From Prevotella sp. (GTDB lineage: Bacteria; Bacteroidota; Bacteroidia; Bacteroidales; Bacteroidaceae), in NCBI GenBank assembly GCA_022764085.1, contig JALERP010000111.1, positions 1 to 54,580 on the forward strand: a DNA stretch of 54,580 nt, read 5' to 3'. How positions within the stretch are numbered: position 1 is the stretch's first letter; each line of letters begins with the position of its first letter. The notes beneath the pieces were generated by a model. That model was not told where the DNA came from. It made no database searches and was given only the letters and a program-made list of their open reading frames with translations. Shown here piece after piece: positions 1 through 54,580 of this stretch. The translations under genes and the position numbers were made by a program.

Positions 1-1
1 G

Positions 2-586
<585 letters not shown>

Positions 587-604
587 TGGAATTAGGGATT
601 AGGA

Positions 605-1750
605 ATGAGAAAAACTCTGGTTAGTATATTATGTGCCTTCGCCGTTATGGCGGGGGCACAAACTTCCGACCCCGTAGTGATGACCATAAACGGTCAGAAG
701 GTTACGAGGTCGGAGTTTGAGTATTCATACAATAAGAACAATGGGGATGAAGTTGTCGAGAAGACAACAATCGAGCAGTATCTGCCGCTTTTCGTCAACT
801 ACAAGCTGAAGGTGGCTGCTGCCCTGGATGCCAAGCTCGATACACTCACTTCGTTCAGGAAGGAGTTTGCCAAATACCGCGACCAGCAGGTGCGCCCCTT
901 GATGGTTACCTCGGAGGACGTGGAGAACGAGGCACGAAAGTTATATGACGACCGTAAGCAGATGATAGGCGACAAGGGACTAATACGTCCTGCCCACATA
1001 CTGTTGCGCCTTGCCCAAAAGGCAAGTCAGGGAGCCATAGACTCCGCCAAGGTGCGTATAGATTCCATTTATGCCTGCATACAGAAAGGCGAGGACTTCG
1101 GTGAGCTTGCCACCCGATTGTCTCAAGACCCCGGTTCAGCCAAGAAGGGCGGTATGCTGCCGTGGATATGTGTGGGACAGACCTTAAAAGAATTTGAAGA
1201 TGTGGCTTTTGCCCTCGAAATAGGGCAGGTGAGCGAGCCGTTTATGTCGCCAGTGGGATATCATATCGTGAAGATGATTGACCGCAAACAGCTTGAGCCA
1301 TACGACTCCTTGCGCGCGAACATTATTACATTTATTGAGAAGCGTAACCTGCGCGACATGATTGCCCAGAAGAAGCTGTCCGAGATGGTGAAGGCAAGCG
1401 ACGGCAAACTCACTGCGGAGGATGTGATGGACCAGAAGGCTGACTCGATAGCCAAAGTGGATGAGGCCATGAAATACCTCATTCAGGAATATCACGACGG
1501 ACTACTGCTCTTCGAGATTAGTAACCGAGAGGTATGGGAAAAGGCGGCAGCCGACTCGGTCGGACTGCGTAAGTGGTATAAGAAGAACCGCAAGAAACTG
1601 TATAAAAAGAAGAAATACGAGGAGGTTAAGGCGGCAGTAGTCACCGACTGGCAGGACGAACTCGAAAGACGCTGGGTGGAGGAACTGCGTAAGCGTTATG
1701 CAGTTGAGATTGACGAGGAAGCATTGAAGACAATAAACAAGCATAATTAA
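605..1750 (+). CDS. Periplasmic parvulin-type peptidylprolyl isomerase (PpiC/SurA-like)
   Basis: A 381-aa exported protein that probably acts as a peptidyl-prolyl cis-trans isomerase and chaperone in the periplasm. The N-terminus MRKTLVSILCAFAVMAGAQ is a signal peptide. Residues about 20-110 form a helical substrate-binding region. A rotamase (parvulin) domain follows at about 125-235, with the typical start RPAHILLRLAQ, the loop LSQDPGSAKKGGMLPW, and the end VSEPFMSPVGYHIVKMIDRK. The C-terminal 140 residues are lysine- and glutamate-rich helix that I cannot assign. The gene lies 18 bp after guaB and 5 bp before a second parvulin gene, so the two are surely co-transcribed. The family is clear, the exact client proteins are not; outer-membrane protein folding is an inference from the neighbours. 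Confidence 0.88.
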   Translation: MRKTLVSILCAFAVMAGAQTSDPVVMTINGQKVTRSEFEYSYNKNNGDEVVEKTTIEQYLPLFVNYKLKVAAALDAKLDTLTSFRKEFAKYRDQQVRPLMVTSEDVENEARKLYDDRKQMIGDKGLIRPAHILLRLAQKASQGAIDSAKVRIDSIYACIQKGEDFGELATRLSQDPGSAKKGGMLPWICVGQTLKEFEDVAFALEIGQVSEPFMSPVGYHIVKMIDRKQLEPYDSLRANIITFIEKRNLRDMIAQKKLSEMVKASDGKLTAEDVMDQKADSIAKVDEAMKYLIQEYHDGLLLFEISNREVWEKAAADSVGLRKWYKKNRKKLYKKKKYEEVKAAVVTDWQDELERRWVEELRKRYAVEIDEEALKTINKHN

Positions 1751-1755
1751 TACCA

Positions 1756-3183
1756 ATGAAGAAAGCAAACATATTCCGCATCGCCGCACTGGCCATGCTG
1801 CCGCTGATGGGACTCGCCTCTATGGCGCAGAGTCAGAAGGCGGAGGAAGACGAGACCGTAGGGAAGACAACCGAAAAGGTGCAGATACCCGAAAAGAGCA
1901 TCGTTGACGAGGTCATTTGGGTGGTGGGCGACGAGGCCATACTCAAGTCAGACGTGGAGGAAGCACGACTGCAGGCTGAACAGGAAGGCGCAAGATGGAG
2001 CGGAGACCCCGACTGTGTCATTCCCGAACAGATTGCCGTGCAGAAACTCTTTCTGCACCAGGCTGCCATCGACAGTATAGAAGTGACAGAGTCGGAAATT
2101 ATGCAGGAGGTGGACGCACAGATAAGCTATTGGACTCAGATGGTGGGCTCGAAGGAGAAGTTGGAGGAATACAAGAAGCAGAGCATTGCACAGATGCGCA
2201 ATGAACTGCACGACACCATGCGCGACCGAAAGATGGCGGAGGAGATGCGCAAGGAGTTAGTGAAGGATATATCTGTCACTCCGGCAGAGGTGCGCCGATT
2301 CTTCAAGGACCTGCCAGAGGACAGTATCCCCTTTGTTCCCACTGAAGTGGAGGTGCAGATAATCACCCAAACTCCAAAGATTGAGCAGGAGGAAATCAAT
2401 CGCATCAAGGACCAACTGCGCGAGTTCACCGACCGGGTGACAAAGGGCGAGACGCAGTTCTCAACCCTTGCACGACTATACAGCGAAGACCCCGGCTCTG
2501 CCCGTCAGGGTGGAGAGCTTGGCTATACAGGACGTGGAACTCTCGACCCTGCATTCGCCAATGTCGCGTTTAATCTTACTGACCCGAAGAAGGTGTCGAA
2601 AATTGTGGAATCGGAGTTCGGTTTCCATATCATCCAGCTGATAGACAAGCGAGGTGACAAGGTAAACTGCCGCCATATATTGCTTAAACCGCAGGTGTCA
2701 GACTCTTCAATCACAAAATCGCTGGCCCGCCTTGATTCTATCAGGGCCGACATCGTGGGAGGCAAATTCACATTTGAAGAAGGTGCATCCTATATATCCG
2801 ATGACAAGGATACTCGCAACAACAAGGGACTGATGGCTAAAGCCATTGATATGTCGCGTACTTCAAGATTCAATATGGAAGACCTGCCATCAGAGGTGGC
2901 AAGGGCTATCGACACGATGAAAATAGGTGAAGTGTCGGCTCCTTTCCAGATGATAAATGCCCGTGGAAAGACTGTATGTGCCATTGTCAAACTGAAAAAC
3001 CGCGTGGAGGGGCATAAGGCCACTATCACAGAAGATTTCCAGGTGATGAAGGCTGTGGTTGAGAATAAGCGTAGAATGGAGAAACTCCACAAGTGGGTGT
3101 GCGACAAAATTAAGGCCACCTATGTCAGAATCAACGACCGCTACAAAGACTGCAAGTTCGAGTACGAAGGATGGGTGAGGTGA
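1756..3183 (+). CDS. SurA-like periplasmic chaperone with two parvulin domains
   Basis: A 475-aa exported chaperone of the SurA family, which escorts outer-membrane proteins across the periplasm. A signal peptide (MKKANIFRIAALAMLPLMG, cleavage near SMAQS) is followed by the SurA N-terminal motif (IVDEVIWVVGDEAILKSDVE), helical to about residue 180. The first rotamase domain, about 195-300, includes YSEDPGSARQGGELGYTGRG and ends EFGFHIIQLIDKRGDKV. A second, more diverged domain begins at about 305 (NCRHILLKPQVSDSS) and runs to about 415. The C-terminal helix should fold back on the N-domain as in SurA. The gene begins 5 bp after the previous parvulin gene and precedes the OstA-like gene, which fits an outer-membrane biogenesis operon. 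Confidence 0.88.
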   Translation: MKKANIFRIAALAMLPLMGLASMAQSQKAEEDETVGKTTEKVQIPEKSIVDEVIWVVGDEAILKSDVEEARLQAEQEGARWSGDPDCVIPEQIAVQKLFLHQAAIDSIEVTESEIMQEVDAQISYWTQMVGSKEKLEEYKKQSIAQMRNELHDTMRDRKMAEEMRKELVKDISVTPAEVRRFFKDLPEDSIPFVPTEVEVQIITQTPKIEQEEINRIKDQLREFTDRVTKGETQFSTLARLYSEDPGSARQGGELGYTGRGTLDPAFANVAFNLTDPKKVSKIVESEFGFHIIQLIDKRGDKVNCRHILLKPQVSDSSITKSLARLDSIRADIVGGKFTFEEGASYISDDKDTRNNKGLMAKAIDMSRTSRFNMEDLPSEVARAIDTMKIGEVSAPFQMINARGKTVCAIVKLKNRVEGHKATITEDFQVMKAVVENKRRMEKLHKWVCDKIKATYVRINDRYKDCKFEYEGWVR

Positions 3184-3185
3184 AT

Positions 3186-3219
3186 TAGAAATTAAGAATT
3201 AAGAGTTAAGAATTAAGAG
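3186..3219 (+). repeat. TTAAGAA-type tandem repeat
   Basis: Short A/T-rich tandem repeat of the 7-bp units TTAAGAA/TTAAGAG directly after the surA-like stop codon. Because the period is 7, TAA falls in every reading frame. The same repeat recurs at many gene ends in this window. Confidence 0.8.
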
Positions 3220-3233
3220 ATATCCAACGAAAA

Positions 3234-4907
3234 TTGAAAGGTAATCGTCATAATATAAGTGGATATAGGTGGGCGTTGTTTGCTATTCTGTGTCTTTTCG
3301 GACTGAGCCTCTTGGCACAGTCTTCCTCCCGTCGTGGCAAAACGGGGAGGGGACGGCAGAAGGCAAGGACAGAGCGGAAGCAAGATCCTAAGAGGGTGTA
3401 TCTTGTGCATGCCGATGTGCTGCATTATGACCAGTATGTAAATCCAGAAGCACAGATACTCAACGGTAAGGTGCACTTCACACATAACGGCGCAAAATTG
3501 TTGTGTGACAGTGCCTACTTCTATGAGGCAAGCAACTCGTTCGAGGCTTTCGGGAATGTGAAGATGTATCAGGGCGACACCTTGTCACTCTTCAGCGATT
3601 ATGCCTACTATGACGGAAACGACGAGATGGCTATTGCCAGGCACAACGTGATACTAAAACACCGTAAGTCAACGCTCTATACCGACAGCCTCAACTATGA
3701 CCGTCTGTATAACGTGGGCTATTTCTTTGAGGGCGGAAAACTCGTGGATAACACAAGTACGTTGACTTCCGACTGGGGTGAATATCATACTGACTCCCAT
3801 CAGGCTCTGTTCAATTATGACGTACAGTTGAAGAACAACAAGTTCTTCCTTACTTCAGATACCTTATATTATAATACAGACTCTCATCTTGCACACGTGA
3901 CAGGACCATCGAATATAACCTCGAAGACGAGCCGCATTTATACTGAAGACGGTTATTATAACACCGAAACGGAAAAGTCGGAACTCTTCGGCCGTTCGGT
4001 GATGAAAGACGAGGGCAAGACTATGGTGGGCGACAGTGTGTATTATGACAGCAAGACCGGTATCAGCGAGGCATTCAACAATGTCATTTACACCGACTCT
4101 GTCAACAAGAATATGCTGACGGGAGACTATTGCTACTATGATGATGAAAAAGGGTATGCCATGGCTACCAAGAAGGCTGTGGCGATAGACTTCTCACAGA
4201 AGGACACGCTATATATGCATGCCGATACGTTCAAGATATTCACTTTCAATATTAATACCGACTCGGTTTATCGCAAGATACATGCCTACAATAAGGTTAG
4301 GGCATATAGGGTGGATGCCCAAGCGGTGTGCGACTCTCTCGTGTATAACTCCAAGGACTCGTGCATGACGATGTATAAGGACCCGATATTGTGGAATCAG
4401 AATCAGCAGTTGTTGGGCGAAGAGATATACATCTTCATGAAAGACTCCACGATAAATAAGGTGCATGTGTTGGGGCAGGCTCTTTCGGTTGAGCAACTCA
4501 ATGACAGCACCCATTTCAACCAATGCTCGTCAAGGGAAATGTTTGCATATTTCGAAAATGGCGAGATAAGTCAGGGGCATGCCAAGGATAATGTACTGAT
4601 TGTGTATTATCCTATAGATGACAGTGACAGTACGATTATTGGTTTGAACTATACAGAGACCACTGAGATGCGCATGTTCCTTGAGAACCGCAAGATGAAG
4701 AGGATATGGATGCCCAAGGCGGAGGGTGTTTTATATCCGTTGACACAGGTGCCGCCCGACAAGTATTTCCTACCCACATACGCATGGTTCGACTATGTCC
4801 GTCCGCTCAATAAGGAGGACATCTTCAACTGGCGAGGAAAGAAGGAGGGTACGGAACTCAAAGAGGAGAAAAAGCGCAAGGCGCCGAAGAGAACGATAGT
4901 TAATTAA
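3234..4907 (+). CDS. OstA/LptA-like organic-solvent-tolerance family protein
   Basis: A 557-aa exported protein of the OstA-like family, built from repeated short beta-strand motifs such as AKLLCDSAYFYEASNSFEAFGNV and TLYTDSLNYDRLYNVGYFFEGG. These are LptA/LptD-N-like jellyroll repeats that bind lipopolysaccharide, so a role in LPS transport across the periplasm is likely. The only start between the upstream in-frame stop (TAA at 3207) and the signal peptide is TTG 3234. It gives MKGNRHNISGYRWALFAILC followed by a hydrophobic stretch and SLLAQ, so I accept the TTG start. The last 40 residues are lysine-rich. The stop codon lies inside a TTAAGAA repeat. Position between surA-like genes and mutL is common in Bacteroidales. 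Confidence 0.82.
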   Translation: MKGNRHNISGYRWALFAILCLFGLSLLAQSSSRRGKTGRGRQKARTERKQDPKRVYLVHADVLHYDQYVNPEAQILNGKVHFTHNGAKLLCDSAYFYEASNSFEAFGNVKMYQGDTLSLFSDYAYYDGNDEMAIARHNVILKHRKSTLYTDSLNYDRLYNVGYFFEGGKLVDNTSTLTSDWGEYHTDSHQALFNYDVQLKNNKFFLTSDTLYYNTDSHLAHVTGPSNITSKTSRIYTEDGYYNTETEKSELFGRSVMKDEGKTMVGDSVYYDSKTGISEAFNNVIYTDSVNKNMLTGDYCYYDDEKGYAMATKKAVAIDFSQKDTLYMHADTFKIFTFNINTDSVYRKIHAYNKVRAYRVDAQAVCDSLVYNSKDSCMTMYKDPILWNQNQQLLGEEIYIFMKDSTINKVHVLGQALSVEQLNDSTHFNQCSSREMFAYFENGEISQGHAKDNVLIVYYPIDDSDSTIIGLNYTETTEMRMFLENRKMKRIWMPKAEGVLYPLTQVPPDKYFLPTYAWFDYVRPLNKEDIFNWRGKKEGTELKEEKKRKAPKRTIVN

Positions 4908-5000
4908 GAATTAAGAGTTAAGAATTAAGAGTTAAAAGAATATGTCTCTGTAGAGTAATCCATGCAGTAATACATTTTTTCTTAATTTTTAATTCTTAAC
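4903..5000 (+). repeat. Composite A/T repeat element, copy A (MITE-like)
   Basis: About 98 bp between the OstA-like gene and mutL. It consists of a TTAAGAATTAAGAG tandem arm, a unique core containing GAATATGTCTCTG, TAATCC and CAGTAATAC, and an inverted arm CTTAATTTTTAATTCTTAA. The same arrangement occurs in reverse orientation at 7650-7766. The arms are complementary, so the RNA could fold as a long A/U hairpin. The size and terminal inverted repeats resemble a miniature inverted-repeat element, but no transposase or target duplication is evident. Confidence 0.7.
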
Positions 5001-5018
5001 AATAATAATATAGTAGTT

Positions 5019-6917
5019 ATGAGCGACATAATCCAGTTGCTGCCTGATTCGGTGGCTAACCAGATTGCGGCGGGTGAAGTGATACAACGCCCGGCATCGG
5101 TAATCAAAGAACTCGTGGAGAATGCGGTGGATGCCGGTGCCAAGACAATCAATGTGTTGGTGGTGGATGCCGGAAGAACTATGATTCAGGTTATCGATGA
5201 CGGAAAGGGTATGTCAGAAACTGATGCCCGACTGTCATTTGAGCGACATGCAACGTCGAAGATAAGACAGGCTGGCGACCTTTTTGCATTGCATACCATG
5301 GGATTCCGTGGCGAAGCCCTCGCTTCGATTGCTGCCGTTGCGCAAGTAGAACTACGCACGCGTATGGCTGACCGCGACTTGGGCACTATGATAGCACTCT
5401 CTGGTTCGAAGGTTACAGGTCAGGAACCGACGGCTTGCCCTGTGGGCAGTAACTTCAAGGTGGAAAACTTGTTCTTCAACGTCCCCGCAAGACGCAAATT
5501 CCTAAAGAGCAACTCCACTGAACTTAACAACATAATGACCGCCTTCGAACGTATAGCATTGGTCTATCCCGATATAGCTTTCACTATGCATAGCAATGGT
5601 CAGGAGATGATGTCGCTTAAGGCAGGTACACTGCGGCAGCGTATCGTGGACGTATTTGGAAAGCGTCTCAACCATGACCTTTTGCCAGTGGAGGTGGAAA
5701 CTACGATGTGCTCCGTCAAGGGGTTTGTTGGTAAGCCTGAGTCTGCCAAAAAGAAGGGTGCACAACAGTATTTCTTTGTCAACGGAAGATATATGAAGCA
5801 CCCGTATTTCCACAAGGCGGTTATGAATGCCTACGAACGTATGATAGCCGTGGGAACACAGGTGCCGTATTTCATATATTTCACCGTACCGGCAGGAGAC
5901 ATCGACGTGAATATCCATCCGACAAAAACGGAAATAAAGTTCGAGAATGAGCAAGCGATATGGCAAATATTGACAGCTGCTGTCAATGACAGCATTGGAA
6001 AGTTTTGCGAGATACCGTCAATAGACTTCGACACGGAAGGACAGCCGGACATACCGTTGTTTGACCCCGAGACAAACGTGGCCCCACCGCAACCGCAATA
6101 CAATGCGGCTTATAACCCATTCGAATCTACTGCTCCCCGAAAGGACAAGGTGGTTGATAAATGGGAGGAGTTGTACAAAGGACTGCATGACGGTGCTGTT
6201 ACAGATGATTATAGGCAGATATCGGAGGGTGAACTGTTTGAGTCGAAGGGGGAAATGTTTGAGTCTCAAGGTGATATGTTGGGAGCGTATGGCGGTTCAA
6301 CTATTCCCGGCGATGGGGTGGTGCAGTCAAAATTGGGATTCTCGCCTGAAGAGCGTTCCCCCAGCCACTATCAGTATAAGGGAAAGTATGTGATGACTGC
6401 CGTGAAAAGCGGTTTGATGATTGTAGATCAGACGCGTGCAGACATACGTATAAGATATGAGCGTTTTATGCAGCAGATGGAACAGGAGGCATCGCGCACT
6501 CAGAAAGTGCTCTTCCCCGAAGTCGTGGAGTTCGCACCGTCAACATCGGTGATGGTGGTTAAGTTGCTGCCTTTCCTCAAGAAGGTGGGATTTGATTTGT
6601 CTGACCTCGGTGGCAATAGTTTTTCTGTGAATGGTGTGCCGGCAGGATTCGAAGGCATTGACTGCGTATCGATGCTTCATGAGATTGTAACTGATGCAAT
6701 AGAAAAGGGCAGTTCTTCGGCTGCAGACATACACAGCACTCTTGCCCTGGGTATGGCACGCAAATCTGCTGTGACTTACGGAGAAGTATTGGGCAATCAG
6801 GAGATGGAGACATTGGTGAACGACCTTTTTTCCTGCTCGAATGTCAACTACACTCCCGATGGTAAGGCTATACTTTGCATATTGCCGCAAAGGGACATTG
6901 AGCAGCTGCTGAATTAA
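5019..6917 (+). CDS. mutL: DNA mismatch repair protein MutL
   Basis: A 632-aa MutL, the ATP-dependent matchmaker of mismatch repair. The GHKL ATPase domain is complete: motif I KELVENAVDAGA with catalytic Glu34, motif II IDDGKGM (59-65), RHATSKI, and GFRGEALASI near residue 95. The transducer domain contains FFVNGRYMKHP and IDVNIHPTKTEIKF. A linker of roughly residues 330-450 is followed by the dimerisation domain. At the place of the endonuclease motif DQHA(x)2E(x)4E this protein has DQTRADIRIRYE (from residue 470). The C-terminal zinc motif CPHGRP is replaced by CSNVNYTPDGKA, so it is probably not a nicking MutL. ATG 5019 gives the usual N-terminus SDIIQLLPDSVANQIAAGEV. The stop codon lies in a TTAAGAA repeat. 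Confidence 0.97.
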   Translation: MSDIIQLLPDSVANQIAAGEVIQRPASVIKELVENAVDAGAKTINVLVVDAGRTMIQVIDDGKGMSETDARLSFERHATSKIRQAGDLFALHTMGFRGEALASIAAVAQVELRTRMADRDLGTMIALSGSKVTGQEPTACPVGSNFKVENLFFNVPARRKFLKSNSTELNNIMTAFERIALVYPDIAFTMHSNGQEMMSLKAGTLRQRIVDVFGKRLNHDLLPVEVETTMCSVKGFVGKPESAKKKGAQQYFFVNGRYMKHPYFHKAVMNAYERMIAVGTQVPYFIYFTVPAGDIDVNIHPTKTEIKFENEQAIWQILTAAVNDSIGKFCEIPSIDFDTEGQPDIPLFDPETNVAPPQPQYNAAYNPFESTAPRKDKVVDKWEELYKGLHDGAVTDDYRQISEGELFESKGEMFESQGDMLGAYGGSTIPGDGVVQSKLGFSPEERSPSHYQYKGKYVMTAVKSGLMIVDQTRADIRIRYERFMQQMEQEASRTQKVLFPEVVEFAPSTSVMVVKLLPFLKKVGFDLSDLGGNSFSVNGVPAGFEGIDCVSMLHEIVTDAIEKGSSSAADIHSTLALGMARKSAVTYGEVLGNQEMETLVNDLFSCSNVNYTPDGKAILCILPQRDIEQLLN

Positions 6918-6947
6918 GAATTAAGAGTTAAGAGTTAAGAATTAATA
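6912..6947 (+). repeat. TTAAGAA-type tandem repeat at mutL stop
   Basis: A tandem tract of TTAAGAA/TTAAGAG units that supplies the mutL stop codon and fills the short gap to the next gene. No core sequence like that of the composite elements is present. Confidence 0.75.
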
Positions 6948-6957
6948 AGATATTGGC

Positions 6958-7626
6958 ATGAAAAAGTTTTTTATGATATTGGCAATGGCAGCGATGACTG
7001 CTGGTACTTATGCCCAGGACGATATGACACTCGATGAGGGTATGTCTGAATTGTCAAGTAAGAAATATACAGTAGTGACTAATGGCTTTTGGACTAATTG
7101 GTTCGTTGAAGCAAATGCCACAATGCCAAAGTTTGACAAGGTGGGTATGTCGTTTGCTCTCGGCAAATGGTTTTCGCCGTCAATCGGTGTGAGAACCAAG
7201 TTCAATGCCTTCAGGGCAAAGGCCGTTGAGGAGCAGGTGATGTTTAATCTCAGCACAATACTCTGCGGTTACAATGCAAAGAGGGTGTATAACTTTATAC
7301 CTTATCTTGGTGGCGGCATGTCACTCGGTTCACCCTCGTTGTTGGGAGTGTCGGCGGGAGTGGTAAACAAGTTCCGACTGTCAAAGCGTCTCGATTTGAA
7401 CCTCGATATCAACTACCGAGGCAGCGAGCACTATGGTAATATTACCGATGCCGTCGCACTAAAGACAAAACACGATCACTCGATGAACATAGAGTTAGGT
7501 TTGACGCTGAATATTGGCAGGACAAAGTGGAAGAAAGAACCCGATATACAGGGTATTCAGGAGATGTATCAGATGGAGATAGATGCCCTGAAGGCCACGA
7601 TTGAGGATATGGAGAATAATCGGTAA
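6958..7626 (+). CDS. Small outer-membrane beta-barrel protein (OmpA N-domain-like)
   Basis: A 222-aa exported protein with a signal peptide (MKKFFMILAMAAMTAGTYAQ). A barrel-like region follows with alternating aromatic strands, for example NGFWTNWFVEANATMPKFDK, MSFALGKWFSPSIGVRTKFN, YNFIPYLGGGMSLGSP and SMNIELGLTLNIGRTKWKK. This pattern resembles the N-terminal barrel of Bacteroidales OmpA-family porins. After the barrel there is only a short helical segment (MYQMEIDALKATIEDMENNR), where the longer family members continue into a linker and a peptidoglycan-binding OmpA domain. The product is therefore a barrel-only form. It could be natural or the remnant of a longer gene, but no remaining OmpA-C coding is seen downstream. 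Confidence 0.65.
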   Translation: MKKFFMILAMAAMTAGTYAQDDMTLDEGMSELSSKKYTVVTNGFWTNWFVEANATMPKFDKVGMSFALGKWFSPSIGVRTKFNAFRAKAVEEQVMFNLSTILCGYNAKRVYNFIPYLGGGMSLGSPSLLGVSAGVVNKFRLSKRLDLNLDINYRGSEHYGNITDAVALKTKHDHSMNIELGLTLNIGRTKWKKEPDIQGIQEMYQMEIDALKATIEDMENNR

Positions 7627-7649
7627 CAGTTAAAATTAAAAATTAAGAA

Positions 7650-7766
7650 CGAAAATAATTAAGAGTTAAAAATTAAGAATTAAGAAAAATAGTATTACTG
7701 CGCAGGATTATATGCAGAGACATATTCTCTTAATTCTTAATTCTTAATTCTTAATTCTTAATTAAT
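7650..7766 (-). repeat. Composite A/T repeat element, copy B; likely bidirectional terminator
   Basis: This is the reverse-complement partner of the element at 4903-5000. Read on the minus strand it has the same core order: GAATATGTCTCTGCA, TAATCC, GCAGTAATAC, a T-run, then CTTAATTCTTAATTTTTAA. It lies between two convergent genes (barrel protein and pepT) and overlaps the pepT stop. Its long complementary arms (7657-7686 and 7728-7766) could form an A/U hairpin ending transcription from both sides. Confidence 0.7.
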
Positions 7767-8988
7767 CATTATACCCCGCGGTTATCTCGCATATCTTGAT
7801 AATCACGTTCATTGCCTTTTGCATCGACTGGATGCTTACGAATTCGTAAGGTCCATGGAAGTTGACACCACCGGCGAAGATGTTGGGGCATGGCAGACCC
7901 TTGAAGCTCAGTTGGGCTCCGTCGGTGCCACCACGTATTGGCTGTACCTTCGGGCGTACACCACATTCCTGCATAGCCTTGAGAACGATGTCGATGACGT
8001 GCATGTTAGGCTCTATCATCTCCTTCATGTTGTAGTACTGGTCCTTGATTTCGCAATCCACAGTGCCCTCGCCATATTTCTCGTTCATCTTCTTGGCGCA
8101 TTCTGACATCAGTCGCTTGCGCGCCTCAAACTTGTCGCGGTCATGGTCGCGGATGATGTATGTTAGTTGTGCCTTCTCGGTATTTGTATTCATTCCGAGA
8201 AGATGGAAGAATCCCTCATATCCCTCAGTTGTCTCGGGAGTCTCGTCGGCAGGCAACAGAGAAGCAAGTTCCACTGCCAGACGGTTGGCGTTGATCATCT
8301 TGCCCTTGGCATATCCGGGATGCACGCTAACACCGTGTATCGTAATCTTGGCACTTGCAGCATTGAAGTTTTCGTATTCCAGTTCACCCACGTCGCCACC
8401 GTCCATAGTGTATGCCCACTCACATCCGAAGCGCTCTACATCAAAGTGATGAGCTCCCATGCCAATCTCCTCGTCGGGGTTGAATCCCACGCGTATGTCG
8501 CCGTGCTTTATTTCCTTATGGTCGCGCAGGTAGCACATGGCTTGTATAATCTCAGCAATGCCAGCCTTGTCATCGGCACCAAGAAGTGTGTGACCGTCGG
8601 TCACGATAAGGTCCTCGCCGATATGCTTTAGCAGTTCGGGGAATTTCTTGGGCGAAGATACTATGCCTTCTGAGAGCAGTATGTCGCTGCCATCGTAGTT
8701 ATTGACAATGTGCGCCTGTATATTGGCGCCTGAGCAGTCGGGACTCGTGTCATAGTGACTGATAAATCCGATGGTGGGCACTTTCTGTTTGCCCATGTTG
8801 GATTTTAGGGTAGCGTACAGATAACCCTTGTCGTCGAGTTTTACATCGTCGAATCCCTCGCGCACGAGTTCCTTCTTTAAATACTCGGCAAAAACGAGTT
8901 GTTTGTCGGTACTTGGGACGGTAGAACTGTCCTCTGCCGACTGTGTGTCAAACTTAGTGTAGTTTAAAAATCTTTCGGTTATGTCCAT
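7762..8988 (-). CDS. pepT: Peptidase T (tripeptide aminopeptidase, M20B)
   Basis: A 408-aa cytoplasmic metallopeptidase that removes the N-terminal residue from tripeptides. The M20 zinc ligands and catalytic residues are visible in order: [12 protein letters not shown] (His78, Asp80), [13 protein letters not shown] (bridging Asp near 140), [15 protein letters not shown] (catalytic Glu-Glu), [18 protein letters not shown], and the C-terminal [18 protein letters not shown] with the last His ligand in FHGPYE. The length equals that of the family. ATG 8988 is the first start, 20 bp from a TAACTTTG promoter element on the minus strand (9009-9016). It is transcribed divergently from trpB and convergently with the barrel gene. 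Confidence 0.96.
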
Positions 8989-9008
8989 ATTCTTTATAAT
9001 TTACGCCA

Positions 9009-9016
9009 CAAAGTTA
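9009..9016 (-). promoter_or_regulatory. Promoter -7 element for pepT
   Basis: Minus-strand TAACTTTG matches the Bacteroidetes TAnnTTTG consensus and lies 20 bp before the pepT start. Confidence 0.65.
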
Positions 9017-9078
9017 CGGTTTTTTATAGACATGGCAAAATAATTTGCGATTTATTTTGTTTTAAGAAGAAAAAGTGG

Positions 9079-9086
9079 TATATTTG
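9079..9086 (+). promoter_or_regulatory. Promoter -7 element for trpB
   Basis: TATATTTG with an upstream TTTG at 9056-9059 (19-bp spacer) is a full Bacteroidetes promoter. It reads toward trpB, whose start is 94 bp downstream. Confidence 0.7.
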
Positions 9087-9118
9087 CACCCAATAAATCA
9101 ACAATGACGTGCAAAACA

Positions 9119-9168
9119 ATCAACTTGTGAACTCGTCAACTTGTTAACTTGTCAACTTGTCAACTTTA
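9119..9168 (+). repeat. Imperfect tandem CAACTTGT repeat in trpB leader
   Basis: About six imperfect 7-9-bp units (TCAACTTGT, GAACTCG, TCAACTTGT, TAACTTG, TCAACTTG, TCAACTTT) fill the leader between the promoter and the start codon. They include the sequence GTTAAC. The function is unknown. Confidence 0.7.
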
Positions 9169-9180
9169 AAAAAAATATAT

Positions 9181-10548
9181 ATGTCAAGACAAAAGAAATT
9201 CATTCTGGAGGAAAACCAGATTCCCGAGCAGTGGTATAATATCCAGGCCGACATGGTCAACAAACCGTTGCCACCGCTTAACCCAGCTACCCACGAGGTT
9301 CTCACTGCAGATGACCTCAGTCATATCTTTGCATCTGAATGTGCCAAGCAGGAGCTTGACATGGAGCATGCGTGGATAGACATCCCTGAGGAGGTGAGGG
9401 AAAAGTATAAGTTCTACCGCTCTACTCCGCTTGTGCGTGCATACGGTCTCGAAGAGGCACTCGACACTCCAGCGCATATCTATTTCAAGAATGAGAGTGT
9501 CAATCCTCTCGGAAGTCATAAGATTAATTCGGCGATTCCTCAGTGCTACTATTGCAAGCAGGAGGGTACAACCAACGTCACCACCGAGACAGGTGCAGGT
9601 CAATGGGGTGCAGCCTTATCATACGCAGCCAAGATATTCGGTCTTGATGCTGCTGTTTATCAGGTGAAGATTACGATGGAGCAGAAGCCTTATCGCTCTT
9701 CTATCATGCGCACATTCGGAGCCGCAGTCACGGGTTCTCCATCGATGTCAACGCGTGCCGGAAAGAATATCCTTACCGTTGATCCCACTCACCCCGGTTC
9801 GCTTGGTACGGCTATTTCTGAGGCAGTCGAACTCGCCACTACCACTCCGCATTGCAAATACACCCTCGGTTCGGTGCTCAGTCACGTAACACTCCATCAG
9901 ACAGTCATCGGTCTTGAGGCCGAAAAGCAGATGGAGATGGCAGGCGAATATCCCGACATAGTGATTGCCTGCTTCGGCGGTGGCAGTAATTTCGGCGGTT
10001 TGGCATTCCCCTTCATGCGCCATAACATCCTCGACGGCAAGACCACTGAGTTTATAGCTGCCGAACCGGCAAGTTGTCCTAAGCTCACACGTGGTGTCTT
10101 CCAGTATGACTTCGGCGACGAGGCTGGATATACCCCTCTCATCCCGATGTTCACTTTAGGTCATGAGTTCAAGCCAGCCAACATCCATGCCGGCGGCTTG
10201 CGTTACCACGGAGCAGGCAGTATTGTCAGTCAGCTAATCCGCGACAAGATGATGCATGGTGTTGACATCCCGCAGTTGGAGACATTCGAAGCCGGAATAC
10301 TCTTCGCCCGCACAGAGGGTATCATTCCCGCTCCCGAAAGTTGTCATGCGATTGCAGCCACTATCCGCGAGGCCAAGAGATGCAAGGAGAGCGGCGAGCA
10401 GAAGACAATCCTCTTCAACCTCTCCGGGCATGGACTTATCGACATGCCGTCCTACGACCGTTTCATCAGTGGCGACTTGCAGAATTATGCACTCTCTGAT
10501 GCCGAAATTCGCAAGAATGTAAGCAGTCTTGAGCAGATAATCAAGTAA
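9181..10548 (+). CDS. trpB: Tryptophan synthase beta chain, TrpB2 type
   Basis: A 455-aa PLP enzyme that condenses indole and serine to tryptophan. The PLP lysine is in NPLGSHKINSA (about Lys114), followed by TETGAGQWGAALSYAA, the Gly-rich phosphate loop CFGGGSNFGG, and HAGGLRYHGAGSIVSQ. The long N-terminus and the length put it in the TrpB2 subfamily, which usually lacks a dedicated TrpA partner. There is no trpA or other trp gene nearby, consistent with a stand-alone indole-salvage role. The ORF track begins at TTG 9157, but that codon lies in the tandem repeat. ATG 9181 gives the better start (MSRQKKFILEENQIPEQWYN) after an A-rich leader. Confidence 0.93.
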   Translation: MSRQKKFILEENQIPEQWYNIQADMVNKPLPPLNPATHEVLTADDLSHIFASECAKQELDMEHAWIDIPEEVREKYKFYRSTPLVRAYGLEEALDTPAHIYFKNESVNPLGSHKINSAIPQCYYCKQEGTTNVTTETGAGQWGAALSYAAKIFGLDAAVYQVKITMEQKPYRSSIMRTFGAAVTGSPSMSTRAGKNILTVDPTHPGSLGTAISEAVELATTTPHCKYTLGSVLSHVTLHQTVIGLEAEKQMEMAGEYPDIVIACFGGGSNFGGLAFPFMRHNILDGKTTEFIAAEPASCPKLTRGVFQYDFGDEAGYTPLIPMFTLGHEFKPANIHAGGLRYHGAGSIVSQLIRDKMMHGVDIPQLETFEAGILFARTEGIIPAPESCHAIAATIREAKRCKESGEQKTILFNLSGHGLIDMPSYDRFISGDLQNYALSDAEIRKNVSSLEQIIK

Positions 10549-10581
10549 TGGTTCTGCGAATAGTTGAATTTGAACATATAG

Positions 10582-10660
10582 ACACGGAGATACAGAGGCG
10601 TTTTTTAAGTTTCATGAAGAAACAGAGAGTTGTAAATTCTGTGCCTTTGTATCTCTGTGT
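10582..10660. repeat. CACAGAG-type inverted repeat downstream of trpB
   Basis: A 17-bp arm ACACGGAGATACAGAGG (10582-10598) is complementary, with two G-U-compatible changes, to CCTTTGTATCTCTGTGT (10644-10660). A second small hairpin lies inside. It belongs to the CACAGAG family seen elsewhere here. Its place 34 bp after the trpB stop suggests a transcription end. Confidence 0.7.
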
Positions 10661-10746
10661 TTGATAAAAAAACTTTGTGAAGCTAACTGAATGGTTAATT
10701 GAAGTTAAAAATAGCTTGAATATTTGGTGGGTTCAAAAAAATGTTG

Positions 10747-10754
10747 TACCTTTG
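10747..10754 (+). promoter_or_regulatory. Promoter -7 element for tRNA-Val
   Basis: TACCTTTG with TTTG at 10723-10726 (20-bp spacer) lies 20 bp before the tRNA 5' end. Confidence 0.7.
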
Positions 10755-10773
10755 CACCCGCAAACAAGCGATA

Positions 10774-10848
10774 GGGCGCTTAGCTCAGTTGGTTCAGAGC
10801 GTCTGCCTTACAAGCAGAGGGTCGGGGGTTCGAATCCCTCAGCGCCCA
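10774..10848 (+). tRNA. tRNA-Val (anticodon TAC)
   Basis: A complete cloverleaf of 75 nt. The acceptor stem is GGGCGCT/AGCGCCC, the D-arm GCTC/GAGC, and the anticodon arm TCTGC-CTTACAA-GCAGA with anticodon TAC. The T-arm is GGGGG-TTCGAAT-CCCTC, with discriminator A. CCA is not encoded. It has its own promoter and terminator. The 61-aa ORF across it is a shadow. Confidence 0.97.
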
Positions 10849-10857
10849 CAAAGTGAA

Positions 10858-10887
10858 AACCTTGGTTCATGTGACCAAGGTTTTTTT
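10858..10887 (+). terminator. Intrinsic terminator of tRNA-Val
   Basis: A 9-bp stem AACCTTGGT/ACCAAGGTT with a 7-nt loop, followed by a T-run, starting 10 bp after the tRNA. Confidence 0.9.
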
Positions 10888-11008
10888 ATATCCCATAGTA
10901 TGGCATTTGCAGCTAAACAGGAATAACAGCATATACATTCATTCTCGTTGAAAAAATGTTCAGAATCAGTACAGTCCACGCAGGTTTCGTTCATTCCCGT
11001 TCAAGCTC

Positions 11009-11127
11009 GTTCAAAGGTTCTATGGACGTACGTCCAAGCATCCTCAGGACGTACGTCCTTACCCCCTCAGGACGTACGTGCATAGACCCTTTGAACGTAC
11101 GTCTAAGCACCCTATAGACGTACGTCC
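11009..11127. repeat. Five-unit GACGTACGTC palindrome array, 23-bp period
   Basis: The 12-bp near-palindrome GGACGTACGTCC or a close variant starts at 11024, 11047, 11070, 11093 and 11116, an exact 23-bp step each time. Spacers of 11 bp share a loose pattern (AAGCATCCTCA, TTACCCCCTCA, ATAGACCCTTT, AAGCACCCTAT). The bases before unit 1 and after unit 3 (TTCAAAGG... and ...CCTTTGAA) extend a 27-bp inverted repeat spanning units 1-3. The array lies in the noncoding stretch 10888-11246, upstream of the DUF1846 promoter. It could be a cooperative protein-binding array or a structured element. A minus-strand ORF across it is an artefact. Confidence 0.9.
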
Positions 11128-11246
11128 ATGAAAAAGATAAAAAATACAGTAGGGAATATGATAACATTGGAATAAATTTATTCATTATTTATGTTAAAAA
11201 AACATATTAGGAATGGATGATTTTTTGTCGTTTCATAGGAAAAACG

Positions 11247-11254
11247 TAACTTTG
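11247..11254 (+). promoter_or_regulatory. Promoter -7 element for the DUF1846 gene
   Basis: TAACTTTG with TTTG at 11224-11227 (19-bp spacer) lies 24 bp before the start codon. Confidence 0.7.
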
Positions 11255-11277
11255 CAGCTCAAAAAACCGAAAAAGAA

Positions 11278-12741
11278 ATGAAAATAGGATTTGACAACGA
11301 GAAATATCAGACTATCCAGTCTGAACACATCAAGGAAAGAATCTCACAGTTCGACGGAAAACTCTATCTCGAACTGGGAGGTAAATTGTTTGACGACCAT
11401 CATGCCAGCAGGGTGCTGCCCGGATTCCAACCGGACAGTAAGTTGAGGATGTTCCAGAAAATCAGTGACAGTATAGAGATAGTGATAGTTATCAGTGCCG
11501 CCGATATTGAAAAAAACAAGCAACGTGCCGACCTTGGCATCACTTATGATGAGGATGTGCTGCGTCTGCGCAGCGAATTCCAGAACAGGGGATTTATGGT
11601 GGGTTCAGTGGTCATTACCCATTATAACGGTCAGCCGGCTGCCATGGCTTTCCGTCAGCGTCTTGAGCGCGATGGTATAAAGACCTATTGCCACTATCTC
11701 ATAGAGGGTTATCCCCACAACGTGGCACTCATTGCCTCAGACGAGGGATTCGGTAAGAATGACTATGTTAAGACCGAACGTCCGTTGGTTATTGTCACTG
11801 CTCCAGGACCTGGAAGCGGCAAGATGGCAGTTTGTCTTAGTCAACTATATAATGAGAACAAGCGTGGCGTGAGAGCCGGATACGCCAAGTTTGAGACCTT
11901 CCCTGTATGGAACCTCCCGTTGAAGCATCCCGTGAACATTGCCTACGAGGCAGCTACAGCCGACCTCAATGACGTGAACATGATAGACCCGTTCCATTTG
12001 GAGGCTTATAACAAGATTGCCATCAACTACAACCGGGACATTGAGATATACCCTGTGCTCAATGCCCTTTTCGAAGGTATCTACGGTAATAATCCATACA
12101 AGTCGCCCACAGACATGGGTGTGAACATGGTTGGATTCTGTATCTCCGATGACGAAGTGTGCTGCGAGGCTTCGAAGAACGAAATTGTGCGCCGCTATTA
12201 CGATGCCACCAATAAGTTGGCAAACGGAGCCTGCAACGAGGCAGAGATAAGCAAGATACAGATACTGTTCAACCAGGCGAAGATAAACACATGTTTCCGT
12301 CGTACAACTATTGCAGCCAAGGAGTGTCTGAAGAGAACCGGTCACACATCATCTGCCATAGAACTGGAAGACGGTACTATCATCACAGCCCATTCAAGTA
12401 TCCTGTTAGGATGCAGCGCAGCCTTGCTACTGAATGTAACCAAGTATCTTGCAGGCATTGACCACGAGACCAAGCTCATTCCGCAGTCGATGATTGAACC
12501 TATACAATATACTAAGGTGAACTATCTTGGCGGTCACAACCCCCGTCTGCATACTGATGAGGTATTGGTAGCACTGTCGGTATTGTCAAATGTCGATGAG
12601 CGTTGCCGTCAGGCCTTGGAACAGTTGCCGAAGCTTCGCGGATGCCAAGTTCATTGTACCGTAATGCTCTCGGAGGTTGACCGCAAGATATTCAAGAAAC
12701 TTGGAGTGAATGTCACTTGTGAGCCGGTGGTAAAGAAATAA
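11278..12741 (+). CDS. DUF1846 (UPF0371) family protein
   Basis: A 487-aa soluble protein of the DUF1846/UPF0371 family, whose biochemical role is not established. I recognise it from the N-terminus MKIGFDNEKYQTIQSEHIKE, the internal FDGKLYLELGGKLFDDHHAS, and the glycine-rich loop VTAPGPGSGKMAVCLSQLYNE (about 168-190), which resembles a nucleotide-binding P-loop. Family-typical stretches AGYAKFETFPVWNLPLKHPV and NMVGFCISDDEVCCEASKNE follow. No signal peptide or membrane segment is present. The length matches the family. It has its own promoter and is preceded by the GACGTACGTC array. It ends 11 bp from the convergent ispH stop with no obvious terminator. Confidence 0.9.
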   Translation: MKIGFDNEKYQTIQSEHIKERISQFDGKLYLELGGKLFDDHHASRVLPGFQPDSKLRMFQKISDSIEIVIVISAADIEKNKQRADLGITYDEDVLRLRSEFQNRGFMVGSVVITHYNGQPAAMAFRQRLERDGIKTYCHYLIEGYPHNVALIASDEGFGKNDYVKTERPLVIVTAPGPGSGKMAVCLSQLYNENKRGVRAGYAKFETFPVWNLPLKHPVNIAYEAATADLNDVNMIDPFHLEAYNKIAINYNRDIEIYPVLNALFEGIYGNNPYKSPTDMGVNMVGFCISDDEVCCEASKNEIVRRYYDATNKLANGACNEAEISKIQILFNQAKINTCFRRTTIAAKECLKRTGHTSSAIELEDGTIITAHSSILLGCSAALLLNVTKYLAGIDHETKLIPQSMIEPIQYTKVNYLGGHNPRLHTDEVLVALSVLSNVDERCRQALEQLPKLRGCQVHCTVMLSEVDRKIFKKLGVNVTCEPVVKK

Positions 12742-12752
12742 TTAGGAATTGC

Positions 12753-13601
12753 CTATGATATAATGGCATCGCGACATTGTTCCATCAGCCACTTTGGTGT
12801 GCTGGTGGCACCGCAGATGCCCACGGTGTTGACTCCTTCAAGCCATTCTTTCATAATATCCTCGGGTTTCTCTATAAGGTGACTGTTGGGGTTGACACTC
12901 TTGCATTCGTTGTACAATACCTTGCCGTTGCTGCTCTTTCTTCCGCACACGAAGAGAACGAGGTCGTGGCGTGTGGCGAATGTAGAGATGTTAGGCATTC
13001 TGTTGGCAACCTGTCGGCAGATGGTGTCGAAACTCCGGAATGTGGCTTGCGGAGATATGTGTTGCTGGATATACTCTATGATACGGTGGAACTCGTCGAG
13101 TGATTTTGTTGTCTGCGAGTACAGGTAGATGTCGCGTGAGAAGTCGAGTTTTTTCACTTCTTCAAAGTTAGCGATGACAATAGCCTTGCTTTCTGTTTGT
13201 CCCACAAGTCCGAGCACTTCAGCATGCCCTGGTTTTCCAAAGATTACAATCTGTGCATTAGGAAAACTGTCATATTGTTGCTTGATGCGACGTTGCAACT
13301 GTAGTACCACAGGGCATGTCGCATCAATAATCTCTATATTGTTCTGTCGTGCTATCTCGTAGGTGGAGGGAGGCTCTCCATGTGCTCTAAGCAAGACCTT
13401 GACTCCTTGGAGCTTTCTCATGTCATCATGGTTGATGGTGATGAGTCCCAGTCGTTTGAGACGCTCACATTCCATACTGTTGTGTACTATGTCTCCAAGA
13501 CAATAGAGAGTCTTGCCTGAGGCAAGCTCTTCTTCGGCTTTTTTGATGGCAGTGGTCACTCCGAAGCAGAAACCACTGCTATTATCGATTTCTATTTGCA
13601 T
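12753..13601 (-). CDS. ispH: 4-hydroxy-3-methylbut-2-enyl diphosphate reductase
   Basis: A 282-aa iron-sulfur enzyme catalysing the last step of the MEP isoprenoid pathway, reducing HMBPP to IPP and DMAPP. The three cluster cysteines are in their family contexts: Cys12 in SSGFCFGVTTAI, Cys96 in IIDATCPVV, and Cys195 in FDTICRQVANRM. Substrate-binding histidines are in DIVHNSMECERL and LLRAHGEPP, and the loop VCGRKSSNGKVLYNEC is typical. ATG 13601 gives the canonical MQIEIDNSSGFCFGV start. It is the last gene of a probable minus-strand run (alpha-2-macroglobulin, DUF1573, meaB, ispH), separated from meaB by a G-rich 9-bp repeat tract. Confidence 0.97.
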   Translation of the reverse strand: MQIEIDNSSGFCFGVTTAIKKAEEELASGKTLYCLGDIVHNSMECERLKRLGLITINHDDMRKLQGVKVLLRAHGEPPSTYEIARQNNIEIIDATCPVVLQLQRRIKQQYDSFPNAQIVIFGKPGHAEVLGLVGQTESKAIVIANFEEVKKLDFSRDIYLYSQTTKSLDEFHRIIEYIQQHISPQATFRSFDTICRQVANRMPNISTFATRHDLVLFVCGRKSSNGKVLYNECKSVNPNSHLIEKPEDIMKEWLEGVNTVGICGATSTPKWLMEQCRDAIIS

Positions 13602-13609
13602 TTTTTTTT

Positions 13610-13679
13610 GTAGGGGGTATAGGTGATGTAGGTGATGTAGGTGATGTAGGGGGGTAGGGGGTGTAGGTGATGTAGGGGG
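13610..13679 (+). repeat. GGTGATGTA microsatellite between ispH and meaB
   Basis: At least four copies of the 9-mer GTGATGTAG, three in direct tandem, joined by G-runs (GGGGGGTAGGGGGTGTAG). It is G-rich on the plus strand and C-rich in the transcript of the flanking minus-strand genes. The tract abuts the meaB stop codon. Confidence 0.85.
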
Positions 13680-14780
13680 TTAATTCCTTAGATTTTGGAA
13701 ATAGATATTCAGGAGGTCGGCGGCGGCGGTGAAGCTTGTTTTCTCGCCGGCGAGGACAGTTGATTCTGCCTTTTTCAGAAGCGGACGGATGGTGTCGTTG
13801 CGATAGAAATTGGAGCGGAGATGCTCATTGATACTCTCGTACATCCAATACTTGCTCTGCTCGTTACGGCGGTACTGGAAATATCCGTTATGCTTCACGA
13901 AATCAATATATTCATACACCATGTCCCAAATCTCCTTGATGCCAGTGCCATAGAATCCGCTGTAGCATAATACCTTCGGGGTCCAACCACTTTCAGGTTG
14001 GGGGAAGAAGTGGAGGGCATTGCGGAAGCTGGTGGCGGCAAGGTGACATTTATCAACGTTTTCGCCATCGCACTTGTTGATGCATATACCGTCAGATATC
14101 TCCATAATACCGCGCTTGATACCTTGGAGTTCATCGCCGGTGCCGGCAAGCTGAATGAGCAGGAAGAAGTCAACCATGGAATGACAAGCAGTCTCGCTCT
14201 GACCAACCCCGACAGTCTCTACGAAGATTTTGTCGAATCCGGCAGCTTCACATAGAATAATAGTCTCTCGAGTCTTACGAGCCACACCGCCAAGACTTCC
14301 CGCAGATGGGCTGGGACGTATGAATGACTTAGGATGCTGGGACAGTTTCTCCATACGTGTCTTGTCTCCTAAGATACTACCTTTGGAGAGTTCACTCGAC
14401 GGGTCGATGGCGAGTACGGCGAGTTTTCCGCCGTAGGTGTTTAGAACGTAAGTGCCAAATTCATCGATGGATGTGGATTTACCAGCTCCTGGCACACCAC
14501 TGATGCCAATGCGTATTGAGTTTCCGCTATAAGGTAGGCATTTCTCTATCACCTCCTGAGCTTTGGCCTGATGTTGTGGATTGACACTCTCGATGAGGGT
14601 GACAGCCTGACTGAGGATAGTCACGTTGCCTTTCACTATACCTTCAACCATATCGTTTACAGTAAGTTCTCGACGCTTGAAACGCGAGCGGTTGAGGTAT
14701 GGGTTCACTATAGATGGTTGTGCTACGCCGTCATTGACGGTGAGAGCCTTGTATTCGCTGCTGTTTTCCGGGTGTTCCAT
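13680..14780 (-). CDS. meaB: MeaB/ArgK-type GTPase (methylmalonyl-CoA mutase chaperone)
   Basis: A 366-aa G3E-family GTPase that protects and reloads adenosylcobalamin-dependent methylmalonyl-CoA mutase. The P-loop is GISGVPGAGKSTSIDEFG (about residues 92-109). It is followed by LAVLAIDPSSELSKGSILGD, TRMEKLSQHPKSFIRPSPSAGSLGG (family signature), the ETVGVGQSE switch segment, and the guanine motif NKCDG. The N-terminal and C-terminal helices for dimerisation are present. Neither mutase subunit is in the window, so its partner must be elsewhere. It starts 13 bp after the DUF1573 gene stop, so the two are probably co-transcribed. Confidence 0.93.
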   Translation of the reverse strand: MEHPENSSEYKALTVNDGVAQPSIVNPYLNRSRFKRRELTVNDMVEGIVKGNVTILSQAVTLIESVNPQHQAKAQEVIEKCLPYSGNSIRIGISGVPGAGKSTSIDEFGTYVLNTYGGKLAVLAIDPSSELSKGSILGDKTRMEKLSQHPKSFIRPSPSAGSLGGVARKTRETIILCEAAGFDKIFVETVGVGQSETACHSMVDFFLLIQLAGTGDELQGIKRGIMEISDGICINKCDGENVDKCHLAATSFRNALHFFPQPESGWTPKVLCYSGFYGTGIKEIWDMVYEYIDFVKHNGYFQYRRNEQSKYWMYESINEHLRSNFYRNDTIRPLLKKAESTVLAGEKTSFTAAADLLNIYFQNLRN

Positions 14781-14793
14781 TTTTAAAGTTGTT

Positions 14794-15912
14794 TTAAAGT
14801 TGTTTTATTTTTATGACGACCTTTGATTTGTTGGGGTCGTTGGTAATCATGAGGACACGAGGTTGTGTTCGGGCCTTGGACATGAGGTTGTGTTCTGCAG
14901 TTATCTTGAGAGTGGTCTTTTGGCCTGGGGCAAGTTCGGATTTACCCAGTGTCACCCGCAGTGCATCCGAGTACATGTGGAGAGAACGGATGACGAGTAG
15001 GGATTTACCGGTATTAGTTATTTCCACTTTAGTGGAAAGTTTATCCTTATTGTTGAAGTCCATCGTGATTTCTTCTTCCGAGAGGGAAATGCTTGGAGCA
15101 TTGAGCAGTTCAGTTTCCGTCAATTGTGAGAATGATGGTAGAAGAACAGCAGAAACGTTAACCTCGTTGTCTGGACTTACGGTGTCGCCCTTTCGGTTGG
15201 CAAGATGAAGTGTGGTCCTGGTTATTCCGAGATCATGTATGCGGTCGGAGTGTAGTGTAACTGCAATCTGTCCCTTTTCTCCCGGTCTCAGATACTCATA
15301 AGATGATTCAGCTGTGAGATAGGAAGGCAGATGCATGAGATTAGGTTCAAGAATTGCAGAGCCTTCATTGACAATATTTATCACTTCAATAGGCATATCT
15401 CCCCGATTGACATCATCAAATTCGAGGTCGAGTTTATCTACCCTAATATCTCCCACCTTATAAGGGTAGGCCTTTGAGTAGTCTTTCACCTCTTCCTTGA
15501 CGATACCAGTCATAGTGAGGTAAACCGGTTCTTTTGTGCCATTGGAATAGATGCAAGCCTCTTTGTAGAAATGACCAAGTTGTCGTGCGTCGTATGTTAT
15601 TTTGAGTTCAAAATTATCTCCAGCTGGTATCTCACTTTGGGGATATTCGGCTGATATACATCCGCAGCTCACCCTCACATCGGATATGGTAAGTCGCTTG
15701 CTGCCTTTGTTTTTCATTTTGAAAGTGGCAGTAACTGGTTTGTTATACTCTACTTTTCCGCAGTCGATGGTATTGTCAATTACCTGCAGTTTCTGGGCAG
15801 AGATGGGTAGGGCGAGAAAGGATAACACTATGCCCCCGAAGCCCTTGAAGCCCCCGAGGCCCCCTCCTAACCTCCCCGAGGGGAGGAATTGAAGAATGTC
15901 TTTTATATTCAT
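14794..15912 (-). CDS. DUF1573 exported protein with repeat inserted in its signal peptide
   Basis: A 372-aa exported protein with an Ig-like DUF1573 (ASPM/SPD-2-like) domain. The first domain begins near residue 45 (DCGKVEYNKPVTATFKMKNKG) and includes the VRVSCGCISAEYPQSEIPAG signature. Two further beta-sandwich regions follow. The function of the family is unknown. The N-terminus is odd: after MNIKDILQ comes FLPSGRLGGGLGGFKGFGG, encoded by a GC-rich hairpin repeat, and only then the hydrophobic IVLSFLALPISAQ. The repeat thus sits between the positive start and the hydrophobic core and could impair secretion. The gene lies 41 bp after the macroglobulin gene and 13 bp before meaB on the same strand. 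Confidence 0.8.
   Translation of the reverse strand: MNIKDILQFLPSGRLGGGLGGFKGFGGIVLSFLALPISAQKLQVIDNTIDCGKVEYNKPVTATFKMKNKGSKRLTISDVRVSCGCISAEYPQSEIPAGDNFELKITYDARQLGHFYKEACIYSNGTKEPVYLTMTGIVKEEVKDYSKAYPYKVGDIRVDKLDLEFDDVNRGDMPIEVINIVNEGSAILEPNLMHLPSYLTAESSYEYLRPGEKGQIAVTLHSDRIHDLGITRTTLHLANRKGDTVSPDNEVNVSAVLLPSFSQLTETELLNAPSISLSEEEITMDFNNKDKLSTKVEITNTGKSLLVIRSLHMYSDALRVTLGKSELAPGQKTTLKITAEHNLMSKARTQPRVLMITNDPNKSKVVIKIKQL
15833..15888 (-). repeat. GC-rich hairpin repeat inside DUF1573 signal-peptide region
   Basis: Contains the perfect palindrome CCTCCCCGAGGGGAGG plus repeated GAGGCCC/GAAGCCC units. The base composition is unlike the surrounding gene. It reads through in frame. Confidence 0.8.
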
Positions 15913-15968
15913 ATTTTCTTAATTCTTAATTATTAATTTTTAATTCTTAATCTTTAATTTTTAATTTG
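15913..15968 (-). repeat. TTAAGAA-type tandem repeat at macroglobulin stop
   Basis: An A/T-rich tract of TTAATTCTTAAT-type units spans the last codons and stop of the macroglobulin gene and the gap to the DUF1573 gene. The encoded C-terminal tail is LQIKN. Confidence 0.75.
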
Positions 15969-18900
15969 TAATTCCTCTCCCGCTGCCGTTGCGCTGAATT
16001 CCGGGCTATAGGCACATTGTGCCGAACAAGTGCCGGTTTGGTAAGTGCCGGTGCGGTCGATATAATAATCCGTTTCTATCACTCGTTTGCCTTTGGGCAT
16101 AGAGTTGAGGTAGAAATTGGTGGTATTGTCCTTCGGCGAGCAGTATGCACCGTTTCTGTATCCTGTGAGCTGTTCCACAGGCTGCATACAGGCAGCACGA
16201 CGGTCAACAATTTCCACGAAGTCTAGGTCGCGGTCAGATGTGACAGTGATTCTCACTTTCACCCTTGCGCCAACCATTAAACCTCCATCGGGAAGAATGA
16301 TTTCACGTTTTACGCTAAGTCCCTGACTGCTCTTTCTTACATTTGTTGATTTTTCCATATACTGGGCATACAAAGCCCCCCATGCCGTACCTTCAGAAGA
16401 CTTGTTGAACGAAATGGTTTTCATTTTCCTGTCCACCGTGGTGGCAGTCTTTACATATCCCATACCGGCAGTGGCTTTTGGCATATTGAGCTTTTTGCCA
16501 TCGATAGATATTACGGTCTCTTCCTTGGGTGCCAGCATATCAGCAGATGACATAAGGAAAGCGAAAACAGCATTCACACTGTTAATAGGAGTGTCCCACA
16601 TTTGTCCGCGTTTCTCCTGAATCAGCCAACGTTGCATTTCATTAATAGTCATTATCTCGTTAGGAGATACAAGAGATAACGCCTCGATGGTAGCCACCTG
16701 TGTAGGAATACGATAGTCGCACCATGAATAAGAGGCTCGTTGTGTTTCAAAGAACCTTCCCATATCTTCTTTATATGTAGTGTATTCCTTGAGACTTCTG
16801 ACATATTCTGCAGCCAGTTTCTTCTCGCCGTTTCTGGCGAGAATGACAGCCGTCATAGCCTTTTCGTATATGGTTTGGTCTTTTATTTTCTTCTTCATAA
16901 GTGAGATGAGATAATCAGAAGCAGCTTTCGTTTCTCCTTGCAGTTTTCGTCCGTCAATAGCATTGGCATATAGATACTGAAGATGTATTGACGAGAAGGA
17001 TGGTAGCTTACTCTTCTTCATCTCCTTGACATCCTTGACAATCTCCTTGTCGAGGAAAGCGGCAGCAGCAGTCTTCATCTCCTTGGTGTCTGCATTCTCG
17101 CCAGTCATGAATTCCATACGCGCAAGGGTCTGAAGAATCTGTGCAGTCATATATGCAGAACCATTCATGCCTTTCCACCAGCTCCACGAACCGTCAGTGT
17201 TTTGTAGTTTCGAGAGTTTGTCAACAGCAGATGAGATACGTGCATTCATGGTGTTGTCATCAAAGAAGTCGCCGAGTGAGCGCTTTATGTCTTCTTCCTT
17301 GTCAGCGGCAGTCATCCATGGCGTTTCGCTGATTAAAAGAGCCTTCAGTTCTGCATTGCGGTTTAGACTGCTGTGAAGCGACTCGCCTCCGTTGCGTGCC
17401 TCTTCCTTCCATAAGTTGAATGTAGAACGAATACGCGGGTTGCTTTCCGCTATATGCCTTCCGAGAACGTTTGTATATAACACTGTGCTTTGGTCGATGG
17501 CGTTGTTGTCGCGTGCAGAACCTATGTAAGGCAGTGCCTGAACCATCATCCAAGCAGTGTTGTTGGTATATTCCACTGTCAGTTTGGCTGTATTGTCCTT
17601 AACGGGGAACAATTTGTCGATGTTGATTTCCTTAATCCCCTTGTCAATCTGTGTAAATGACACTGTCTCAGTCACCATCTCCCTATTTGGAAGTATGGGC
17701 AGATAATTCTGTTCTCCGTCCGAGAAACTATGTCCGTTATCGCTTATGCCGTTAGCCACAATTTTACATACCACAAGTGATGGTGTAGAGGCAGTAGGGG
17801 CAAAGTCGAAAACGACCGCTGTAGTCTTGTTGAGTTCCACGTTGAACGGTTTAGTATTAGTCAAGAACACCTTTCCGGTTTCGGGGTCAGACATCTCAAT
17901 TCGTACGTCTCCCCTGGCAGGGGCATTTCCTGTATTGAATATCTTTGCAGCGATAGTAGTATTGTCGCCCATTCGCACGAATCTTGGCATATTTGGCTGT
18001 ACCATGACTTCCTTTTGTGCCACGGTCTCGCCTTCGAGCATACCGTAAGACATGTCTTGTGTATGTGCCAGTCCGATAAAACGCCATGAAGTAAGAGTCT
18101 CGGGCAGTGTGAATGAAATGATGGCATTGCCTTTCTTGTCAGCAATGATGTTTGGGAAGAAGAACGCAGTCTCGTTCATATTCTCACGGATGACCTCCTC
18201 TTTTCCTTTCTCTTGTGCAAAAGCACTCTTTTCCTCTTGTGCAGCTTCATCGGATACAGCCATAGCCGCTTCTTTTACTACATGATTAAATATCTTCGAT
18301 TCATATTTCTCCACACCAGTTGCTGCGAGCTCAACCATACTCTTGTTCATACTGCCTACCATTGTCTTTCTCATTAGCGGCGAGTAAGAGTATTTCGTTT
18401 TTGTAGTGAACAATTCCGGGTCAAACTCAGACAATCTAAGTTGGGTGAAATTCATTTTCGCCAGTTTTGCGCAACCGGAAAGAGATAACCTTCCGCGGAA
18501 TGCCGTTTCCCATGACGTATATGGCATGGGAGTCCAAAGGCTTACGTTGACATACCAGTTGTGCTTCATAATCTGGTCGAGCGAAGCATCGTAGAGGGTA
18601 GCCATCATCTGGGCATCAGCAGGTTTGCCCTTTGCGTTGAGGATGCTCATTGTCCACTGTTCGCTTTGTCCTGGCACCAGTCTGTCTCTGAAAGTTGTCC
18701 ATTTCATCTGAAGCTTATTGTCTGGTATAGGTCTTTGTATAGTCTGTGAAAAACTATGCAATATACCGTCCTTGACCCATGCGTAAGTGAGGAGCAGTCC
18801 GTTTCCATATGCCTCCTTGTATTTGAATGTGCGGTTGATGAGAGCGTTGCTTATACTCTCACGCCCGCTCTCAAGCACCTTGTTGCCTGATATTATGCTA

Positions 18901-21446
18901 TATACAACATGAATGTCCTTCCTTGATGAACCAGCCTGCAAAGTCACGATACTGTTATGGTCGGCAAAATGATCGGCAGACACATAGAACCATTCGTCAG
19001 TGTCGGTACATGGAGTCTTGTCGTCGAGGTTAAAAACGATGAACTCCTGTCTGAGAGTGTCGCTGTCGCATAGAGCATACAGAGAGTGTTTCCCTGAAAC
19101 CAGTTTCGCTGGTAACAGGATAGGAGTCATTGTGCGTCCTTCGAGCCATTCACCTTCGTCGATTCTCATTCTCACGGAAGTGTTGACATCTATTCCAGCC
19201 TGGTTCTTGAGATAAACTGTTACGCTCTTGAGACTGTCCCCCAGTTCTTTTTCAGCAATGTTGCTGCTTATGGCAGTATTTTTGTTGCCCAAAGGAATGA
19301 CCATTTCGCCGCTTTGAGTCTCGCCGCTTATATCAGTAACGTCAGCCTCCACTGCGAAGTTGTAGAACATTCTGATATTTCCGTCATTTGGCATAACGAG
19401 TGGTACGGAAACATCGAAAAATCCGTCACCGTCGGTGATGGTCTCTTCCTCTTTAATAGTCTTGTTAGCAGTATTTTTGGAGTACCAAGGGCACCACCAC
19501 AGGGACGGACGGCGCACCACTCGGTATTTTACCTTTGCCCCTTGCACAGGTACTCCTGCGTATGACAATGCCTTAGCCTTAACACTTAGAGTGTCCCCCC
19601 CCTGATACTTGGTATTTACAGTTGGAAATTCCACCTTGAAAGTCGGTCGTTTATATTCCTCCACACGTATTCTTTTAATATACCCTCTTGTCCTTATGAA
19701 ATACGATCCCGACATTCCGCTCTCCGGCAGATTGAATTCAACGCTCATGGTGCCGAATTTGTCAGTCGTGGCTTCCTGCTCGTCAATGATATTATTGTTG
19801 GTGTCGCGCAGTTCGAGAGTTAAACTTTTGCCTTCAAGTGAATGAGCCTTCGTCCACGAGTCCTTGGCATATACAATAGCAGCCACTTTCACCTTTTGTC
19901 CAGGACGATAAATACCCCTGTCAGTAAAAATGTTGATGTTTTCCTCTTCCTTGCCTTCTGAGTCATTATAGTTAAAATCGCTCCACGCCGAGCTGTTCAG
20001 ACAAGCCTTGTCGTTGTCGGTGTATGTATAGTATTTCAGGGATGTCTTGCTTGGCAGTTGGTAGATAACCTCGCCGTTGTTATCACATGTGAGAGTCACC
20101 GTCTTGTTTTTGGACGAATATGTGCTGACATCAATTTTGGCTCCGCCAATGGGGTGTCCAGTAGTAGAATTGACCACAACGAACTTGATTTTTTTACCTG
20201 GAAGTGATTGTGTAATTGTAGTGATGTCGCTGACCCATAGGATAATTCGCTTAGTTTCAGTGACTGGGTTTGTAGAGAACTCCACAAGGTATGCTCCCTT
20301 TGGCAGAGCGTCAATCTTTATGGAGTCATTCTTAATAATCTCATAATTCGGTATTCCTCCGAAGTTGGCAGTTTTGGTCTGTATTGGATAATCAGACATC
20401 CTTGACTTTATGAATTTGAAGTCATTGGCGTTATCAGGAGAATAGTTTCTTCTACCGTCAATATCCACTTTATACAAGTTCATTGTCACGGTGTTCACGT
20501 TCCTGACATTCTTAAGTATAGCCCATACATCCATTCCCGATCTTATTACGCTTCTTGGCACTTCTGCAGTGAACATAGATCGCGTAAGTTTTTTTTCTGC
20601 ATGTCTGAGGTGCCCCATTCCTTGCCACTCCCCCCATTTGTCAAGGGCGTAATGAATATACCCAATCAGCTCTTCGGTAGTTACATCCTTACATTTGCTC
20701 ATGGCATCGTATCTTGCCATTGCCACCTCACCTGCAACGTCAATGTCTTCGTAAACATGTAGTATGGAGTCGAGAGCGAAAACCAGTGGCGATTTCCTCA
20801 CGATATATTGACCTGTGTTTTCCTTGATTTCCTTTTGTACGTATTTCAATGCGGAAATACATGCCGCGCGGCGGTTTCCGTTCTTGTTGTAATACTCATA
20901 GAGAGGCATATACTGTTCTGTCTCATTTCCTATGACGCTTAACAAGTCACCACCGAATATGTTCGCATTTGTCCCTTCCACAACAAATGGAGATAACAAT
21001 CCGGCTTTGGTTTTTGCAAGAAGTTGCACGTCGTTGATGGCCGCCTTGCGATACATCTTAGCCTTAGCTTCAGAATCTTTCTCCACGTCCGTTTTGTTCA
21101 TTCCGTTGTATAGCTTATATAGAATGGCAGCGTAAACAGACTTCATCACCTTGTTGTTGGTGCTGTTGTATGATGCTTCAATTCTTTTTAAGGCGGGCAT
21201 CAGCGAGTCAGGATTAATGACAGTAATAGCATTAAGAGCTTGTATTTTCGCCTTTAACAGTTGTCCGTAATCCTTATCCACCTCAGCCTTGTCAGCAATC
21301 TGTATAAGCAAGTCATACTCCGTTTGCGGCAGATCTTTGTCCTGTGCAGTTTTCACCTGTTTCCACAAAGAAGAATAGTTCTGCGCATCTAATGCGAGTG
21401 GTAGAAATATAATTCCTACAACGAGTATAGTCAGTATCTTTTTCAT
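15954..21446 (-). CDS. Alpha-2-macroglobulin family protein (thioester-less)
   Basis: A giant exported protein of 1830 aa if started at ATG 21446, which gives MKKILTILVVGIIFLPLALDAQ as a clean signal peptide. The ORF track begins 16 codons earlier without one. The architecture is that of bacterial alpha-2-macroglobulins. An N-terminal Bacteroidetes extension (to about 500) precedes macroglobulin domains with NIFTDRGIYRPGQKVKVAAI. The A2M domain follows (LPETLTSWRFIGLAHTQDMS), then the helical complement-like domain (MMVQALPYIGSA, NTDGSWSWWKGMNGS). At the usual CxEQ thioester site the sequence reads NNAIDQS, so the covalent trap is absent. A role as envelope protease trap or structural partner is inferred. 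Confidence 0.88.
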   Translation of the reverse strand: MKKILTILVVGIIFLPLALDAQNYSSLWKQVKTAQDKDLPQTEYDLLIQIADKAEVDKDYGQLLKAKIQALNAITVINPDSLMPALKRIEASYNSTNNKVMKSVYAAILYKLYNGMNKTDVEKDSEAKAKMYRKAAINDVQLLAKTKAGLLSPFVVEGTNANIFGGDLLSVIGNETEQYMPLYEYYNKNGNRRAACISALKYVQKEIKENTGQYIVRKSPLVFALDSILHVYEDIDVAGEVAMARYDAMSKCKDVTTEELIGYIHYALDKWGEWQGMGHLRHAEKKLTRSMFTAEVPRSVIRSGMDVWAILKNVRNVNTVTMNLYKVDIDGRRNYSPDNANDFKFIKSRMSDYPIQTKTANFGGIPNYEIIKNDSIKIDALPKGAYLVEFSTNPVTETKRIILWVSDITTITQSLPGKKIKFVVVNSTTGHPIGGAKIDVSTYSSKNKTVTLTCDNNGEVIYQLPSKTSLKYYTYTDNDKACLNSSAWSDFNYNDSEGKEEENINIFTDRGIYRPGQKVKVAAIVYAKDSWTKAHSLEGKSLTLELRDTNNNIIDEQEATTDKFGTMSVEFNLPESGMSGSYFIRTRGYIKRIRVEEYKRPTFKVEFPTVNTKYQGGDTLSVKAKALSYAGVPVQGAKVKYRVVRRPSLWWCPWYSKNTANKTIKEEETITDGDGFFDVSVPLVMPNDGNIRMFYNFAVEADVTDISGETQSGEMVIPLGNKNTAISSNIAEKELGDSLKSVTVYLKNQAGIDVNTSVRMRIDEGEWLEGRTMTPILLPAKLVSGKHSLYALCDSDTLRQEFIVFNLDDKTPCTDTDEWFYVSADHFADHNSIVTLQAGSSRKDIHVVYSIISGNKVLESGRESISNALINRTFKYKEAYGNGLLLTYAWVKDGILHSFSQTIQRPIPDNKLQMKWTTFRDRLVPGQSEQWTMSILNAKGKPADAQMMATLYDASLDQIMKHNWYVNVSLWTPMPYTSWETAFRGRLSLSGCAKLAKMNFTQLRLSEFDPELFTTKTKYSYSPLMRKTMVGSMNKSMVELAATGVEKYESKIFNHVVKEAAMAVSDEAAQEEKSAFAQEKGKEEVIRENMNETAFFFPNIIADKKGNAIISFTLPETLTSWRFIGLAHTQDMSYGMLEGETVAQKEVMVQPNMPRFVRMGDNTTIAAKIFNTGNAPARGDVRIEMSDPETGKVFLTNTKPFNVELNKTTAVVFDFAPTASTPSLVVCKIVANGISDNGHSFSDGEQNYLPILPNREMVTETVSFTQIDKGIKEINIDKLFPVKDNTAKLTVEYTNNTAWMMVQALPYIGSARDNNAIDQSTVLYTNVLGRHIAESNPRIRSTFNLWKEEARNGGESLHSSLNRNAELKALLISETPWMTAADKEEDIKRSLGDFFDDNTMNARISSAVDKLSKLQNTDGSWSWWKGMNGSAYMTAQILQTLARMEFMTGENADTKEMKTAAAAFLDKEIVKDVKEMKKSKLPSFSSIHLQYLYANAIDGRKLQGETKAASDYLISLMKKKIKDQTIYEKAMTAVILARNGEKKLAAEYVRSLKEYTTYKEDMGRFFETQRASYSWCDYRIPTQVATIEALSLVSPNEIMTINEMQRWLIQEKRGQMWDTPINSVNAVFAFLMSSADMLAPKEETVISIDGKKLNMPKATAGMGYVKTATTVDRKMKTISFNKSSEGTAWGALYAQYMEKSTNVRKSSQGLSVKREIILPDGGLMVGARVKVRITVTSDRDLDFVEIVDRRAACMQPVEQLTGYRNGAYCSPKDNTTNFYLNSMPKGKRVIETDYYIDRTGTYQTGTCSAQCAYSPEFSATAAGEELQIKN

Positions 21447-21523
21447 ATCGCCATAATTATCTTTTATCGTATGTTTATTGAAATAATGCGGCATTTATTG
21501 CAAATCTTGCATCAATCAGCCTA

Positions 21524-21531
21524 CAAATTTA
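21524..21531 (-). promoter_or_regulatory. Promoter -7 element for the macroglobulin operon
   Basis: Minus-strand TAAATTTG lies 77 bp upstream of the chosen start of the macroglobulin gene. No clear -33 element was identified. Confidence 0.5.
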
Positions 21532-21598
21532 CATAAAAAAGATAGATTGACCTTATTTATTAAAGAAAATTATGTTTTGTTTGGGGGAATTTAATGAA

Positions 21599-21706
21599 TT
21601 GTAGGGGTGGTGGGGTTTTGTAGGGGTAGGTAGGTTTTTGTAGGGGTAGTGGGTTTTTGTAGGGGTGGTGGGGTTTTGTAGGGGTAGGTAGGGGTTTTTA
21701 TAGGGG
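21599..21706 (+). repeat. G-rich 19-21-bp VNTR (TTTTGTAGGGG units)
   Basis: Five to six tandem units, each T-run + GTAGGGG + GGT/AGGT/GTGGGG, with lengths of 19, 19, 19, 20 and 21 bp. Two unit types alternate (GGTGGTGGGG and GGTAGGTAGG). Each unit has two or more G-tracts, so quadruplex formation on the plus strand is possible. It sits between ddh and the macroglobulin promoter. Confidence 0.85.
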
Positions 21707-21728
21707 CCCATGCGGAGAGGCATGGGCC
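21705..21728 (-). terminator. Terminator hairpin of ddh
   Basis: A perfect 9-bp stem GGCCCATGC/GCATGGGCC with a 6-nt loop, 19 bp after the ddh stop. The minus-strand tail (CCTATAAAAA) lacks a clean U-run, so efficiency is uncertain. Confidence 0.65.
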
Positions 21729-21746
21729 ATTTTGCTGCTATCTGAA

Positions 21747-22646
21747 TTATACTAAGTGGGCGATTAGGTCTTCGCGATTTCCTTCCAGGAAATCAACAAC
21801 AGGAATCTCAATCATGGTGTAGCATCCAGGCTGCTGGCGCATAGAGGCACGAGCCACGTTGACGAGAACCTGACCAGTAAGGGCGGGGTTGTTGATGCTC
21901 ATGTTGAACTCAAGACGCTGATTCTGAGTTTGTCCACTCACACCCTTGCGCACAAGGTTTACACCATGACCCATATCACGTACATCGTCAACAGAAGCCA
22001 CCTGGAACACGTGAGTTTCATCGTTTGAGAAGTAGGGGTCAGCCTTGATGGCCTTTGTGACATCCTCCAGTCTGTATCCTTCCTCAAGTTCCACATATAC
22101 CATTCGGCGGTGGATTCCCTCACCAAGAGGAATAGTCATTGAAAGTGCATTCTTTACTCCCTCCTTTGAACGCACACAAACAGAGTGTCCCATAGACATT
22201 CCTGGACCAAAGTTAGTATAGCTAAGTCCCTTTGGAGCAAGGCTTTGCATCAAAGTTCTCACCACAGAGTCAGAACCGGGATCCCATCCTGCTGCGATAA
22301 CCGAAACAGTGTTGTTCTCTCGACATATAGGCATCAGTTCATTGCGGTAATCGAGGATGCTTGTGTGGATGTCGAAGCTGTCAACTGTGTTTATACCGAG
22401 AGGAAGAATCTGCTTTGCGAAATCCGGGCACGAACGAGTAGGGGCACAAAGGATGGCGACGTCAACATCCTTTAGTTCACGTATGTCTTTTACCACCTCA
22501 TACTGAGCAAGCTCAGCAGGTTTGTTCTCAGCTCCATTGCGTCTAACTATACCGGCAATTTCGAAGTCATTGGCAGCTTCAAGTGCCTGGACGGTGTAAC
22601 GTCCGATGTTGCCGTATCCAACTACGGCTGCTTTGATTTTTTTCAT
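21747..22646 (-). CDS. ddh: meso-Diaminopimelate D-dehydrogenase
   Basis: A 299-aa NADPH-dependent oxidoreductase that makes meso-diaminopimelate from tetrahydrodipicolinate in one step, feeding lysine and peptidoglycan synthesis. The Rossmann fingerprint is VVGYGNIGRYTVQALE near the N-terminus. Substrate-loop sequences typical of Ddh follow: APTRSCPDFAKQILPLGINT, DSFDIHTSILDYRNELM, AAGWDPGSDSVVRTLMQ, and TNFGPGMSMGHSVCVRSKEG. The length and C-terminus (LEFNMSINNPALTGQVLVN...) agree with the family. It has its own promoter (22690-22697, minus) and a hairpin terminator, so it is probably monocistronic. Confidence 0.95.
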   Translation of the reverse strand: MKKIKAAVVGYGNIGRYTVQALEAANDFEIAGIVRRNGAENKPAELAQYEVVKDIRELKDVDVAILCAPTRSCPDFAKQILPLGINTVDSFDIHTSILDYRNELMPICRENNTVSVIAAGWDPGSDSVVRTLMQSLAPKGLSYTNFGPGMSMGHSVCVRSKEGVKNALSMTIPLGEGIHRRMVYVELEEGYRLEDVTKAIKADPYFSNDETHVFQVASVDDVRDMGHGVNLVRKGVSGQTQNQRLEFNMSINNPALTGQVLVNVARASMRQQPGCYTMIEIPVVDFLEGNREDLIAHLV

Positions 22647-22689
22647 TCTTCTATATCTTTTTTTAATATTACGTTTGACTTTGCGGTTG

Positions 22690-22697
22690 CAAAATTA
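22690..22697 (-). promoter_or_regulatory. Promoter -7 element for ddh
   Basis: Minus-strand TAATTTTG, with minus-strand TTTG at 22721-22724 (23-bp spacer), 43 bp before the ddh start. Confidence 0.55.
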
Positions 22698-22852
22698 CAC
22701 ATTTTCGTTGGAATATCGTTCAAATTGCAAGAAAAAAATGATAAATAAATGCAGATTTGTATAAATCCACATTTTTTTAGCCTTAAATACAATAAATTGT
22801 AAGTAAAATGCGTTTTTTTTATTGTATCACATTATTAAAATAGAAAACAGAC

Positions 22853-23455
22853 ATGATAGAATATATAAAAGGTGAACTTGCCGACCTGAGTCCAGCGATG
22901 GCAGTAGTGGAAGCCGGTGGTGTTGGATATGCGATGAACATATCTCTCAACACCTATTCCGCCATTCAGGGAAAGAAGGCCGTGAAGCTCTACGCCTTTG
23001 AGGCGATACGTGAAGATGCTCACGTGCTTTATGGATTTGTAAGCAAGAAGGAGCGTGAGTTATTCCAGTTGCTGATAACAGTGTCGGGTATTGGTCCGAA
23101 CACAGCTCGTATGGTACTTTCCTCAATGTCTCCTTCAGAGTTGTGCAACAGTATCTCCACGGGAAATGAGAAGTTAATAAAGGGTATAAAGGGTATTGGT
23201 CTGAAGACCGCTCAACGCATTATTGTCGATTTGAGGGACAAGATTGTGACCCTCGGCATTGCCGAAGAGATACCAGCCGGAGGAAGTATTCAGTCACCTG
23301 TAAACAATCAGGTGAAGGACGAGGCGGTGAGTGCCCTTACCATGCTTGGTTTCTCGCCTGCACCTTCTCAGAAAGTTGTTGTTTCCATTCTTCAGGAACG
23401 TCCTGACGCCCCTGTCGAAGAAGTTATCAAACTCGCATTGAAGCAGATTAAGTGA
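22853..23455 (+). CDS. ruvA: Holliday junction branch-migration protein RuvA
   Basis: A 200-aa RuvA that forms the tetramer holding Holliday junctions for the RuvB motor. The N-terminal OB fold starts [20 protein letters not shown] and contains [11 protein letters not shown]. The two helix-hairpin-helix motifs are [20 protein letters not shown] and [23 protein letters not shown]. The C-terminal domain III (about 150-200) contacts RuvB. The start is fixed by the conserved first residues. The stop codon overlaps the GTG start of sprA by four bases (GTGA), implying translational coupling, a pairing typical of Bacteroidetes. Confidence 0.97.
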
Positions 23456-26400
23456 AGACAAGACTAGTTATAGCCATAGTAGTTCTCCTTAGTGTGTGTG
23501 CACTGGCCGTGCCTCCTCAGGATGACAAGACAGCCCGTAACGATGCTGTCAAGGAGCAGCCTGTCATTTCTTCGAATGATGTTATTCCCGACTCCCTGCT
23601 CCATTCACGATGGAAGATTCAGAAGACCGTTCCAACCAGTCAGAGCGACCTGCGCCGTTCGCCTCTCGACCTCTCTATGCCCGATAACATTAAGCAGGAG
23701 GTAGTATATGATGACTCGCTCAACGTATATTACATAGGTTCAAAGATAGGCGATTCTTATCTTAATTCTCCAGTGATGATGACTCCCGAAGAATATCAGA
23801 AGTGGAGTGAGAAGAAGGCATTGGATGAATTCTTCAAGTCAAAGAACGCCACAGAGTTTGAGAATAAGGGAAAGGAGAAGTTCGATTTTACCGATATGCA
23901 CTTTGACCTTGGTCCTGCCGAGAAAATATTCGGTCCTGGCGGTGTGAGAATCAAGACCCAGGGAACAGCGGAATTGAAATTGGGAATTAACAAGAAGAAC
24001 GTTGATAATCCCTCGTTGCCCGAGCGCAACCGTAAAACCACGGCATTCGACTTTGACGAGAAGGTCAACCTCAACCTTACGGGAAAGGTAGGCGACAAGG
24101 TGAATATGAGCCTTAACTACAACACCGATGCCACTTTCGACTTCGACACCAAGAATATCAAGCTCAAATATGAAGGCAAGGAAGACGAGATTATCAAACT
24201 CGTTGAGGCGGGAAATGTATCATTCCCCTCAAATTCATCCCTTGTCACCGGTGCCTCGTCGCTTTTTGGTATCAGAACCGACATGCAGTTTGGTAAGTTG
24301 AAATTACAGACAGTCGTATCGCAGAAGAAGTCAACCTCCAAGAGTGTCAGTTCAAAGGGCGGCACCCAGACCACACCGTTCGAAATCAACGTAGCAGACT
24401 ATGAGGAGAACCGTCACTTCTTCCTAAGCCATTATTTCCGCAAGAAATACGACCAGGCGATGTCAACACTGCCAAACTTAATGACAGGAGTCAAAATCAC
24501 CCGTGTTGAGATATGGGTGACAAACAAAACCGGAACAACGAGCAATACCCGTAATATCGTGGCTCTTGCCGACTTGGGCGAGGGCAGTAACCTTGGCAAC
24601 CCGATGTGGGGAGGTAAGGGAGATGTAGTGCCGAGCAATGATGCCAACAGTGAGTATTCAGCGATGGTGACACAGTACGCAGCAGCCCGCGACATCGACC
24701 AGACCAATACAGTGCTGGATGGAATAGGAGGATTCACCGGAGGCGTGGATTATGAAAAGGTCCAGAGTGCACGTCTGCTCACCTCTTCGGAATATACCCT
24801 CAACAGTGCATTGGGATATGTCAGTCTGAAGACCACACTTCAGACCGACCAGGTGTTGGCAGTTGCTTTTGAATACACCTACGGCGGTGTTACCTATCAG
24901 GTGGGTGAGTTTGCCTCCGACAATACCAATACCTCGGAGGCCCTGTTTGTGAAGTCGTTGAAGAACACCGGTACGTCACCCATGATGTCAAACTGGCGTC
25001 TGATGATGAAAAACGTCTATTATCTTGCCCAGAACATAGAGAAGACGAAGTTCAGGCTCGATGTTAAATACCAGAGTGACACTACGGGTGTTTATCTGAC
25101 ATATATCCCTGAGCCCCAAACCAAAAACACGATTCTCATCCGTGCCTTGGGAGCCGACCGCCTTGACAATAACAACAAGGCGAACCCCAACGGCTATTTC
25201 GATTATGTTGAAGGATATACCGTGAGCAACGGTCGTGTATTCTTCCCCAAGGCAGAGCCCTTTGGACAGTATCTTTTAGACTATCTTGTCTCCAAGGGAG
25301 TATCAATGGACAGAGCAGAGAAATATGCCTTTACGGAATTGTATGACACTACGAAGACAGCGGCTAAACAAATTGCCGAGAAGAACAAGTTTGAGCTGAC
25401 GGGACAGTTTAAGGGTTCGTCAGCAGGTGTCATATCATTGGGAGCATATAATGTTCCGCGAGGTTCAGTTGTAGTTACTGCAGGAGGAGTAACCCTTACC
25501 GAAGGTTCCGACTATAGCGTTGATTATTCAGCAGGTGAAGTAACCATTCTCAATCAGAGCATCATTGATGCCGGAACAGCCGTCAACGTGTCTTTGGAGA
25601 GCAACAGTGACTACGGTATGCAGAGAAAAACTTTCTACGGAATAAACTGGGAGTATGATTTCACCAAGAACTTCCAGTTGAGTGGTACGTTGCAGCGTGT
25701 ATATGAGCAGACCCTCACCTCCAAGGTGGCAATGGGCAGCGAGCCCCTCAACAATATGCTTTGGGGCATGAATGTCAACTGGAAGCAGGAGAGCCAATGG
25801 CTCACCGACATGCTCGACAAACTGCCCTTCCTGCACCTTACCCAGCCCTCCAACATATCCTTCACAGGCGAGTTTGCTCAACTTATTGCCGGTCAGGCAA
25901 GCGGTGTGCAGGACGATGCCTCATATATTGATGACTTCGAGAACACGAAGAACGGAATCGACGTGTCCCAACCCAAGTCTTGGGTACTGTCAAGTGTACC
26001 TTCCATGTTCTCTGAAAGCAGCGACAAGACAACCCTCTCGAGCGGTTTTAACAGGGCACAATTGGCATGGTACACCATCGACCCTCTTTTCACCTATCGT
26101 TCATCGTCACTTACTCCTGCTCATATCAAGAGCGACCTTGAGCAACTTTCCAACCACTATGTCAGGGAGATATATGTCAGTGAGCTTTATCCTAACCGCC
26201 AGCAGAGCACATACAGCGGAGCAACGTCAACCCTGTCTATCCTCAACCTCGCCTATTATCCCACAGAGCGTGGCCCTTATAACTTCTCCACAAGTCTTAA
26301 TCCCGACGGTTCACTTCCTCAGCCTGACAAGAAATGGGGCGGAATGATGAGAAAGTTGGAAACCAACGATTTCGAGCAGGCAAACATCGAGTATGTGGAA

Positions 26401-29400
26401 TTCTGGTTGCTCGACCCGTTTATATATTCGCGCAACAGTCCGGATGCCTCCAGTTATGGTGGTGATTTGTATATTAACCTTGGAGAAATCAGCGAGGATA
26501 TCCTTCGCGACGGTAAGAAATATTATGAAAGCGGTATGCCAGTGGATGGTACAAGCAGTTTCACCACCACGCAGTGGGGTAAGATACCTGTTCAGGCCAC
26601 ACAGACATACGCCTTCGCCACAACAGCCGGTTCGAGAGAGAAGCAAGACGTGGGTCTAAATGGTTTGAACGACGAGGAAGAGCGAATGTTTGACCCCTAT
26701 CAGGACTTCAACAACTTCGTTCAGACACTTGCCAACGACAGTCTTAAGCAAGCATGGACAAATGACCCTGCAAATGATAACTATCATTACAGCCGTGGTA
26801 CAGACCTCGACGACCGCAAGGCATCTATCCTCGAACGTTACAAGCGTATCAACAACCCGCAGGGCAACTCTCCCGACAACGACAACAACACCGAGTCGTA
26901 TGACACATCCTACAAGACAACCCCCGACGTGGAGGACATCAACCAGGACTATACGCTAAATGAATACGAGCGTTATTATCAGTATAGGGTGAGCATACGT
27001 CCCGAGGATCTTGACGAAAGCCGTGTCGGTCTTAACTACCTTGCCGAAATACGTGAGTCGTTAGCCCCATTGCGCAACGGTAGTAAGGAGAATGTGAAAT
27101 GGTATAAGTTCCGTATTCCCCTCAATTCTCCCGACCGCGAGAAAGTCGGTTCTATAAGCGACTTGTCGAGCGTGCGCTTCATGCGTATGTTCCTTACCGG
27201 ATGGGAAAAACCGATAGTTCTTCGCTTCGGCAGCCTTGACCTTGTCAGAGGTGAATGGCGCACCTACGAGCAGAACCTCTCAAATGCCGCAACCACATCA
27301 ACCGGGGAACTCGAGACAACCAATGTGAACATCGAGGAGCATACCGACAAGCTCCCCGTCAACTACGTCCTTCCGCCGGGTATCAGCCGTGTTACCGATC
27401 CGTCTCAGCCACAGCTTGTTGAAGACAACGAGCAGGCTCTCGGCTTCATCGTCAAGCAGCTTGCCAAGGGAGAGTCCAAGGCAGTGTATAAGAACACCAA
27501 CCTCGACCTACGCCAGTACAAACGTCTGCAGATGTTTGTGCATGCGAATGCCTTGCAGCAGAATACCACCAACCTTCAGGACAACCAGTTGGCAGTGTTT
27601 GTGCGCCTTGGCAGCGACTACAAGAACAACTATTATGAATATGAGGTACCCCTGAAACTCACCCCCGAGAACCACTACAGTGATTCCCATGAGGGTAGGG
27701 TTGCGGTATGGCCCGAAGAGAACATGCTTGACATACCGCTTGACAAGTTCACATCTCTGAAGAAAGAGCGCAACAAGCAGAAGGCGGCAGGAGAAGCCGC
27801 CTATGTAAAGGAGTACTCGGTATATGACGGCGACAAGCCCAACAACAGGATAAGCGTAATGGGCAACCCCTCACTCGGCGAGGTCAAGACGATGATTATC
27901 GGTGTGAGAAACCTTGCCACAACAGCCAAGTCGGGCGAGGTGTGGGTCAACGAGATGCGTCTGAAGGAATTCAACAACAAGGGCGGATGGGCAGCCTCGG
28001 GAGCGTTGAACATGCAGCTTTCCGACTTTGCCACCATCAACCTTACAGGAAAGATAATGACCGACGGTTTCGGTGGCATAGAGGAAGGTATATCCCAGCG
28101 TTCCACCGATGACTACAAGACATACAGCCTGACGGCAAACTTCGAGCTTGGCAAGTTATTCCCCGACAAGGCAAAGGTCACTATACCTCTTTATTATAGT
28201 GTAACAAAAGAAGAGACATCGCCGCGCTATAATCCGCTCGACACAGATATGGAACTAAGCGATGCCCTCGACGCCATGGGTTCGAAGCACGAGCGCGACT
28301 CGCTCAAGTCGCTTGCAGTGTCGCGCACCACCTCTACCAACTTCTCTTTGTCCAACGTGCGTGTGGGCATCAAGACCAAGCGTCATCCTATGCCCTACGA
28401 CCCAGCCAACTTCTCATTCAGTTATAGCCATTCTCACAATTATACTACAGGTGAGACAACCGTATGGGAGAAGGAAGACCAGTGGAAGGGCTCTTTCAAC
28501 TATAGCTATAGTCCTGTATATAAGACATTTGAACCATTCAAGAAGCTAAAAGGCAAGAGCAAGTGGAACGAGTTCCCCAAGGCGTTAGGCTTGAACTATC
28601 TGCCTCAGAACATCACGTTCAATACCGACATGACTCGCACCTATTACGAGCTTCAGGAGCGCGATGTTGAGAACGGTGTGGATTCCAAACTGCCACTCAC
28701 CTTCAGCGAACAGTTCCTGTGGAACCGTGAGTTCTCCCTCAGATGGGACCTTACAAAGAACCTCCACATGAATTTCCAGAGTGCCACACATGCTGAGATA
28801 GAGGAACCATATACCCCAATCAACAAGGACCTCTATCCCGAGAGATACGAGGCATGGAAGGACTCAGTATGGCAGAGCATCAAGACATTCGGTCGGCCGC
28901 TCGACTATCAGCAGAGTTTCCAGGCATCTTATAAGTTGCCGCTCAACAAGATGCCGATATTCGACTGGCTCAATGCTGACGTGAGCTACAATGCCACATA
29001 CTCATGGGTGAGGGGAACCGAACTCGACGACGGTACGTCGTTGGGTAACACCATCAGCAACAACCGCAACCTGAATATCAACTCGCAGTGGAATCTTGAG
29101 ACTCTCTATAACCATGTCCCCTTCCTCAAGAAGGTGAACGAAAAGTTTAAGAAGGCAACTTCCACTCGTAATCAGAAGCAGGTGAAGAAAAAGCAGCAGA
29201 AGAAGACAGACAAGAAAGACGCCAAGGATGCAAAGGACGGCAAAGATACAAAAGACGGCAAGGATGCAAAAGACGGCAAGAATCCGAAGGATACAAAAGA
29301 CGACAAGAAACTCCTTCCTCTTAACAAGAACACATTCCAGAAGGAGATAGCCCTCAAGCCCGATACCACCGTTACCGTCAGTCACGGTAAGAAGTCGAAG

Positions 29401-30996
29401 CGGCTTATTGTAAGTGCGAAGACCAAGGAAGGCAAGGCTTATCCTATAAAGTATAAGGTGCTTGATGAGAACAAGATTCTCGTCAAGAACCTCGATTCAG
29501 TGAATGTGATGCTCAGTGTCACGCCTAAGCCCGCCATCGACACACAGTGGTGGTATAAGCCCGCCCAAAGTGCTGCACGATTCCTGATGATGATACGCAG
29601 TGTGAGCTTCACCTACCGCAACCAGTACAGCATGTCTCTGCCCGGATTCATGCCGGAGGCTGGCGATGTCTTTGGTCAGCGCAACAGTGGCGGGGCGCTT
29701 GCCCCGGGCTTGGGCTTTGCCTTCGGACTTACCGGCGATGACTTTGTCAACAAGAGTTATGACCGCGGTTGGCTTATGTCATCCGACAGTGTGGCTACTC
29801 CAGCCAACACCAATTCCACAGAAGACCTGCAGGTGAAGATGACCCTCGAGCCAGTGCGCGACTTGAAGATAGACCTCTCGGCAAGTCGCACCGTCAACAG
29901 GGCAAAGAGCATACAGTATATGTATGAGGGGTCTCCCACCACCCACAGCGGTTCGTTCACCATGACCACCCTCAGCCTGAAGAGCGCTCTTGAAGGAATG
30001 GGCGATGCCAACAATGGCTATTACTCCAAGTCGTTCGAGAAGTTCTGCAACTCCATAGCCGGTTTCCGCGACCGTGTGCAGGCCCGTTATGCCGGTATCG
30101 ACGGAGTGGGCGAGGTGAAACAGTACAGTGGCGACGTGCTCATTCCCGCCTTCCTCAATGCCTATACCTCCAGTGGCGGCGGCTCGCTCGACATATTCCC
30201 CTCACTGCGCCGTATGCTCCCCAACTGGACACTTCGCTACAGCGGTCTCGGCAAGTTGCCGTGGTTCAGCGAGACATTCAAGAGCTTCAACATCAACCAC
30301 GGCTACAAGAGTGTCTTCGCGGTGGGCAGCTATGCCTCTTACAGCACCTACCGCGAGTATATGGACGGCTTGGGATTCATCACCGATGCCACCTCAGGTG
30401 CATCCATCCCCAGTTCGATGTACAACGTATCCACTGTGAGCATCAACGAGTCGTTTGCCCCACTCATAGGTATCGACTTCACCATGCAGAACAACCTCAC
30501 GGGCAAGGTGGAGTATCGCACCACGCGCGTCCTGTCGCTCAGTATGACAAGCGTGCAGATCAACGAGTCGCTCAGTAAGGACTGGGTCATCGGAGTGGGA
30601 TATAAAATCAGCAACTTCAACCTCTTCGGTTCCAACACCTCGCGTAAGATAAAGAAAACTCAGAAGGGAACCAAGGCAAAGGCAGATGAAAACGCCACGA
30701 AGACCACCACAACAAGCAACACCCGCGGTGTGAACCACGACCTCAACCTGCGTCTTGACATATCATTGCGCAAGCAGGCAGCCATCACCCGCGACATAGC
30801 CACGATGACCTCGTCGGCAAGCAGTGGAAACACGGCTTTCAAGATGTCGTTTATGGCGGACTACACCCTCTCCCGTCTGCTCACCCTCTCGGCATACTAT
30901 GACCGCCAGACCAATACTCCGCTCCTGTCGAGCAGCAGTTATCCTACTACAACGCAGGACTTCGGATTAAGCGTAAAGTTCTCGCTTACGAGATAG
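23452..30996 (+). CDS. sprA: SprA/Sov family type IX secretion outer-membrane translocon
   Basis: A 2514-aa protein of the SprA (Sov) family, the giant 36-strand barrel through which type IX secretion (T9SS) cargo leaves the cell. It starts with GTG overlapping ruvA; the signal peptide is [20 protein letters not shown]. SprA-typical segments include [20 protein letters not shown] near 165, [40 protein letters not shown] near 825, and [20 protein letters not shown] near 1500. The remainder is a long run of barrel strands. Near residues 1920-1953 there is a low-complexity lysine/aspartate repeat ([20 protein letters not shown]) encoded by tandem DNA units. Its presence implies a T9SS in this organism. 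Confidence 0.95.
29209..29310 (+). repeat. In-frame tandem repeat in sprA ([12 protein letters not shown])
   Basis: Tandem 12/18-bp units of the form AAGGATGCAAAAGACGGC encode alternating KD-A/T-KDG. This is a length-variable candidate inside an otherwise folded barrel, probably an exposed loop. Confidence 0.8.
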
Positions 30997-31044
30997 AAAA
31001 GTGAAGTTTTTGCTGATTTTCTTTGGTGTTTCAATAATTATACG

Positions 31045-31052
31045 TAATTTTG
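31045..31052 (+). promoter_or_regulatory. Promoter -7 element for the outer-membrane protein gene
   Basis: TAATTTTG with TTTG at 31022-31025 (19-bp spacer) lies 31 bp before the ATG at 31084. Confidence 0.65.
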
Positions 31053-31083
31053 CAACCGAAATGATTATAATATATAATAAGGT

Positions 31084-32169
31084 ATGAAAAGAATTGTTAC
31101 TGTTTTTGCAGCAGCAGTCATGGCCTCGAATGTGGCGGTGGCACAAAATAATATAGAATTGGGCGTAACGCTCGGAACAGATGGCGTGGGTCTCGACTTG
31201 TCTATGCCAGTTATAAAAAAATGGGTGAATGTACGCACGGGATTCACCTATATGCCTCGCTTCGATGCCACAATGCACTTCGGGTTCGAGGCAGGCGACG
31301 AGAATATGACCCAGGAAGAGCGAGACAAGCAGTTTGACAAGCTCTCGGGTATGCTCTATGACATGATAGGCACCAAGGTGGATAAGCAGGTGGATATGGT
31401 GGGAACACCCAAAATGCAAAACTTCAAGTTCCTTGTGGATGTTACTCCATTCCGCAACAAGAACTGGCATATCACTACCGGCTTCTATTGGGGTCCCTCG
31501 CGTATAGCATACGCGGAGAATGCTGTATATGACGCCACGTCGCTCGTGTCAACATCATTCTACAACACTCTATATGACCGAGTTGCCAATTCCTACAATA
31601 ACCTGTTCTCCGATTGGGAGAAACCATATATGTCGTTAGGTGGAACCGACTTGTATGCTGACGAGGAGATATACAACAAGTTCAAGAGTTTCGGGCGCAT
31701 GAAGGTGCAGTTGGGCAATTATGTCGATACCGGTGCTCCCTGTTATGTGGAGCCGGATGAAAACAACATGATGACAGCAAAGGTAAAGGTAAACAACTTC
31801 CGCCCTTACCTCGGTTTTGGTTATGGCGGCCGTCTTTTCAAGAACAGTGACAAGTACAGGATATCTTTCGATGCCGGTGTGATGTTTTGGGGAGGTACGC
31901 CCAAGGTTCTCGTCACTGCTACCGAAGTGGTGGAGGACAAGGGACTTGGCCCTGTTATCGACGAAGACGGCAATCCGATACTCGACGCAAACGATAACCC
32001 GGTTATCGGACAGGTGAGAGAAGCCACGATGGTACATGTCAAGAGAGAAGTTGACCTTGCCAAGGATGTGAGGGACATCGGTGGCAAGGTCGGCGATTAT
32101 GTTGATATAATGAAGTCGTTTAAGGCATATCCCGTAATCAACCTCAGAATATCACGAGTACTGTGGTAG
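31084..32169 (+). CDS. Predicted outer-membrane beta-barrel protein, function unknown
   Basis: A 361-aa exported protein: signal peptide MKRIVTVFAAAVMASNVAVAQ, then alternating amphipathic strands such as NNIELGVTLGTDGVGLDLSM, WVNVRTGFTYMPRFDATMHF, NWHITTGFYWGPSRIAYAEN and FRPYLGFGYGGRLFKNSDKY. It ends INLRISRVLW, with the terminal aromatic residue usual for barrels recognised by the BAM machinery. Two periplasmic or extracellular insertions are charged and helical (residues about 70-105 and 280-335). I do not recognise a named family. It has its own promoter, so it is separate from sprA, and it ends 19 bp from the convergent nitroreductase. Confidence 0.6.
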   Translation: MKRIVTVFAAAVMASNVAVAQNNIELGVTLGTDGVGLDLSMPVIKKWVNVRTGFTYMPRFDATMHFGFEAGDENMTQEERDKQFDKLSGMLYDMIGTKVDKQVDMVGTPKMQNFKFLVDVTPFRNKNWHITTGFYWGPSRIAYAENAVYDATSLVSTSFYNTLYDRVANSYNNLFSDWEKPYMSLGGTDLYADEEIYNKFKSFGRMKVQLGNYVDTGAPCYVEPDENNMMTAKVKVNNFRPYLGFGYGGRLFKNSDKYRISFDAGVMFWGGTPKVLVTATEVVEDKGLGPVIDEDGNPILDANDNPVIGQVREATMVHVKREVDLAKDVRDIGGKVGDYVDIMKSFKAYPVINLRISRVLW

Positions 32170-32188
32170 TGAAAATAGCAAGGAGATA

Positions 32189-32935
32189 TTATAGATAAAA
32201 CCCCTGGCGTCGCAATGCCCGAATCATCCCCTCGGACATTGCGACGTTGTCTTTTCGGGTGTATCTGATGTCGGTGAATATCTGCGCGAGAGTTTCCTTG
32301 TTGTTTATTCTGACAAACTCGCGGTTTTCCTCCAAACCCTCTTTCTCTGAATAATACTTGTCGATAGCTTCAGCCGTGTATGGCTTGTATGCCTCCTCGT
32401 GCACGAACGACTCCAATGGCAGACGGTCGGTCAGGGCAGGCTCTTCATCAGGCCATCCCACAGTCAGTGTAGCCACAGGCATTACGAGTTGCGGCAGTTT
32501 GAGAGCGTCGATAATCATCTCCGGCATATACACCGTCGTTCCCAGGAAACACAGTCCCAGTCCAGCCTCCTCAGCCAGGTTGCAGAATGTCTGCGTATAT
32601 AGCAGCGCGTCGGTAGAGGCATTGATGAACGAGAGGAAATTGTCGTATCCCGGGTCAGCCTTCCTGTGCATACACCAGTCGGTAGCCCTTCTGAAGTCGG
32701 CGCAGACAGTAAGCACCACCGGCGCCTGTGTCACCATCGGTTGGTTGAAGTGTGCCGGTGCGAGAGCCTTCTTGCCCTCCTCGCTGCGTGTTACGACGAC
32801 ACTGTATAATTGCATGTTCCCCATGGTTTGGGTGCGCGATGCCTTTGTGAGCAGGTCGCGGAGCAATTCGTTGTCCACGTCCTTTGTTGAATACTTGCGT
32901 ATGGTACGTCTTGTAAGGATATTGTTCATATACAT
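32189..32935 (-). CDS. FMN-dependent nitroreductase family oxidoreductase
   Basis: A 248-aa flavoprotein of the nitroreductase family, related to NADPH-dependent NfsA/FRP-type enzymes. The FMN phosphate site is at the N-terminus (ILTRRTIRKYSTKDV). The middle segment TQTFCNLAEEAGLGLCFLGT and the PVATLTVGWPDEEP segment are characteristic, followed by the extended C-terminal arm that contacts the partner subunit. It probably reduces quinones or nitro compounds with NAD(P)H in the cytosol; the substrate cannot be inferred. Either ATG 32935 or ATG 32929 could be the start. A TACCTTTG element lies at 32960-32967 on the minus strand. Confidence 0.85.
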   Translation of the reverse strand: MYMNNILTRRTIRKYSTKDVDNELLRDLLTKASRTQTMGNMQLYSVVVTRSEEGKKALAPAHFNQPMVTQAPVVLTVCADFRRATDWCMHRKADPGYDNFLSFINASTDALLYTQTFCNLAEEAGLGLCFLGTTVYMPEMIIDALKLPQLVMPVATLTVGWPDEEPALTDRLPLESFVHEEAYKPYTAEAIDKYYSEKEGLEENREFVRINNKETLAQIFTDIRYTRKDNVAMSEGMIRALRRQGFYL

Positions 32936-32959
32936 ATATTTATATAATTATTGTCGGTG

Positions 32960-32967
32960 CAAAGGTA
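32960..32967 (-). promoter_or_regulatory. Promoter -7 element for the nitroreductase gene
   Basis: Minus-strand TACCTTTG, 25 bp before the start; no good TTTG at -33 was found. Confidence 0.5.
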
Positions 32968-33054
32968 CGAATAATTTTCTTTTTGGAAAACTTTTCTATA
33001 GAATATTTTATGAAAGTTTTCCCAAAAATATTTTTTTATCTCAGATATTTATAG

Positions 33055-33062
33055 TAACTTTG
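33055..33062 (+). promoter_or_regulatory. Promoter -7 element for nrdJ
   Basis: TAACTTTG, 24 bp before the nrdJ start. No cobalamin-riboswitch-like leader is possible in so short a 5' UTR. Confidence 0.6.
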
Positions 33063-33086
33063 CGCCGCAATTGATAAAACTTAGTA

Positions 33087-35642
33087 ATGGAACCTTTAAA
33101 AACTTACACTTACGATGAGGCTTACGAGGCCTCTTTGAAGTACTTCGCCGGCGACGAACTTGCAGCCCGTGTGTGGGTTAACAAATACGCCATGAAGGAT
33201 AGCTTCGGAAACATTTTCGAGCAGTCGCCAGAACAGATGCACTGGCGTATAGCCAATGAGGTGGCACGCATCGAAAATAAGTACAGCAATGCGATGACAG
33301 CCGAAGAGGTATTTGCCCTGCTCGACCATTTCCGATATGTGATACCCGCCGGTAGCCCTATGACAGGTATAGGCAACAACCACCAGGTGGCATCCCTGAG
33401 CAACTGTTTTGTCATCGGTCTCGACGGCAACGCCGATTCCTATGGTGCCATACTCCGTATCGACGAGGAACAGGTGCAGTTGATGAAGCGGCGCGGCGGA
33501 GTGGGGCACGACCTCTCTCATCTGCGTCCCAAAGGGTCACCGGTTAACAACTCCGCACTCACCTCCACAGGTCTCGTCCCCTTTATGGAGCGTTATAGCA
33601 ACTCCACCCGCGAGGTGGCTCAGGACGGCCGACGTGGCGCGCTGATGCTTTCAGTGAGTATCAAGCATCCCGACTCAGAGTCGTTCATTGATGCCAAGAT
33701 GACAGAGGGCAAGGTTACCGGAGCGAATGTCTCGGTGAAGATTGATGACGAGTTTATGCGCTGTGCCGTCGAGGACAAGCCGTACGTGCAGCAGTTCCCC
33801 ATCGACAGCGATAATCCCCAGTTCACCCAGGAGGTGAACGCCAAGCGACTGTGGGGGAAGATAGTCCACAACGCATGGAAGAGCGCCGAGCCGGGAGTGT
33901 TGTTCTGGGACACCATCACCCGCGAGAGTATCCCCGACTGCTATGCCGACCTTGGGTTCCGTACAGTGTCAACCAATCCTTGCGGCGAGATACCGCTTTG
34001 TCCATACGATTCCTGCCGTCTGCTCAGCATCAATCTCTATTCATACGTGGTCAATCCGTTTACACCGGAGGCGTATTTCGACTACGACCTCTTCAAGAAA
34101 CATGTCTTTATGGCACAGAGGGTGATGGATGACATCGTTGACCTTGAACTTGAGAAGATCGACCAGATAATGGAAAAGGTGAAGGCCGACCCTCAGAGTG
34201 ACGAGGTGAAGGCTTCCGAGTACCATCTTTGGGAGAAGATAAAGAGAAAGAGCGGTATGGGACGCCGTACAGGTGTGGGTATCACAGCCGAGGGTGACAT
34301 GATTGCCGCCATGGGACTGAGATACGGCACCCAGGAGGCTACCGACTTCTCGGTTGAGGTTCACAAGACCCTTGCCCTCACTGCCTATCGCTCATCCGTA
34401 GAGATGGCAAAGGAGCGCGGCGCGTTCACCGTGTTCGACGCCAAGCGCGAGGAGAACAACCCCTTCCTGCTCCGCATCAAGGAAGCGGATGCACAACTCT
34501 ATGCCGACATCATGCAGTATGGTCGCCGCAACATTGCGTGTCTCACCATTGCCCCCACCGGCACTACATCACTCATGACACAGACCACCAGCGGCATTGA
34601 GCCGGTATTCCTGCCCGTTTATAAGCGCCGCCGCAAGGTGAATCCCAACGATGAGGCTGTGCATGTGGATTATGTGGACGATGTGGGCGACTCGTTCGAG
34701 GAGTACATAGTATATCATAAGAAGTTTATGACGTGGATGGAAGTCAACGGATACGACACCGCCAAGAAATACACCCAAGAGGAGATTGACCAGCTCGTGG
34801 CAAAGTCCCCTTACTATAAAGCCACAGCCAATGATGTCGATTGGCTTATGAAGGTGAAGATGCAGGGAGCCATACAGAAGTGGGTCGATCACTCCATCAG
34901 TGTCACTGTCAACCTCCCGAATGATGTCGATGAGGAACTTGTCAACCGTCTTTATGTCGAGGCGTGGCGTTCCGGATGCAAGGGCTGCACCATCTATCGC
35001 GACGGCAGCCGCAGTGGAGTGATGATTTCAGTGTCGAAGAAGAAAGACAAGAAGGACGGCAACGCTCCCGAAACGCCTTGCAAGCGTCCCGAGGTGACAG
35101 AGGTACGCCCTCATGTCCTCGACTGCGATGTTGTGAGATTCCAGAACAACAAGGAGAAGTGGGTGGCATTCGTCGGATTGCTCAATGGCTATCCCTACGA
35201 GATATTCACCGGCTTGCAGGATGATGAAGAGGGTATCGTGCTTCCTAAGACAGTCACTAAGGGAAAGATTATCAAGAACGTTGACGAGAACGGCAAGCGC
35301 CGCTACGACTTCCAGTTTGAGAACAAGCGCGGCTACAAGACCACCGTCGAGGGACTCTCCGAGAAGTTCAATCCCGAATACTGGAACTATGCCAAGCTCA
35401 TCAGTGGTGTGCTGCGCTACCGTATGCCCATCGACCATGTCATACGCCTTGTCAGCTCACTGCAGCTCAAGAGCGAGAGCATCAACACATGGAAGAACGG
35501 TGTGGAGCGTGCATTGAAGAAATACATTACAGACGGCACCGCTGCCGCCGGCCAGAAGTGTCCGCAGTGCGGACAGGAGACACTGGTGTATCAGGAGGGA
35601 TGTCTAATCTGTAAGAACTGCGGGGCCAGCCGCTGCGGATAA
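33087..35642 (+). CDS. nrdJ: Adenosylcobalamin-dependent (class II) ribonucleotide reductase
   Basis: An 851-aa class II ribonucleotide reductase that makes deoxyribonucleotides with coenzyme B12 as the radical source and works with or without oxygen. The core includes PAGSPMTGIGNNHQVASLSN with the first active-site Cys, LMKRRGGVGHDLSHLRPKG, and the catalytic loop TNPCGEIPLCPYDSCRLLS (near 296-314). ACLTIAPTGTTSLMTQTTSG and IEPVFLPVYKRRRKV follow. A C-terminal TSCPD-like domain and a zinc ribbon end the protein (CPQCGQETLVYQEGCLICKN...CG), providing the thiols for turnover. No ATP-cone is seen at the N-terminus. folB follows with no gap. Confidence 0.96.
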   Translation: MEPLKTYTYDEAYEASLKYFAGDELAARVWVNKYAMKDSFGNIFEQSPEQMHWRIANEVARIENKYSNAMTAEEVFALLDHFRYVIPAGSPMTGIGNNHQVASLSNCFVIGLDGNADSYGAILRIDEEQVQLMKRRGGVGHDLSHLRPKGSPVNNSALTSTGLVPFMERYSNSTREVAQDGRRGALMLSVSIKHPDSESFIDAKMTEGKVTGANVSVKIDDEFMRCAVEDKPYVQQFPIDSDNPQFTQEVNAKRLWGKIVHNAWKSAEPGVLFWDTITRESIPDCYADLGFRTVSTNPCGEIPLCPYDSCRLLSINLYSYVVNPFTPEAYFDYDLFKKHVFMAQRVMDDIVDLELEKIDQIMEKVKADPQSDEVKASEYHLWEKIKRKSGMGRRTGVGITAEGDMIAAMGLRYGTQEATDFSVEVHKTLALTAYRSSVEMAKERGAFTVFDAKREENNPFLLRIKEADAQLYADIMQYGRRNIACLTIAPTGTTSLMTQTTSGIEPVFLPVYKRRRKVNPNDEAVHVDYVDDVGDSFEEYIVYHKKFMTWMEVNGYDTAKKYTQEEIDQLVAKSPYYKATANDVDWLMKVKMQGAIQKWVDHSISVTVNLPNDVDEELVNRLYVEAWRSGCKGCTIYRDGSRSGVMISVSKKKDKKDGNAPETPCKRPEVTEVRPHVLDCDVVRFQNNKEKWVAFVGLLNGYPYEIFTGLQDDEEGIVLPKTVTKGKIIKNVDENGKRRYDFQFENKRGYKTTVEGLSEKFNPEYWNYAKLISGVLRYRMPIDHVIRLVSSLQLKSESINTWKNGVERALKKYITDGTAAAGQKCPQCGQETLVYQEGCLICKNCGASRCG

Positions 35643-36005
35643 ATGAAGACTACCCTGTTTATCGACCAAGTCCGCTTCCATGCCTTTCATGGGGTTATGC
35701 CCCAGGAAAGAGCGGTGGGTGCGGACTTCACCGTATCGCTGCGTGTGGAGTATGACTTCTCGCATGCTGTGGAAACCGATGACCTTGCGGACACCGTAAG
35801 CTATGCCGACCTGTATGAAATAATTAAGACAGAGATGGCCATCCCGTCGCGCCTTCTCGAACACGTGGCGGGCAGAGTCATCCGCTCTGTTTGCGACAGA
35901 TTCCCACAGGTTTCAGCTGTCACCGTAAGGCTCGCCAAGGACAATCCCCCTATGGGAGCCGACTGCCGCGGGGCGGGCGTGGAACTGCATTATATTAATA
36001 AATAA
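35643..36005 (+). CDS. folB: Dihydroneopterin aldolase
   Basis: A 120-aa enzyme of folate synthesis that cleaves 7,8-dihydroneopterin to 6-hydroxymethyl-dihydropterin and glycolaldehyde. The family signature is complete: FIDQVRFHAFHGVMPQERAV (with the conserved HGV), SHAVETDDLADTVSYADLYEI, LLEHVAGRVIRSVCDRFPQV, and VRLAKDNPPMGADCRGAGVEL with the conserved Lys. The ATG directly follows the nrdJ stop codon, so expression is coupled to nrdJ. Both products serve DNA precursor supply. Confidence 0.94.
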   Translation: MKTTLFIDQVRFHAFHGVMPQERAVGADFTVSLRVEYDFSHAVETDDLADTVSYADLYEIIKTEMAIPSRLLEHVAGRVIRSVCDRFPQVSAVTVRLAKDNPPMGADCRGAGVELHYINK

Positions 36006-36047
36006 TAAATCTTTGGGCAATTTGCGTGAAATACCAATTTTTATTGC

Positions 36048-36055
36048 TACTTTTG
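36048..36055 (+). promoter_or_regulatory. Promoter -7 element for the amidase gene
   Basis: TACTTTTG with TTTG at 36021-36024 (23-bp spacer), 24 bp before ATG 36080. The element lies inside the ORF-track extension that begins at 36026, which supports the later start. Confidence 0.6.
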
Positions 36056-36079
36056 CAAGATAAATATATATATAACTTT

Positions 36080-37246
36080 ATGAACAGAAGGATTGTTGCA
36101 ACGATAATACTGATATTCTCTCTCTCTGTGGCGCTTGCCGCAAAGAAGGGATTTACCCTTGTCATCGATGCCGGTCACGGCGGTCATGATGCCGGTGCAC
36201 TAGGCACTTTTTCCAAGGAGAAGAATATCAACCTTAACGTTGCCCTCGCCTTCGGAAGGCTCGTGGAGAGCAACTGTCCCAATGTCAAGGTGATTTATAC
36301 ACGTAAGACCGATGTTTTTGTGCCGCTCCACCTGCGTGCCGACATTGCCAACAGAAACAAGGCTGACCTTTTCGTCTCAATCCATACCAACGCCCTGCCA
36401 AAGGGAGCAAAGGCCTCGGGACTTGAAACTTATACTCTTGGTATGAACCGTGCTGCGGAAAACTTCGATGTGGCCAAGCGCGAGAACTCCGTAATCCTTG
36501 TCGAAAAGGACTATCAGCAGCACTACGAGGGATTCGACCCCAACTCTTCCGAAAGCTACATAATGTTTGAGTTCCTGCAAGACAAGAATATGGCGCAAAG
36601 TGTGGAACTTGCAAGATTGGTGCAGAAACGGACATGCGCCACTGCCCGTCGCCCCAATAAGGGCGTGAAGCAGGCTGGATTCCTCGTGCTCCGCGAGACC
36701 TCAATGCCAAGTTGCCTTATTGAGCTTGGTTTTATCACCACTCCTTCTGAGGAACAATATCTGAACACCGATGAGGGGGTAGCCAATATGGGAAAGGGTA
36801 TTTATCTTGCCTTCTGCGACTATCTCGCCAAATACGACAAGTCGTTCACTGTGCCCTTCAAGCCTGAGAGGGAAGAGACCGAAAGGGTGAGAAAGGAAGA
36901 ACGCGTGGATGAGGTGAAGGCAGATGAGAAACCAGAGGTGAAGACGGATGAAAAGTCCGATTCGGCCAATGCTCCGGTTTTCAAGGTGCAGATTCTCACA
37001 AGCAATGTCAAACTGTCACCCAAAAGCACGAGACTCAAGGGAAGGGAAGATGCCGACTTCTACAAGGATGGCGGTATATATAAATATACCCTTGGCTCCT
37101 CCACTAACTACAATGAGATTTACCGCCTTCGCAAGCAGGTGCTCGACAAGTTCCCCGAGGCATTCATCATTGCCTTCAGGAATGGGCAGAGAATGGACGT
37201 GCAGGAGGCGGTGAGGGAGTTTAGGAGGTTAAGAATTAAGGGTTAA
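36080..37246 (+). CDS. N-acetylmuramoyl-L-alanine amidase (AmiC type) with SPOR-like tail
   Basis: A 388-aa exported Amidase_3 enzyme that cleaves the amide between MurNAc and the stem peptide, usually in cell separation. The start at 36080 gives MNRRIVATIILIFSLSVALA as a signal peptide; the ORF-track start 18 codons earlier spans the promoter. Zinc and catalytic residues are visible: VIDAGHGGHDAGA (His33), DLFVSIHTNALPKGAKASG (second His), and CLIELGFITTPSEEQYL (catalytic Glu). A charged linker (KEERVDEVKADEKPEV...) leads to a SPOR-like C-terminal region (APVFKVQILTSNVKLSPKST ... YRLRKQVLDKFPEAFIIAF), which in relatives binds denuded septal glycan. The last residues RLRIKG come from a TTAAGAA repeat. 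Confidence 0.9.
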   Translation: MNRRIVATIILIFSLSVALAAKKGFTLVIDAGHGGHDAGALGTFSKEKNINLNVALAFGRLVESNCPNVKVIYTRKTDVFVPLHLRADIANRNKADLFVSIHTNALPKGAKASGLETYTLGMNRAAENFDVAKRENSVILVEKDYQQHYEGFDPNSSESYIMFEFLQDKNMAQSVELARLVQKRTCATARRPNKGVKQAGFLVLRETSMPSCLIELGFITTPSEEQYLNTDEGVANMGKGIYLAFCDYLAKYDKSFTVPFKPEREETERVRKEERVDEVKADEKPEVKTDEKSDSANAPVFKVQILTSNVKLSPKSTRLKGREDADFYKDGGIYKYTLGSSTNYNEIYRLRKQVLDKFPEAFIIAFRNGQRMDVQEAVREFRRLRIKG

Positions 37247-37268
37247 GAATTAAGAGTTAAGAATTAAA
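37229..37268 (+). repeat. TTAAGAA-type tandem repeat at amidase stop
   Basis: Five to six 7-bp units of TTAAGAA/TTAAGGG/TTAAGAG. They encode the last codons and stop of the amidase and fill the gap to the MCE gene. Confidence 0.8.
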
Positions 37269-37280
37269 TATTTTACGGCT

Positions 37281-38183
37281 ATGAAATACTTTACTAAGGA
37301 AGTGCAAATAGCACTTGTGGCCATTGTGGGTCTGGTGGTCCTTTTCTTCGGACTGCAGTTTCTCAAGGGAGTCAATCTTACGTCTTCTGACGCAAGATAC
37401 TACGCCAGGTTTGATGACATGAGCGGCTTGTCGGCAAATTGCCCCGTATATGCCGACGGATATAAGGTGGGTATCGTAAAGGATATCATCTTCAACTATG
37501 GCGGCGACCAGCCTAATTTGGCTGTTCTCGACATCGACTCACAGATGAGGTTGCCCAAGGGCACTTCAGCCGAGATTGAGTCTGACATGCTCGGAAATAT
37601 CAAGCTCAACCTTTTGCTTGCAAATAACCCCCGCGAGCGTATGAACCCGGGCGACACTATAGTTGGAGACATAAACAATGGGCTTATGGACAGGGTAGGG
37701 GCTATGGTGCCTGCCATCGAGAAAATCCTGCCCAAACTCGATTCCATTCTCTACAGTGTCAATATGCTGCTGGCAGATCCCGCCATCGCCAATTCCCTGC
37801 ATAATGTGGAAAAGATTACGGCCGACCTCATAGTAACCACGAGGCAGCTCAACACCATGATGGGAGGTGTCAACAAGCAGTTGCCACAGCTAATGGCCAA
37901 GGCAAACAATGTGATGGATAATACCGAGACCATCACGCGCAACCTCAGCGAGATTGATGTCCAGGGCACTATGAACCGCGTAAACCTCACTCTCGACAAC
38001 GTGCAGCAGATGACTGCCAAGCTCAATAGCAACGACGGTACTCTCGGACTCCTTATGCGCGACCCCTCGCTCTATCTCAACCTGAGCAACACCATGCAGA
38101 GCGCAAACGAACTGCTCATCGATCTCAAGGCTCATCCCAAGCGCTATGTCCACTTCTCCCTCTTTGGACGCAAGGACAAATAA
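37281..38183 (+). CDS. MCE-domain (MlaD-like) lipid transport protein
   Basis: A 300-aa membrane-anchored protein: one N-terminal transmembrane helix (about 10-29, IALVAIVGLVVLFFGLQFLK), then a single MCE domain (about 38-115). The MCE domain includes YYARFDDMSGLSANCPVYAD, GYKVGIVKDI and LPKGTSAEIESDMLGNIKLN. A long helical region with repeated asparagine/threonine heptads ends at SLYLNLSNTMQSANELLIDL. MCE proteins form hexameric rings that bind phospholipids between inner and outer membrane, with an ATP-binding MlaF and permease MlaE as partners. Neither partner is in the window. It is probably co-transcribed with the amidase and ends before a strong terminator. Confidence 0.88.
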   Translation: MKYFTKEVQIALVAIVGLVVLFFGLQFLKGVNLTSSDARYYARFDDMSGLSANCPVYADGYKVGIVKDIIFNYGGDQPNLAVLDIDSQMRLPKGTSAEIESDMLGNIKLNLLLANNPRERMNPGDTIVGDINNGLMDRVGAMVPAIEKILPKLDSILYSVNMLLADPAIANSLHNVEKITADLIVTTRQLNTMMGGVNKQLPQLMAKANNVMDNTETITRNLSEIDVQGTMNRVNLTLDNVQQMTAKLNSNDGTLGLLMRDPSLYLNLSNTMQSANELLIDLKAHPKRYVHFSLFGRKDK

Positions 38184-38218
38184 TTTGCCTGACGGGCATT
38201 TATTTATATTTTGTATAA

Positions 38219-38297
38219 ATTGCAAACGCTATTCTGAAAGTTTGACGTATTGCAAACGAATAGCTTGATTCATAAAGGATTTCAAATATTGCAAACC
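38219..38297 (+). repeat. ATTGCAAAC repeats upstream of dnaA
   Basis: ATTGCAAACG occurs at 38219-38228 and 38249-38258 (exactly 30 bp apart), and ATTGCAAACC at 38288-38297. A further GTGCAAACC lies near 38440. The first two are followed by GCTATTC and GAATAGC in inverted orientation. They lie in the 346-bp noncoding gap before dnaA. Confidence 0.75.
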
Positions 38298-38332
38298 GCT
38301 TTTGGCAGTTCATTCGCCAAAAGCGGTTTTGT
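38293..38332 (+). terminator. Strong intrinsic terminator after the MCE gene
   Basis: A perfect 14-bp stem AAACCGCTTTTGGC (38293-38306) / GCCAAAAGCGGTTT (38316-38329) with a 9-nt loop and flanking T-rich tail, about 110 bp after the MCE stop. It isolates dnaA from upstream transcription. Confidence 0.85.
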
Positions 38333-38491
38333 GTTCTAAGAGTTTGATACACAAAAGGTTTGAATTTTGCAAGTGTCACTTTTACATCTGTTGTGCGTGA
38401 AACATCATAAAATGCCTTTAATTAGGTAGTTAGGTGTGTGTGCAAACCAATGGCTAAAATATGTGAATTTGCATAATTCAAAAAAAAGTGC

Positions 38492-38499
38492 GAACTTTG
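38492..38499 (+). promoter_or_regulatory. Promoter -7 element for dnaA (GA variant)
   Basis: GAACTTTG with TTTG at 38468-38471 (20-bp spacer). The first base differs from the TAnnTTTG consensus used elsewhere here, which could make it weaker or regulated. It lies 30 bp before ATG 38530. Confidence 0.5.
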
Positions 38500-38529
38500 C
38501 AGCCGAATAACAATTTAAACGACAAGTCA

Positions 38530-39939
38530 ATGATAGAATCTCACAGAGCACTTTGGGACAAATGCCTAACCTTAATTAAGGACAATGTCACTGAGCAGCA
38601 ATATAATACGTGGTTTTCGCCCATCGTCTTCGAGTCTTTCTCCGAGAAGGACAAGACACTTTTGGTGCAGGTTCCAAGTCCGTATGTTTACGAGTACTTG
38701 GAAGAGTACTATATTGGCTTGTTGAGCAAGGTGCTCACGCGCTGTTTCGGCAATGGCGTGAGGCTCACCTATCGCATCGTGGCTGACAAGACACACGGTC
38801 TTACCACCGATGTGCAGGCTGGCGATGCTGTTGACATCGAGCGACCGCAGCCCACTGCCCGTGGCAACAAGTCGCCCTCGCCCTTAGATGCCGCCGTGCC
38901 ACAGGCCCTCAATCCTCATCTTAATCCTAAGCATACATTCAACAACTTCATTGAGGGCTTCAGCAACAAGCTCCCGCGCACCATCGGCATGTCCATTGCC
39001 GAGCATCCCGGAAAATCCACGTTCAATCCTTTTTATATGTACGGTCCGTCGGGATGCGGCAAGACTCACCTCATCAATGCCATAGGCGTGAGATGCAAGG
39101 AACTCTATCCCCAGAAGCGTGTGCTATATGTAAGTGCCCGCCTCTTTCAGGTGCAGTTCACTGATGCCGTACGCCAAAACACCACCAACGACTTCATCAA
39201 CTTCTATCAGAGCATCGACGTGCTCATCGTTGACGACATACAGGAGTGGGCGACTGCAACCAAGACGCTCGACACCTTCTTCCATATCTTCAATCATCTC
39301 TTCCGCAACGGCAAGCAGATTATCCTTGCCAGCGACCGCCCGCCGGTTGACCTGCAGGGAATGAAGGACCGCCTTCTCACCCGTTTCTCCTGCGGACTTA
39401 TCGCTGAGATGGAGAAACCTAACGTGGAGCTTTGTGTGGATATTCTGAAGAATAAGTGTCGTCGCGACGGACTTAAGATTCCTGAGGACGTGATTCGATA
39501 TATTGCCAACACTGCCAATGGCAGCGTGCGCGACTTGCAGGGGGTAATCAATTCGCTGCTTGCATATTCCGTGGTGTATAACAGTAATATAGATATGCGC
39601 CTTGCCGAGCGTGTCATCAAGCGTGCGGTGAAGATTGATAACCATCCCCTCACCGTGGATGATATCCTTGAGAAGGTGTGCAATCACTTTAATGTCACCC
39701 AGCAGAATGTCTTCAGCCGTAGTCGTAAGCGCGACTATGTACTGGTGCGTCAGGTGTCGATGTATCTTGCGCAGAAATACACTAAGATGCCTGCCTCGCG
39801 CATTGGTCAGCTCATTGGCAACCGTGACCATTCTACGGTCATTCATTCCTGCACGTCTATTGAAAACCGCCTGAAGGTTGACAAGGCTTTTTGTGAGGAA
39901 ATTTCAAGTATTGAAACAAGCTTTAGGATTAAGAATTAA
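38530..39939 (+). CDS. dnaA: Chromosomal replication initiator protein DnaA
   Basis: A 469-aa DnaA that binds DnaA boxes and melts the replication origin with ATP. The start is ATG 38530 (MIESHRALWDKCLTLIKDNV); the ORF-track extension of 14 codons covers the promoter and is not coding. Domain I (about 1-90) contains QQYNTWFSPIVFESF. The AAA+ domain has Walker A GPSGCGKTHL (172-181; most DnaA have GxxGLGKTH), Walker B VLIVDDIQ, sensor ASDRPPVDLQGMKDRLLTRF, and box VII. Domain IV ends with the DNA-binding signature ASRIGQLIGNRDHSTVIHSC. The last residues RIKN and the stop come from a TTAAGAA repeat. I see no TTATCCACA boxes beside it. Confidence 0.97.
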   Translation: MIESHRALWDKCLTLIKDNVTEQQYNTWFSPIVFESFSEKDKTLLVQVPSPYVYEYLEEYYIGLLSKVLTRCFGNGVRLTYRIVADKTHGLTTDVQAGDAVDIERPQPTARGNKSPSPLDAAVPQALNPHLNPKHTFNNFIEGFSNKLPRTIGMSIAEHPGKSTFNPFYMYGPSGCGKTHLINAIGVRCKELYPQKRVLYVSARLFQVQFTDAVRQNTTNDFINFYQSIDVLIVDDIQEWATATKTLDTFFHIFNHLFRNGKQIILASDRPPVDLQGMKDRLLTRFSCGLIAEMEKPNVELCVDILKNKCRRDGLKIPEDVIRYIANTANGSVRDLQGVINSLLAYSVVYNSNIDMRLAERVIKRAVKIDNHPLTVDDILEKVCNHFNVTQQNVFSRSRKRDYVLVRQVSMYLAQKYTKMPASRIGQLIGNRDHSTVIHSCTSIENRLKVDKAFCEEISSIETSFRIKN

Positions 39940-39942
39940 GAG
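39928..39942 (+). repeat. TTAAGAA-type repeat at dnaA stop
   Basis: ATTAAGAATTAAGAG supplies the last codons and stop of dnaA. Confidence 0.65.
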
Positions 39943-39957
39943 TTTTCTTTATTATAA

Positions 39958-40039
39958 AACACAGAGTCACAGAGTCACTGAGAATATATTTTTAAGTTAT
40001 CAGAAGATACAGAGAATTAAAACTCTGTGACTCTGTGTT
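39958..40039. repeat. Perfect 18-bp CACAGAG inverted repeat after dnaA
   Basis: AACACAGAGTCACAGAGT (39958-39975) is exactly complementary to ACTCTGTGACTCTGTGTT (40022-40039), with a 46-nt loop. It lies between convergent dnaA and the TonB receptor and could end transcription from both sides. Confidence 0.88.
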
Positions 40040-40047
40040 CAGTATAT

Positions 40048-40080
40048 AATTAAGAGTTAAGAATTAAGAGTTAATAATTT
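40048..40080 (+). repeat. TTAAGAA-type tandem repeat
   Basis: AATTAAGAGTTAAGAATTAAGAG-type tract between two inverted-repeat elements. Confidence 0.75.
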
Positions 40081-40317
40081 AACACAAAGACACAAAGGAA
40101 CAAAGTTTTTTTAGAAACAAAGATAACAAGCGACTTAAAAGTCGCCACAAAGCCTTGCGGGTTGATAACTTTGTGGCCTTGGTAATTAAATCTTTGTGGC
40201 CTTTGTCAAAGTAGCTTTAGCTGCTCTTTGTATCTTTCGCTCCCGAAAAAACATTGTGTCTTTGTTCCTTTGTGTTTAAAATAAAAAACTCTGTGCCTCT
40301 GTAACTCTGTGTTCAAT
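40081..40317. repeat. Nested inverted-repeat cluster (ACACAAAGG / GCGACTT / CCACAAAG)
   Basis: The outer arms ACACAAAGGAACAAAG (40090-40105) and CTTTGTTCCTTTGTGT (40260-40275) are perfectly complementary. Inside are GCGACTTAAAAGTCGC (40130-40145) and CCACAAAG/CTTTGTGG (40145-40152, 40169-40176), plus further CTTTGTGGCC copies. An extra ACTCTGTG...CTCTGTGTTC copy ends the region (40287-40314). Together with 39958-40080 this fills the 390-bp gap; no gene is seen. Confidence 0.8.
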
Positions 40318-40331
40318 CAAAAATAATTCAA

Positions 40332-42401
40332 TCAAAACTCAAAGCTCGCACCAGCCATTACCCATGTTCCAGGCTGTGGAATATTTCCATAGTCCACATA
40401 CATCTTGTCAAACAAGTTGTTGGCTTCTAAGTATAACTTATACTTAGGCGCGTTCCACGACAATCTCACATCCACAATAGAATAAGGTTTGTAGTCGCAA
40501 ACATTGCCGTCCACGTCGCTGTATGTGCCCATACGGTCCTGGTACCTGTAGTTGATGCCGAGGTCAAGCCCTTTCCATATATGCAGCTGCAGGTTGCCCA
40601 CCAACTTATGGCGCAGGTACTCCAGAGTGTATTTGCTCTGTATGCCCTCAACTTCCTTCTGGTCCTGGTCGAGATACATGTAGCTGATGTTAAATGATTT
40701 CAGCGTGTTCTGCCCGGGAATCATACGCCTGAAGTCAAGCGAAATGTTGGCTTGCACACCGAGAGTGTTTATCTTCGTGAAGTTAACCGACTTCCATACG
40801 GCGTCTTCCCCTTCCTTCGTGTCGAGAATCCAGTCGATGATGTTCTTGCTGTGATTATGGAACACGCTTGCCGATGCAGTCACTCCGCCGTGTGCATACT
40901 TGATGCCGCCTTCCAAAGCCGCCAGTTCTTCGGGCTTCAGGTATTTGTCAGCCTTATGTCCACCCACCGAATAGTAAAGTTCAGTAACCGAAGGCATCCT
41001 CAGCGACGTGTTATACGAGGCATACACCTTCCAGTCGTTGCCAATGCGGTAGCTCACATCCACACCAGGATATACCTTCATGCTCATGTAGTTCCATGAG
41101 TTCTTCACAGCCACGAGTCCTGCAGACAGCGTGAATCTCTCAAGTATGATGTTGTGCTCCAGCATGAAACTGATGTTGGTGCGGTTAAGGCCGTATTCAT
41201 ACATCCTGTCGGTGCCGCTGATGTGTTTCGGCTCGCCGAGCGGTTCGCCCAGGTTTCCGCTCACGAGGTCCTCGTTTCTTAGTTCCGCCCCTATTGCGGT
41301 GCGCCCGAGAATCCAGTCTAAGTATCCGTTGAGGTTCACCCCGAACACATCCGTGCGGTGGTAGTTGAAGGGATACTTGTCGGCAGCCCCGCGGAAGAGT
41401 TCAAACCGGTCCTCGTTGTGGTTCCAGTAGATCGACGGTTTCATATGGAATAGGCCGTTCTTGTTCTCCGCCTGGATTGCGGTGTAGGTCTTGAGCGTGT
41501 GCTCATACTGGTCGTCCCACTTCACACCGTAGAACGTGTTCGAGCCCCAGTCCTTTGCCGACAGTCCCGCGTGCCATTTCACCAGCACGTCCTCGTCGCT
41601 GTAGTTACCCTGGTAGAACACCTTGCCGCCCTTGTAGTCGGCGTTCAGTCCTCCCGCCTTGTTGCGGCTGTAGCCGTCGGAGCGTGTGTAGCTTCCCGAC
41701 AACTGGTTGTTCCAGTAGCCCGACTTCACGTTGGCCCTTGCTCCGGCTGACAGGTAGCCGTAGCTTCCTCCTTCCACGTGAGCCGACGCGCTGCTCTTCT
41801 CCCTCGGACGTGTCACGATGTTGATGGCTCCCACGAGTGACGATGTGCCATACACACGTCCTGCAGGACCCTCGAGCACCTCAATGCGCTCAATCTCGCT
41901 GATGTCAACGGGAAAGTCAAAGGCGTTGTGTCCGCTTTGCGGGTCACAGATGTTGATACCGTTAAGTAGGATTGCGATTTGCTCATAGTTGCCTCCACGG
42001 ATGCTGACGTCGGTCTGCGCTCCAATCGGTCCGCGCTGACGGACATCCACTCCTGCTGCGTATTTCAGCAAATCATTAACACTTTGTACCGGCGCAGCCT
42101 GAATATCGCTGCGTTCTAGTACAGTTACCATTCTCGCTGCCTGGTTGCGGGTCATAGGTGCTCTCGAACCCATGACGTTCACCTCTTCGAGAGTCATCTC
42201 GCGGTCGGTCTTGGTGGCGATGGTGTCGGCAGTCACTGGCTTTACGCTCACGCTCTCGGCGCTTGCGTATGTCAGCGTCGCTACGCTCAGCGTGCTGATG
42301 ATCACCTCACGTCCAAGACAGGCCAACAGCGAGTAACCCTTGCGTCCAAATCTCTTGAACACAATCACTCCAGGCTTCCTTCTTGAATTGTTTTTGTACA
42401 T
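40332..42401 (-). CDS. TonB-dependent outer-membrane receptor (BtuB/Cir-like)
   Basis: A 689-aa TonB-dependent receptor. It begins with an extended N-terminus rich in basic residues (VFKRFGRKGYSLLACLGREV) before the hydrophobic core IISTLSVATLTYASA, a form common in Bacteroidetes receptors. The TonB-box region and plug domain follow (LEEVNVMGSRAPMTRNQAAR to about 200), with SVNDLLKYAAGVDVRQRGPI, VSIRGGNYEQIAILLNGINI and VLEGPAGRVYGTSSLVGAIN. The barrel ends VDYGNIPQPGTWVMAGASFEF with terminal Phe. It lacks the carboxypeptidase-like N-domain and SusD partner of glycan systems, so a small ligand such as a corrinoid, iron chelate or metal is more likely. Vitamin B12 would fit nrdJ and meaB but is speculative. 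Confidence 0.88.
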   Translation of the reverse strand: MYKNNSRRKPGVIVFKRFGRKGYSLLACLGREVIISTLSVATLTYASAESVSVKPVTADTIATKTDREMTLEEVNVMGSRAPMTRNQAARMVTVLERSDIQAAPVQSVNDLLKYAAGVDVRQRGPIGAQTDVSIRGGNYEQIAILLNGINICDPQSGHNAFDFPVDISEIERIEVLEGPAGRVYGTSSLVGAINIVTRPREKSSASAHVEGGSYGYLSAGARANVKSGYWNNQLSGSYTRSDGYSRNKAGGLNADYKGGKVFYQGNYSDEDVLVKWHAGLSAKDWGSNTFYGVKWDDQYEHTLKTYTAIQAENKNGLFHMKPSIYWNHNEDRFELFRGAADKYPFNYHRTDVFGVNLNGYLDWILGRTAIGAELRNEDLVSGNLGEPLGEPKHISGTDRMYEYGLNRTNISFMLEHNIILERFTLSAGLVAVKNSWNYMSMKVYPGVDVSYRIGNDWKVYASYNTSLRMPSVTELYYSVGGHKADKYLKPEELAALEGGIKYAHGGVTASASVFHNHSKNIIDWILDTKEGEDAVWKSVNFTKINTLGVQANISLDFRRMIPGQNTLKSFNISYMYLDQDQKEVEGIQSKYTLEYLRHKLVGNLQLHIWKGLDLGINYRYQDRMGTYSDVDGNVCDYKPYSIVDVRLSWNAPKYKLYLEANNLFDKMYVDYGNIPQPGTWVMAGASFEF

Positions 42402-42430
42402 TTTTTGTTACTAAAGTTAAAAAACGGCGG

Positions 42431-42438
42431 CAAAGGTA
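42431..42438 (-). promoter_or_regulatory. Promoter -7 element for the TonB receptor
   Basis: Minus-strand TACCTTTG with minus-strand TTTG at 42459-42462 (20-bp spacer), 29 bp before the start. It is divergent from the promoter at 42481. No room is left for a riboswitch. Confidence 0.7.
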
Positions 42439-42480
42439 CAACTTTTCCTTCGATTATGCAAATAATTCGGATTTTTTTTC

Positions 42481-42488
42481 TAACTTTG
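42481..42488 (+). promoter_or_regulatory. Promoter -7 element for leader RNA / first LytTR gene
   Basis: TAACTTTG followed by GCATCC, the same context as other promoters here. It reads into a 460-bp region without a credible ORF before the LytTR gene. Confidence 0.6.
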
Positions 42489-42493
42489 CATCC

Positions 42494-42898
42494 GACTCCA
42501 AGCCCAACGCCGATGTAACAGAGGATGAAGCTTGCAATGCTGAAGCCTTTGTGAGGGTGGCAGGGATGGGAGTCAAGACATAATTTAGGCGTTTACACGG
42601 CGCTCTGTTTGAGACACACTGGAATCTTGCAAACCTCCATATATCAAAGTCTTGAACTTAGCAACGGTAGATGCCCAGGGTGTGATGTATCACAACCAAA
42701 TCAGGATATTATGCATATTATATATGTATAGTGCATACCTTGTATTGTTTGGGGTGCTGCCTGTACGTATTTGTATGTTGTCCCTTGGTCGTGTCTTCAT
42801 ATCGGCGTGGGCTTCTGGCGTTGTCTGTTCAACTTTGATAGGCAATTGCAAGAGCCTCAGTGTGTGGAACGGACAACCGATGGTTCCACGCTTTTTTT
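42494..42898 (+). ncRNA. Candidate structured leader / non-coding RNA upstream of LytTR gene
   Basis: A transcript from the promoter at 42481 would run about 400 nt to an intrinsic terminator. I see four helices. A 5' hairpin closes with GACTCC (42494-42499) and GGAGTC (42569-42574). A long-range helix pairs AAGCCCAACGCCGAT (42500-42514) with ATCGGCGTGGGCTT (42801-42814), 14 pairs and one bulged A. GTTGTCTGTTC (42820-42830) pairs with GAACGGACAAC (42867-42877). The terminator stem (42862-42870/42883-42891) shares GAAC with the previous helix, so the two exclude each other, as in attenuators and riboswitches. No ORF in the region looks real, and I recognise no known RNA class (not tmRNA, RNase P or SRP RNA). 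Confidence 0.5.
42862..42898 (+). terminator. Intrinsic terminator upstream of the first LytTR gene
   Basis: A 9-bp stem GTGTGGAAC/GTTCCACGC with a 12-nt loop, followed by seven T. It ends 54 bp before the LytTR start, so readthrough would be needed to express that gene from the upstream promoter. Confidence 0.8.
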
Positions 42899-42952
42899 GT
42901 GCTCTTGAATATTATCTGACTATTTTTTTTATTAGGAAAGTATAGGTTAGTA

Positions 42953-43309
42953 ATGAGGAAAGTCTATATAAAGAACAGGGACGAGCTTATTGTCCTGCAT
43001 CCTGACTCCGTGGCGTATATGCTTGCCGACGGCAACTATACCAAGATTGTGTATATCAGCGGTGTGCAGGTGGTGCTCACTATGGGCATCACCAAGGTGG
43101 AGCAACTCTTCGCCGAGTCCATCGACTCCGACAACACTTGCGAGTTTGTAAGGCTTGGTCGGAGTCTTGTCATCAACCAGAACTTCCTTCACCACATCAA
43201 TGTGGCGAAGCAGAAGCTAACCCTCTTCGACGGCAACAAGAGCACTCTGACACTCCAGCTCCCCAAGCAGCTCCTGAAAACCTACAAGGCGGAACTCACC
43301 GAAGGGTAG
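42953..43309 (+). CDS. Stand-alone LytTR-domain DNA-binding regulator (copy 1)
   Basis: A 118-aa protein that is essentially one LytTR domain, a beta-rich DNA-binding fold that recognises paired direct repeats about 21 bp apart. Typical features are the start MRKVYIKNRDELIVLHPDSV, YMLADGNYTKIVYISG, a central TMGITKVEQLF, FVRLGRSLVINQNFLHHINV, and LTLQLPKQLLKTYKAEL at the end. There is no receiver or membrane domain, so the input is unknown and may be the leader RNA upstream. It resembles the second LytTR protein (54081-54440) along its whole length. Its 3' end overlaps the 3' end of the reverse-strand ATPase gene by 14 bp. Confidence 0.85.
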   Translation: MRKVYIKNRDELIVLHPDSVAYMLADGNYTKIVYISGVQVVLTMGITKVEQLFAESIDSDNTCEFVRLGRSLVINQNFLHHINVAKQKLTLFDGNKSTLTLQLPKQLLKTYKAELTEG

Positions 43310-44654
43310 TCCCGCCCGCGGTCATCACACTTCCTCCATCCTCAGCAGTTCCCATCCCACGAACTGCATAATAATCTTGTGCATCTGTGTGCCCTGGCGC
43401 AGTGCCTCCACTCCTGAAAGTATTTGTAATATGTTTTCTTGCATTGTTGTTCGGAATGCCGAGGATGATCATTGATCCGTTGGTTTCCTTAGTAATGGTC
43501 AGCAAACCGTAGTAGTACAACAGGCTTGGGAAAAGCTCAGGTTTGGTGATATCCATTATTGAAAAAGACGTCTCTATTGTCGCTGTAATCTCCCCTTTTT
43601 CAATAATTTCATTCATCATATCCTGCCGTTCCCCATCGGACTTGTCAAGTTTTATCAGTCCCCTGAGCTTGTTGTAGTCGGTCTTTGTATTCGGGTCGAG
43701 CATTATCTCCGGTGCTTGACCGTAGGAGACATAGTTCCTGAGATAATACATCACCATGTCGCAGTTGAACATATGCACATCACTTTTGAGGCATTCCTTG
43801 GCGAAGCAGTAGTTGTCATACCACGGCTTCATCTCCTCAATCATCGCCTCTATGTCGCCTCCGGCTGGCAGCATCCCCACCTCCTTATAATAAGTGAACA
43901 TCTTGCGAACGTCCTCAGTGGAGAATCCGAGCATCTTGTCCAGTTCAGGAGCCATCGACACGTTCCATCCGATGTTGAATCCGCTTGTGAGGTCATCGAG
44001 AGTCACGGGGCTCACTCCCGTGAGGAATATGCGCTCAAACATACCCTTGAATTTCTTGAATATGCCACGGTAGAATCCGTCGGCATGGGTCATCTTGTGG
44101 TATATGTCCTCGCCATGCTCAGTCAGTACCACATTGGTGAAGTTGTCATATTCGTCGATGATAAGATACAGCGGATGCCCGTGCTTCCTCGCCATGTTGT
44201 TCAGGAGGTTCAGCTTCTGGCTGGCGGAGTTCGACTCTTCCAGTTTCCTTACCTTTGCTTCTGGGTAGTCATCGCGGTAAGTGTCGATGAAGTCGTCCAA
44301 CTGGTCACTGCAGTACGAGTTAAACTCCTCTGGCAGAGAGTCGATATCTCCCTGTATGCGTGAGAAGTCGAGATACAGCACCTGGTATTTGTTTCGCAGC
44401 GGAGTAGGGTGCGTTCCCACCCACAGGTTGCCGAACAGCTCATCAAAGCGTCCCTCCATCGCCTTATCATAATAAGCCTGCATCATACTGATAAACAGGC
44501 TCTTGCCAAAGCGGCGTGGGCGTATGAATATCAGGGTGCGAGGCTGGCTTTCCAATTCCTCCAAGTACATTGTCTTGTCAACATAGTACAAGTCATCTTT
44601 CCTTACCGACAAGAAGTCGGACACTCCGTATGGTATTTGTCTTATTCCTTCCAT
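43296..44654 (-). pseudogene. AAA-ATPase-like/PD-(D/E)XK protein with nuclease domain deleted
   Basis: A 452-aa ORF of the common Bacteroidetes family with an N-terminal AAA-ATPase-like domain and a C-terminal PD-(D/E)XK nuclease domain. The ATPase part is intact: IPYGVSDFLSVRKDDLYYVD, Walker A-like IFIRPRRFGKSLFISMM, Walker B-like LYLIIDEYDNFTN, and FLTGVSPVTLDDLTSGFN. After GIPNNNARKHITNTF the frame ends in a low-complexity tail (SGGTAPGHTDAQDYYAVRGM). The family's true C-terminus (LRQGTQMHKIIMQFVGWELL, then RMEEV and stop at 43325) is present in another frame immediately there. The roughly 110-residue nuclease domain is therefore missing, with a frame change at the junction. The promoter is at 44680-44687. 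Confidence 0.8.
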
Positions 44655-44679
44655 TATGCCTTATGATTTAAATCCGCCA

Positions 44680-44687
44680 CAAAAGTA
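44680..44687 (-). promoter_or_regulatory. Promoter -7 element for the ATPase gene
   Basis: Minus-strand TACTTTTG with minus-strand TTTG at 44708-44711 (20-bp spacer), 25 bp before the start. Confidence 0.65.
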
Positions 44688-44747
44688 CGAATAAAATCCG
44701 AAACCGCCAAATGTTTCCCCGCTTTTTTTGTTTTGTCCACATATTAT

Positions 44748-44854
44748 CACAGATTAACACAGATTTTTATAACAAATGTTATTATTATCACAGATTACAA
44801 TCAATCACCAATCAATAATCCGAGCCGCAGGCTCTAAATCTGTGTTAATCTGTG
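44748..44854. repeat. Perfect 19-bp CACAGATTAACACAGATTT inverted repeat
   Basis: CACAGATTAACACAGATTT (44748-44766) is exactly complementary to 44836-44854. The inner loop carries a small hairpin GAGCC-GCA-GGCTC (44822-44834) one base from the right arm. It lies in the 880-bp noncoding region between the ATPase gene and the dockerin operon. Confidence 0.88.
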
Positions 44855-44965
44855 CCAATCTGTGGTCTATAAAAACCGCCGCAGACATCCCCCGTTGTAG
44901 TGCCTTTACTTTATGTAAGACCGCCCGCCGAAAAAAAATAATCCTTAAACACAAAAATCACAGAA

Positions 44966-45057
44966 CTCAACTTTCGGAAGTTATTTTAAACCACAGAGTT
45001 TAAGAGATATAGAGTATTTATACTAATCTCTTTTTCTATTTAACTCTGTGGTTTAAA
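44966..45057. repeat. CACAGAG repeat element copy 1 (before the dockerin operon)
   Basis: CTCAACTTTCGGAAG is followed by the arm TTTAAACCACAGAGTT (44985-45000), which is exactly complementary to AACTCTGTGGTTTAAA (45042-45057). The first 60 bp recur at 54441-54501 in the same orientation. Confidence 0.85.
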
Positions 45058-45115
45058 TAAACCCCTTATACATGGAGAATAATCACATTCGAAATTTAAG
45101 GTTATTATAAAAGTG

Positions 45116-45178
45116 TGAAGACAGTTATCTATAAATATCCGCGACAGGCATCATGATTTTGTCATGATAGGGTCTTCA
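45116..45178. other. Nested hairpin (TGAAGAC / ATCATGA)
   Basis: An outer pair TGAAGAC (45116-45122) / GTCTTCA (45172-45178) encloses the tight hairpin ATCATGA-TTTTG-TCATGAT (45150-45168). It is noncoding and more than 230 bp upstream of the operon promoter. It may be a small RNA or a binding site. Nothing else is identifiable in 45179-45333. Confidence 0.5.
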
Positions 45179-45333
45179 TTCTATGTTCCGCACACTTGTC
45201 CTCATCAAATTCAAACCGTCATAATAAAGAATTTACAATGCCTGTGGTAATAAACTCACGTTGCCCGTATCACTTATCCTTACATCGACCTTTCACTATA
45301 TATAATGGCGGTAAATCCTATTCAAACAATAAT

Positions 45334-45368
45334 CCCCGTGTTTCGTCATTTATCCCCCGCACTTCGTC
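45334..45368 (+). promoter_or_regulatory. 21-bp-spaced direct repeat, candidate LytTR binding site
   Basis: CCCCGTGTTTCGTC (45334-45347) and CCCCGCACTTCGTC (45355-45368) match at 11 of 14 positions and are offset by 21 bp, two helical turns. The TTCGTC half of the second unit lies 48 bp before the -7 element. LytTR regulators bind such paired direct repeats. Confidence 0.45.
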
Positions 45369-45410
45369 CAACGGACAATTGTTATAACCATTCCTTTCGG
45401 GAAAAATCTG

Positions 45411-45418
45411 TAACTTTG
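45411..45418 (+). promoter_or_regulatory. Promoter -7 element for the dockerin/cohesin operon
   Basis: TAACTTTG followed by GCAGCCG. A clear TTTG at -33 is absent, as expected for an activator-dependent promoter. The 5' UTR would be about 115 nt and A/T-rich near the start codon. Confidence 0.65.
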
Positions 45419-45537
45419 CAGCCGAGTATAGAGTGTGCTCAAGCCATTATTGGCAGGAAAATGCACCTCTTAATATATAATACTGCAATGTAAATAAAAC
45501 ATTTAAAAACATAATTATTAATTTAAAAAAACAGATT

Positions 45538-48500
45538 ATGAACAAAGTTACACTTTCTGTTGCCGCATTAGCGGCTATCGCAGTGCCTGTGCAAGCACAG
45601 GTGCTCACAGGCGATGCCAAAAAAGCTGCCGTTGAGGATGTAAAGGCTTACATCAATGACGCGCATGATTTGGTTACATCTTTTGGCTATAAATCGGTTT
45701 GCCAACCGTATCAGGTAAAGCTTAATGACCTTTGGACAACTTTCAATACAAAGTATGTTGAGGGTACAGAAGGTCTTACCAATGAAATTTGTGTTACTAC
45801 GAAACTTGCCGCACAGGCTGCTGTAGATGAGGCTTCTAACGCTAAGAAACCATACGAGGTTAAGGATGAACTGCAGGGTATTAAGGAAAACTTGATTACA
45901 TTGTATGGTCAGGTTTTGTCTCGTATTGATAATGATGCCAACTATAGCGATGCCTTCATAAAAGCTAAAATTGCTGCCTTGAAAGAATATAAGGAAGGTA
46001 GAGCAGCTACTGACAAGCTTGCTGCTATCGTAGGTCTTGACGAAATTAAGTTGGATTCTTATGACTTGTCAAATGATAAAATTGTACAGGACCGCCAGAC
46101 CATCAAGGATCAGCTGGCTGTCATTGATTATGCCCTCAAAAATACATTCAGCAAAGAAACTCTTGATGCTGAGTATGCTAATAATACCAACGATGCTGCA
46201 TTCAAGTATGTAAATGACGAGATTGCTCGTGTTGAAGGTGTTATTACAGCAAAGTTCAATGATTTCCGTACATTGTTCCCATTGGAAGAGACAGTATGGA
46301 CAGACTGGTATAACGACGCTTTCACCAAGCTCGGTGCTTATCAGCAGGATTTGAAGAAAGTTGCCCAGTACAACAAGGAAGCTCATGAGAGTGCTGATGA
46401 GAGCAAGAATGCATTGGCTCTGCAGGGTACAAACCTCAGTGAAATCAGTAGAATTGAAGGTGAGATTGATAATCTGTATATAAAGTATGATGGTCTGAAG
46501 ACAGCTGAGGCTAAAGCATATAAGGAAGTCGGTAATCTCATTAGCGAAGCAAAGGGTGTGCTTAATGGTAAACTCACTGCTCTCCATGAAAAGAATATCA
46601 ATGTTACTTTGATTGACACTCAGATCAATCAGCTCATTTCTGATATCGATAACTTCAAGACTAACAAGCTCGATGCAGCTTACAATGCTCACCAGGCAGT
46701 TGACAAGCAGAGCAAACTTGAATCTGATTTTAAAAAAGTCCTTGAGAATGTAGGTGATCCGAACTATTCATATACCAAGTTGCAGACCTATGCTGACAAA
46801 CTTGTTCAGAATAAGAAGGACTACAACTCAATGATTAGTAATTTGGATGATAAGCTCAAAGCCCTCTCAGAGAAAGAGAAAAAGGCAAAGGAAGCTTCAA
46901 AAGTTGACAAGTCATACAATCCTGCTGCTCACTTCACCACAGAGTACAATCGTATCAAGGATACAATGGTTGGAGGTGAGAAGACCAAGTTGGCTAACGA
47001 CCTTAAGGCTGTTAATCCTGTTGATGGCAATGATGGCAAGTATCCAAATACATCTTACAAGAATGATGTTACAAATGGTATAACCAAAGCCCTAACAGAT
47101 ATCCAGACTGCCATTGACAACTATGCATCTGGAACTGCTAATGCTCTTGAGTATTTCGATATAGCAAAGAAGACCTACGATGACAACAAGAAGTTGTATG
47201 ATGAACTCGTTAAGACTGCCACTAATACTTCAGTGACAATTGACGGTCTTGCTGTTACCGAGACTACATACGCTGTCTATATCGCAAAGGTTAAGGGTGA
47301 ACTCGACGCTATCAACTCTGCCATCGCAACTGCCAATGGCATGAATGACTTTGATCACCGCGATGAGATGAAGAAGGCTTCTGAGAAGACTGTTGACAGC
47401 AGAATCGAGGCTCTTACCGAAGGATATGGAGTAAATGAAAAGAACTGGAATCAGAATGTCAGGATGGCTAATGCCGAGAATACATACGCAGCTGTAAGCG
47501 GTGATCTCCAGGCTTTGAAAGACCGTGTAACGGTTATCCAAAAAAATCTTGATGGTACCAATAAGGATAGCAAGAAGTTGTATGGTGATACTGAGGGTTC
47601 ATTGAAGTGTGAACTTGCTGTGGCAATCCAGAAATCAATAAAAACTATCAACACTACTAAGGATACAGGTATCGATGCTGTTGATACAGATATTAAAGCA
47701 ATGTTTAAGGCTTATACTGATCTCGGTATTGACGATGCAAACATTGCAAAGAAGCTTGAAGCCGCTGATAAGGTGACTGCCAAGAAGGACGCATGGAACA
47801 AACTGATTAGTGATATCGCCACTAAGGTTGATCAACTTGAGGCTGATGCCAAGGTAGCTGCTGAAAACAAGAGCGCATACGATGTACTCGCTGCAAAGGC
47901 AAATGCCGCCTCTGATGGTAAGGGCAATGTTGCTTATGCTATAGAAAATACTCTGAGCAAGATACAACAACACTATGTCAGCAATGGTATTGCTAACTAT
48001 ACAGATGACGCTGGTTATGGTTATTTTAATACCCTTCTCAGTACAACTAAGACAAAAAGTCTTACGAGCATCAGAACAAATATCGAGAAATCCTTCAAGG
48101 CCGGTAAGATGGTTGCCGATGAAAAGTCTAAGAACTACGACGGTCAGCTCAACACTCTGAAGGAGGATGTTGAAGGACAGTATATGAAGGCTATCAACAA
48201 CCTCGACAAGTATAAGACCCAGTGCAAGCGCATCGACGGTACACAAAATGACAAGGGTGATTACGTAGGTGGTCTCAACCAGACATACGATGCTGTATTG
48301 GCACTTGTTAAGGCTGACCAGACTTCTGCCGCTGCCGATATGCTCAAGCAGCTCGCTACTGCCAAGAGTGAACTCGAGACTCTGCGTGCTCTCGTCAATA
48401 CAAATTATGCTCAGGGCAAGTGCGACACTGAGAACGCTAAATATGAGGAGACATTCAACGCCATCAGCGAAAAGATTGAGGCTGTTCGCAACCAGCAGTC

Positions 48501-51500
48501 TAAGTGGCCTGAGGTACTCCGTCAGGACAACCTCAACGAGCACAACAACTTCCTCAATGTTTCGTTCAAGTCTGCCAAGGATAAGTTCGACGAGGCTGTG
48601 TCTATCATCAACGAGTTCAGCTCAATCAAGAATGACGCTGTTAAGAAAGCATTGGAGGATCTTGTTGAAACTCACAAGGCTATCTTCGACTATGCCGACA
48701 GTCTTCGTGTGCTGCAGGTCAACGAGAATGCTGCATTCGAGGCTAACAAGGCTCTCACCGATCCTACCCTCTATGTTGCTACCGAATATAAGAACAAGGC
48801 AAAAGACTTCGTGGCAGGTATCGAAAAAGAGTTGCAGAAATACTGCAATGGTGTGAACGAGGCCGCTTGGAATCAGTGCCAGGAAAGGCTTACTTATGCT
48901 TATAATGAGTTGAGTACAGCTCAGACATATGTAAATAATAACTACAAGTCTAAGGAAGCTATTGCCAACGCATTCGCTGACCTTAAGTCAACTGTAAACG
49001 GTGCATTAGGAGCTGCTGCCGGTAGTACAAAGGAAACCGATATTAAGGACTTCGTTAATGGAGGGTCTTTCGATCCTGCAAAGTGTGACCGTCGTTTCGC
49101 CGCTATCGTTGACGAAAGCTTCGAGGAACTTGAGCAGGAAACATTCGATGCAGCTCTTGCCGCTGCCAAGGTTGAAGTGGCTATCGCTGAATACAACTGG
49201 ACATATAAGCACGCTATCGACAGCTACAACGATGAAAACAAAGCAATCTCTGAAATCACCAATCCTGCTGTTGACAAGGATGACTATCTTGCTCAGATTA
49301 AAGATTTGAAGGAGAAGAACATTGACGCAGGTAAGAAGTTGTATGATGAATACAATGGCAATGATTTGTTCAAATACGTAGTCACTGTCACAGGCACGAT
49401 TAATGGTTACTTCGACAACACTACAGATGAAGACAAGAATCATAATTACACATGGAAGTCAAAGCCTTACAAGGATGTATTGGATCTGCTCAATAACCTC
49501 GAGTATCAGGCAGGCATACAGGCTGTCATCAATACCGGTGAGCAAAAGATTAATGGCTATGCAGATGAGCTAAATGCTCTCTTCGCAGCACACATCGAGG
49601 GCAATAGCACTATCTATGATGCTATCAACAAGATGTATTCTGACTTGTATGCATTTGATGTCGCTAATGCTGTAAAGGGCGATGGACTTGATAAGGATGT
49701 TGAAACATACGTCAACGGCAAGGTATCTGACAATGGTTCAATCGAGGCACAAATGGCTTCTATTCGCTCTCAGGCTATCACTCTTGAGATTGAAACCCTC
49801 GAGAATGAGGTACAGCGCGTTAAGGAGCAGTACAACAATGCATTCAAGGAGATTGGTGTAGGATTCGATGCCGACCATAAGTATGCTAATAAGATCGAAG
49901 ACCTCAGAGTAAGACTCAACAACAGTGCTGCTAAAGGTACAGAAGGTTATATACCTGGATATAGTGAGAAGTGGGCTAATAATGAACTCACTTATGTTCA
50001 GGCATACCAGCAACTGTTGGGTGTTCAGAGAGAGATTGCCCAGCTGAGCAGCGACATCGCTTCTGAATACAAAGATGGTTCTGCCATCAGCAACGCTGCT
50101 GCTCTCCTTGCACAGAAGTCTGCCGAGGTTACGGCTGTAGTATCTAAGATCTCTGAAAAGATTCACGAGTTCGCTGCCATCGAGGCTGAGGTTGGTGCTG
50201 ACATCGACAAACTTGTTAAGGACCTTGAAGGAGTAGATGAGGACGTGACTCTGAAGACCGCTGACGAGACCGTTCTGTTCTACAAGCTCAACTTCATCAC
50301 CGACTACGACAGAATACTTACTGCTTGCAACGAATTGTGGAAGGGTAAGATTTCTGTTAGCTCTTCTCTTACAGTTAAAGATGCATACGCTCGCTACAAG
50401 AATAACGATGACAACTATAAGACTCTTATCGACAATCTCGACAACGTTATCGTTGCCAAGTATAATGCTGTTAAGTCTGAGGTTGACGCATTCGAGTTCT
50501 ATGAGACTGTATTCAAGGAGTGGGTTGGAAATCATAAAGTTTATGAGCACTGGACAACAGCAGAGGAGCGCAAGTTAGATGAAGCTGTTGAGTCATATCG
50601 TAATGTTATTGAAACTGCTGCTGCTGAAATCAATCTGAAGAATGGTGTAACAGCTGAGTTTGGTATTACTAATCCTAATGACTCTAAATTCACTACACCT
50701 GCTGATAATTTGAAATCCGATATCGCTACATTCGAGAAGGATGCTAAGTATAAGGAAGCCTCCCAGACATATCTTCCTAACATCAGTAACACTCTTAATA
50801 GTGTTGATTGGTTGTTGAGTTCAGAAAAGTATGCTCCGACGACAGAAGGGGAGTTACAAAGCGAGTATTCAACATTGTCTTGGGCTCGTGATTGTGCAAA
50901 TTCATATAATTTTAATGTATATAAGAATAGCGGTACATTTACAGACATTGATGGAAAACCAATAGAGATTATCCCGTCCTCTGATCCTACTGATCCCAAT
51001 GCAAGACCTTCATTTAAGTGGGTTACTAAAGACTATGTCGCTGAAGTATGGCCCGAGGTTAAGGCAAAGGCCGCTGAGCTTCAGGCTGCTGCCAACGAAC
51101 TCTTGGCAAGGGCACAGGCTAATTCTTATATCCTTGGTGATGTTGACCACGATGGTAAGGTTACAGTTATCGACTATGCACGCGTTCGCAACATGATTCT
51201 CAGTGGTATCACATACGATGATATTGCCGACGAGGTGGTTCGTTATTCTGCAGACGCCACAGTAGACAAGAAGATTAACGTTGCAGACCTTTCTCAGATC
51301 TCAACCTTTATCTTCGGTGAAAATGTCAATAACGCATCACGTGCTGCTCTCTTCGCATCTGACTTTAGTGCAGAGAACAAGATTGCCGCTGCTATCGACT
51401 CTGAGGAGACCACAATCTTCGGTAAGACTGTACGCGTGGCTATCAATGTAGAGTCAGGTGTTGCCTTTACAGCAGGTCAGTTCGACGTTAAGTTGCCAGC

Positions 51501-51906
51501 AGGCATGAAGCTCGTAGGAGCATCACTCTCTGAGCGTGCTAACGGACACGAGGTACTCACTGGTGACCTTGAGAACGGCATGAAGCGTGTGGTTGTATCT
51601 GTTGTTGAGAACAACTCATTCAACGGCAACAACGGTGCACTTGTTTACCTCGACGTTGAGGTTGCAAGCGAGTTCAACGGTGGCAACATCGAGGTGAGCG
51701 ACGCTATCTTCACCGACGGATGCGCTAACAGCTACTATCTGACCAACAATGGTCCTGTTGTTCCGACAGGCATCGATGGTGTAGAGGCTGCTACCGCTAA
51801 GGAGCGCATCTACTCAGTAGGTGGTCAGATGATGAAGGCAGTCAAGAAGGGTATCAATATTCTCGTTGGCGACGACAACAAGAGCAAGAAAGTTGTCAAC
51901 AAGTAA
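45538..51906 (+). CDS. Giant helical surface protein with dockerin, cohesin-like domain and sorting-like tail
   Basis: A 2122-aa exported protein. The signal peptide is MNKVTLSVAALAAIAVPVQAQ. Residues about 30-1860 are almost entirely charged amphipathic helix, probably spectrin-like bundles (e.g. KAKEASKVDKSYNPAAHF), with no catalytic motif that I recognise. A type I dockerin follows at about 1865-1930, with two EF-hand-like loops (DVDHDGKVTVIDYARVRNMI and SADATVDKKINVADLSQIST). Then comes a cohesin-like beta-sandwich (about 1945-2075; FTAGQFDVKLPAGMKLVGAS). A final 45-residue tail contains IYSVGGQMMKAVKKGINILV and ends in KKVVNK, resembling short C-terminal signals common on secreted Bacteroidales proteins. 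Codon choice looks more A/T-rich, with many GCT and GTT codons, than in sprA. It is the first gene of a three-gene operon. Confidence 0.8.
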   Translation: MNKVTLSVAALAAIAVPVQAQVLTGDAKKAAVEDVKAYINDAHDLVTSFGYKSVCQPYQVKLNDLWTTFNTKYVEGTEGLTNEICVTTKLAAQAAVDEASNAKKPYEVKDELQGIKENLITLYGQVLSRIDNDANYSDAFIKAKIAALKEYKEGRAATDKLAAIVGLDEIKLDSYDLSNDKIVQDRQTIKDQLAVIDYALKNTFSKETLDAEYANNTNDAAFKYVNDEIARVEGVITAKFNDFRTLFPLEETVWTDWYNDAFTKLGAYQQDLKKVAQYNKEAHESADESKNALALQGTNLSEISRIEGEIDNLYIKYDGLKTAEAKAYKEVGNLISEAKGVLNGKLTALHEKNINVTLIDTQINQLISDIDNFKTNKLDAAYNAHQAVDKQSKLESDFKKVLENVGDPNYSYTKLQTYADKLVQNKKDYNSMISNLDDKLKALSEKEKKAKEASKVDKSYNPAAHFTTEYNRIKDTMVGGEKTKLANDLKAVNPVDGNDGKYPNTSYKNDVTNGITKALTDIQTAIDNYASGTANALEYFDIAKKTYDDNKKLYDELVKTATNTSVTIDGLAVTETTYAVYIAKVKGELDAINSAIATANGMNDFDHRDEMKKASEKTVDSRIEALTEGYGVNEKNWNQNVRMANAENTYAAVSGDLQALKDRVTVIQKNLDGTNKDSKKLYGDTEGSLKCELAVAIQKSIKTINTTKDTGIDAVDTDIKAMFKAYTDLGIDDANIAKKLEAADKVTAKKDAWNKLISDIATKVDQLEADAKVAAENKSAYDVLAAKANAASDGKGNVAYAIENTLSKIQQHYVSNGIANYTDDAGYGYFNTLLSTTKTKSLTSIRTNIEKSFKAGKMVADEKSKNYDGQLNTLKEDVEGQYMKAINNLDKYKTQCKRIDGTQNDKGDYVGGLNQTYDAVLALVKADQTSAAADMLKQLATAKSELETLRALVNTNYAQGKCDTENAKYEETFNAISEKIEAVRNQQSKWPEVLRQDNLNEHNNFLNVSFKSAKDKFDEAVSIINEFSSIKNDAVKKALEDLVETHKAIFDYADSLRVLQVNENAAFEANKALTDPTLYVATEYKNKAKDFVAGIEKELQKYCNGVNEAAWNQCQERLTYAYNELSTAQTYVNNNYKSKEAIANAFADLKSTVNGALGAAAGSTKETDIKDFVNGGSFDPAKCDRRFAAIVDESFEELEQETFDAALAAAKVEVAIAEYNWTYKHAIDSYNDENKAISEITNPAVDKDDYLAQIKDLKEKNIDAGKKLYDEYNGNDLFKYVVTVTGTINGYFDNTTDEDKNHNYTWKSKPYKDVLDLLNNLEYQAGIQAVINTGEQKINGYADELNALFAAHIEGNSTIYDAINKMYSDLYAFDVANAVKGDGLDKDVETYVNGKVSDNGSIEAQMASIRSQAITLEIETLENEVQRVKEQYNNAFKEIGVGFDADHKYANKIEDLRVRLNNSAAKGTEGYIPGYSEKWANNELTYVQAYQQLLGVQREIAQLSSDIASEYKDGSAISNAAALLAQKSAEVTAVVSKISEKIHEFAAIEAEVGADIDKLVKDLEGVDEDVTLKTADETVLFYKLNFITDYDRILTACNELWKGKISVSSSLTVKDAYARYKNNDDNYKTLIDNLDNVIVAKYNAVKSEVDAFEFYETVFKEWVGNHKVYEHWTTAEERKLDEAVESYRNVIETAAAEINLKNGVTAEFGITNPNDSKFTTPADNLKSDIATFEKDAKYKEASQTYLPNISNTLNSVDWLLSSEKYAPTTEGELQSEYSTLSWARDCANSYNFNVYKNSGTFTDIDGKPIEIIPSSDPTDPNARPSFKWVTKDYVAEVWPEVKAKAAELQAAANELLARAQANSYILGDVDHDGKVTVIDYARVRNMILSGITYDDIADEVVRYSADATVDKKINVADLSQISTFIFGENVNNASRAALFASDFSAENKIAAAIDSEETTIFGKTVRVAINVESGVAFTAGQFDVKLPAGMKLVGASLSERANGHEVLTGDLENGMKRVVVSVVENNSFNGNNGALVYLDVEVASEFNGGNIEVSDAIFTDGCANSYYLTNNGPVVPTGIDGVEAATAKERIYSVGGQMMKAVKKGINILVGDDNKSKKVVNK

Positions 51907-51919
51907 TTCGTTATATTTT

Positions 51920-51971
51920 CCTATCGGTAAGGGTTCATCACGGTGTGAACCGCGGTAGCCCTGCCGAAAGG
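51920..51971 (+). other. Structured intercistronic RNA element
   Basis: A stem CCTATCGG (51920-51927) / CCGAAAGG (51964-51971) with one mismatch, then AGGG/CCCT, encloses the hairpin GTTCA...TGAAC. It lies in the 110-bp gap between the first and second operon genes with no promoter, so it may adjust relative expression by RNA processing or partial termination. Confidence 0.5.
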
Positions 51972-52016
51972 ATTGTATCAACGCAATTTATTTATCAAAT
52001 ATTATAGTAGAAAATT

Positions 52017-53189
52017 ATGAAGAATATTACTAATAAGTTCTTTAAGGGACTAACATCCCGCTTCTCTGCTACAGTTTTGCTCTTTGCCTTGGGTTGTGTT
52101 GCAACATTCGCTGGCAGCAAGATGTATATCAGAGACGCTGAGACTGGTGCTGTTAACTCATTCAGCATCATCCCTGGTGAGAAGAAGACCGTACAGGTCG
52201 TTCTCGAGAACCCGGATGACAAGGTTTCTTACCTTGAGTTCTATGTCAACTTCAAGTCAGGCTTGAAGTATGTTGACAAGAGCCTCAAAAAGGTTACTGA
52301 CCGTATCACCCGCGACAGTCACAGTCTTATAGTGACCAGCGAGTATGAAGGTCGTTATCATTTCGGCGTTATTTCAACATCCGCTACAATGGCAAGTTCT
52401 GCCATTAAGGGGACAAAGGGTGCTATACTTGAGTTTGAGATAGAGGCTGATCCTTCTTATGCTCCTCTCGCCTCAACTGATAAGAAGTATTCCTTTTCCG
52501 TAGATGAAATAGTAGCCTGCGACGCTACTGTACTTCAGGCCAAGCCTGTAATCATCAATGAGGATGAGGATGGTGTTAGTGAACCAGTGTTTGTTTCTGT
52601 TCTTCCTAACGTAGGCTATGCTTATGCTGACCAGTCGGATGTGCAGATTCGTCCTCTTGGTGAATGTCTGGTAGGAGTGTCTTTCGCTAATACTATTGCT
52701 CTGACCAACTTCCAGTGTAAGGTTACTTTGCCCGAAGGTCTTAACTTCTCGTCTGAAGAGCCAATTTTCAGGGGTGATCGTATCTCTGAGAATGTTGATG
52801 TTCAATTCAGAGAAATAAAGGATGAGCCAAATTCTTATATTTTGCTTCTCTCTTCTCTCACCAACGATGCTTTCCATGACAACGACGGTAATATCTTTAG
52901 CCTGAATCTGCTTGGCAACAAGACATTCAATACTGGTAAGGTAGTTATTTCCGATATCGAAGTTTCAAGTCCATACAACGTGTTCTATGATATCAACGAT
53001 GTTCTTGAGTATAACGTAGTGACAGTAACTGACCCAAGTGGTGATGGAGCATGGACATCTGCAGATATTACTGCAGTAGCTAATGCTGTTCTTCTTGGAA
53101 CACAGGAGTCTGTATTTGATGCCAATAATGACGGTAAGGTGTCTTCAGCAGACATCACCGTTGCAGCATCTAAGGTTCTTGGTAATTAA
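52017..53189 (+). CDS. Exported protein with two cohesin-like regions and a C-terminal dockerin
   Basis: A 390-aa protein with signal peptide (SRFSATVLLFALGCVATFAG). The first cohesin-like region, about 35-165, has the usual opening (MYIRDAETGAVNSFSIIPGE, then KKTVQVVLENPDDKVSYLEF). The second, about 195-325, includes FANTIALTNFQCKVTLPEGL and YILLLSSLTNDAFHDNDGNI. The C-terminus is a dockerin (about 338-390) with two calcium-loop-like segments (DPSGDGAWTSADITAVANAV and DANNDGKVSSADITVAASKV). No sorting-like tail is present, so it may be held at the surface only through binding partners. It is followed after 28 bp by a third family member. Cohesin assignment is by pattern only and should be tested by structure prediction. 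Confidence 0.75.
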   Translation: MKNITNKFFKGLTSRFSATVLLFALGCVATFAGSKMYIRDAETGAVNSFSIIPGEKKTVQVVLENPDDKVSYLEFYVNFKSGLKYVDKSLKKVTDRITRDSHSLIVTSEYEGRYHFGVISTSATMASSAIKGTKGAILEFEIEADPSYAPLASTDKKYSFSVDEIVACDATVLQAKPVIINEDEDGVSEPVFVSVLPNVGYAYADQSDVQIRPLGECLVGVSFANTIALTNFQCKVTLPEGLNFSSEEPIFRGDRISENVDVQFREIKDEPNSYILLLSSLTNDAFHDNDGNIFSLNLLGNKTFNTGKVVISDIEVSSPYNVFYDINDVLEYNVVTVTDPSGDGAWTSADITAVANAVLLGTQESVFDANNDGKVSSADITVAASKVLGN

Positions 53190-53217
53190 TTTATTTAATG
53201 TCTAAAATATCAGAATT

Positions 53218-53871
53218 ATGAATATTGTTTCTAAGATGATTGGTGCAGCCTTCATGATGATTTCTATGGTTGCATCTGTAAGTGCTCAGGATGTTAAACT
53301 CAGTATTGACCCTGTTACTATCGCTCCCGGAGAGGAAGCTGAGGTTGTCATTAACTATGAGGGAACTAAACCTTGGGCTAATATTCAGTTTGACTTCACA
53401 TTGCCTGAGGGACTCTCTTTTGTACAGCAGGAGGTTATCAATGCGGACGAGGAAGTTGAACTTGCTTATGGCGTGAAAGGTACTGCGCTTTATTCTTCTC
53501 ATGATCTGTTGTCTGCTTTCCAGGGTGGTCAGGATAATGTAATCCGCTTCTTGATTATGCACACGCAGAATAAGGGAATCAAGAATAGCGGTACTCTCTT
53601 CTCTTTCAAGGTTAAGGCTGATGAGGCTCTTGCTGAGTCATCTGAAATTAAGGTGAGTACAATCGAGTTTAGCGGTATGGAAAACGGTGAGCTGATTATT
53701 GAGAATCCCGCTGACTTCGCTATCGCAGTTACCAAGGGCACTCCCACTGGCATCAACGGTATCGAGGCTAACTCAGAGAAGGCTGCAAGCTTCAACCTCG
53801 CTGGTCAGAAGGTTAGCGCCAACGCTAAGGGCATCCGCATCCAGAATGGCAAGAAAGTTGTAGTTAAGTAA
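53218..53871 (+). CDS. Small exported cohesin-like protein with sorting-like tail
   Basis: A 217-aa protein with signal peptide MNIVSKMIGAAFMMISMVAS (cleavage near VSAQ). One cohesin-like beta-sandwich spans about 25-165: VKLSIDPVTIAPGEEAEVVI, IQFDFTLPEGLSFVQQEVIN, and IKNSGTLFSFKVKADEALAE, the segment that precedes the last strands in cohesins. After a linker (PTGINGIEANSEKAASF) it ends NLAGQKVSANAKGIRIQNGK and KVVVK, the same kind of tail as the giant protein. It would be a natural surface anchor for the dockerins of the other two proteins. It is the last gene of the operon. Confidence 0.75.
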   Translation: MNIVSKMIGAAFMMISMVASVSAQDVKLSIDPVTIAPGEEAEVVINYEGTKPWANIQFDFTLPEGLSFVQQEVINADEEVELAYGVKGTALYSSHDLLSAFQGGQDNVIRFLIMHTQNKGIKNSGTLFSFKVKADEALAESSEIKVSTIEFSGMENGELIIENPADFAIAVTKGTPTGINGIEANSEKAASFNLAGQKVSANAKGIRIQNGKKVVVK

Positions 53872-53910
53872 TTCAGAAAAGTGTAACAAGGATTATTAAT
53901 AATGTAGAGG

Positions 53911-53947
53911 GAAGGGGCAGAACGGGATGTTTTGTTTCTTCCCCTTT
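53911..53947 (+). terminator. Weak terminator-like hairpin after the operon
   Basis: GGGAAG can pair with CTTCCC across an 18-20-nt loop, followed by CTTTTAATG. The stem is short, so this is tentative. Confidence 0.35.
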
Positions 53948-53952
53948 TAATG

Positions 53953-53986
53953 TTTCGCGAATATTTTTGTGGGGTTCACGAAATAT
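53953..53986 (+). promoter_or_regulatory. 21-bp-spaced repeat upstream of second LytTR gene
   Basis: TTCGCGAATAT (53954-53964) and TTCACGAAATAT (53975-53986) are offset by exactly 21 bp. The second lies 47 bp before the -7 element, almost the same geometry as in front of the dockerin operon. The two also form an imperfect inverted repeat (TTTCGCGAA/TTCACGAAA), so a hairpin is an alternative reading. Confidence 0.4.
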
Positions 53987-54021
53987 CTTCTTTTGTTTGG
54001 AGGTTTTATCGAGGAATATCG

Positions 54022-54029
54022 TACCTTTG
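54022..54029 (+). promoter_or_regulatory. Promoter -7 element for second LytTR gene
   Basis: TACCTTTG with TTTG at 53996-53999 (22-bp spacer), 51 bp before ATG 54081. Confidence 0.65.
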
Positions 54030-54080
54030 TAGAGATTTAGTTGCCGGAGATTTATTGCCGACCTTAAGCATGTGAAGAAG

Positions 54081-54440
54081 ATGAGGATAGTATTGAGTTC
54101 ATACAACGAGATGTATGTGATACACTGCGACAGCGTGCTGTATATGCAGGCTGACGATCATTATACCCATGTCACATATATCACGGGTGCACATTTTATG
54201 GTGCCCTTCGGTCTTTCTGAAGTGGAAAAGAGACTCCATGCCTTGTCCGCCGACGAACGCTTCCTCATACGCGTAGGGCGAAAGTATATCATCAACCTTC
54301 ATCATGTTTTCCATATCAACACTGTCAAACAGGTGGCTCTGCTCGCCGATGCCAACGGCAAAAGCCATTCTCTCACTCTTCCTAAGCCCATCCTACGCAA
54401 CTTGATTGAGTTGCTGAGCGGGGAAACAGGGGAGAATTAA
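54081..54440 (+). CDS. Stand-alone LytTR-domain DNA-binding regulator (copy 2)
   Basis: A 119-aa single LytTR domain. ATG 54081 (MRIVLSSYNEMYVIHCDSV) aligns with the start of the first LytTR protein, so it is preferred to the GTG 54072 of the ORF track. Shared features are YMQADDHYTHVTYITG, FGLSEVEKRLHAL, FLIRVGRKYIINLHHVFHIN, and the C-terminal SLTLPKPILRNLIELL. There is no receiver domain. It follows the dockerin operon on the same strand with its own promoter and a 21-bp-spaced repeat, which suggests autoregulation or cross-regulation with the operon. Confidence 0.85.
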   Translation: MRIVLSSYNEMYVIHCDSVLYMQADDHYTHVTYITGAHFMVPFGLSEVEKRLHALSADERFLIRVGRKYIINLHHVFHINTVKQVALLADANGKSHSLTLPKPILRNLIELLSGETGEN

Positions 54441-54501
54441 CTCAAGTTTCGGAAGTAATTTTGAACCACAGAGTTTAAGAGATTAAGAGTATTTATATTA
54501 G
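54441..54501 (+). repeat. CACAGAG repeat element copy 2 (after second LytTR gene)
   Basis: CTCAAGTTTCGGAAG, GAACCACAGAGTTTAAGAG and AGTATTTATATTA match 44966-45026 with only a few changes. The right arm of the inverted repeat is not complete before the window ends. No gene is visible from 54441 to 54580. Confidence 0.8.
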
Positions 54502-54580
54502 GAAAGAGACTGAATGCCAAGGCATTTAGAGATCATAGAGGGCTGCGCATGATTTCATCAGCCCGAAGGCTCTGTGTCCT

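Follow-up and report, generated by a model that had tools for sequence, protein, structure and literature searches.

A candidate class of cis-acting leader RNA with two mutually exclusive folds in Bacteroidales

Background

Termination riboswitches (e.g., TPP and cobalamin) are 5' leaders with a conserved structured domain in which a helix and a terminator exclude each other, and they are found at several unrelated loci per genome. Polarity varies among known riboswitch platforms. T-box leaders are also large 5' leaders, with competing terminator and antiterminator structures. In the capsule operons of Bacteroides, a leader lies between the promoter and upxY and termination is expected; UpxY proteins work in these 5' leaders, for which no RNA structure is described in the available portion of the source (PMC7819879). 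LoaP recognises a hairpin in the dfn leader RNA, a small structure of UNCG type upstream of an intrinsic terminator (PMC12691694). Among structured RNA candidates from the human microbiome, the available portion of one survey describes 3161 that are unnamed, 27–219 bp in length and in some cases from Bacteroidetes (PMC8040213).

The element described here was found in a contig of Prevotella sp. (JALERP010000111.1, assembly GCA_022764085.1); the whole stretch that was analysed, 54,580 nt, is referred to as the window. Like the termination riboswitches, the element is a same-strand 5' leader with a covarying structure and a conserved helix that excludes an intrinsic terminator, and it recurs at several unrelated loci in a genome. 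It differs from them in having no Rfam match, no metabolic theme among its downstream genes and a ligand that is putative, and its alternative fold is a rod that extends along the entire leader, not a small antiterminator formed locally. As in attenuators that use intrinsic termination, a predicted G+C-rich hairpin and then a U-tract lie 5' of the start codon. With the UpxY leaders the element shares its general arrangement and, for one sub-type, its gene context, but it is missing at the best-scoring UpxY genes and stands ahead of many genes that are not UpxY. The resemblance to the dfn leader is that of a structured leader RNA upstream of an intrinsic terminator, although here the RNA is 190–400 nt long and has two states. 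A GUGGNAC-like stretch near the terminator is shared with T-box leaders; assignment to that class was rejected, as the UGGN varies (variants such as GCGG are found together with compensating terminator arms), there are no tRNA-related genes, and there is no Rfam match. Nor was there an aminoacylation or amino-acid theme downstream, where the gene families differ. The microbiome candidates are likewise uncharacterised conserved RNAs, differing in their length of 27–219 bp; fragments of the element may be among them.

Results

The sequence-only reading had proposed that a promoter, a leader free of credible ORFs and an intrinsic terminator precede a LytTR regulator gene. All three were recovered on the plus strand. 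A Bacteroidota -7 box (TAACTTTG) of the type TAnnTTTG, which is the -7 consensus (PMC7366714), was present at 42481–42488, and predicts a transcription start near 42494. No ORF of coding quality was found in the leader up to the ATG at 42953. The local terminator T1 (42862–42898) comprised a hairpin at 42862–42891 (GTGTGGAAC/GTTCCACGC) followed by seven T at 42892–42898, and ended 54 nt 5' of the LytTR start codon; there was no TAnnTTTG promoter between the terminator and the gene. The identity of that gene held in part. It is predicted to encode a stand-alone LytTR-type DNA-binding protein of 118 amino acids (42953–43309, plus strand), and the Pfam match of the window protein itself fell below the cut-off (E = 0.0021), but a homologue with 74% identity at another copy of the element (L014) passed it, as did other linked LytTR proteins. 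Upstream of the leader lay a divergent gene for a TonB-dependent receptor (40332–42401, minus strand). Downstream, an ORF for a predicted AAA-ATPase-like protein (PF09820; 43296–44654, minus strand) was convergent with the LytTR ORF and overlapped its end. Further on, a plus-strand ORF of 2122 codons (45538–51906) encoded a repetitive protein that is probably coiled-coil, judging from its translation, with a dockerin-like stretch (GDVDHDGKVTVIDYARV) near the C-terminus.

The leader folded at -161.5 kcal/mol, which was well below dinucleotide shuffles (z = -7.4). Its conserved core was located at 42572–42907 by a match to covariance model R1 (180 bits, E = 3e-48). Outside the core lay a variable 5' hairpin (GACTCC...GGGAGTC, 42494–42574); blastn matches of relatives to the leader began only at 42571. 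A pairing between the 5' end and a segment some 300 nt downstream, put at 14 pairs by the sequence-only reading, proved to exist in a shorter form: the 5' arm alpha (CCAACGCCGAT, 42504–42514) was complementary to the invariant ATCGGCGTGGG at 42801–42811, 286 nt away, with 91% complementarity over 11 nt. Of 88 copies, 28 had an arm of this kind of at least 8 nt; shuffled controls had none.

Altogether, 129 candidate copies with a common architecture were collected. A blastn search with the leader found one further copy in the genome of the window (G000:C179:11423-11673; L002, L248), located ahead of an ORF of 257 amino acids, and, in a relative (G015), several more. When the conserved 3' stretch of the RNA was used as a search pattern, 47 of the 150 genomes sampled from the genus, i.e., about one third, contained a match, while the reversed pattern, used as a control, gave none. 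Across the order, 15 of 294 genomes matched, and named genomes contained at least 119 matching stretches. The matches listed were mostly from Bacteroidales, and included Prevotella, Segatella copri, Hallella mizrahii, Xylanibacter rodentium and Paraprevotella xylaniphila, as well as Phocaeicola oris, Bacteroides, Alistipes, Muribaculaceae, Paludibacteraceae and Rikenellaceae; a minority in unrelated phyla was attributed to chance, the rest of the element being absent there. A viral origin was rejected, as just one of 16 pattern matches in viral contigs was a genuine copy (L178; IMG/VR contig 3300021319_000137, 384–636), and no pattern match was found in plasmids.

With a covariance model derived from 66 copies, the RNA was detected in 34 of 60 well-assembled related genomes (about half), with up to 12 copies in each. 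The model also revealed a shorter sub-class of about 180–220 nt, which reaches other families of the class, and matched two genomes there. Short copies (L259–L278) came from other families and orders, with as many as 12 in one genome (G051); in these, P4 frequently took the form of a tight GCUCACGCC/GGCGUGGGC hairpin, and the local terminator was absent. With Rfam 15, no family matched the window locus at the gathering cut-off, nor was there any match to E = 10 at that locus; 15 other loci with copies, and 20 loci carrying copies of the short class, likewise gave no family. Open papers in PMC contained no sequence or description of the element that could be found. The proposal that the leader resembles an attenuator or riboswitch of no recognised class is supported by these results: a covariance model could be built, homologues were numerous and their helices covaried, and both the competing helix and the terminator were conserved among them. 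A lack of covariation, which the sequence-only reading had named as grounds for refutation, was not observed.

Two sets of helices were identified in the core, and these support two mutually exclusive folds, i.e., a long rod and a local 5' domain accompanied by a helix between strands x and z (x:z). The rod is a long set of helices (w:y, v:v', GAAC:GUUC, CAAC:GUUG and P4) linking the 5' domain to the 3' domain. In the window, strand w (ACACACTG, CTTGCA; 42614–42631) has strand y (TGCAAG...CAGTGTGT; 42846–42865) as its long-range partner, and strand v (TATCAAAGT, 42642–42650) pairs with v' (ACTTTGATA, 42832–42840). Within the rod, the GAAC of GTCTTGAAC (42649–42657) is matched by the GTTC of strand x (GTTGTCTGTTC, 42820–42830), while the conserved stretch AGCAACGGTAGATGCCCAGGG (42660–42680) offers CAAC to the GTTG of x and GCCC to P4, of which the invariant CGGCGTGGGC (42803–42812) is the 3' strand. 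In the local fold, P1 joins GGCGTTTAC (42588–42596) to 42667–42675 (GTAGATGCC, within 42660–42680), and P3 joins GTTTGAGAC (42607–42615) to its 3' strand, which is the same GTCTTGAAC. Strand x is then partnered by z (GAACGGACAAC, 42867–42877), and the GCGTGGG within 42803–42812 by the 3' arm of the terminator. The 11-bp x:z helix had been described in the sequence-only reading, and it was exact; the GAAC of z is indeed also part of the left arm of T1, making the two structures exclusive. Across the family, x:z and T1 had GRAC in common and both were conserved, in agreement with the expression-platform layout that had been suggested.

Among 99 non-redundant copies, the w:y columns contained all four Watson-Crick types with 97–99% pairing, and the best w:y pairs exceeded every pair in 40 null alignments simulated on the tree. 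Strands v and v' were far more complementary in cognate than in swapped combinations (z = 39). On alignment A2, the rod accounted for 456 double-change cells compared with 162 in shuffles, and the local fold for 93 compared with 38; none of 500 shuffles matched either value. For the local fold, all nine P1 pairs (GGCGUUUAC:GUAGAUGYC) were present in 77 of 96 copies (z = 11), while P3 was the weakest helix (z = 6.1), with 75.5% of A2 cells paired. A reading of TTTGTTCTTGAC as a boxA was dropped, since this stretch varies between sub-types along with its P3 partner. The x:z helix was perfect in 111 of 129 copies, involving six different x sequences, and was paired in 99.7% of A2 cells; its covariation consisted mainly of wobble pairs and sub-type swaps. 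All seven pairs between GCGUGGG and the 3' arm of the terminator were present in 91 of 95 copies, and T1, with at least six pairs followed by a U-tract, in 83 of 94 long copies. A further local hairpin (A), formed by x and GGGCAAU, was well paired in long copies; no counterpart was seen by eye in the short class, and hairpin A was therefore treated as secondary. Since strands are common to both, the rod and the local fold are exclusive. We infer that neither P3 nor x:z would have room beside a complete w:y/v:v' duplex, the linkers being nearly absent.

The position of the element relative to genes was consistent. Where a next ORF could be called, its strand was that of the element in 113 of 118 copies, and 88 of these same-strand ORFs began within 119 nt of the U-tract; upstream ORFs were found in either orientation (67 plus, 51 minus). 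The element therefore appears to act in cis. A TAnnTTTG box was present 5' of the element in 14 of 15 copies inspected, and a promoter motif occurred between the U-tract and the ORF in only 10 of 113. A natural deletion allele was found in the leader of one UpxY gene (L220; G015:C71, about 1341–1410): compared with a close relative in L016, the promoter and coding start were the same, while the switch of approximately 370 nt, including the terminator, was missing. Separately, a G-rich stretch (TTGGGGAG type), often within a small hairpin, was observed 30–45 nt past the U-tract and before the start codon in 46 of 101 copies, against 25 in shuffles (e.g., L010, L090 and L151).

These figures bear on the idea that the element is a stand-alone small RNA lying near genes by accident. 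The RNA is bounded by a promoter and a terminator of its own, making a discrete transcript of 250–400 nt likely, but a free RNA would have no need of a same-strand neighbour so strictly and closely placed, nor of a conserved helix in competition with the terminator; this explanation is improbable.

The downstream genes were diverse. An UpxY antiterminator model matched 17 of 101 first downstream proteins; by Pfam, these proteins included NusG (15), BspA-type leucine-rich repeats (8) and LytTR (5, at the strict cut-off), and many families represented once, such as AbiH, dynamin, protein kinase, fimbrillin and MBOAT. No common metabolic theme pointed to a ligand. Gene context differed by sub-type: in that of the window (x = GUUGUCUGUUC), an UpxY capsule antiterminator was next in 16 of 23 copies, while in the other main sub-type (GUUGCUCGUUC) a signal-peptide-like protein was next in 32 of 56, as called by a crude predictor. 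With the same crude predictor, signal-peptide-like proteins overall were enriched relative to neighbouring genes (p = 0.025). The element was not a general UpxY leader. It was absent at 30 of the best-scoring UpxY loci of the genus and from 20 further stretches, compared with 17 linked ones where it was present, and within the most-linked UpxY clade there were close relatives that carried short leaders only. Many UpxY frames, with or without the leader element, carried an inverted repeat (CACATTGTCTAATGTG) soon after their start (e.g., L209, L212, L213, L222, L228, L230, L058 and L040).

Discussion

Comparative sequence evidence establishes the class itself, its cis location, its promoter, both sets of helices and the mutual exclusion of T1 and x:z; on this basis it is a real and widespread class of cis-acting leader RNA, undescribed until now, with a conserved two-state architecture and copies in many Bacteroidales of the gut and rumen. 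The RNA probably governs the early termination of transcription, for which it would flip from one to the other of two exclusive folds. Termination is presumably the output, and a signal presumably exists. We judge the element to be a new class of transcription-attenuating leader, riboswitch-like in its organisation and with a putative ligand.

In the proposed mechanism, five segments of the 5' domain (w, v, GAAC, CAAC and GCYCAY) would find their partners in the 3' domain (y, v', GUUC, GUUG and GUGGGC, respectively) and so form the rod; x would thereby be taken up and z left free, allowing T1 to form. In the local fold, the 5' domain would be closed on itself by P1 and P3, setting x free to pair with z, while GCGUGGG would pair with the 3' arm of the terminator and, together with x:z, block T1. 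The competing segments look alike, the 5' strand of P3 resembling x and its 3' strand resembling z, and strand exchange is for that reason the suggested mode of switching. In energy models, the rod was the minimum free energy structure in 92 of 95 copies and was formed before z had been transcribed in 94 of 95, and forcing the other fold cost 12 kcal/mol on average; the models thus point to the rod as the default state. A signal, whether a small molecule, a protein or something else, that stabilised the local 5' domain would then alter expression of the downstream gene, a LytTR regulator in the window and UpxY antiterminators or exported proteins at other loci.

The simplest reading of the long sub-class is that the rod corresponds to the terminated state and the local 5' domain plus x:z to the state that is not terminated. 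The window copy is a member of that sub-class, and whether the rod is OFF there is nevertheless about evenly balanced. At first x:z was taken for a plain antiterminator, a reading that was weakened by the short sub-class, where T1 is absent and the U-tract is adjoined only by GCGUGGG:CCCACGC continued by x:z. This alternative fold, reaching the U-tract through GCGUGGG:CCCACGC, may itself be the terminator. The polarity would then be reversed, with the rod, which occupies GCGUGGG (in P4) as well as x, as antiterminator (ON) and the local 5' domain as the OFF state, a reading that we regard as a genuine if tentative contender. It draws on the 18 scored short-class copies, where no local T1 of more than 2–4 pairs was seen, and on compensatory changes at the base of the long-range helix (GCGUGGA/UCCACGC in L262, GCGUGAG/CUCACGC in L269); in long copies also, the fully paired GCGUGGG helix abuts the U-tract. 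However, long copies, including that of the window, have a strong local T1 that is compatible with the core of the rod, and one T1 pair varies in step (A:U in 48, G:C in 38), while a loop of about 40 nt would be unusual for a terminator hairpin. Polarity may differ between the sub-classes, the short one being possibly opposite.

It is also conceivable, though rather unlikely, that the leader responds to a protein, with a specialised NusG paralogue of the UpxY/LoaP type, or another RNA-binding protein, recognising the RNA and suppressing the terminator. The precedents of UpxY in capsule leaders and of LoaP at the dfn hairpin are relevant here, as is the frequency of UpxY among first downstream genes, above all in the sub-type of the window. 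The same genomic survey weighs against it, since the element is lacking upstream of 30 UpxY genes that are among the best-scoring in the genus and in close relatives within the most-linked clade, and the majority of copies stand ahead of other genes; furthermore, the two-fold architecture would work without a processive antiterminator. Translational attenuation through a leader peptide is very improbable, for although 94 of 101 copies have an ATG within the conserved stretch TAGATG, the frames that follow it vary in length between 3 and 100 codons and share neither a peptide nor a conserved short ORF, and conservation of the ATG is explained by its helix strand.

Conclusion

Termination control by two exclusive folds remains the preferred reading. 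It could be taken further, tentatively, to a new riboswitch class that is widespread in Bacteroidota: a 5' domain would bind the signal, strand exchange would extend over the whole length of the RNA, and the ligand would be a new cue for surface remodelling in gut bacteria; the targets would comprise capsule antiterminators, LytTR regulators, surface genes and some defence-like genes. In well-sequenced bacteria, a class of large structured RNA that reaches a dozen copies in a genome is seldom still undescribed. Given that both folds are conserved, the strand-exchange design offers a clear natural example for the study of co-transcriptional RNA switching. The element precedes cell-surface genes, and so bears on how Bacteroidales choose their surface structures, a question that would be directly testable with a small reporter if the trigger is a metabolite or a protein.
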